Source: a virus. From it: 26,765 nt of DNA. Position 1 is the stretch's first letter. Each line of letters begins with the position of its first letter. Location of the stretch: IMG/VR virus record IMGVR_UViG_3300044959_000358, positions 1 to 26,765 of that record, one strand, 5' to 3'. The notes beneath the pieces are model-generated. The model saw only the letters and a list, made by a program, of their open reading frames with translations, did not search any database and was not told the origin of the DNA. This document shows positions 1-26,765 of this stretch, piece after piece. The translations under genes were made by a program, and so were the position numbers.

Positions 1-644
1 CAATCGACGATCGGCGGGAACGGGTAGGGCCAGACCACCTCGCCGACCGTCTGCCACTTCCCCCCGGAGTACGCCTTCTCGTCGTGGATGACCCAGCTGG
101 CCCCGTCGGGCTCGATCGTCTGGCGGAGGACGACCGCGCGGCTCGTCTCCGGGTCGACAGTTGGGAACTGGATCCGGTACGAGAGCACCCGTTCGTGGTC
201 GTCGGGAGCGACCGACACCGTCACCGTCGCGGGGTCGAGCACGACGAGACGCGGATAGGGCAGCGAGGGCTCGACGACGATCTTCACGAGGGCGTGGCCC
301 GCGATGGCACCGGACAGGGCGAGCTTCTGCAGGAGCGTGAGCTTGCGGTTGGCCGCCCAACAGGCATCGAGCCAGGCCTCGGCCTCGGTCGTCTCCCCTT
401 CGACGAGCTCGAAGCGCACGTCTTGGCCGAAGAGGAACGAGACCCCCTTGTCGACGACAGCACGGCAGAGGTTGACGATGACGTTGTCGTCCGGCTGGCC
501 GGGTCGGGCACGGAGCTGCGCCGGGTGCCTGCCGTAGTAGTACTCCCAGCGGCGGGCGATGGCAGCGGCATGCGCGATCTCCTGCGCCGCGAGCGCTTCG
601 GCGAGTCCCAGATCGACCGGGTGTGGGTACGGCCAGACAGCCAT
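1..644 (-). CDS. Phage portal protein, N-terminal half (cut by window edge)
   Basis: This is the N-terminal part of the portal, the dodecameric ring at one capsid vertex through which DNA is packaged and to which neck proteins attach. Translation from the ATG at 644 (preceded by GAGGAGGAGAGCG) gives about 214 residues beginning MAVWPYPHPVDLGLAE. It includes RRWEYYYGRHPAQL, NVIVNLCRAVVDKGVSFLFG and a beta-rich middle ending WPYPFPPIVD, the layout of SPP1 gp6-type portals. The frame runs off the window without a stop. The missing C-terminal half is at 26109-26765 on the same strand. It follows the endolysin gene by 11 bases, so terminase, lysin and portal are one transcription unit. The family call rests on residue patterns and on position between terminase and MuF genes. 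Confidence 0.85.
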   Translation of the reverse strand, partial: MAVWPYPHPVDLGLAEALAAQEIAHAAAIARRWEYYYGRHPAQLRARPGQPDDNVIVNLCRAVVDKGVSFLFGQDVRFELVEGETTEAEAWLDACWAANRKLTLLQKLALSGAIAGHALVKIVVEPSLPYPRLVVLDPATVTVSVAPDDHERVLSYRIQFPTVDPETSRAVVLRQTIEPDGASWVIHDEKAYSGGKWQTVGEVVWPYPFPPIVD

Positions 645-655
645 CGCTCTCCTCC

Positions 656-1939
656 TCAGGGCATGAGCCCGCGCGTCTTGGCGGCAACGCGGGCACGGAC
701 AGCGTCTTCGAAGAGCGCCACGTGCACGTCCCAGGGAGCAGGCTCTCCGTGCGACCACTTGAGCACCGCTCGCTCGAAGACCTGGTACACCGATCCGTCG
801 AGGTCGAACTCCTCGGTCAGCGGCCAGCCGAGCACGCGGAGCGGGATGGTGGTATCGACCTGCTCCAGCTGCCGCCACAACGCCAGGAACCCGTGGCCAA
901 CGTGACGGCCGAACGGGCCGACCTTGACGACGTCGCTCATCGTGTCCCTCCCTTCGAGCGCTGCTCGCACGCGCTCGCGGTACGACTGGAACCCCTGCGT
1001 CAGGATGCGCCGTGGGCAAAACTTCCCCGACCAGTGCTGGTGCGGGACGACCGCATTGAGTGACAGCCCGAACGCACGCACGATCGCAGCTGTGAGCAGA
1101 GCGCCGTTCGCTTGTGTCCGCTCCCAGTCACCGTCGCTGTTGATGCAGAGCTCGATACCGATCGAGGCACGGTTCCCCGTGCCGTTCGGTCCGTCCCCGG
1201 CATGCCAGCCGTTCTCGAGCGTGGGAAGCAGCTGCACCACCTCGCGGTCGTCGACCACGAAGTGGAAACTCACCCCCTCCGGCCCGCCGCCGGCGTGGAC
1301 GAAGCGCCGGTGCGCCTCGGCATTGGCTCCCGGGTTTTCGTTCGCCGTCTCGTGGATCGTGACGAACTGCGGCCGCATGGGATACCCAGACCGGTTCTGA
1401 CGGCCGTCCGGGATCCAGGCGATCCGATATGCCACACCGGGAAGTTCCGGTTCCGCGTGTGCGTTCATGAACGTGACGACGGAAGCGATGTAAGCTGAGG
1501 GTACGTTCCCGTCGGCCGCTGGCGCCCAGATCGGCACGATCTCACCGATCGTCCACGCGCGCCGCTGCCGGTACACGAACGTCGGATCGACCAGCCGCCG
1601 GGCCAGGTCTCGGAACCCCTCCGTCCAGCTCGGGTAGCGCCAGAACTGGCCGCGACCCGTTACCGCGACCGGTTCGCCGACCCCGGTGCGGCTCGTCCGC
1701 GTGGCGCCGGGGTTCTTGAGGTCGTGCGCCGGCACTAGCCCCACCGTGCCGAAGCGCGACTCGTGGTTGAAGACTGCCAGCGCGAAGAGGGGGTCGACCC
1801 CCTCCGCCGCGACCGCCTGCCAGGACGCACGCGCCTCGGGCGCCGCAGGCGAGCCCGCATCGACGAGGATCCGCTCGAACCGCTCCGGTGAGATGCGTGG
1901 GAGGACGCCCACGACGACAGTGTCTGCGGTGACTGTCAC
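656..1939 (-). CDS. Two-domain endolysin: lysozyme/glucosaminidase-like plus zinc amidase
   Basis: This 427-aa protein probably degrades host peptidoglycan at lysis. Residues about 30-160 look like a glucosaminidase/lysozyme-like fold: NHESRFG carries the likely catalytic Glu60, followed by a GQFWRYPSWTEGFRDL stretch. Residues about 188-325 are an N-acetylmuramoyl-L-alanine amidase (amidase_2/PGRP) domain with VTIHETAN (zinc ligand His196), GWHAGDGPNGTGN, IGIELC and VPHQHWSGKFCPRRI (likely ligands His300 and Cys308). Residues about 365-410 (VLGWPLTEEF, QVFERAVLKW) resemble a short repeat I associate with Chloroflexota surface proteins and may bind the wall. There is no signal peptide, so export should need a holin; one is encoded at 20449-20862. 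Start GTG at 1939 lies 3 bases after the terminase stop, with GGGGGTGAG upstream. Confidence 0.88.
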   Translation of the reverse strand: MTVTADTVVVGVLPRISPERFERILVDAGSPAAPEARASWQAVAAEGVDPLFALAVFNHESRFGTVGLVPAHDLKNPGATRTSRTGVGEPVAVTGRGQFWRYPSWTEGFRDLARRLVDPTFVYRQRRAWTIGEIVPIWAPAADGNVPSAYIASVVTFMNAHAEPELPGVAYRIAWIPDGRQNRSGYPMRPQFVTIHETANENPGANAEAHRRFVHAGGGPEGVSFHFVVDDREVVQLLPTLENGWHAGDGPNGTGNRASIGIELCINSDGDWERTQANGALLTAAIVRAFGLSLNAVVPHQHWSGKFCPRRILTQGFQSYRERVRAALEGRDTMSDVVKVGPFGRHVGHGFLALWRQLEQVDTTIPLRVLGWPLTEEFDLDGSVYQVFERAVLKWSHGEPAPWDVHVALFEDAVRARVAAKTRGLMP

Positions 1940-1942
1940 GCC

Positions 1943-3238
1943 TCACCCCCAGATGCTCGGTGCGAATTCCACACGTGTCTCACCCGCGGCCGCGTGGAAC
2001 GCGAGCGCGAGCGCCATGACCGAGTCGGTCACGAGCTTCGCGTCGTCCCACGCATAGCCGGAGAGTTCTTCGACCAGCTCGCGGACGAACGGGAACTGGA
2101 ACTGGCGTTTCTCGAGCGCGAGCTGCAAGTTCACGAGCGCATCGCGCTTCGAGCGCGCGGTGAAGGTGAAGCCGCGCGCGACATCGCCGATCTCGTCGAG
2201 CACCGCCGCACCCACGCCGGTCGCATCCACGAGCGTCTCGTGGCACTGGTAGCGCTCGTGCAGTTCGCGGATGCGGGCCGCGACGACCGGGTAGGGCGTG
2301 CGCTGGTAGCGCTCGTAGTGAACCAGGCGGTACGGCCGCGTCGTCGCATCGAGGACGACATGCACTGTCCAGTCGACGTCGCGCGCCAGGTCGACGCCTT
2401 GTACGTAGCGACGACCGGGCTTCGGCGGCTCGGGGAGCTCCCACGTCGCCGCTTCGTAGGCGGCGCGGATGTCGTCCCACCGGAACACCGCGGCATCGTC
2501 GTCGACGTACTGCCCTTCCACCTCGCGCTGCCAGGCCGCCTCCGTCATGCGGTCGCGGAGCGCACGGATGTAGTCGTGGTCGACGTTCGGGTTCTCCCAG
2601 GTCGGCCCCTGCTGCGCGTAGACACGCTCGTCGCCAGCGAGGCCGCGCCGGAGTTCGCCATAGACGAGCCCCCGGCGAGCGCGCGGCGTCGAGATGAGGA
2701 CGAGCTGGCCGCCGTAATCGGCCAGCGTCATGCGGATCACCTCGTCGATGATTCGCTCGGGCAGGTAGTCGGCCTCGTCAACGACCACGCGGTGGAACTT
2801 GTGCCCGCGGAGGTAAATCCCGTCACGGGCGGTGGTGCGCACCGTGATCTCCGAGCCGGTCTTGAAGCGGATCGTCGGGAACGGGGTCATGCGGAGGTCA
2901 CGGACGAGCGCGCGGACGAGCGGCTCGCGCTCGGCGAGCATGGTCACGATGTCGAACGAGAGACGCGCCTGGTCGAGCGTGACGGAAACGATCCCTTGGC
3001 GCGTCCTCGGGTGCGTGAGCGCGTACCAGAGCGCCTGCACTGCTGCGACCTCGGATTTCCCCCAGCGGCGACCGGTGACGAGCACGTGTGTCGCGCGGGA
3101 AGGAGCGGTGAGCCAGCGCCGCTGCCCATCGTGGGGCTCCCAGCCGAGCCAGCGGCGACAGAAGCGGAGCGGCTCCCGCGCGTCGCGGGCCGCCTCGGCG
3201 AGGATCTCGACAGTGCGGTCACGGAGCAGCGTCACCAT
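1943..3238 (-). CDS. terL: Terminase large subunit (packaging ATPase and nuclease)
   Basis: This is the DNA-packaging motor, which cuts concatemeric DNA and pumps it through the portal. The 431-aa product has a Walker A variant TGRRWGKS (residues 55-62), a Walker B VVVDEAD (151-157) with the catalytic Glu, and a coupling motif LISTP (182-185 region). A C-terminal RNase H-like nuclease domain has acidic residues in VQGVDLARD (Asp283), LVDATGVG (Asp338) and LVTDSVMAL (Asp405). The length is normal for a TerL. The ATG at 3238 (MVTLLRDRTV) is chosen because the longer frame reads into the small subunit; it overlaps the TerS stop by 20 bases, a common TerS-TerL arrangement. The stop is followed after 3 bases by the endolysin. 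Confidence 0.95.
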   Translation of the reverse strand: MVTLLRDRTVEILAEAARDAREPLRFCRRWLGWEPHDGQRRWLTAPSRATHVLVTGRRWGKSEVAAVQALWYALTHPRTRQGIVSVTLDQARLSFDIVTMLAEREPLVRALVRDLRMTPFPTIRFKTGSEITVRTTARDGIYLRGHKFHRVVVDEADYLPERIIDEVIRMTLADYGGQLVLISTPRARRGLVYGELRRGLAGDERVYAQQGPTWENPNVDHDYIRALRDRMTEAAWQREVEGQYVDDDAAVFRWDDIRAAYEAATWELPEPPKPGRRYVQGVDLARDVDWTVHVVLDATTRPYRLVHYERYQRTPYPVVAARIRELHERYQCHETLVDATGVGAAVLDEIGDVARGFTFTARSKRDALVNLQLALEKRQFQFPFVRELVEELSGYAWDDAKLVTDSVMALALAFHAAAGETRVEFAPSIWG

Positions 3239-3629
3239 CCCCGTCGCCCTCACGCCGTGCCAGGTACTGGGACAAGAGCTCGCCGATGTCAATCTCGTGC
3301 TTCACCGTGTCGAGGCCGAGAAGCTTCATGCGCGTCGCGATGAGCGAGCAGAGCCGGTCGATCGCCCAACCCTTCCCAGCTTCGATTGCTGGCCAGAGCG
3401 CCTCGATCGCGCGGTCGGTGCGAGCGAGGTCATCGAGGAGACGAGACTCGTAGGCCTGCAGGCGACGCTCCGCCCACTGGCGCCGCACCTCCTGGACGTC
3501 GCGCCAGGCCGTGGCCCTGTGGACACCGAGTTCCCGCGCGATCTGTGCTGCGGAGATCCCAGGTCTGGCGAGCATCATCTCGGCGACCCTGGTCAACCGC
3601 TCCTCACGTTGCGGGCTTTTCCGCGCCAT
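3219..3629 (-). CDS. terS: Terminase small subunit
   Basis: This 136-aa protein probably recognises the packaging site and delivers DNA to the large subunit. Residues about 8-45 form a helix-turn-helix (REERLTRVAEMMLARPG, then ISAAQIARELGVHRATAWRD), followed by a long helical region (QWAERRLQAYESRLLDD) suited to ring oligomerisation. The C-terminal part is GDGDGD-rich. The start ATG at 3629 (MARKSPQRE) has GGAGG at the usual distance, while the longer upstream frame reads through the zinc-ribbon gene and looks non-coding. It overlaps the end of that gene by 26 bases and the start of terL by 20. Small terminases diverge quickly, so the call rests on the HTH, the size and the position directly before terL. 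Confidence 0.82.
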   Translation of the reverse strand: MARKSPQREERLTRVAEMMLARPGISAAQIARELGVHRATAWRDVQEVRRQWAERRLQAYESRLLDDLARTDRAIEALWPAIEAGKGWAIDRLCSLIATRMKLLGLDTVKHEIDIGELLSQYLARREGDGDGDAAP

Positions 3630-3822
3630 GTTGCGCCTCCATGTGTCGCAGCATGTCTCGCACCCGCCCGCCGTCGAGCACCGCTCCACACCGCCAGCAC
3701 TGGATCGCTGCGACACCTTCGACCGTCATGACGATCAGGCGCTGTCGGTGCTTGACGACGATCGACCCTCTCGCGTACTCAGCGAGCGTCGCTGCGCAGT
3801 CTGGGCACTGGAGCCGCGTCAT
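3604..3822 (-). CDS. Small zinc-ribbon protein
   Basis: This 72-aa protein has two Cys pairs, CPDC (residues 6-9) and CWRC (42-45), that should hold one zinc ion, and a C-terminal stretch MLRHMEAQHG with a further His pair. The start ATG overlaps the rusA stop as ATGA, so it is probably made by coupled translation. The end overlaps terS by 26 bases. Such small zinc ribbons next to terminase genes are common in phages and may bind nucleic acid or the packaging machinery, but no specific function can be read from the sequence. Confidence 0.7.
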   Translation of the reverse strand: MTRLQCPDCAATLAEYARGSIVVKHRQRLIVMTVEGVAAIQCWRCGAVLDGGRVRDMLRHMEAQHGAEKPAT

Positions 3823-4253
3823 TCGTCCCCCGGAACAGCAAAAGCCGCCTCGCTCTCACGATACGGCTTTGCGCCGGAACGCTGACCTGTTCCGGCGACA
3901 GTATACCGCACCACCACGATCAACCTCGGCTCGTCACCCGGCACGACCCGTTTCCGGGCCACGATCTCGTCGACCCAGGCATCATCGACGCCGAGGCAGC
4001 GACAGAGGCTGTCCACGAGCTGCTTGAGCACGTTGTCGAGGTCGCGACGCCGTCGATGGTCGACCACGACCTCGACCTCGAGCGTGAGCGGCACCTGCTT
4101 GGGCACGCGCGGCCTCCGCGCTCCGAGCGCTGCGTACACGACGACATCGTAGGACCGCGCCTCGTGCGTGAGAGCGACGCGCCCGTCTCGCCGCCGGACG
4201 TAGCGGTGGTTCGCGGACGGTGGCAGTGGCAGTTCGAGCACGATCTCGCCCAT
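3819..4253 (-). CDS. rusA: RusA-family Holliday junction resolvase
   Basis: RusA enzymes cut four-way DNA junctions; in phages they resolve branched replication or recombination intermediates before packaging. The 144-aa product begins ELPLPPSANHRYVRR, typical of the family, and carries the acidic core RRRDLDNVLKQLVDSL (Asp71, Asp73, Lys77) followed by LGVDDAWVDEIVARK with further acidic residues. The ATG at 4253 overlaps the stop of the replication gene as TGATG, which fixes the start. The last ~24 residues (after RYTVAGTGQ) extend beyond the usual RusA end and are encoded by DNA that can form two hairpins (3841-3870 and 3873-3896), so this tail may be a recent addition. Confidence 0.9.
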   Translation of the reverse strand: MGEIVLELPLPPSANHRYVRRRDGRVALTHEARSYDVVVYAALGARRPRVPKQVPLTLEVEVVVDHRRRRDLDNVLKQLVDSLCRCLGVDDAWVDEIVARKRVVPGDEPRLIVVVRYTVAGTGQRSGAKPYRESEAAFAVPGDE

Positions 4254-5278
4254 CACGCACCAGCCTGCTTCCGTGCCCGTATGGCCTCCCGCTCGCGGCG
4301 GAGCAACTCGCTCGGCGGGAGATCCAGGTCGACAGTGAACGTGCGCTGGAGCTCCGCGAGTCGGTCCGGCGTCACAGTGCCGTTCGGGCTGGCCCGCGCC
4401 CGAGCTCGGTACGGGCTTCCCCGTGCGCCATATGCCCCCTCGAGGACCCGCACAACGTGCTCGCTTGACTCGAGCAGCCAGTCCAGCGTCGCCTGCCAGC
4501 CCGAGTCCCCCTCGCCCCGCAGGAACGGCGACGCCCGCACGCGCTCGAACAACCGCTCCCACCAGGCCAGTTCGTAGACCCGGTCACCGTCCGGCAGTGA
4601 CCTGGCGAGTTCGCGGCAGCGCAGCGCGAACCGCTGCCGACGTTGCTTAGTTACGCCCAGTACCTCGGCGAGTGCCGGGCCTGGCCCGTCGCCAGCGCAG
4701 ATCCGGTTCCAAGCCTCGACCACAGCGTCGAAATCCGGCGGATCGAGCGACGACGACACACGACGGCGCTCGCGCGCCTCCGCGCGAGCGCGCCCGCTGT
4801 GTGTATCCGCAGTCCGCAGTCCGGAGTCAGGAGTCAGGAATCCGGAATCAGATGGGCTGGCCTCGTGCTCATCTGGTTTCGGCACCGGGCCAGCACCGTG
4901 CTCGTCTGGTGCTGCCGTAGTACTGGGCTCTGGTGTGTCTGCTGCCGCTCCTGTATCCGGCGGTGGCGGGATCGTGCTCTCCGGTTCTCGTACGTGTGGA
5001 GACTGGTGCCGCTCGAAGTTGACGACCTGGATGTAACGCGTCCCATCGATCTCGTAGCGGACGATGAATCCCGCGCGCGCGAGGTCATCGAGTGCACGGT
5101 CGACGTCCCAGTCGTCGTAGGGGAGCACCTCGGCTTTGATCCGTTTCGGCCGGTCTTCGAGACGGCCGCGCCGGTCAGCGAGACACCAGAGTCCCTGAAA
5201 GAGAATGCGCGTCAGCGGTGGCAGTTCCGCGAGTTGCTCGTTTTTGAAGAAACCTGGTTTGAGGTTACGAGCACGCAC
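4253..5278 (-). CDS. Phage replication initiator (DnaD/O-like)
   Basis: This 341-aa protein probably binds the phage origin and recruits host helicase. The N-terminal ~100 residues match the winged-helix replication organiser type: RNLKPGFFKNEQLAELPPL, RILFQGLWCLADRRGRLEDR, KRIKAEVLPYDD, RALDDLARAGFIVRY and VVNFERHQSPH. A Pro/Thr/Asp-rich linker (about 100-170) follows, then a helical C-terminal part with WNRICAGDGPGPALAEVLGV and AWWERLFERVRASPFLRGE, the pattern of DnaD-type phage replication proteins. The start is taken as GTG at 5278, with AGGGGGG upstream and a 14-base overlap with the preceding HTH gene. The linker DNA holds a 7-bp tandem repeat (4807-4851), recalling origins that lie inside O-type genes. 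The rusA start overlaps its stop. Confidence 0.82.
   Translation of the reverse strand: MRARNLKPGFFKNEQLAELPPLTRILFQGLWCLADRRGRLEDRPKRIKAEVLPYDDWDVDRALDDLARAGFIVRYEIDGTRYIQVVNFERHQSPHVREPESTIPPPPDTGAAADTPEPSTTAAPDEHGAGPVPKPDEHEASPSDSGFLTPDSGLRTADTHSGRARAEARERRRVSSSLDPPDFDAVVEAWNRICAGDGPGPALAEVLGVTKQRRQRFALRCRELARSLPDGDRVYELAWWERLFERVRASPFLRGEGDSGWQATLDWLLESSEHVVRVLEGAYGARGSPYRARARASPNGTVTPDRLAELQRTFTVDLDLPPSELLRREREAIRARKQAGA
4807..4851. repeat. Tandem 7-bp repeats inside the replication gene, candidate origin iterons
   Basis: Six consecutive 7-base units, read on the plus strand, are CCGCAGT, CCGCAGT, CCGGAGT, CAGGAGT, CAGGAAT and CCGGAAT, followed by CAG. They lie in the part of the initiator gene that encodes the low-complexity linker (residues about 143-157, reading DSGFLTPDSGLRT). 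Seven is not a multiple of three, so the repeat is not simply a repeated peptide. In lambdoid phages the origin iterons also lie inside the initiator gene; whether this is such an origin is inference. Confidence 0.5.
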
Positions 5279-5651
5279 CGTCGACCCCCCTGAAAGGCGT
5301 GGCGGCTCGCTGCGCGAGCACGGCGACCGATCGAACGACCTGCCTGAGCCCGCAGCGCACCTCCTCAGGAATCCTCTGGTCAGCGAGTAGCGATGCCAGA
5401 GCCTCGAGTTCGGGATCCAGCACCGATGGTGTGAAACCAGCACTGGCCAAAAGGGCGCTCGTATCCGCAGCAGGGAGCGACAACGCATCAGCTATGCGCA
5501 ATATGAGGTCGCGACTTGGGCGACGCTCCCCGCGCTCGAGCCGACTCACATAACTGTGGTCGACCCGAACCAGTCGCGCAAGACGAGCCTGCGAGACTCC
5601 CGTCCGTTCGCGATACCATCGCAAGAGTTCAGCAAACGACCGCTCGCCCAC
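5265..5651 (-). CDS. Cro/CI-type helix-turn-helix regulator
   Basis: This 128-aa protein has an N-terminal XRE-family HTH (residues about 6-62): ELLRWYRERTGVSQARLA, LVRVDHSYVSRLERGERRPS and LILRIADALSLP. The C-terminal half (ELEALASLLADQRIPEEVR) is helical and could mediate dimer formation. The start is GTG at 5651, with GGGGGGAG upstream, one base after the stop of the preceding gene. It sits in the middle of the early operon rather than opposite a divergent promoter. It may therefore regulate its own operon or act as an activator rather than a classical CI repressor. No LexA-like peptidase domain is present. Confidence 0.85.
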   Translation of the reverse strand: MGERSFAELLRWYRERTGVSQARLARLVRVDHSYVSRLERGERRPSRDLILRIADALSLPAADTSALLASAGFTPSVLDPELEALASLLADQRIPEEVRCGLRQVVRSVAVLAQRAATPFRGVDGACS

Positions 5652-5652
5652 C

Positions 5653-5928
5653 CTACTCCCCCCTCAGTGCCGCGACGACGCGTCGTGCAAGATCGCGCCG
5701 CAACCTGCGAAACGCCTGCGAGCGCTCGCCAAAGAGCGCCTGCATGTTGAGCAGGGAGAAGCGTCCTAGGAGCGCATAAACGAGCAATGCCTTCGACCAG
5801 TCCCTGTCGTCTCGTGCCGAGCTGCAGGCGCGTTCGATGGCTGCGACACTCTCGGCGAGCTTGGACGCGAGCACCCGCTCGTCCACGTTCGCCAGTCGTT
5901 CGATCCGCCGCGCGAGGTTCCGCTCCAT
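5653..5928 (-). CDS. Hypothetical small helical protein
   Basis: This 91-aa protein (MERNLARRIERLANVDERV...) is rich in Arg, Ala and Glu and appears mostly alpha-helical. Its second half reads LLVYALLGRFSLLNMQALFG and then a basic end (RRLRRDLARRVVAALRGE). The ATG at 5928 has GAGGAGG at good spacing. It lies between the recombinase (10-base gap) and the HTH regulator (1-base gap), so it belongs to the early replication/recombination operon. I do not recognise a family; a partner of the annealing protein is possible but unsupported. Confidence 0.65.
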   Translation of the reverse strand: MERNLARRIERLANVDERVLASKLAESVAAIERACSSARDDRDWSKALLVYALLGRFSLLNMQALFGERSQAFRRLRRDLARRVVAALRGE

Positions 5929-5938
5929 CTCTGCCTCC

Positions 5939-6718
5939 TCAGCTCCCTGGCGCCCGCAGCGCTGCCTGTTGGTCGCAGAAGGCCCCCAACGCCCGTAGCG
6001 TGTCATCGTCGAGGGTCGCCAGCGCGGCCGCGATCTCTTCGTCCGACGCCACGCCCTGTTTGATCCGTTCCGCGACGTAGACACCGAGCCAGCCCTGGTC
6101 GGCCAACCACTCGAGCTGTTCGCCGACCGGGACGCCCTGCTCGCGCTCACGCTTCCTCATCCGCCTGAGGATGGCGAGCCCCCGATCCATCACCGGCTTC
6201 CGGCCTTGGGTCGGCTGTTCCTGTTGGTTCGCTGGTCCTGGCTCCAACGCGACCGGCTCTGCCGTCGGGATCGAGTCGACCTCGGTTTCGTCGAGCCAGC
6301 CGAGGCCGGCGAGAGAGAGCGTGACCCTGCGCTTGGCCTTCGTGATCGCTTTCAGGATCGCGTTCGCGAGAGCCTCACCCGCGAGGCCCTTGATGGAGAC
6401 CACGCCGAGATCCTCGTCCACGCGACCCTCGCGGTCGCGCGCGCGCACGTGCACGACGTAGAGGTCACCGACCTGCTGTTGCGACACGATCTCCGTCGAG
6501 ATGCCATGGACCTTGCGCAGCTGGTCGGCTGCGGACCGGTTCGCGTAGAGGGTGAGTTTCCCGTTCAAGACGATGTAGTCGAACGGGCGCGTGAGGGGAT
6601 TGAGCCCCAGGGACTCGCAGACCCGAGCATAGTAGGTGACACGCTCCGCGGGGGACAGTTTCGAGAGGTCGCCGTGCACGATGACCTTTTCGAGAACGTC
6701 GTACTGTGCCTCGATCAT
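5939..6718 (-). CDS. RecT/Bet-like single-strand annealing recombinase (probable)
   Basis: This 259-aa product starts MIEAQYDVLEKVIVHGDLSK. Its first ~180 residues have the order seen in Red-beta/Bet-type annealing proteins: LCESLGLNPLTRPF-type segment (residues about 30-44), YIVLNGKLTLYANRSAADQL, a beta-rich middle (VGDLYVVHVRARDREGRVDE) and ILKAITKAKRRVTLSLAGLG. The C-terminal ~80 residues look like a separate helical unit, perhaps for SSB or partner binding. The start ATG at 6718 has AAAGGAG and overlaps the stop of the small membrane protein gene as ATGA. No partner exonuclease gene is visible in the window. Membership of the RecT/Bet superfamily is inferred from motif order, not from a search. 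Confidence 0.62.
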   Translation of the reverse strand: MIEAQYDVLEKVIVHGDLSKLSPAERVTYYARVCESLGLNPLTRPFDYIVLNGKLTLYANRSAADQLRKVHGISTEIVSQQQVGDLYVVHVRARDREGRVDEDLGVVSIKGLAGEALANAILKAITKAKRRVTLSLAGLGWLDETEVDSIPTAEPVALEPGPANQQEQPTQGRKPVMDRGLAILRRMRKREREQGVPVGEQLEWLADQGWLGVYVAERIKQGVASDEEIAAALATLDDDTLRALGAFCDQQAALRAPGS

Positions 6719-6960
6719 GACGCCACTCCTTTCGACACCAGGACCGCGACGATGGCCGCGAGGCAAACTGCCGCACTGGCGGCAATCCAGAGCACCCCAC
6801 AACCGTCCCGGACAGCCGCTCGCCCGAACGGTTGGGCCTGGCTACGGTTGCTGTGTAGGAGGACCCGGCGCCGGATCTCCGTGACCTCCCACCAGGGCAC
6901 GAACCCGTACTCGACGAGTCGTGCCGCTCCGTTCCTCTGACGAGTAGAGGCCAGCTTCAT
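6715..6960 (-). CDS. Small membrane protein
   Basis: This 81-aa protein has a basic N-terminal part (MKLASTRQRNGAARLVEYGF, then WWEVTEIRRRVLL) and one clear C-terminal transmembrane helix, VLWIAASAAVCLAAIVAVLV (about residues 55-76). It ends a few residues later. The ATG overlaps the stop of the sigma-like gene (ATGA) and its own stop overlaps the recombinase start (ATGA), so it is translated within a coupled chain. The topology would place the N-terminal domain in the cytoplasm. Function unknown; a superinfection-exclusion or host-takeover role is only a guess. Confidence 0.68.
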   Translation of the reverse strand: MKLASTRQRNGAARLVEYGFVPWWEVTEIRRRVLLHSNRSQAQPFGRAAVRDGCGVLWIAASAAVCLAAIVAVLVSKGVAS

Positions 6961-7382
6961 CGGTAGGCCTCCCGTATGCGCATGGCGGTTCGCCACCACG
7001 TCGCCTTCGAGCGTCGCTGCATCCTGGCGACCTCGTTCAGGGGCACCCCGACCGCGAGCGCGATCGCTGCCGGCGCGAGGTCGCCGAGCGCCCGCAGGAC
7101 CTCTTCGGCAGTGAGCTCGATCACGGCCTGCTCCTCGACCTCCGCGCGCTCGTCCGCAGCCCACGCCGTGAGGGGTAGCGCGGGCGCGCGGCGGAACGTC
7201 GTGCGACGCAGGTCGGCGACGACGGAATTCACGGCACGGTGCAGGAGAGCGGGCGAGGGTTCCCGCCCGCTCTCGAGGACACGGAGGTAGACCTGGTGGA
7301 CGATGTCCTCTGGGTCCACGCCGAGCCGCCAACCAGCCCGGCGTGCGTGGGCCAGGAGGTCGTGATAGAGCAACTCGTCCAT
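6957..7382 (-). CDS. Miniature sigma-70-like factor
   Basis: This 141-aa protein has the two recognition modules of a sigma-70/ECF factor in reduced form. Residues about 5-36 (DLLAHARRAGWRLGVDPEDI, VHQVYLRVLES) resemble region 2, including the D-E-D-hydrophobic-Q pattern. Residues about 90-141 (LTAEEVLRALGDLAPAAIAL, GVPLNEVARMQRRSKATWWR) resemble a region-4 HTH. The linker is short. The start ATG shares one base with the preceding stop (TGATG) and has GGAGGTGAC upstream. It could redirect host RNA polymerase to phage promoters, or be a sigma-like late regulator. Family assignment is moderately supported; the function is inferred. Confidence 0.62.
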   Translation of the reverse strand: MDELLYHDLLAHARRAGWRLGVDPEDIVHQVYLRVLESGREPSPALLHRAVNSVVADLRRTTFRRAPALPLTAWAADERAEVEEQAVIELTAEEVLRALGDLAPAAIALAVGVPLNEVARMQRRSKATWWRTAMRIREAYR

Positions 7383-7687
7383 CAGGTCACCTCCAAGGAG
7401 TTCGGGGGAAGGGGGGAAGCGACGAGGCTTCCCCCCTGGGTCGGGTGGGGAAGAGGAGAGGAGGAGTGTGCACGCCAGGCGGAGCGCACCTCGTGGATCA
7501 AGGAAAGGCACTCGAGGCACGTGGCCTCGATTTCCCGGCACCAGAGATCGAGTTCCTCCACGTCATGGGGCAGCAAGCGCCAAGACTCCTGTGCAGCGCG
7601 CAGGGACTGCTCCGCCCTTGCGAGCACGTCGAGCACATGTTCATGCCAGAGACGCGCAGCTCTGATTTGTTCGAGATAGGTCGGCAT
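7382..7687 (-). CDS. Hypothetical protein, helical
   Basis: This 101-aa protein starts MPTYLEQIRAARLWHEHVLD and is helical, with likely coiled-coil character (LARAEQSLRAAQESWRLL), two cysteines in ATCLECLSL, and a Ser/Pro-rich end. The ATG at 7687 has GAGGAGG upstream; its stop overlaps the sigma-like gene start. No recognised family. It lies in the early operon between two other unknown or regulatory genes. Confidence 0.6.
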   Translation of the reverse strand: MPTYLEQIRAARLWHEHVLDVLARAEQSLRAAQESWRLLPHDVEELDLWCREIEATCLECLSLIHEVRSAWRAHSSSPLPHPTQGGSLVASPLPPNSLEVT

Positions 7688-7688
7688 C

Positions 7689-7961
7689 TCAGCCCTCCTC
7701 GTCCTCGTTCTGTGCGATCTCATAGACTGGCGCGTTCAGGCCCAGCCACGCATGCACGAGCTGTTCCTGATCCACCGTCGTGACAGGTGCCACAGCCTCC
7801 CGGAACACGAGTGCAAGGAAGTCGATCGCGTCCTCCCCCTCCAGGTGCTCCGTATAGCCGAGCGTCGTGACCAGGGTCACTGCATCCGCCGCAAGCGGTC
7901 TGATCACAGCGACCGTGTCGAGGTTGACGATGGCAGTGCGGAGACGGACGAAGCGCGCCAT
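7689..7961 (-). CDS. Hypothetical small acidic protein
   Basis: This 90-aa protein starts MARFVRLRTAIVNLDTVAVI, a short beta-type segment like those in small phage proteins that begin with a basic strand and a hydrophobic hairpin. It continues LVTTLGYTEHLEGEDAIDFL and ends very acidic (NEDEEG). The ATG at 7961 has GAGGAGGTGTGAC and follows the preceding stop by one base, so translation is probably coupled. The longer frame upstream overlaps the SWIM/DUF6166-like gene and is non-coding. Function unknown. Confidence 0.65.
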   Translation of the reverse strand: MARFVRLRTAIVNLDTVAVIRPLAADAVTLVTTLGYTEHLEGEDAIDFLALVFREAVAPVTTVDQEQLVHAWLGLNAPVYEIAQNEDEEG

Positions 7962-7962
7962 G

Positions 7963-8679
7963 TCACACCTCCTCACCATGCGCAGCGCCACGGATGGCCT
8001 CAGCCGGGACGAGGAACTCGCGTGTCTCGATCGGCACGCGCTCGAGGTAGTCGACGAGGTACGAGCGACGCTCCTCGGCGAGCGCGGGGCCGTAGTAGTG
8101 CGCGAGGATGCAGTACGCCAACTCGTTCGGTCCCGACCCGCGGTACCCGAACTCGAACCCGCTCGAGAAGCGACCGGAAGGGCGGATCGGGTGGTGCCCG
8201 ATCCAGGCGACGACCTGACCGTCGTCGTTTCGGATGACCCGGACCGTCTCCACCGGACACACGAGGCATGCCTCGACGTCGCGCGTCTCGAACCAGACGA
8301 TCCCCGCGACCGCTGCGGCGGCACCGAACTGGCTCTGCCACCGCTTCAGCCGCTGCCAGGATCCGTCCCACTCCGCCCATGCCCGGGCCCGGTGCCGGCA
8401 GGGGTAGCGCGCCGGGCAGTCGCACGTGAGGCCGTCAGCGCGCCAGTCAACGCAGTGCCACGCCTCACGCGAGCCACAGGAGCCGATGCAGGCGACGAGC
8501 AACGGGCTCGCGTACGGCTCGCCGTGCCAGCGCACGAACACGAGGTGCTCACCGCCCCAGTCGAGTTCGGCATGCGGCGGGTACGAGTCGAGCGCGCGTG
8601 CGAGCGCCCGGCGCCACGCCGCGGAACGGAAGTCTGGTTGCATGGCACGCTGTATGATAGACTGGTGTACGGACACCAT
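7963..8679 (-). CDS. SWIM zinc-finger protein with DUF6166-like C-terminus
   Basis: This 238-aa protein carries a SWIM-type zinc motif at residues 86-96 (CDCPARYPCRH: Cys86, Cys88, Cys94, His96), preceded by a beta-rich region (HLVFVRWHGEPYASPL) and more cysteines (CIGSCGS). The C-terminal ~70 residues (FEFGYRGSGPNELAYCILAH, then YLVDYLERVP) look like the DUF6166 type, a small domain often found in phages and plasmids. SWIM fingers bind DNA or protein. The start ATG at 8679 is preceded by AAAAGGAG and sits one base after the stop of the small upstream ORF; longer frames have no comparable ribosome site. A second SWIM protein starts the operon at 9832. Function unknown. Confidence 0.75.
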   Translation of the reverse strand: MVSVHQSIIQRAMQPDFRSAAWRRALARALDSYPPHAELDWGGEHLVFVRWHGEPYASPLLVACIGSCGSREAWHCVDWRADGLTCDCPARYPCRHRARAWAEWDGSWQRLKRWQSQFGAAAAVAGIVWFETRDVEACLVCPVETVRVIRNDDGQVVAWIGHHPIRPSGRFSSGFEFGYRGSGPNELAYCILAHYYGPALAEERRSYLVDYLERVPIETREFLVPAEAIRGAAHGEEV

Positions 8680-8680
8680 C

Positions 8681-8863
8681 TCAGTACTCCTTTTCTCTCT
8701 TTTCTCTTCGCACCGGGCGGGTGGTCGCGGCATCCGTCCGGTGCTCTGCTGTCTGGTCCTCACACGCGGTATCCGGGACCGGCCTGAGTAGCCGGTCCCA
8801 CAGCCACCGCCAGCCAGAGGAATCCGCCAGATCCGGCGGGATGAGATCGCGAACGTATGGCAT
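8681..8863 (-). CDS. Hypothetical 60-aa protein
   Basis: This short ORF begins MPYVRDLIPPDLADSSGWRW and ends strongly basic (RPVRREKREKEY). The ATG is one base after the stop of the ribbon-helix-helix gene and no clear Shine-Dalgarno sequence precedes it, so it would depend on coupled translation. Its stop lies in the ribosome site of the next gene. The Trp-rich centre and tight packing favour a real gene, but I do not recognise it. Confidence 0.45.
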   Translation of the reverse strand: MPYVRDLIPPDLADSSGWRWLWDRLLRPVPDTACEDQTAEHRTDAATTRPVRREKREKEY

Positions 8864-8864
8864 G

Positions 8865-9125
8865 CTAGGAGGAGCGGCCCGCATGTCCGAATCCCTGACC
8901 GACTGGGAGCTCGTCTGCGTTGCACACCTCCTTCCCGAGAAGATCCGCATACTCTCGCAACAGGAGCGCGACAGCCGCATCGATCGCATGACTGCGATTC
9001 ACAAACACGCCTCGCTCGACCAGCAGATCCAGTTTCGCCACAGCATCTCCGTCAACATGCGCCGCGATGGTTCGACGTGCTGAGCCATTCGGACGGCGAT
9101 GGGTCGTCGTCGTCATCATCCTCAC
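8865..9125 (-). CDS. Ribbon-helix-helix (CopG/Arc-type) regulator
   Basis: This 86-aa protein contains an RHH fold at residues about 15-60: RTIAAHVDGDAVAKLDLLVE forms the strand and first helix, and GVFVNRSHAIDAAVALLLRE the second helix. Such proteins bind DNA as dimers on inverted or direct repeats. The GTG at 9125 is favoured because GGGAGGTG lies 6-7 bases upstream; two ATGs follow two codons later as alternatives. Upstream sits a good promoter whose spacer contains a perfect 18-bp palindrome (9159-9176), the natural target for autorepression. The C-terminal tail (NADELPVGQGFGHAGRSS) is unstructured. It may set the balance of early gene expression or copy number. Confidence 0.78.
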   Translation of the reverse strand: MRMMTTTTHRRPNGSARRTIAAHVDGDAVAKLDLLVERGVFVNRSHAIDAAVALLLREYADLLGKEVCNADELPVGQGFGHAGRSS

Positions 9126-9148
9126 GTCTGACACCTCCCTTCTAGCGA

Positions 9149-9298
9149 CTAACGTAGCACAGCGTCTTGACGCTGTAAATAGACGACTAGTCGGTGTAGA
9201 AACTCGTCGGTCGTGGCATGGTACGACTCCTTTCCCACTACGCGACACGGACCGGCTGATCGTGCAGGTGCGTCCGGTGGCGGTCGTGCACGGCGCAT
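9149..9298 (-). CDS. Possible 49-aa ORF in the leader of the RHH gene
   Basis: An ATG at 9298 with GGAAGGAG six bases upstream opens a 49-codon frame (MRRARPPPDAPARS..., ending LVVYLQRQDAVLR) just after the SWIM gene. It uses several codons rare in the neighbours (CTA, TTA, CGA) and runs through the promoter and operator of the next gene, which argues against it. A second strong ribosome site (GGGAAAGGAG) precedes an ATG at 9219 that encodes only MPRPTSFYTD. Either could be a leader peptide; I give little weight to both. Confidence 0.22.
   Translation of the reverse strand: MRRARPPPDAPARSAGPCRVVGKESYHATTDEFLHRLVVYLQRQDAVLR
9151..9179 (-). promoter_or_regulatory. Sigma-70-type promoter for the RHH gene
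   Basis: On the minus strand, TTTACA (9174-9179, 5 of 6 to TTGACA) and TACGTT (9151-9156, 3 of 6 to TATAAT) are separated by exactly 17 bases. It lies about 25 bases upstream of the GTG of the RHH gene and its ribosome site. The spacer is filled by a perfect palindrome. Confidence 0.55.
9159..9176. promoter_or_regulatory. Palindromic operator within the promoter spacer
   Basis: ACAGCGTC-TT-GACGCTGT is an 18-base inverted repeat with perfect 8-base half-sites, between the -35 and -10 boxes. A protein bound here would block RNA polymerase. A further 10-base palindrome CGACTAGTCG lies just upstream at 9184-9193. The RHH protein encoded next is the likeliest ligand; the HTH proteins at 5265 and 9963 are alternatives. 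Confidence 0.6.
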
Positions 9299-9316
9299 CG
9301 CACGCTCCTTCCGCAC

Positions 9317-9832
9317 TCACGCCTCGTCGTCCACCAGTTCGGCGTACGCCAGTGCGTCGTGGCAGGTCCAGCAGACGCCGTCCGGATCCAGCACGCTCCC
9401 GCAATCCGGGCAGCGATCCGGTTCCGCGACCGGTTCGAGGTGACCGACCCGTCCCTGCATCGTGCAGAGGCTGCAGCGCGTGCCGGTGCGGTCCTCGTCG
9501 GTCTCGATCTCATGGCCACGTTCGCAGCGGTAGCGGCGGCGTGTCTTGCCGCCACCGCTCCCGTCGTCGCCACCGTTGCCGTTGCGCTCGGCGAAGAGCA
9601 TCGCAGCCAAAACGTGCTTGCACGGCAGGTCCCGCTTGCTGGTGCGGTACGTGAAGTCTGGACAGCTGCAGCGTGGCGTATCGACATTGACCAGGTACGC
9701 CTTGCCTGCGCCGTTGACGACGGCGTAGAGACCAGGCTGACCGTGAACCTCGAAGACGCGACCCTGCGCGACCAGTTCCTGCGCCTTCTGATACCGCTCG
9801 GCGATCATCCGTGCTTCCGCTGCCGTCACCAT
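9317..9832 (-). CDS. SWIM zinc-finger protein with two C-terminal zinc ribbons
   Basis: This 171-aa protein is the first gene of the long minus-strand operon. Residues 55-73 form a SWIM motif (CSC at 55-57, then PCKH with Cys71 and His73) within a beta-rich region (GLYAVVNGAGKAYLVNVDTP). After a Gly/Asp linker come two more zinc-binding units: Cys103/His107 with Cys120/Cys123, and CPDC (141-144) with CWTC (154-157). It is thus a compact multi-zinc protein, likely to bind nucleic acid. The ATG at 9832 is preceded by AAGGAGG; the alternative seven codons upstream is less well placed. A strong promoter lies about 40 bases upstream. Small SWIM proteins of this type are common in phages and plasmids, but their function is not known. 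Confidence 0.78.
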   Translation of the reverse strand: MVTAAEARMIAERYQKAQELVAQGRVFEVHGQPGLYAVVNGAGKAYLVNVDTPRCSCPDFTYRTSKRDLPCKHVLAAMLFAERNGNGGDDGSGGGKTRRRYRCERGHEIETDEDRTGTRCSLCTMQGRVGHLEPVAEPDRCPDCGSVLDPDGVCWTCHDALAYAELVDDEA

Positions 9833-9869
9833 GTCCGTCCTCCTTCGCGTCACTACTCCTTACAGCTAC

Positions 9870-9898
9870 ATGCTACTACATCATGCTGCGCTTGTCAA
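9870..9898 (-). promoter_or_regulatory. Early promoter of the minus-strand operon
   Basis: TTGACA (9893-9898, a perfect -35) is followed after 17 bases by TAGCAT (9870-9875, 4 of 6). It reads towards the SWIM gene at 9832. The -10 region overlaps two direct AGCATG repeats (9869-9874 and 9882-9887, 13-base period) that may be a regulator site. It is the only strong promoter I found at the head of the minus-strand run. Confidence 0.65.
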
Positions 9899-9926
9899 GC
9901 ACGTCGTGCACGAGACTCCCGCTTTC

Positions 9927-9935
9927 TGCTACAAT
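9927..9935 (+). promoter_or_regulatory. Extended -10 promoter for the plus-strand HTH gene
   Basis: TGCTACAAT matches an extended -10 element (TGn plus TACAAT) with no good -35. It lies about 28 bases before the ATG at 9963, just ahead of GGAAGGAAGGAGG. It is divergent from the minus-strand early promoter, so the two may share control by a protein binding between them (GCACG-T-CGTGC at 9899-9909). Confidence 0.5.
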
Positions 9936-9962
9936 CAGCGACGGAAGGAAGGAGGACATGCG

Positions 9963-10187
9963 ATGGCTTGCCAGCAGGAGGTGGCGACGATGCTGACGGT
10001 ATCCGAAATCGCTCAGCGACTGAAGGTTAGTCCAGAGACGATCCGACGCTGGCTGCGCTCCGGTCAGCTGCACGGCGTGCATCTCAGTGACCGTGCCGGC
10101 TGGCGCGTTCCCGCGTCCGAGATCGACCGGTTCCTCGCGCAGCGTGCCGGCCAGCACGGTACGCACGCGGACGAGAACGGTCGGTAG
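9963..10187 (+). CDS. MerR/excisionase-like helix-turn-helix protein
   Basis: This 74-aa protein is essentially a single winged-helix DNA-binding domain of the HTH_17/excisionase type: MLTVSEIAQRLKVSPETIRR, then WLRSGQLHGVHLSDRAGWRV and PASEIDRFLAQRA. Such proteins act as excisionases, plasmid replication cofactors or simple regulators. Two starts are possible: ATG 9963 (GGAAGGAGG seven bases upstream) and ATG 9990 (AGGAGG upstream); the first fits the promoter better. It is transcribed away from the minus-strand operon and heads the only plus-strand gene cluster. With no integrase present, an excision role is doubtful; control of the divergent promoters or of replication is more likely. Confidence 0.8.
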   Translation: MACQQEVATMLTVSEIAQRLKVSPETIRRWLRSGQLHGVHLSDRAGWRVPASEIDRFLAQRAGQHGTHADENGR

Positions 10188-10213
10188 CCGGTCGCGCACG
10201 GTGCCGTACAGAC

Positions 10214-10248
10214 GACGGCGGCGATCGTCCCGACCGATCGCCGCCGTC
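10214..10248. repeat. Perfect 14-bp inverted repeat (stem-loop)
   Basis: GACGGCGGCGATCG and its exact complement CGATCGCCGCCGTC are separated by a 7-base loop. No T-tract follows on either strand. It sits in the 271-base stretch between the HTH gene and the truncated primase. It could be a U-less terminator, a replication or nicking hairpin, or a protein site. Confidence 0.7.
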
Positions 10249-10258
10249 AGCACGAGAA

Positions 10259-10462
10259 GACGGCTGGTTACGACGCGATCACCGTGATTTCGCCGCACTG
10301 CCGGACTGGCGTCTGCGGCGCGAGGCACGAATCCTCAGCGCGTTCCTCGAAACCGAGGCAGGTCAGCGGGTGTGGGACCGACCATGGTTCGCACAACGGC
10401 TGCACGCGGTCCGAGACGAACTGACGCGGCGTCGGGAAGCACGCCGAGGGGGACGACCATGA
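10259..10462 (+). pseudogene. Start-less ORF before the truncated primase
   Basis: An open frame ending at TGA 10462 reads as convincing protein over its last 67 codons (DGWLRRDHRDFAALPDWRLR, ILSAFLETEAGQRVWDRPWF, AQRLHAVRDELTRRR). Its stop overlaps the next gene's ATG as ATGA, the usual sign of a coupled upstream gene. However, no ATG, GTG or TTG with a ribosome site occurs in this frame after the HTH stop; further upstream the frame crosses the 14-bp hairpin and looks non-coding. It is probably a gene that has lost its start by mutation or deletion. The product would be a small helical, basic protein that accompanies the primase in the intact module. The left boundary given is where coding character begins, not a start codon. 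Confidence 0.4.
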
Positions 10463-11091
10463 AGCGGCGTGCGCCACTCGCGTGTCCGACCTGTGGCGGC
10501 GAACTTACCGCGATCGGACCGGATGGTGCGCACTGCATCCGCGGACACTTCGTTCCGCGCGATCCCGACGGGAGACTCCTGGCGCAACGGGACGGACCGG
10601 ACGAGATGGCGGACGCACCAGCTGACGGACCGGCCGGCGGACCGGCAACGACGGCGACCACGGCGACTGCCGGACCGGCACCGGACGAGACTGGTGCGCA
10701 GCGACGCCAACGGCAGTCGCAAGCGGCACGGTTGGTGGCACTCGCCGACGCACACGGCGTCGCGCTCTGGCATACGCCGGACGGCGAACCGTGGGGAACG
10801 ATCGCGGTCGCTGGTCACCACGAACACTGGCCACTCGCCGCGCGCGCGTTCCGCACCTGGCTGCAGCGCGTGTTTTACGAAGCGCACGGCGAACTGGCGC
10901 ATCACCAGGCGGTCGCCGATGCGATCGACGTGCTGGCTGGTCGTGCACTCTTCGCCGGACCGACGCACGAGGTCCACGTCCGCATCGCACAGCACGGCGA
11001 CGCGCTCTATCTCGATCTCGCGGATAACGAGGTTACGCGCAAAACTAGCAGAACCGGTCGCTCGTCACCAGCGGCCTCCAGCCAAGGGTAG
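10459..11091 (+). CDS. Truncated primase/helicase N-terminal region
   Basis: This 210-aa product starts at an ATG overlapping the preceding stop, with GAGGGGG upstream. It begins with a zinc-ribbon-like CPTCGGEL (Cys9, Cys12) plus Cys26/His30. A Gly/Pro/Ala/Thr linker full of GGACCGG-type repeats follows (residues 48-80). Then comes a domain, VALWHTPDGEPWGTIAVAGH, EHWPLAARAFRTWLQRVFYE, VADAIDVLAGRALF and HVRIAQHGDALYLDLADNE. I associate this domain with the N-terminal part of large phage or plasmid DNA primase/helicase proteins that continue into an ATPase domain. Here the sequence becomes unrelated after LADNE and stops, overlapping the 3' end of the tail hub gene on the other strand by 27 bases. 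The ATPase part is absent from the window. The family comparison is from memory. Confidence 0.65.
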   Translation: MKRRAPLACPTCGGELTAIGPDGAHCIRGHFVPRDPDGRLLAQRDGPDEMADAPADGPAGGPATTATTATAGPAPDETGAQRRQRQSQAARLVALADAHGVALWHTPDGEPWGTIAVAGHHEHWPLAARAFRTWLQRVFYEAHGELAHHQAVADAIDVLAGRALFAGPTHEVHVRIAQHGDALYLDLADNEVTRKTSRTGRSSPAASSQG

Positions 11092-12201
11092 CTGGCGTCT
11101 CTGCAACCGGTTCACAGACTCGACAAGTACGCGGAACGCCTCGGTTTCGGTCGGCCAGGGGCTGGCCAGCTCTACCTCAACCTTGCCGTGGCGGTACGTT
11201 GTGCGCGCAATGACATACGTCTCACTCCCCACACGCACCCACTCGCCCGACCGCACGAGATGGGGAACGATGGGCACGCCGCCGTATCCCAGGAGAGACT
11301 CCCCGGAGACACGTGCAGTGTAGGTGGGTGCAGCGTGATGCTCGAGCAGGTACGCCGCATAGCGTGCTGCCGAAATCCGGCTGATTTTCCCCGCCTGGAC
11401 AATCCGCTCGATAGGCCGCCCCGTATCCGCTTCTTGCGCATGATTGATTAGCACCGGTGTGCGTAGGATCGACCGTCCGCTCGGCGACTGCACCGCGCTG
11501 CCTTCAACCTCGTACTGCACACTGACGCGCGTGATCATGGGCTCAAACATGATTTTCTCTTGGTACTCCAGGGCAATGTAGGTTGGTTGCTCCGGTTCCG
11601 TCTCGCGCCGCACCGCGAGGCGCGGTCCCTCGTAGACATACAGCGACCATGCGACACCGTCGCCGTCCCCCTGCCGCACCAATCGCTCGATCACGTCCCC
11701 GACCGGAAGTTCGTGGAAATCCTTGATGGGGTAGGTAGCGAGTGGCCCAGGTACGTCATTCGGGTGGGCCGTAAGCCAGGGTAGGTGCCTGGCTGCCATG
11801 AACACGATATCCCGAGCGGGCAACACCGCATCAGTCTCAGCCCCGGTCCGGAACAGCACCTCCTGCAGCGCCGCATGGTAGCCGCGGGCCTCGATCGCGG
11901 ACGGCTGGCCACTATCCCGCTCCACCGCTACGAGCTGCCCTTCCCACACCACTCGCCCAGCCCATACCTCGACGTGCTCACGCCCTCGAACCCCAGCGAT
12001 GACGCGCGCAAGACCAGACCTCTCATACGCCCGACGACGCTGTAGGTCTCGCGAGAAGGTCACGCGCAGCGTATCGAAGCCCATGTTACGCCGGGTCGTG
12101 AATTCGACCTGTTCATCTTCCAGCTCGACCGTGAAGCTCACCAGGGGTCGCCGGCCCGGTAACGGGGTGTAGACTCTGACCGACAAAGGCGGCTGTACCA
12201 T
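11065..12201 (-). CDS. Baseplate hub / tail-tip protein
   Basis: This 378-aa protein is the last gene of the tail operon. It begins with beta-strands (VQPPLSVRVYTPLPGRRPL, FTVELEDEQVEFTTRRNMGF), then VEVWAGRVVWEGQLVAVERD and IEARGYHAALQEVLF. This order of gp27-like hub modules is typical of siphovirus tail-associated hub proteins (phage_GPD/siphotail-type). The C-terminal half continues with mixed strands and helices and ends RQLPLAGGRW. It presumably forms the tail tip that the tube sits on. The ATG at 12201 lies one base after the stop of the distal tail gene. No tail-lysin or fibre domain is appended, and no further tail gene follows. Confidence 0.7.
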   Translation of the reverse strand: MVQPPLSVRVYTPLPGRRPLVSFTVELEDEQVEFTTRRNMGFDTLRVTFSRDLQRRRAYERSGLARVIAGVRGREHVEVWAGRVVWEGQLVAVERDSGQPSAIEARGYHAALQEVLFRTGAETDAVLPARDIVFMAARHLPWLTAHPNDVPGPLATYPIKDFHELPVGDVIERLVRQGDGDGVAWSLYVYEGPRLAVRRETEPEQPTYIALEYQEKIMFEPMITRVSVQYEVEGSAVQSPSGRSILRTPVLINHAQEADTGRPIERIVQAGKISRISAARYAAYLLEHHAAPTYTARVSGESLLGYGGVPIVPHLVRSGEWVRVGSETYVIARTTYRHGKVEVELASPWPTETEAFRVLVESVNRLQRRQLPLAGGRW

Positions 12202-12202
12202 G

Positions 12203-14422
12203 TCACGCTCCCCGGTGCAGGCTGTACCGTGGTATTACCTCGATCTCCAGCTGACCATTGGGATTGTTGAATCCGGGCACATCGCCACTGTTTGTCTCGA
12301 GCAGCACGACGAGCTTGTTCTCGCCTGGCTCGAGGGTGAGTAGCCCAGATACCTGGGCTGCTCCCACTATGTTCGACCCGTTGCGCAGTACACCCATCGT
12401 TCTCTCGTGGGTGGTCGGCTCGAGAACCCACATTGCTCCTGTCGGCGGTGCACTCACTGCGTACGCGTCCACCTGCGCGCCCAGGTGGTCGAGCAGCGCG
12501 ACGCAGTCGATATCGAGCGTCGCGCCGGCTGGCGAGCGTCCTTCGATGCGAAGCTGCCAGGACATCGCGGTGTCGACCCCGCGCTCGTGAGGTGGAAGCG
12601 GAAATGTCCCCAAGTGCAGCCAACGCCACCCCCCGCCGACGACCAGCGCGCTCGGACCCGCAACGAGGTCCTGCTGCCCCACGACTGCAACGCCGCGCAC
12701 CTCGGTGCCACCCTGCGCGAACGTCTGTCCGACCTCCGTGCCCACCGTGTCACTAGTGAGGACGTAATTTGTCGTCGTCACGTTCACCACGCGCCACGTG
12801 GCCGTTCGTCCCGACCAATAGTACAGGTCATACGTTGTGGCTCCAGAAACCGGCTGCCAGCTGAGTTGCACCGCCCCTCCGGTCTCGAGGGTAACCGCCA
12901 CCAACCGGCTCGGCGCGCTGGCCGCGCTTGCATTCCTGGCCACGACCGAGAACATCATCGTCTGTGGCGGGATCGTGCCAGCGATAGAGGGAGGACTAGC
13001 CAAAAACTGGACCTGGTTGATCGCGAAGTTATAAGTGGCACTAGTGGTAGTCTGCCACCAATAGTTGTTGTTGACAGAGGCTTGGGACGCTGTTTTCGTC
13101 AACACGTCGATCCGAATCATACCCGTGGTGGAAGGCTGGTTGTAGGTGACCAGCTGGAACGGCCCGTTCGAGTTGAGGTACATCGTCGCGTTCCCGCTTG
13201 CGAGAAACATGGTAGATAGATAGAACTCGTGCAGTTGTCGCTGGCTCTGTGTGGGAGAGGGCGTGCTCCCCGTAGTCCCAGTCTGTGTGTACTGCTGGCG
13301 AACTCCAACAGGCGACGAGAGGAGCGACGTCACCTCGATGAGGGTCACGTTCCCAGTCAGGCTCATGTTACTCAGTGAGAATGTCCATGAACGTCGTTGC
13401 GTCTGTGGTGTCACCTGGCAGAAGTAAATGTACAGGTGTCCGCTGCTGGTCGTATCCGAGTGCGCAAGAGTCCAGCCAGCGATTCCGCCCGGCTCCGGCC
13501 CGGAGGCACCCGTGCAGCGGAAAACAGCGATGAGGGTGGAGCCGATCAACGGCAGATTCTCCAGGTTTACCGTGAGTGCCTGGTTCGCCGTGAAGTTCCC
13601 TGTAGCGAACTGTCGCACCATCCCGGTCGGCGCCGGATTCGCCACAAGACCGTCCGGAGCAGGCAGCGCACCCGACTGGTCGCGTGCCCGCACCCAAACA
13701 TCGAACATGCCGCGCGGCGCCGGGTTGCCAGGTGTGACCAGCGCCACCGCTGTCCAAGCGTTCGCCAGTGACCGCCTGGCGAAACTCCCGCCGAGAGCAG
13801 TCGTGTCGCTGATCGTGCTCGCCCCACTCGCCGCTGATGCGTCGATGACTAGCGTCCCCTGCATGCCGGGAGAGGTTCGGCCGATCCGCAGGCGCCCTGT
13901 CACCACTCCGCTCGTCGACGTGTCCGTAAAACGCACGATGGCCAGCCCCGGTGCCTCCCCTGGCACGCCGGGGACACTCAGCTCGGCGACCGCACCGACG
14001 CTGGTCGCGCTGAGCACGACTTGGCGCTGGCCGCGAGCCCAGGGAGCTACGACGAGTTCCACTCGGCAGCGCACCACCCCGATCCCAGGGTGCCAGTCTT
14101 CGTAGGTGACGGTGGCCTCCCGCACGTCCCAGTACACCCAGCGCCCTTGTACCTCGACCGAGAACACTAACGGTGCATGGTGGGCGGCTGGTTCGAACCA
14201 CTGCTGCGCCCAGCGTGCGAAGCGCTCCAGCGCCACGACTTTATCGGTAATCGTGTCGTGGTCGCCTGTGATGACCACGGTGAACGCGATTTGCCGTTGC
14301 CGTCTCTGCCAATCGAACGCCCGCACCTGGAGCGTGTTCCCTTGTACCTGTATTGTCGGCGGCTCGTTGAGGTTCAGGTTGTCTGGGTGCTCCCCTTCAT
14401 AGGGGCCGAGGTAGATCCGCAC
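12203..14422 (-). CDS. Distal tail protein with adhesin-like insertion
   Basis: This 739-aa protein has at least four parts. Residues 1-140 (MRIYLGPYEGEHPDNLNLNE, FDWQRRQRQIAFTVVITGDH) resemble a Dit-like tail module. Residues about 145-265 look like a galactose-binding-type beta domain. Residues about 268-475 are rich in Ser, Thr, Asn and Gln with almost no charge (FATGNFTANQALTVNLENLP, NNNYWWQTTTSATYNF), as in phage adhesins and surface proteins. Residues about 504-565 look like a fibronectin type III repeat (LVAVTLETGGAVQLSWQPVS, TYDLYYWSG). A further beta domain closes the protein. It probably joins tail tube to tip and may bind the host surface, since no separate fibre gene is visible. 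The GTG start at 14422 has GAGGAGGTGG upstream. Confidence 0.68.
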   Translation of the reverse strand: MRIYLGPYEGEHPDNLNLNEPPTIQVQGNTLQVRAFDWQRRQRQIAFTVVITGDHDTITDKVVALERFARWAQQWFEPAAHHAPLVFSVEVQGRWVYWDVREATVTYEDWHPGIGVVRCRVELVVAPWARGQRQVVLSATSVGAVAELSVPGVPGEAPGLAIVRFTDTSTSGVVTGRLRIGRTSPGMQGTLVIDASAASGASTISDTTALGGSFARRSLANAWTAVALVTPGNPAPRGMFDVWVRARDQSGALPAPDGLVANPAPTGMVRQFATGNFTANQALTVNLENLPLIGSTLIAVFRCTGASGPEPGGIAGWTLAHSDTTSSGHLYIYFCQVTPQTQRRSWTFSLSNMSLTGNVTLIEVTSLLSSPVGVRQQYTQTGTTGSTPSPTQSQRQLHEFYLSTMFLASGNATMYLNSNGPFQLVTYNQPSTTGMIRIDVLTKTASQASVNNNYWWQTTTSATYNFAINQVQFLASPPSIAGTIPPQTMMFSVVARNASAASAPSRLVAVTLETGGAVQLSWQPVSGATTYDLYYWSGRTATWRVVNVTTTNYVLTSDTVGTEVGQTFAQGGTEVRGVAVVGQQDLVAGPSALVVGGGWRWLHLGTFPLPPHERGVDTAMSWQLRIEGRSPAGATLDIDCVALLDHLGAQVDAYAVSAPPTGAMWVLEPTTHERTMGVLRNGSNIVGAAQVSGLLTLEPGENKLVVLLETNSGDVPGFNNPNGQLEIEVIPRYSLHRGA

Positions 14423-14436
14423 CGGTCACCACCTCC

Positions 14437-17400
14437 TCAGTACGGGCTGAACCAGAATGCCAGCGTCTGCGGTCTGTCCCCACGCTGCCACTCCGGCACC
14501 TCCCAGGCGACCGAGACGCGCGGGTTCCAGTCCTGGAGAGTCTCTTTCATGCGCTCGACGGCCCAAATCAGCGCCCGTACGCTGCGCTCGGCGCCGCTCT
14601 CGACGCCGAGCGCCAGCCCGGCCATCATCTGTTCACCGATCTCATAGAACACGCGGGACGGCGAGGCGATCCCAAGCGTCTCCCTGGCCACGCCGATGGA
14701 CGCTTTCAGCACACTGACGACGGATCTGACCATGGCATCCTGCGCGTTACTGAGTGCTTGTATCACGCCGTCGACAAGCGCAACTCCAATGTCAAGAAAT
14801 TCTGATTTCATCTGGCCCATCAAGTCCTTGATCCGTTCCACCATGTGCTCTACTACCTGAATAATACCCTCGCAGACCTGAGTGATACTCTGAGCTAACT
14901 CTGTGAAGGCATCCACTCCCCTGTTTACCACCTCTCTCCAGCCCTGCTCGAGTGCCGGCAGTGCCAAGCGGATCTGGGCCAGGAAACCAGTCGCCAGCGT
15001 CGCACCGAACTGGTTGAGTGTATTGACGAGGTTCTGTATTGCACCCTCGATGTTGAACGCGTTGATGCTCGCTTGGATCGTTCTCAGTGCCTGGGTGATA
15101 GCATTACTGATCTGCGTAAATGCGGCCACCATGTTCGCGACGTGAGGACTAATGTCCAGAGCTGCAAGTGCGTAGCGGATCGGCTCCACAAGCGCCGGGA
15201 GCGTTTGCCCGAGTATCGAGAGCGTGGTGATCATCTGCATGGCCATTTGGCTCACGTCCAGGGGAGCGAGCGCCTGTTGCCGGAACGCAGCAGCAGCCGC
15301 GGCCACCTGGGCCTGCGCGCTTGCCAGGCCCTGCTGCAACGCTACACCGAGGTTCGGGCCGACCTGGCTCGCTTCCGTCGCGATGCCGCCGAGCTGTTCT
15401 TGGAATGGTGCAAACGTCTCTGGTGCCAGCTTTTGAATCAACGCACGGGCCTGCTCGAGACCCAGTCTAATGCTCTCCAGGAACTGTGGCCCGAATGGGC
15501 TCTGCGTCTGCTGCGGTGTAGCAGGCTCGAAAACCTGCTGTCCGTCGGTTGACTGGGACACCTCGAGGAATGCCGCCTGACCGAGCTGGGCTAGACGGTA
15601 GAGCAGCTCGCTTGCGGTGGCTACTGCCGGAGAGAGTAACTGTCTAACACTCTCTCTGACAGCAGTCGTACCGGCTGCGAGCGCACTGGTCAGTCCCTGG
15701 ACTGCTTGGGTTCCGATATCGGCGAACACGCGGCTAGGCGACCTGATTCCCAGCACGTCCTTTGCCGCGCTGATGGCACTAGAAGCGAGTTCCTGCACGG
15801 CAGAGATAACGCGTGAGATGCCCTCTTTGATAGCATTGACCAGGGCGTCGACGATCTTGTTACCGATCTCGCGGAACTTGTCGACCAGCTCTCTTGCCTT
15901 GCTGACCACCTGCTCGACCATGTCGCGGACGATCTCGATGACCCGGTCGCGCACCTCGCTGATCTTCGTCTTGATGGCCTCCCACGCGCTCTCCACAGCA
16001 CCACGTGCACGCTCCCAGCCCTCGCTCAGGATCTGGTACGCTGTGTTGACGAGCACGCTCAAAATCCCGATGATGATAGTGACTGCTCCCTGTAGGATCC
16101 CCTGCACCATGGTCGTGAAGGCTTGTACGACCTGTTTCGCACCTTCCCATGCCATGCGCCAGTCCCCAGCGAGTAGCGAGATGATTACGGTAAGCACACC
16201 CTGGATCATCTCGCTGACCCCCATGATCAGGCTCGAGATGACTTGCCAGGCGCCCTGGACGATCTGCACTAGGCCCTCGCGGTTGGCGTTTACGAATGCC
16301 ATGATGGCGCTACCGACCGTGCTCAGCACGGACATGATGGTGCTAGCGATAGTGCTGATGAACGACACGACGTTCTGGAATGCCTCCTGCGCAGTGGGCG
16401 CGATCTGCTGTAGCCACTGCGCCCAGTCCTGAAACAGCTGCTGGGCCAGCCCACCAACCGCACTGATCACCGGCTGTGCGGCCTGCATGACGGACGCAAA
16501 TGCACTCTGGAGAACCGAGCCGATCGTGCTCACCGTACTCGAGATGTTCTGAATCGCTGTCTGGGTATGTTGCTGGATATTCCCCCAGTTTTGCATCCAC
16601 GCGACAGCCGCAACTCCCACCGCTGCCGCGATAGCAGCCAGTGCGATGGTGAGCGGCCCACCCAAAAGGCTGACGATCATGGAGATCAGCGGAGTCACAC
16701 CAGCGATTCCGCGCAGAGCGGAAACGAACGTCATCACCGGACTCACCACCGTACCGAGCGCGCTCGCAGCTATCTGAAGACCCGTAAATGCCGCTGCCGC
16801 AGTTGCCAGCATGGGTAGCACAGTCGGGAGCTGGCTCGAAATCGTGCTCACGAGGGTACCGAGAGGTCCTTCCGCTGCACCACCGAGCCGCTGAAGTGCC
16901 GGGATAAGGGTGCCTGTTAGGAAGTTGCCCAACTCCCGAAGTGCCGGCATGGCCTGCTGGAGCGTAGTGGCAATGTTAGCCACCCCCTGGCCTAAGTTGG
17001 CGAAAAACGACCCGTCTCCCTCACCCCTGAGGCCCGCCTTGAACTGTTCGATGGCCGTCATGACCTGTGGGATAAAAGTACCCGACAGCCACCCCAAAAA
17101 CGCTGCCCCGGCCGCCCCGAGCCTAGCGAACAGGCCTTCACCCTCGCCGGTGCGGAACCCAGACCAAAACTGCGCCATCGCCTGGCTGACCGCTGGAACC
17201 ACCGTACCAGTGAGGAACCCCACGAACGCACCCAGCGCGCCACCCAGGCGCCCGACGAAGCTGTCGACGTTTGCCCCCTGAAAGCCAGCGATGAACTCGC
17301 CGATCGCAGCCCGGACCACAGGCAGCACCGCCTGGGCGGTGGTCAACACGCGGTCGAACGCACTCGCGAGTTTTTCGCCTACCGTCGCTGCGAACGCCTC

Positions 17401-18207
17401 GAGTAGGGGCTGATTGGCGGATAGCCAGTCGACGAACTGCCCGAAGGTGCTGCTGAGTCTTTGGAAAAACGCCTCCATGGCTGTCGCCTTCAGCATCTCG
17501 AGCGTGTCGACGAAGGTCGACCAGCGCCCTGACGCGGTCTGCGCTAGGTTTGCTACCAGATCAGTCGATACCCCCATCTGCTGGAGCACACGGTCGACGA
17601 TCTCGAGGGCGGGGACTCCCTCCTCTTTCAGCTGGTTAATGTATTGCCTCGGGAGATTGAAGCGCTCGACGAGGCTCACGAAATCGCCTGATAGGGCTTC
17701 GCGCAAAGCAAACGCAGCCCCCGTCAGACCCTCGGCGGGGTTGAGTGCCGCGAGAAGCTCCGCCCGTTTCACCAGCTCCATGATTTCCAGGCCAGCTGCT
17801 TTCGACGCCGGTAGGAGCATGGTGACCGCCTGTGCCATGTCTTTAAAAGCGAATGGGGTTTGCGCGGCCTCCTGGCGAATGACGGCGAGGAGCCTCGCGG
17901 CTTCTTCCCCAGAACCGGTGAAGGCGGTGAGCGCCGCTCTTGTGTTCTCGAACTGGATGTTCGTCCCGATCAGTGTCTGCCCTATTCCCGACACTGCTCC
18001 AGCCAGGGCTTGCACTCCCATGGCCGCGAGCCCGATCTTGCCCAGAACGTCGGCCAGCCCCTGGAAAGGAGCGGAAACAGCCCCAGCAACCCGCCCTCCG
18101 AGCTCGATCAGTCCCTGGATTGCACCGGCGACGCGGCGCAGCGCATTTTCCGCGCCCGCGGTCTCGGCGTCGACGATGACCTGCAGCTTGGTCACCTGTG
18201 TCGCCAT
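14437..18207 (-). CDS. Tail tape measure protein
   Basis: This 1256-aa protein sets tail length and is ejected with DNA. The N-terminal part is helical (KLQVIVDAETAGAENALRRV). Residues about 80-230 (FENTRAALTAFTGSGEEAAR, TPFAFKDMAQAVTMLLPA) carry the PhageMin_Tail-type pattern. The middle has three imperfect repeats of a roughly 60-residue unit (GAFVGFLTGTVVPAVSQAMA, AFLGWLSGTFIPQVMTAIEQ, LGNFLTGTLIPALQRL) and several hydrophobic helices. The C-terminal part twice contains the motif GIRSPSRVF/GIASPSRVF with EIGEQMMAGL, common at the end of tape measures. The length would predict a tail near 190 nm by the usual 1.5 A per residue rule. The ATG at 18207 has GGAAGGG six bases upstream; it overlaps the second chaperone frame by 16 bases. 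Confidence 0.93.
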   Translation of the reverse strand: MATQVTKLQVIVDAETAGAENALRRVAGAIQGLIELGGRVAGAVSAPFQGLADVLGKIGLAAMGVQALAGAVSGIGQTLIGTNIQFENTRAALTAFTGSGEEAARLLAVIRQEAAQTPFAFKDMAQAVTMLLPASKAAGLEIMELVKRAELLAALNPAEGLTGAAFALREALSGDFVSLVERFNLPRQYINQLKEEGVPALEIVDRVLQQMGVSTDLVANLAQTASGRWSTFVDTLEMLKATAMEAFFQRLSSTFGQFVDWLSANQPLLEAFAATVGEKLASAFDRVLTTAQAVLPVVRAAIGEFIAGFQGANVDSFVGRLGGALGAFVGFLTGTVVPAVSQAMAQFWSGFRTGEGEGLFARLGAAGAAFLGWLSGTFIPQVMTAIEQFKAGLRGEGDGSFFANLGQGVANIATTLQQAMPALRELGNFLTGTLIPALQRLGGAAEGPLGTLVSTISSQLPTVLPMLATAAAAFTGLQIAASALGTVVSPVMTFVSALRGIAGVTPLISMIVSLLGGPLTIALAAIAAAVGVAAVAWMQNWGNIQQHTQTAIQNISSTVSTIGSVLQSAFASVMQAAQPVISAVGGLAQQLFQDWAQWLQQIAPTAQEAFQNVVSFISTIASTIMSVLSTVGSAIMAFVNANREGLVQIVQGAWQVISSLIMGVSEMIQGVLTVIISLLAGDWRMAWEGAKQVVQAFTTMVQGILQGAVTIIIGILSVLVNTAYQILSEGWERARGAVESAWEAIKTKISEVRDRVIEIVRDMVEQVVSKARELVDKFREIGNKIVDALVNAIKEGISRVISAVQELASSAISAAKDVLGIRSPSRVFADIGTQAVQGLTSALAAGTTAVRESVRQLLSPAVATASELLYRLAQLGQAAFLEVSQSTDGQQVFEPATPQQTQSPFGPQFLESIRLGLEQARALIQKLAPETFAPFQEQLGGIATEASQVGPNLGVALQQGLASAQAQVAAAAAAFRQQALAPLDVSQMAMQMITTLSILGQTLPALVEPIRYALAALDISPHVANMVAAFTQISNAITQALRTIQASINAFNIEGAIQNLVNTLNQFGATLATGFLAQIRLALPALEQGWREVVNRGVDAFTELAQSITQVCEGIIQVVEHMVERIKDLMGQMKSEFLDIGVALVDGVIQALSNAQDAMVRSVVSVLKASIGVARETLGIASPSRVFYEIGEQMMAGLALGVESGAERSVRALIWAVERMKETLQDWNPRVSVAWEVPEWQRGDRPQTLAFWFSPY

Positions 18208-18395
18208 CGCCTGCCCTTCCACCCCCGCTCAGCGCGAGCCCGTTCCGCCTTCGCCTCGGCCCCTTCTGCCACGAGTGCCCAGAGGTACCATTCAGCTTCG
18301 CGCTCAAGCAGTGTCCAGGGCGCAACCCCCAGATACCGGGCTGCACGAATAACCCGGTACCACGCTGGCGCCTCCCCCACCGCTCCCTCCGTCAC
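18192..18395 (-). CDS. Tail assembly chaperone, second frame (T-like)
   Basis: This 67-codon frame (VTEGAVGEAPAWYRVIRAAR, YLGVAPWTLLEREAEWYLW) is the small downstream partner of the tail chaperone. It could start at the GTG at 18395, overlapping the G stop as GTGA. More probably it is expressed as a C-terminal extension of G by a -1 frameshift at 18431-18437. The frame is open from that site through the GTG, giving a 184-residue fusion (105 from G plus 79). It sits directly before the tape measure gene, as lambda T does. The Trp-rich centre and basic end are typical of such tails. Confidence 0.75.
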   Translation of the reverse strand: MTEGAVGEAPAWYRVIRAARYLGVAPWTLLEREAEWYLWALVAEGAEAKAERARAERGWKGRRWRHR

Positions 18396-18745
18396 GAGCC
18401 ATCGCTCGAGCTGCCGGCTTTCGGAGCGGAGTTTCCCCCCATGTCCCGCGTGATAGCACCCGCGATTGCCCCGAGCACGCCGATAGGCAGGCGCAGCAGT
18501 GCCTCAGCGGTATGTGGGTACTTTGCCTTCCCATCATAGAGATCCCAGTCGACGATGACGGTCGCGAGAAACTCCGCATAGGCCGGCCCGGCCGCTGCTA
18601 GCCGCCCACTGGCCTCGGCAGCCTCGATGGCGATCAGCTGTTCAGTGGAAATCCGGCCTGGTGCGTAGCGGACAGTCAATTCCTCCCCGTCGATATCGAC
18701 AACGACTTCGCGGGCCTTATTCGTCAGGCGCTTGAGATCTGCCAT
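18392..18745 (-). CDS. Tail assembly chaperone (G-like)
   Basis: This 117-aa protein lies between tail tube and tape measure, the standard place for the chaperone that coats the tape measure during tail assembly. It begins MADLKRLTNKAREVVVDIDG with a beta-strand start (EELTVRYAPGRISTEQL) and then becomes helical. The stop codon overlaps the second chaperone frame. A slippery heptamer lies at codons 104-105. The ATG at 18745 has GAGGGTGAT upstream. Confidence 0.78.
   Translation of the reverse strand: MADLKRLTNKAREVVVDIDGEELTVRYAPGRISTEQLIAIEAAEASGRLAAAGPAYAEFLATVIVDWDLYDGKAKYPHTAEALLRLPIGVLGAIAGAITRDMGGNSAPKAGSSSDGS
18431..18437 (-). other. Programmed -1 frameshift site (G GGA AAC)
   Basis: On the minus strand the G-gene frame reads GGG GGA AAC, so GGGAAAC lies exactly in X XXY YYZ register with zero-frame codons GGA and AAC. 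A -1 slip continues in the frame of the downstream chaperone ORF with no stop in between. Two bases downstream, CCGCTCC (18423-18429) can pair with GGAGCGG (18380-18386). The intervening RNA can form a hairpin CGAGC-GATG-GCTCG (18395-18408). Lambda uses GGGAAAG at the equivalent place. Confidence 0.72.
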
Positions 18746-18754
18746 ACATCACCC

Positions 18755-19735
18755 TCACAGGCTATTCACGTCGTTCACGAGCTTGATCTGTAGCACCTTT
18801 CCCCAGGCCTGGTCGTAGGCGAGCGAGCACGCCCACTGGATAGCGTAGGCGCCATCCTCGTCCGAAAATTCCGCCGAGTCGGCCACCACGATGCAGGCGT
18901 CCATGGTGAACTCGTACCGTGTTGTCCCTTCGATAGTCGGCCCGAGGGCTTTAATCCTGAGAAAGGCCTTGCTGCCCGTACGCATGACGTTCAAGAGTGA
19001 CATCCCTGGACCGTCAGCCTCGATCAGGATGTTCACCTCCGTGTCCGGCTCGGCCTCGTTTACGGCGGCGAACGAGTCGATGTCGGCATCGAGCACCCAG
19101 AGCGGCGAAAAACGGTCGCTGATCTTCCACTCCACGCTGATCGGCCGGATCTTGGTCGTGCCAAGCGTTGTATGGCTCGTATCGAGGTACACCGACACTT
19201 GCGTCGGCAAAATTGGCTCCAGACGGACTGTGCTCGGACTGCTGGTGAGCGTGGCAACTTGTTCCAGCCGTCTGCCGAGCATGGTGCCCTCGATCTCGAT
19301 CTCCTCGCGCGAAATGTTCATGCCGAACTCGGTTACCAGGCCATAGGTGAACCGCTCATTATTGGTACCGTCCCCTTGCTCCACCGTGAAAGTTCTCACG
19401 CTGTCTGGCGCGTTAGCTTTCGGCTCGAAAATCCACTGGTATGCAACGCCGGTGGGCGGGTTCACCTGGGTAGGAGACTGGTAGCCGAGGATCGACGAAA
19501 ACGGGTAAATCAACTCCGTATACGTCGGCGTGCCCGACAGTTCAGCCTCCACCCACTCCTTGCCGACGACCGATATGGTCGGGAACTTGAAACCAGCCGG
19601 CTTGAACTGGCTGGCCTCGATCTCGATCGACTTCTCGATCCCCAGAGCCTGCAGCAACCGGTTGGCTGGTACTGCAGTGCCCGGGGTGGCCTCGACCCCG
19701 ATCTGCACTCGCTGTGCGATAGTTGCCCTGGGCAT
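18755..19735 (-). CDS. Major tail tube protein
   Basis: This 326-aa protein is probably the hexameric tube subunit. It begins MPRATIAQRVQIGVEATPGT, a start shared by many siphovirus tube proteins, and is beta-rich throughout (YTELIYPFSSILGYQ, YQWIFEPKANAPDSVRTFTV, GMNISREEIEIEGTMLGRRL). The region ALGPTIEGTTRYEFTMDACI near the C-terminus is typical of the type. The ATG at 19735 has GGAGGTGAG upstream, just after the terminator stop. Position between tail terminator and chaperones supports the call. Confidence 0.85.
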   Translation of the reverse strand: MPRATIAQRVQIGVEATPGTAVPANRLLQALGIEKSIEIEASQFKPAGFKFPTISVVGKEWVEAELSGTPTYTELIYPFSSILGYQSPTQVNPPTGVAYQWIFEPKANAPDSVRTFTVEQGDGTNNERFTYGLVTEFGMNISREEIEIEGTMLGRRLEQVATLTSSPSTVRLEPILPTQVSVYLDTSHTTLGTTKIRPISVEWKISDRFSPLWVLDADIDSFAAVNEAEPDTEVNILIEADGPGMSLLNVMRTGSKAFLRIKALGPTIEGTTRYEFTMDACIVVADSAEFSDEDGAYAIQWACSLAYDQAWGKVLQIKLVNDVNSL

Positions 19736-19738
19736 GAC

Positions 19739-20158
19739 TCACCTCCGCTCTCTGACGATGACCTGGTAGATCCCACCGATATGAGCGTAACCTCCAGCCT
19801 GCACCTCCTCGAGGTAGAACACTTGCTCGCTGCGCACGCAGCCGTGAACCGTGACACTCACCAGCTCCGCACTCGCCCCCTGCAGCACCGTGTCGACCCG
19901 GTCGGCGATGCTGGCCAGCGTGGGTAGCTCCTGTGCCCGACCGATGACCTTCACGAGCAGCTGCACCACGGCGAGTACCCGCTGCCCACCAATGGTGTTC
20001 ACGTCTCGGCTCGAGTACTGCGACACCACCACGGCAGGTAACTGGCTTCCCGCGGGCAGTGCCTCGAGGTGCACCCGGCCGTCGACGGCCGCGGCCAGCG
20101 GCGCATCGTTGCGCAGCGCGTTCACAGCCCAGCGGACAGCCTCCAACGCCTCAAGCAC
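19739..20158 (-). CDS. Tail terminator (DUF3168-like)
   Basis: This 139-aa protein probably caps the tail tube and joins it to the head. It reads VLEALEAVRWAVNALRNDAP, LPAGSQLPAVVVSQYSS, LLVKVIGRAQELPTLASIAD and AHIGGIYQVIVRE, the alpha/beta order of DUF3168/tail-completion proteins. The start is GTG at 20158, overlapping the end of the gp10-like gene by eight bases; frames from further upstream overlap that gene fully and look non-coding. It lies just before the tube gene, as expected. Confidence 0.72.
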   Translation of the reverse strand: MLEALEAVRWAVNALRNDAPLAAAVDGRVHLEALPAGSQLPAVVVSQYSSRDVNTIGGQRVLAVVQLLVKVIGRAQELPTLASIADRVDTVLQGASAELVSVTVHGCVRSEQVFYLEEVQAGGYAHIGGIYQVIVRERR

Positions 20159-20483
20159 GCACGATCTCCCGTATCGCGGCACGTAGCTGCGGCAGCACCG
20201 TATCAACTGCCGGCCCAAGATAGGGCTGGGCACGCATCTTTCTCGTCCCGTACTCGACGTAGATTCCGTACTCCGCACCCACAGTGACAATCGCCGTCAG
20301 CTCGCCGGCTTGTGTCCAATGAATACTGTTTCTGAGAAATCCCGTGTCCACCGGAGCGCGCATCTGGGCCGACGCCGTGATGTCAGCCGCCGCCTTGCGT
20401 ACCAGCCGCCCGGCTCGCGGGCGCAGTTCCTCAGCGATCCGGGGCAGCTTATTCTCGAAGAGGTTCACCCTGACCTTGATCAT
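20151..20483 (-). CDS. HK97 gp10-like neck/tail-completion protein
   Basis: This 110-aa protein has the family pattern: VRKAAADITASAQMRAPVDT, then GFLRNSIHW, and GAEYGIYVEYGTRKMRAQPY, LGPAV. Such proteins join the neck to the tail terminator. The ATG at 20483 has GGAGAAGG upstream and overlaps the end of the holin gene by 35 bases. Position between the head-closure and tail-terminator genes, with the holin interposed, is normal apart from the holin. Confidence 0.85.
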   Translation of the reverse strand: MIKVRVNLFENKLPRIAEELRPRAGRLVRKAAADITASAQMRAPVDTGFLRNSIHWTQAGELTAIVTVGAEYGIYVEYGTRKMRAQPYLGPAVDTVLPQLRAAIREIVRA

Positions 20484-20862
20484 GCTCGGCCTTCTCCTGC
20501 AGGGCTCGGCGCACGAGCTGCGGGACTGGAACCCCAGCCGCCACTGCGTGCTCGACGATCGACAACGCCTCGTGCGCGATGTAAAACGCGGCGACCGCTT
20601 CCGATAGGGGTAGCCCTAGTGTTGGCTCCACGACGGACATGGCGCCGATGACGAGCAGCACCAGCACTTTCTTCAGTAACCCCTTCCACATAGCGGACGA
20701 GTGTGCCCGCCCGGATATTGCGGCGCGCAGAAAACCCGCGAAAAAGTCGAGGGCCATGAGCACAACCAGGGCCTTGCCGAGATTCGGGATGTTGCCCCAG
20801 AGCGCGAGAGGGACAGCCACCACGACCTTTACCAGAAACTCCCAAACCGTCTCCCTGCTCAT
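20449..20862 (-). CDS. Phage holin (holin_4 / toxin-secretion type)
   Basis: This 137-aa protein should make the membrane hole that lets the endolysin reach the wall. It has about four hydrophobic segments (residues about 6-25, 28-50, 62-82 and 87-110). The family pattern is clear: LVVLMALDFFAGFLRAA, SSAMWKGLLKKVLVLLVIGA, FYIAHEALSIVEHAVAAGVP and PQLVRRALQEK. The ATG overlaps the stop of the head-closure gene as ATGA. Its place in the middle of the neck genes is unusual; the endolysin is encoded on the far side of the portal at 656-1939. Confidence 0.85.
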   Translation of the reverse strand: MSRETVWEFLVKVVVAVPLALWGNIPNLGKALVVLMALDFFAGFLRAAISGRAHSSAMWKGLLKKVLVLLVIGAMSVVEPTLGLPLSEAVAAFYIAHEALSIVEHAVAAGVPVPQLVRRALQEKAEHDQGQGEPLRE

Positions 20863-21218
20863 TCTCGTGTCCCTTCGCCCTCAATCACACGCGCGAGCCC
20901 ATATGCAGATTCGGCCACCGTGCGCGCCACATAGATCCGCCCCTCTACCACCACACGGTCACCGGGCCGCACGTCAGTGGTTCCTGGCACGATAATGCGG
21001 ACCGATTCGGCGAACCATGCCAGCTCCTCCGGCGTGCGAGCCGGCCCGCGCACCTGGACATGCGCGGGAGACGTGGCGACTAGTGTCCACACCTCCTGGG
21101 GCTCCCCGTAGTCCCCCACCGCACGCGTGACGCGCTCGATGCTGATCAGGTGCGTGAACAGCTTCCGTAATTCGGCGATGATGGCCGCCTGTTCGCGGGC
21201 GTCGATCACCATTGTCAC
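20859..21218 (-). CDS. Head closure / stopper protein
   Basis: This 119-aa protein probably seals the filled head under the connector. Its second half has the beta-strand order of SPP1 gp16/HK97-type stoppers: IIVPGTTDVRPGDRVVVEGR, IYVARTVAESAYGLARVIE. The start is GTG 21218, overlapping the previous stop as GTGA, with an ATG two codons later as alternative. Position after the head-tail connector supports the assignment. Confidence 0.68.
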   Translation of the reverse strand: MTMVIDAREQAAIIAELRKLFTHLISIERVTRAVGDYGEPQEVWTLVATSPAHVQVRGPARTPEELAWFAESVRIIVPGTTDVRPGDRVVVEGRIYVARTVAESAYGLARVIEGEGTRE

Positions 21219-21736
21219 CCGCCCGCCAGATCAGTGCGCCTGCTGACCGTCACAAGCGGCCAGCACTGGCGTCGGTAGCGCTCGGCCAGCTCTAGCAAAT
21301 GCGTGACCTTCTGCGAGCGCGTCAGGCGCGTGTCGCCAGCGATTTCGACGTCGTAGGACGCCTTCTCCCGCGCTGCCCATGCCTCGAGCAGGTCTGCCGC
21401 CACCAAGTGGATATCGACCACGTTGCCAACTGCCCAAACCGGGCCGTGCGTCGGTGCGGCTAGCTGCCAGACGCCGCTCATGCCGCGGTCATCCGTCACC
21501 ACGAGGGCGTGCCCCATGTCGTCGTACAGCTGCGCGCCTTGCTCCCAGGGTGCGAGTGGGGCTCGCCAAACAGCGCTGGGAAGCTGGCCAACGGGCTCGA
21601 GTCGGACGCGAGCGCCGACGATTGCTACCGCGTCAGCAAATCGCTCGATGTCGTCGTCTGACCACACTGGGTCAGCTGGGCCGTCGGCGATGAGATCGCG
21701 TATTCGGGACACGATCGCTGTCATCGTCGGTCTCAT
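21215..21736 (-). CDS. Head-tail connector (adaptor) protein
   Basis: This 173-aa protein begins MRPTMTAIVSRIRDLIADGP and SDDDIERFADAV, a helical start like that of connector/adaptor proteins which dock on the portal. The middle is beta-rich and the end helical (RSQKVTHLLELAERYRRQCW). The ATG at 21736 has GGGGAG seven bases upstream; longer frames are weaker. It overlaps the end of the small gene before it by 65 bases. Function is inferred mainly from order. Confidence 0.62.
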   Translation of the reverse strand: MRPTMTAIVSRIRDLIADGPADPVWSDDDIERFADAVAIVGARVRLEPVGQLPSAVWRAPLAPWEQGAQLYDDMGHALVVTDDRGMSGVWQLAAPTHGPVWAVGNVVDIHLVAADLLEAWAAREKASYDVEIAGDTRLTRSQKVTHLLELAERYRRQCWPLVTVSRRTDLAGG

Positions 21737-21869
21737 GTCCCTGCTCCCCACTGTCTACCGTGGCATTCGGGGGAGGAACCTCCACGCAGCCGTTGCGCCG
21801 GGCGAGTTCCTCCCACACCCCTTCCGCCTCGAAGACCTGCCCGCTCACCGGGTGCCGGAACCAGGGCAT
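21672..21869 (-). CDS. Small protein after the capsid gene
   Basis: This 65-aa protein (MPWFRHPVSGQVFEAEGVWE, ELARRNGCVEVPPP) is like small proteins often found just behind major capsid genes, whose first ~35 residues form a mini-domain. The ATG at 21869 has GAGGTGAG upstream and lies eight bases after the capsid stop. Its C-terminal third, polar and charged, overlaps the connector start by 65 bases in another frame. Function unknown; it could decorate the head or assist the connector. Confidence 0.6.
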   Translation of the reverse strand: MPWFRHPVSGQVFEAEGVWEELARRNGCVEVPPPNATVDSGEQGHETDDDSDRVPNTRSHRRRPS

Positions 21870-21877
21870 CACTCACC

Positions 21878-22762
21878 TCACGCGTAGCTACCCGGGTTGA
21901 AGGTGCCGAGCGCCATGTACTGCCCGCGCGGCAACTTGGCGCCGTACACATAGAGCGCCTTCACGCCGGTTGCGAAGTCGTTCTGGAGACGCATCGTCTC
22001 CACCTTCTCGATAGCGCTCGCGAACGTGATCATCGGGTCGCCCGCAATGACCTTGTACTTCTGCCCGCCAGTGTTCGGGACGTTCGGCGAGACGTAGATC
22101 TGCATCCCCTCGAACGTCCCGATGAAGCCGGGCCGCACGATGCCCTGCTGGACCGTCTGGTCGCCGAGCTGCGTCGCGCGATTCCCGAGCTCGAGCTGCA
22201 GCATCGTCGCGAACCAGGTGGGCACGACGACACGCGGGCTCGTCATCGGGGCTCGTGCATTCACCAGCACTTCGCGCAGGCGCACGAGCGCCGTGGTCGG
22301 GCGCACCTCGCCCGAGCCGAGACCGACGACGATCGGCGTCGTGTCGTCGCCGTAGAGGTTCGAGGCTGCGACCTCGGCGTACTTCGAAGCGACGTACTGG
22401 TCGATCGCGTCGCCGATCGCGACGGCCATACGCTGCGTCGCCTGCTCGATCAGGTTCAGGATCGAAAACTGCTGGCGGACGTCCGGCACCTTGACCAGGA
22501 TCTTCTTCTGCTGGTCGATCTGGATCGTGACCTCGTTGTCGGACAAGAGTTGCCAGTCCGCGTCCGTCCAGCCGCCGGTGTAGTCCGACACCGAGACGTC
22601 GCTGACCCAGAACGCCTTGACCGTACCGCCAGCCTTGACTTCGCCCTCGTAGTTCCGGTTCGTGAGGGCGGCGACATAGACATACGTCTTGTCGAGGTTC
22701 GCCAGGAGCCGCGCACTCCAGATGGTCGGCTCGCTCAGGAGTGGCGTACCCGGGCCTGCCAT
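21878..22762 (-). CDS. Major capsid protein
   Basis: This 294-aa protein is probably the HK97-fold shell subunit. It begins MAGPGTPLLSEPTIWSARLL and contains NRNYEGEVKAGGTVKAFWVS, VRQQFSILNLIEQATQRMAV (spine-type helix), PTTALVRLREVLVNARAPM, a PTWFATMLQLE segment and IGTFEGMQIYVSPNVPNTGG near the end, as in P22-coat-like/phage capsid families. No cleavable delta domain or N-terminal protease is fused; the scaffold is separate. The ATG at 22762 has GGAGGTGAC upstream. It follows the scaffold gene by 14 bases. Confidence 0.9.
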   Translation of the reverse strand: MAGPGTPLLSEPTIWSARLLANLDKTYVYVAALTNRNYEGEVKAGGTVKAFWVSDVSVSDYTGGWTDADWQLLSDNEVTIQIDQQKKILVKVPDVRQQFSILNLIEQATQRMAVAIGDAIDQYVASKYAEVAASNLYGDDTTPIVVGLGSGEVRPTTALVRLREVLVNARAPMTSPRVVVPTWFATMLQLELGNRATQLGDQTVQQGIVRPGFIGTFEGMQIYVSPNVPNTGGQKYKVIAGDPMITFASAIEKVETMRLQNDFATGVKALYVYGAKLPRGQYMALGTFNPGSYA

Positions 22763-22776
22763 GTGTCACCTCCGCG

Positions 22777-23382
22777 TCATCGTTGGTTTCCTGCTGCGCG
22801 GAGCGCGGCCTCGAAGGCGCGGTTGATGGCTTCGATATCGCCGGAACGGACAACCTCTTCGAGCGAGACGGTGGTGCGGCTCGGGTTCGTCGCCGACGCC
22901 GTCGAACCGACGAGGTACGGCCGCTTGCGCACGAGTTCCCGCAACAGGCGCTCGAGGTTCGTCGGTCGCCCCGTCTCGTCGTACTCGACCTCAGCGAGGT
23001 CGAGCAGACGATACGCGGCCTCCGGATCGACGATCCCGAATTCGCGAGCGCGGAGCATCGTCTCGTAGCGGAGCGCGTGCTCGCGCATCCGAACCTCGCG
23101 CTCGCCGAGCTCCTTCTCGAGCTCTGCGAGCCGAAGCCGCAGGCGTTCCGTCTCCGAGAGCTTCTCTTCCTCGTGCTGCTTCAGCGCCCGTTCCAGCTCG
23201 CGCAGGCGCTTTCGGTATTCCGCAGCCTCCGCGCGCAGCTTCCGCACGTATGCCGCATCGAAACGCTCCTCCTCGGCCTCCTGGGCGTGAGGAGCGGCAG
23301 CCTCAGCGGCTTCCGGCTGCTTGGGTGCGACCTCCTGGGTCGCCTCGCCGTCGGGCACCTGGCCCTCGAAGCGTTCGTCCAT
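22777..23382 (-). CDS. Capsid scaffolding protein
   Basis: This 201-aa protein has the typical composition of scaffolds: an acidic, Ala/Glu-rich start, a long coiled coil (about residues 45-115: RKLRAEAAEYRKRLRELERA, then SETERLRLRLAELEKELGER), then REFGIVDPEAAYRLLDLAEV and a C-terminal helix (VRSGDIEAINRAFEAALRAA) likely to bind the coat protein. It resembles GP20-type phage minor structural/scaffold proteins. The ATG at 23382 has GGAGGG upstream. Confidence 0.88.
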   Translation of the reverse strand: MDERFEGQVPDGEATQEVAPKQPEAAEAAAPHAQEAEEERFDAAYVRKLRAEAAEYRKRLRELERALKQHEEEKLSETERLRLRLAELEKELGEREVRMREHALRYETMLRAREFGIVDPEAAYRLLDLAEVEYDETGRPTNLERLLRELVRKRPYLVGSTASATNPSRTTVSLEEVVRSGDIEAINRAFEAALRAAGNQR

Positions 23383-23385
23383 CGC

Positions 23386-23724
23386 TTATCCCTCCGCGAT
23401 GCGTCGCAACGACTCCGGCGGTTCCATCTCGAGTTCGCGGTAGAGCTGCAGCAACTTGCGGGCAGCGCGGCGCTTGGCCTCCGGCGGCGCGTCGACGCCA
23501 CCGCGAGCGCCAGCGAGGACGGCCGCAGCTGCAATCACGCCGTTCCGGTTGAGCGCCCGGCCCATCTGCCGCGGTTCGTACACCGGGAGCTTGCACTTCG
23601 CCTTCACCCACTCGTCGCGTGGCCCCTCATTGAGGTTGATGAGGGACGCCTCACAGAAATCGATCGCGTCCTCGTAGTCGGACTCTCTGATCTCACTCCA
23701 GGGTCGGGTAGAGACCTTCGCCAT
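23386..23724 (-). CDS. Structural-module protein of unknown role
   Basis: This 112-aa protein starts MAKVSTRPWSEIRESDYEDA and reads FCEASLINLNEGPRDEWVKA, KCKLPVYEP, a NRNGVIAAAAVLAGARGGVD segment and PEAKRRAARKLLQLYRELEM. This pattern is familiar from proteins that sit beside, or are fused to, prohead protease or capsid genes in some phages, but no protease residues are visible. The ATG at 23724 is chosen because the longer frame (from 23814) would run through the hairpin at 23741-23787. Upstream GGGGGCTGCC is a weak ribosome site. It lies directly before the scaffold. Confidence 0.68.
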   Translation of the reverse strand: MAKVSTRPWSEIRESDYEDAIDFCEASLINLNEGPRDEWVKAKCKLPVYEPRQMGRALNRNGVIAAAAVLAGARGGVDAPPEAKRRAARKLLQLYRELEMEPPESLRRIAEG

Positions 23725-23740
23725 GGCAGCCCCCGCGGGC

Positions 23741-23787
23741 AAACGAAAACCCGCCGCCGGTGCCGTACTGGCTGAACCGGCGACGGG
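23741..23787 (-). terminator. Rho-independent terminator / possible attenuator
   Basis: On the minus strand CCCGTCGCCGGT (23776-23787) pairs with ACCGGCGGCGGG (23750-23761), with one G-T pair and a 14-base loop, followed by TTTTCGTTT (23741-23749). It lies between the 68-aa gene and the capsid block. Just upstream, GCGACGG (23791-23797) can pair with CCGTCGC (23780-23786) in a mutually exclusive hairpin, as in attenuators. Confidence 0.65.
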
Positions 23788-23817
23788 TAACCGTCGCGCC
23801 TTCATGCTGTTCACAGT

Positions 23818-24024
23818 TTACGCGTCGTCGCGCGTCTCGCGCAAGCCCAGTTCCGCCGTGTCGATACCCATCCCCAGCGCCATCATGATGAAGGGCTCGA
23901 CAGCCAGGCGCATGGTCTCGTCGCGGTGCGTCTGCGCGTACGCAAGCGCGCGGCGGATGGCCGAGACAAGTTCGCGTTCCGTCCTCGCGCGTGCGAGTGC
24001 ACGCAGGATCTCCTCACGCTCCAC
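23818..24024 (-). CDS. Hypothetical small helical protein
   Basis: This 68-aa protein (GTG start at 24024; MEREEILRALARARTERELV) is helical and amphipathic, ending IDTAELGLRETRDDA. The start lies one base after the MuF stop with GGGGGA upstream, so translation is probably coupled. The terminator-like hairpin follows 30 bases after its stop. If MuF acts as a toxin, a small gene directly downstream is the place for an immunity factor, but nothing in the sequence proves that. Confidence 0.62.
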   Translation of the reverse strand: MEREEILRALARARTERELVSAIRRALAYAQTHRDETMRLAVEPFIMMALGMGIDTAELGLRETRDDA

Positions 24025-24025
24025 G

Positions 24026-25759
24026 TCATCCCCCAGCTTGGATCACGAGTATATCGACCGTGAGACTCGCATGGAGACGCTCGAACTCGCGCTTGAGCCG
24101 CTCTTGCGTTCTCGGCGAAAGGTTCCTTGCCCTTTCACGCATCCACCACGCAATCTGGTCCGCCCGAATACCAGCCGAAAAGTCGAGGAGTTGGCGGTAA
24201 AAACTGTCCGCATCTTTCCCGGTCAGCTTGCGCATCTCTTCGAGCGTCACGACCAGCCGGTGGTACGGGTGCTGCTGCTCCCACTCGCGGCAGAACTCGT
24301 CCCACTCGAGGGGGAGTCCGGCGAAGCGTGCGAACTCCCTTCGCAACCTGCGTGTCATGGCCTCGACCGTTGCCTCCTCGTAGGCCAGCCCTTCCCAGTC
24401 GTAGGATCGGCCACGCTTGTTCGAGTAGGCATGCAGCATCTCGTGCAGGACGATGTGGATGGAGCGCGGGTCATCGATGTCGAAGCGTGGGCCAAAGAGG
24501 ATCGACGCCCGTCGCGGGTCATACGCAGCGTAGAAGTCGACGTCCTCGCCGCTCGCGAATCGCACCTCCGCGTCCCACCCGAGCACGTGGTGCGCGAAGA
24601 CATCGAGCCCTTGACTCCGCAAGAACGCTGCGGCCTGGTCGCACCGGTCGAGTGTCGCAGCATAGCGCGCGTCGGCCTGCATCCGATCGTCGACTCGCCG
24701 CGCGAGCGCACGAAGCTCCGTGTACCGTGCCTGGCCGACGATCTCACGGAGCGCACGGCGTCGCACCGTCCGCCCCCACGGCGTATCAGCGATGTCGGCG
24801 AACTGACGCCAGTCGAGCTTCCCTCGCCGCATGGCCTCGTAGGCCGTCCGCCCGACAATGCGGATCCTCTGCTCGCGCGACAGCTTCCAGAACCAGGTGT
24901 CGCGATCCGGCGGCTCGGGCCGCGTCTCGGCTGGTCTCTCGATTCCGAGTTCGCGCCACGTCTTCGTTACCGGCACGACGGCACAGCGACCATTGGGGTG
25001 GTCGTGCAGGCGACTTTCCACCGGGAACACGCGCCCGTGCAGGGCGAGGCAAGCCGCGCAGGTGCGGGGCGAGAGGGCTGCGACCCAGCGCCACCCCTCG
25101 AGCACGTCGCGGTTCCGGTCGACCGTGCGGAACATCGCGAACCGGTAGGCTCGGATCGTCTCGGTGCGGACGATGGTCATGGCACGCGTCATGTTCATCC
25201 CGACTGCCCGGCGGAGCGCGCGAGCCATCTGCTGCGGTCCCTGCCCAGTGGCGACCGTGCGGACAAGCGCAGCGCGGACGAGTTTCCCAGCATCCGGGCC
25301 CAGACTCTCGAGCAACTTCGCGAGCTGGGAGTCGTCTTGGAACGCTGCTGCGAGTGCCGTGAGTGCATCGCGGTCGAGGACGTCATGTGCGAGCGTGATC
25401 CCCGGCGCTTGTGCCTCGACTGCCCGTGCCGCGTGCTCGCCCGCCAGTGCCACCGCCTCGCTCTGGAGGCCCTGCATCTCGCCTTTGAGCGTGCCTCCTG
25501 CCTCACCGATAGCCTCGATGACCTGGCGGAGGAGCGACTGGTAGCGCGCCTCGCGGAACAGCCAGGCCGGAGAGACAGGTTCCCCCGCCTTCTTCGCCTC
25601 GGAGATGCGGCGCTCAAGTTCCCGGTAGGACGCCTCGATCGCGATCCAGGCCTGGCGATAGACCTCGAGCGTCCGCTCGATCGCCTTCCGGTCGAGCCGC
25701 TCGAGGTCGCGGTGGAACTCCTCGACGATATCGGTCAGCGTGCGCTCGTCAGCACTCAC
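24026..25759 (-). CDS. MuF-type head protein fused to an HEMLH zinc metallopeptidase
   Basis: This 577-aa protein has two parts. Residues about 1-265 are a MuF/minor head protein: a helical start, then IVRTETIRAYRFAMF (196-210) and CAACLALHGRVFP with HPNGRCAVVPV (234-264), the classic Cys/His motif. After a ~120-residue linker comes a C-terminal domain with IHIVLHEMLHAYSNKRGRSY (434-453), a zinc-peptidase HExxH motif at 439-443. A Glu-rich helix (GLAYEEATVEAMTRRLR, Glu461/462) that could give the third ligand follows. MuF proteins are carried in the phage head and ejected with DNA; fusions to enzymes or toxins are known for the family. The start is GTG 25759, overlapping the previous stop as GTGA; the longer frame overlaps two genes and is non-coding. 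Confidence 0.85.
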   Translation of the reverse strand: MSADERTLTDIVEEFHRDLERLDRKAIERTLEVYRQAWIAIEASYRELERRISEAKKAGEPVSPAWLFREARYQSLLRQVIEAIGEAGGTLKGEMQGLQSEAVALAGEHAARAVEAQAPGITLAHDVLDRDALTALAAAFQDDSQLAKLLESLGPDAGKLVRAALVRTVATGQGPQQMARALRRAVGMNMTRAMTIVRTETIRAYRFAMFRTVDRNRDVLEGWRWVAALSPRTCAACLALHGRVFPVESRLHDHPNGRCAVVPVTKTWRELGIERPAETRPEPPDRDTWFWKLSREQRIRIVGRTAYEAMRRGKLDWRQFADIADTPWGRTVRRRALREIVGQARYTELRALARRVDDRMQADARYAATLDRCDQAAAFLRSQGLDVFAHHVLGWDAEVRFASGEDVDFYAAYDPRRASILFGPRFDIDDPRSIHIVLHEMLHAYSNKRGRSYDWEGLAYEEATVEAMTRRLRREFARFAGLPLEWDEFCREWEQQHPYHRLVVTLEEMRKLTGKDADSFYRQLLDFSAGIRADQIAWWMRERARNLSPRTQERLKREFERLHASLTVDILVIQAGG

Positions 25760-26085
25760 AGCGGGATCCTCAGCGTCTCGACGAGGTAGCGCAGGAACTG
25801 CCACCAGAGATGCACACGCCGAGAGAGTTCGGGAACCGCGCTCGACGCGCTCGGCGCGTCGAGCACGTTCGGGCGCTCGTACGGCCACCACTCGGCGATC
25901 GACTGCGCGAGCCGGTCGGTGCGTCCGCCCAGGGCTGCCCGCGACACGACGACGTGGCGGCCACGCGCGCACAGCAGGACGACACCTTCCTCCCCTTCGT
26001 ACCAGGCGACCACCGGGATGCCGCGGTTCCAGAGGTGCGTGATGAGCGAATGCACGCCAGCGTGGAACGGGCCCGCGACCACCAT
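25756..26085 (-). CDS. Hypothetical protein between portal and MuF
   Basis: This 109-aa protein starts MVVAGPFHAGVHSLITHLWN, with an alpha/beta start (RGIPVVAWYEGEEGVVLLCA) and then helices (LAQSIAEWWPYERP, HLWWQFLRYLVETLRIPL). The ATG at 26085 has GGGAGGT five bases upstream, stronger than the ATG nine codons earlier. The stop overlaps the MuF start as GTGA. Function unknown; the position suggests a head or packaging accessory. Confidence 0.6.
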   Translation of the reverse strand: MVVAGPFHAGVHSLITHLWNRGIPVVAWYEGEEGVVLLCARGRHVVVSRAALGGRTDRLAQSIAEWWPYERPNVLDAPSASSAVPELSRRVHLWWQFLRYLVETLRIPL

Positions 26086-26108
26086 CGCGCACCTCCCTCT
26101 TCGACGCC

Positions 26109-26765
26109 TCATCCCTCCCCTTGCAGCGCCTCGAGCATCTTCTCCGCCGCGTCGGTAGCCGACAACTGCCCCTTCTCGCGCTCAAGTTCCGGGTCGAGCC
26201 CGAGCCGGCGCAGGATCGTGTCCTGCGAGACGCCGAGCTGCTGCCAGAGGAGGAGCGTCTGCGCCTCCGCTTCGGGGTCGCCCGGGATGAGCTCTGGCCA
26301 GTGGAGATCCGTCACGAGTTCGTCGCCGAACCCCCCGATGGCGAGGAGACGCCGGTTCAACTCGACGAGAAGGTCGCCATAGAGACGCCGCTTCGTCTCC
26401 GTCTTCTCGATCAGCGGCTGGTACAGGATCTGGAGCGCGACGCCCGACAGCGAGCCCACGCCTTCGACGCGGCCCGTCGCGATCTCCGGCACGCGCGCGA
26501 TCTCGTGGAACGCCTCGCGCAGCCGCAGGTAGAGCTGGATCGAACTCGCGAGATCGCTCTGCATCTCGAGGTTCCTGAGTTCCGCCTCCGGCGAGGGCAG
26601 GATGATAGTCTCGTCGACGGAGAGGTCGAGCTGCTCGGCGCGGAACCCTCGCCCCCACGTCTTGGGGTGCGCGTGATAGCGAACGATCCTGAGGAGGTTC
26701 GAGAGCAGGAAGTTGATCGAGTCGTTGAGCTTGAGCACGTCGTCTTCGAGGTCGGAGATGCCCCA
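26109..26765 (-). CDS. Phage portal protein, C-terminal half (cut by window edge)
   Basis: The frame is open from the window edge (WGISDLEDDVLKLNDSINFL) to the stop at 26109, 218 residues. It includes LLSNLLRIVRYHAHPKTWGR, GFRAEQLDLSVDETIILPSP, QSDLASSIQLYLRLREAFHE and SGVALQILYQPLIEKTETKR, the C-terminal pattern of SPP1 gp6-type portals, ending in an acidic helix. The GTG at 26738 is an internal Val, not a start. The N-terminal half lies at 1-644 on the same strand, so the gene continues across the end of the window. Confidence 0.85.
   Translation of the reverse strand, partial: WGISDLEDDVLKLNDSINFLLSNLLRIVRYHAHPKTWGRGFRAEQLDLSVDETIILPSPEAELRNLEMQSDLASSIQLYLRLREAFHEIARVPEIATGRVEGVGSLSGVALQILYQPLIEKTETKRRLYGDLLVELNRRLLAIGGFGDELVTDLHWPELIPGDPEAEAQTLLLWQQLGVSQDTILRRLGLDPELEREKGQLSATDAAEKMLEALQGEG

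Follow-up and report, generated by a model that had tools for sequence, protein, structure and literature searches.

The locus described here raises the question of what controls the promoter in front of a small RHH-like gene of a phage. The original prediction, made from the letters of this DNA alone, saw in it a self-contained autoregulatory switch, in which a perfect 18-bp palindrome filling the promoter spacer was the operator of the RHH protein encoded by the next gene. We examined this locus in the window (the whole stretch of 26,765 nucleotides that was analysed) and in three homologous loci, G132, L037 and L042, which are called the relatives below. The elements of the region are as follows.

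8865-9125, minus strand: RHH-like regulator gene P0001, GTG start, 86 aa; family scores below the curated cut-offs
9134-9139, minus strand: Shine-Dalgarno-like GGGAGG, unchanged in all four loci
9141-9150, minus strand: downstream repeat, conserved, AGTCGCTAGA here and AGACGCTAGA in each of the relatives; it follows the -10 hexamer without a gap
9151-9156, minus strand: -10 hexamer TACGTT (TAATGT in G132, TAAGCT in L037, TATGCT in L042)
9157-9159, minus strand: extended -10 element TGC, the same in all four promoters
9157-9173, minus strand: spacer, 17 nt
9159-9176, no strand: perfect 18-bp dyad ACAGCGTCTTGACGCTGT, that is ACAGCGTC-TT-GACGCTGT; single copy, dyad not kept in the three relatives
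9174-9179, minus strand: -35 hexamer TTTACA, paired with TTGACA in the aligned G132, L037 and L042
9180-9188, minus strand: upstream repeat, conserved, AGTCGTCTA here and AGACGTCTA in each of the relatives; just upstream of the -35 hexamer
9184-9193: second palindrome of the original prediction, CGACTAGTCG, overlapping the upstream conserved repeat
9317-9853, minus strand: SWIM zinc-finger gene, upstream of the RHH gene; the relatives have a divergent CI-like repressor there

The perfect dyad was found in the promoter TTTACA-17-TACGTT as predicted; 15 of its 18 bases lie inside the spacer and the other three make up the second half of the -35 hexamer. The RHH-like gene is indeed the next one, beginning with its GTG at 9125 behind GGGAGG. 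The second palindrome, which had been said to adjoin the dyad, is present but lies 7 bp away from it.

Window phage and its probable host

The window is a virus record in which the family search named a terminase, an amidase, RusA, a Mu-F-like head protein, a holin and a replication initiation protein. The portal, capsid and tail genes were read by eye from the open reading frames, and a tape-measure match stayed below the cut-off. The gene read as portal is split over the two ends of the window (1-1019 and 26109-26765). The record ends aligned 28 bases apart in five of the seven loci with terminase relatives (L002-L006), partly in L007 and not in L008, so the record probably represents an almost full circle. 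The terminase relatives in bacterial genomes were four, namely Bacterium HR27 (75%), two Chloroflexi bacterium records (75 and 62%) and an Eremiobacterota record (38%), which points to Chloroflexota as the probable host. HR27 is a thermophile, and the host of the window phage would be thermophilic if it is HR27-like. Searches of the window with Rfam at gathering thresholds and with ARAGORN gave no hits.

Relatives of the locus

The RHH-like protein of L037, which was found by an alignment search, is 80% identical to that of the window over 69 aa and 71% over the whole. The protein of G132 (G132:C8) is 73% identical and its gene lies behind the same promoter. L042 was reached via the CI-like protein of L037 and has an RHH-like protein in the same place that is 35% identical. 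In all three relatives the RHH gene is divergent from genes for a CI-like repressor and an ImmA-like (M78) peptidase, which is the lambda-type arrangement. Pfam HTH_3 and Peptidase_M78 were found in L037 and G132, and the genes of L042 were recognised by similarity. The record or contig of each relative also contains one recombinase, of the resolvase type in G513 (L037) and G132:C8 and a tyrosine recombinase in G514 (L042).

The CI or ImmA-like protein of L037 had no match in the window at E<=1 (tblastn), and the divergent CI arrangement was not found there. Likewise, no integrase or recombinase of PF00239 or PF00589, the mark of a temperate phage that was sought, was found in the window. It is therefore doubtful that the switch is self-contained, since the promoter of the relatives is part of a divergent CI/ImmA-RHH arrangement and the window shows one half of it.

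Peptides of the window RHH-like protein had no match in viral contigs, in phage and plasmid records or in the seven terminase-relative records. Of the three bacterial genomes that contain terminase relatives, two gave matches, all of them weak (E 0.02 to 0.39). The RHH search of the class (158 genomes) returned G132 and a weak match in G050. The latter was dropped as another family, as its RHH gene precedes a gene that by eye resembles the MazF/PemK type. G132 alone was returned when RHH was sought in a 400-genome sample of the phylum and when CI or the leader pattern was sought in the 158 genomes. The RHH protein of L042 was absent from the 158 genomes and matched only its own record among the viral contigs, and two promoter-pattern scans of the viral contigs returned the L037 and L042 records only.

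A different RHH-like protein (RHH_5, below the cut-off) was seen at 10401-10604 of the locus L010, divergent from the early genes and at the place that CI holds in the switch-bearing phages.

Promoter and leader

In the alignment the two hexamers are 17 nt apart in all four promoters, within the 16-18 nt of a sigma-70-type promoter common to homologous loci, and TGC stands before each -10 hexamer; the predicted layout is thus present in every one of the three homologous loci found. The consensus -10 hexamer is TATAAT, which the four promoters match at only three or four of six positions, and the window promoter was absent from a consensus promoter scan of 8000-11000 (threshold at least 9 of 12). 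With a criterion set after the site had been seen (-35 at least 5/6, TAnnnT, extended TG, spacing 17), it was the sole matching site in the window and 50 shuffles gave none.

Between the window and G132 the identity is 5/6 in the -35 hexamer, 10/14 in the spacer, 3/3 in the extended element, 3/6 in the -10 hexamer and 15/16 in the leader. At the fourfold sites of the RHH gene it is 15/36. This comparison of four promoters, two of them (G132 and L037) from close kin, supports the promoter well, and it looks real. The transcript would start at approximately 9144. This predicted start leaves the dyad upstream of the transcript, and for that reason an RNA hairpin formed by the dyad was set aside.

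The RHH-like protein

The 86-aa protein scored 20.6 bits with the RHH_8 profile (cut-off 25.4) and 15.7 bits with RHH_1 (cut-off 20.5), below the curated cut-off in both cases. RHH_1 was matched by all four members at E<=1, with a best E of 0.001. A sequence search of the PDB returned no RHH protein by name and a single match, at E 1.4. The structure model made from the single sequence was poor, with a mean pLDDT of 56 and a helix at 15-23, where the RHH strand is expected. The model made from three sequences had a mean pLDDT of 69, helices at 26-37 and 44-70 and no strand in the monomer. The six best Foldseek matches, counted by entry and not by chain, came from RHH-containing entries of NikR, ParDE and PrpTA, with E 1.3 to 7.3. 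We consider the RHH assignment likely, not certain, and the autoregulation of its own promoter by this protein plausible. The next gene (7963-8685) matches DUF6166 and, below the cut-off, SWIM; Pfam gave no toxin family for it.

The 18-bp dyad

No other copy of the dyad with zero to two mismatches was present in the window. The half-site GACGCTGT, of which the original prediction proposed to seek further copies, occurs there 47 times with at most one mismatch against 41.0 expected, a count reached in 21 of 100 shuffles, so there is no half-site excess. Perfect dyads with 8-bp arms and a gap of 0-8 numbered 23 in the whole window (mean of 20 shuffles, 9.0), and those with a gap of 2 numbered 2 (0.9 in shuffles). 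When the 191-nt stretch 9126-9316 was shuffled 5000 times, 193 shuffles contained an 8-bp-arm dyad with a gap of 0-8 and 26 contained one with a gap of 2. The dyad is thus mildly unlikely by chance: notable, not overwhelming.

The pairing of its arms declines among the relatives. All eight arm pairs are present in the window, six in G132, five in L037 and four in L042. The outer arms ACAGC/GCTGT are retained in G132, and one outer arm is broken in L037. The dyad is therefore not kept wherever the N-terminal region of the RHH-like protein is kept, as this region is identical in the loci with eight, six and five pairs. Unlike the promoter and the flanking repeats, the dyad is not kept in the relatives, so it is unlikely to be the element chiefly in control. 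This weakens the claim that it is the operator, and the conserved operator it probably is not. We infer that the spacer is under partial constraint and that the dyad is a form of it peculiar to the window. That it helps the binding of the RHH protein is a minor possibility.

The viral contigs contained 11 exact matches to the dyad, by eye mostly in coding-like sequence. This is about the number due to chance by a rough estimate that does without the base count of the collection. Near copies were sought with up to three mismatches in the loci examined. A copy with two mismatches, ACAGCGTCGAGACGCGGA, lies at 10820-10837 of L010, the locus of a related phage, in the gap that precedes its corresponding early genes. 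The number of such copies expected across the examined loci is about 0.6, an estimate based on one simulated hit.

The flanking conserved repeats

The repeats on the two sides of the promoter follow the patterns AGWCGTCTA (upstream) and AGWCGCTAGA (downstream), and their starts are 38 bp apart in all four loci. The window shares 8/9 upstream and 9/10 downstream bases with each relative, and the relatives are identical among themselves (9/9 and 10/10). At the W of AGWCG, the window has T in both copies, and G132, L037 and L042 each have A in both. The flanks are better conserved than the fourfold sites of the RHH gene (17/19 vs 15/36, Fisher p 0.0006). L037 and L042 agree at all positions of the flanks (19/19) and at 5/14 of the 14-nt spacer (p 0.00005). 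A further copy of TAGACG lies on the CI-gene side in the relatives. Clusters of TAGWCG, a motif picked after looking, were found at the promoter, with four copies within 66 nt in the window and L042 and three in L037 and G132. Simulations equalled them in 0/200 cases for the window and for L042 and in 1/200 for L037 and for G132. By this comparison the conserved repeats appear to be better candidate operators than the dyad. These repeats, together with the CI half that was not found in the window, tell more about the locus than the dyad does. The most conspicuous palindrome of a promoter need not be its operator, and the three relatives shift the attention to inconspicuous repeats that flank it.

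The stretch HQRTISRMEN, which we take to be the recognition helix of CI, is identical in the CI proteins of G132, L037 and L042. The N-terminal region of the RHH-like protein (SARRTIAAHVD) is identical in the window, L037 and G132 and different in L042. The 14-nt spacer follows the same division, with 9 to 13 of 14 positions alike among the window, L037 and G132 and 4 to 6 of 14 alike with L042. As the flanks and the CI stretch are identical in L037 and L042 while their RHH N-terminal regions differ, the flanks seem to track CI, and the spacer seems to track RHH. This is a lead, not proof, because the relatedness of the phages runs the same way. In the three phages with a similar RHH protein, the spacer is slightly better conserved than the fourfold sites (10/14 vs 15/36, p 0.057; 9/14 vs 15/34, p 0.17), which leaves room for an RHH site inside the spacer. 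The tracking of RHH by the spacer would be the best remaining argument for such binding, to an imperfect rather than a perfect dyad.

Discussion

We consider it fairly probable that the site is an early, PR-like promoter of an RHH regulator which holds the Cro position of a lambda-type switch. Several other explanations of the dyad and of the repeats were weighed against the same data. The reading closest to the original prediction, that the dyad is the own operator of the RHH protein and that binding in the spacer blocks RNA polymerase, seems rather unlikely to us. The perfect dyad covers the end of the -35 hexamer and the spacer, local shuffles seldom gave a gap-2 dyad of that size, the outer arms persist in G132, and the spacer is slightly better kept than the fourfold sites where the RHH proteins are alike. 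Random change rarely turned the 18-mer of a relative into a perfect dyad (287/400000 for G132 with four changes and 60/400000 for L037 with five), so the dyad, if derived, looks favoured. A precedent is the RHH antitoxin MazE6, described as binding an operator of 18 bp in which its own -10 lies (PMC9477884). However, G132 and L037 have an identical RHH N-terminal region and only six and five of the eight pairs, with an outer arm of L037 broken, and L042 has four; there is no second dyad copy in the window, and the exact matches in the viral contigs are about as many as chance would give.

The perfect dyad could instead be a mutational by-product without a selected role, an imperfect palindrome like that of G132 having been perfected by template switching during replication. 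Such template-switch mutation has been described for quasipalindromes of E. coli (PMC7202029), and the window and G132 differ at 4 of the 18 positions, where two adjacent bases of the right arm (TA vs AC) and a G of the left arm complete the pairing in the window. Against this, the change may have run the other way: a perfect ancestor would nearly always decay (96785 of 100000 trials with four changes left at most six pairs). We regard this origin as unlikely. It is very improbable that the dyad is coding sequence, in a 49-aa gene (9298-9149) whose 3' end the region would form. The frame of this gene begins with ATG behind an upstream AAGGAG and takes up the space from the SWIM gene to the RHH gene. 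It was rejected on its codon score (-0.263 bits per codon vs -0.024 to +0.263 in six other genes, of which SWIM and RusA were also in the training set), its third-position GC (0.49 vs 0.64 to 0.86), the absence of a Pfam match at E<=0.01 and the gene arrangement of the relatives, where the aligned stretch sits between divergent genes.

The flanking AGWCG repeats, for their part, might be operators of the RHH protein and not of CI. The window retains them and gave no CI homologue, and its two copies share one base difference from the relatives, which would suit a single protein reading both. RHH dimers can bind short repeats, such as the hexads reported for RelB (PMC2812701). Yet the RHH N-terminal region is the same in the window, L037 and G132 though the base of the repeat differs, and it differs in L042 though the repeats match, which makes this assignment doubtful.

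As to the preferred reading, an early promoter with an RHH regulator in the Cro position, the relatives resemble the lambda-type CI/Cro switch in its form with an ImmA-like peptidase. Their CI-like HTH repressor and M78-type peptidase genes point away from a set of genes headed by that of a small putative DNA-binding protein, and repeats lie around the promoter. Unlike that switch, the Cro position holds an RHH-like protein and not an HTH protein, and the window is without the CI half. Arc and Mnt of P22 are autoregulating RHH repressors. Together with RelB and MazE6, they resemble the present case in the small size of the protein, the two predicted helices after an N-terminal region and the gene placed directly behind a promoter with repeats; here, however, the operator is a candidate only, the next gene has no toxin family and the profile scores are below the cut-offs. 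The Cro protein of PY54 is described as binding one 16-bp palindrome in front of cI, and as probably exerting no repression on its own synthesis (PMC4488713). Among the literature matches listed for RHH proteins in phage switches and for the host group, none describes the present arrangement, which is no proof of its absence.

In the relatives, CI would bind the flanking repeats and thereby keep the early operon silent. As the first product, the RHH protein would lower the transcription from its own promoter and, in the relatives, of cI, as Cro does. The window phage may descend from such a switch-bearing phage and have kept the RHH half alone; its CI half would then have been lost, not missing from the outset.

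A bolder version, to which we give little credence, makes the window phage a natural 'virulent' derivative that dropped CI, ImmA and the recombinase and changed both repeats from AGACG to AGTCG. The CI of a related prophage could then not shut its early operon, and the RHH protein would be the sole phage controller of the promoter. That both repeats of the window differ at the same base could reflect an escape from prophage immunity, and the phage would be the wild counterpart of the lambda-vir operator mutants. If this is true, the locus would show a natural escape from superinfection immunity and an RHH-like protein in the role of Cro, in phages that probably infect Chloroflexota.

Inverted repeats were seen in gene gaps of the window at 8710-8744, 8775-8799 and 10214-10248, with arms of 14, 9 and 14 nt and loops of 7 nt, the first being 86% complementary; a terminator scan of 8000-11000 listed none of the three. 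An HTH_31/HTH_3 protein is encoded at 5265-5651 and could be a repressor; an HTH_31 protein also occurs among the early genes of L037, besides its CI. Finally, a consensus-like promoter (TTGACA-17-TAGCAT, 9898-9870) precedes the SWIM gene and is divergent from an excisionase-like HTH_17 gene (9960-10187), and this stretch may serve the window phage as a control region.

Follow-up and report, generated by a model that had tools for sequence, protein, structure and literature searches.

The gene pair upstream of the tape measure protein gene in this virus is in all likelihood the G / G-T tail assembly chaperone pair of a long-tailed phage with a programmed -1 frameshift at the slippery heptamer GGGAAAC. 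This reading is directly supported by the register of the heptamer, by the open frame behind it, by the conservation of the -1 phase and of a heptamer in relatives, by the conservation of the T frame through the overlap and by the gene order. All features of the pair are located on the minus strand of the window, by which we mean the complete stretch of 26,765 nt of viral DNA that was analyzed.

Organization of the chaperone gene pair

18755..19735, minus strand: probable major tail tube protein gene, adjoining G on its upstream side, assigned by a weak Pfam Phage_tube_2 match and its position
18392..18745, minus strand: G-like tail assembly chaperone ORF, zero-frame product of 117 aa, ATG start, TGA stop at 18392
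18192..18437, minus strand: T-like -1 frame, uninterrupted between slip site and stop, the C-terminal part of a predicted 184-aa G-T fusion
14437..18222, minus strand: tape measure protein gene with PHROG tape measure matches, best E 1.2e-65

The gene order is tube - G - T - tape measure. The tape measure gene, identified by a strong match, follows directly downstream of T, overlaps the end of T and is likely to start at an ATG near 18208. The tube gene was assigned by position together with a Phage_tube_2 match that lies below the cut-off (E 0.0034). At codon 310 of this gene (326 aa) the lambda heptamer GGGAAAG recurs letter for letter in X XXY YYZ register (18797-18803, minus strand). This is probably a chance occurrence, because the -1 frame at this place stops after about 13 codons.

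The G protein of the window gave no Pfam or PHROG match, and among PDB sequences the G profile found only weak, unrelated matches. A few relatives showed weak PHROG chaperone matches (phrog_313, 0.0029). An AlphaFold model of G reached a pLDDT of 81; after residue 103, close to the slip point, it is of low confidence and has no secondary structure. The best named viral match to the model in BFVD was a 'Tape measure chaperone' of Serratia phage Scapp (E 1.4e-3, prob 1.0).

The slippery heptamer and the predicted fusion protein

18431..18437, minus strand: slippery heptamer G_GGA_AAC, in X XXY YYZ register in the G frame
18434..18440, minus strand: overlapping heptamer G_GGG_GGA, also in register, directly before GGGAAAC; the whole run is GGGGGGAAAC

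The preliminary description had placed GGGAAAC in exact register within the G-like gene and had followed the -1 frame into T as a 184-aa fusion. Both claims were borne out: the heptamer runs from 18437 to 18431, the G frame around it reads ATG GGG GGA AAC TCC, and downstream of it the -1 frame meets its first stop at 18192. The heptamer is separated from the TGA of G by 36 bases. GGGAAAC occurs three times in the window compared with 1.5 expected occurrences. In-register heptamers of the type XXX(AAA/TTT)Z were found only twice in the 17 minus-strand ORFs examined (6565 codons), which makes chance an unlikely reason for its place close to the end of G; the probability of finding one within the last ~20 codons of G is about 0.006.

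We infer the slippage itself, how often it happens and what the products do as follows. Most ribosomes would terminate at the TGA at 18392 and release G with 117 aa; in a fraction of the passes a backward slip of one base at GGGAAAC very probably yields a longer, fused chaperone. In such a slip the tRNAs of the P and A sites would leave GGA and AAC and re-pair one base back on GGG and AAA, and translation would continue in the -1 frame to yield the 184-aa G-T fusion. The lambda model suggests as probable roles a coating of the tape measure protein by G and a recruitment of the tail tube subunit by the T domain of G-T, the less abundant product.

Relatives of the gene pair and conservation of the heptamer

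The T-frame protein has 37 relatives in IMG/VR viral contigs. A search of bacterial genomes with the T profile identified six loci, five of them genuine: three in Chloroflexota MAGs, one in a Fimbriimonas MAG and one in a Chthonomonadaceae MAG (Chloroflexota, Armatimonadota type). The sixth, L081, was rejected as spurious, as the match sits over a response-regulator gene, and a phylum search of 400 genomes returned only an already known locus and one further spurious match, L087. Viral contigs yielded no relatives when the query was G by itself, the tail tube protein or the N-terminal half of the tape measure protein. One T relative (L078) is located on a 32-kb contig, C324 of G003, with identical 3' fragments of tRNA-Lys(UUU) at 3-32 and 32137-32166. 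The layout resembles that of an element inserted in a tRNA-Lys gene and assembled between its attachment repeats.

In all relatives T lies in the -1 frame of a G-like gene, with the G-like ORF upstream. This pattern bears on the possibility that a sequencing or assembly error split one continuous G-T gene into two frames. Nothing specific speaks for such an error, and since the same -1 phase recurs at about the same place in all independent relatives we consider it practically negligible.

The relatives were collected with a query derived from the window, and the set is biased toward T proteins with the sequence AARYLGVA. Conservation of the heptamer was counted in 39 non-redundant loci, including the window, by searching 150 to 60 bases before the AARYLG codons. 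A slippery heptamer in register was present at a roughly equivalent place in 27 of the 39 loci, compared with 6/39 in each of the other two registers (Fisher P 2.5e-6 for 27/39 against 6/39, one such comparison). Shuffling of synonymous codons of G predicted 4.2 +/- 1.8 of 37 loci with a heptamer, and 24 were observed. The position is mostly -87 to -93 relative to the AARYLG codons. The sequences were CCCAAAC (9 loci), CCCAAAA (7), AAAAAAA (3), GGGAAAA (2), AAAAAAC (2) and four single types including GGGAAAC. The window is without near relatives in this set, and GGGAAAN is confined to the window, L007 and L021. A locus found later with another query and without the AARYLGVA seed (L125) has AAAAAAC in register. 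As the letters and the encoded residues vary together and the register is kept, the sequence comparison indicates that slipperiness in register is the conserved property and not one particular peptide. Absence of the heptamer from homologs had been named in the preliminary description as a result that would speak against the frameshift; the claim passed this test.

In the remaining 12 of the 39 loci no canonical heptamer was found. Several of these have, at about the equivalent place, a run that would allow re-pairing of the P-site tRNA: C_CCT_TCT in L076, C_CCT_TCC in L027, G_GGG_GAA in L035 and L037, and C_CCC_CAA in L014 and L028. As substitutes for the canonical heptamer these runs are only suggestive, because they are common in GC-rich DNA. 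In L023 and L025 the overlap of G with the open T frame comprises only about 16 bases (TGA CCAGCAGGGGAAAGCC TAG), so that a shift, if there is any, must fall within GGGGAAAG, which is off the canonical register.

The last base of the heptamer and the host tRNAs

Across the sites the YYYZ part reads AAAA in 12 cases, AAAC in 12 and AAAG in one. At the lysine sites AAA was used in 12 of 13 cases, compared with 4.5 predicted from the codon usage of the loci themselves (0 of 20,000 simulations). A tRNA-Lys(CUU) is present in four of the five host genomes; we infer that this tRNA would read AAG and could not re-pair on AAA, which might be the reason for the avoidance of AAG. We suggest, tentatively and with less than even confidence, that the G-T genes of the viral contigs and of the Chloroflexota/Armatimonadota-type genomes depart from the ending rule of E. 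coli and use A or C and almost never G as Z, with the slip site fitted to the tRNA set of the host. As Z also opens the following T codon, its choice may in addition be constrained by the T protein. The pairing of L080 (CCCAAAG) with a host lacking tRNA-Lys(CUU) was dropped: the tRNA is present in 14 of 17 genomes of the family of this host, and its absence from the one draft genome is thus probably due to incompleteness. The collected sites provide a natural test of slip-site choice against host tRNAs.

RNA structure downstream of the heptamer

18380..18429, minus strand: outer 7-bp stem CCGCUCC/GGAGCGG enclosing a 5-bp hairpin CGAGC/GCUCG, candidate stimulator

According to the preliminary description, a 7-bp stem starting two bases downstream of the heptamer encloses a second hairpin and could stimulate the shift. 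Both elements exist, but the stem begins exactly one base after the heptamer, with the second base as the first paired one, and the proposed function did not hold up well. In favor of a required stimulator are the perfect pairing of the stem and the stability of the 51-nt fold (-25.6 kcal/mol, z -2.1), which is reached at 2.7% of the window positions. However, a 7-bp Watson-Crick stem in this placement occurred in 3.6% of the shuffles and at 4.4% of the window positions, and is thus near chance, and the 81-nt fold was no better than shuffled sequences (z 0.14). A spacing of one base moreover would leave much of the stem melted when the heptamer occupies the P and A sites. The stem is absent from the relatives, and no family-wide folding dip at the slip site was found across 27 loci. 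A conserved or statistically supported structure about 5-9 bases downstream of the slip site was found neither in the window nor across the family as a whole. Taken together, it is rather unlikely that the stem of the window is required for the shift.

In a subset of the relatives another hairpin follows the heptamer at a distance of 6-7 bases, a further point for stimulation by structure. It is present in L005, L013, L076 and L078 and in a less perfect form in L077, L079 and L016, and its arms are partly compensatory (AGCGCCGG/CCGGCGCT, AGCGGCGG/CCGCCGCT, AGCCACCG/CGGTGGCT). In this subset 65% of the cells were paired, a value reached by 0/500 shuffles, and the covariation score was reached by 1/500, with relatedness and the R-R-x-L-R-R coding uncontrolled in this comparison. 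The sequences make it possible that this hairpin, which is absent from the window, acts as a stimulator in those relatives.

Fusion or separate initiation of T

18393..18395, minus strand: GTG overlapping the stop of G (GTGA, 18395-18392), possible but unlikely independent T start
18378..18380, minus strand: second GTG in the T frame, with GGAGG about 6 bases upstream

The preliminary description had also considered an independent start of T at the GTGA overlap, so that both modes might exist. The overlap is real, and the second GTG, 15 bases after the GTGA start, has the better ribosome-binding sequence of the two. The start itself is not conserved: of 31 loci compared, just 3 have a GTG where the window has its GTGA, and in 14 loci the T frame lacks any ATG, GTG or TTG from the slip site to AARYLG. 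In the interval from the slip site to the GTG the T frame shows 47% mean pairwise identity between loci versus 26% and 25% in the other frames, and the variation is concentrated at the third codon positions of T. Alignments of T with its viral relatives mostly begin at residues 1-10, ahead of the GTG at residue 15, and initiation at either GTG of the window would delete a conserved LRRWL stretch. The conservation of the T frame upstream of the GTG and the 14 loci without a start indicate that initiation at GTGA is not the conserved mode, and with the loss of LRRWL added, a separate T would be at most a side product.

A frameshift fusion accompanied by some separate T from an internal GTG is compatible with the starts available in the window, one of them behind a good ribosome-binding sequence. 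As these starts are unconserved and the resulting T would lack its first conserved segment, we regard this combination as improbable. Still less probable is an incidental heptamer, with T only ever made unfused, through coupled re-initiation at GTGA or the GTG at 18380 behind GGAGG. Besides these two signals, L014 and L028 can be cited for it, which have GTGA just ahead of the conserved part of T and no heptamer; but the start-less loci and the loss of LRRWL stand against it, and the conserved in-register heptamer would be left unexplained. In L014 and L028 the GTGA overlap lies about 75 bases before the AARYLG codons, and judged from their sequences coupled re-initiation or, alternatively, P-site slippage at C_CCC_CAA may take the place of the heptamer in these two loci.

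Comparison with known frameshift systems

The G/G-T frameshift is conserved across a wide range of long-tailed phages; G binds the tape measure there, and T binds the tube protein (PMC5009743). The frameshift predicted for the window is of the kind already known from lambda G/G-T, and the window adds a new member. Both share the order tube - G - T - tape measure and a G-T fusion reached by a -1 shift at an X XXY YYZ heptamer, which lies close to the end of G (PMC5009743, and general knowledge for lambda). In contrast to the lambda heptamer GGGAAAG, which ends with AAG, the heptamer of the window ends with AAC. E. coli favors ZZN made up of purines only or of pyrimidines only, AAG being prominent among them (PMC4066793, PMC5009743), and motifs with AAC as ZZN are less efficient there than all-purine ones (PMC4066793).

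The HK97 tail assembly chaperone (PDB 2OB9) was the second-ranked PDB fold match to G; the match covers most of G, but is not significant (E 1.8, TM ~0.4). The same heptamer GGGAAAC is the predicted site of the equivalent gene pair gp18/gp19 of Burkholderia phage KL1 (PMC3483164) and the reported g-t site of the haloarchaeal virus HCTV-1 (PMC5009743). In KL1 the site is located immediately upstream of the stop, whereas in the window the 36 bases lie in between. Searches with T and G in a collection of 50,697 phage records detected no relatives and no sequence similarity to described phages, those of the KL1/HCTV-1 type included. The lambda-type chaperone frameshift very probably extends to a phage family without relatives among these records, and the comparative evidence is strong enough to annotate the G-T fusion.
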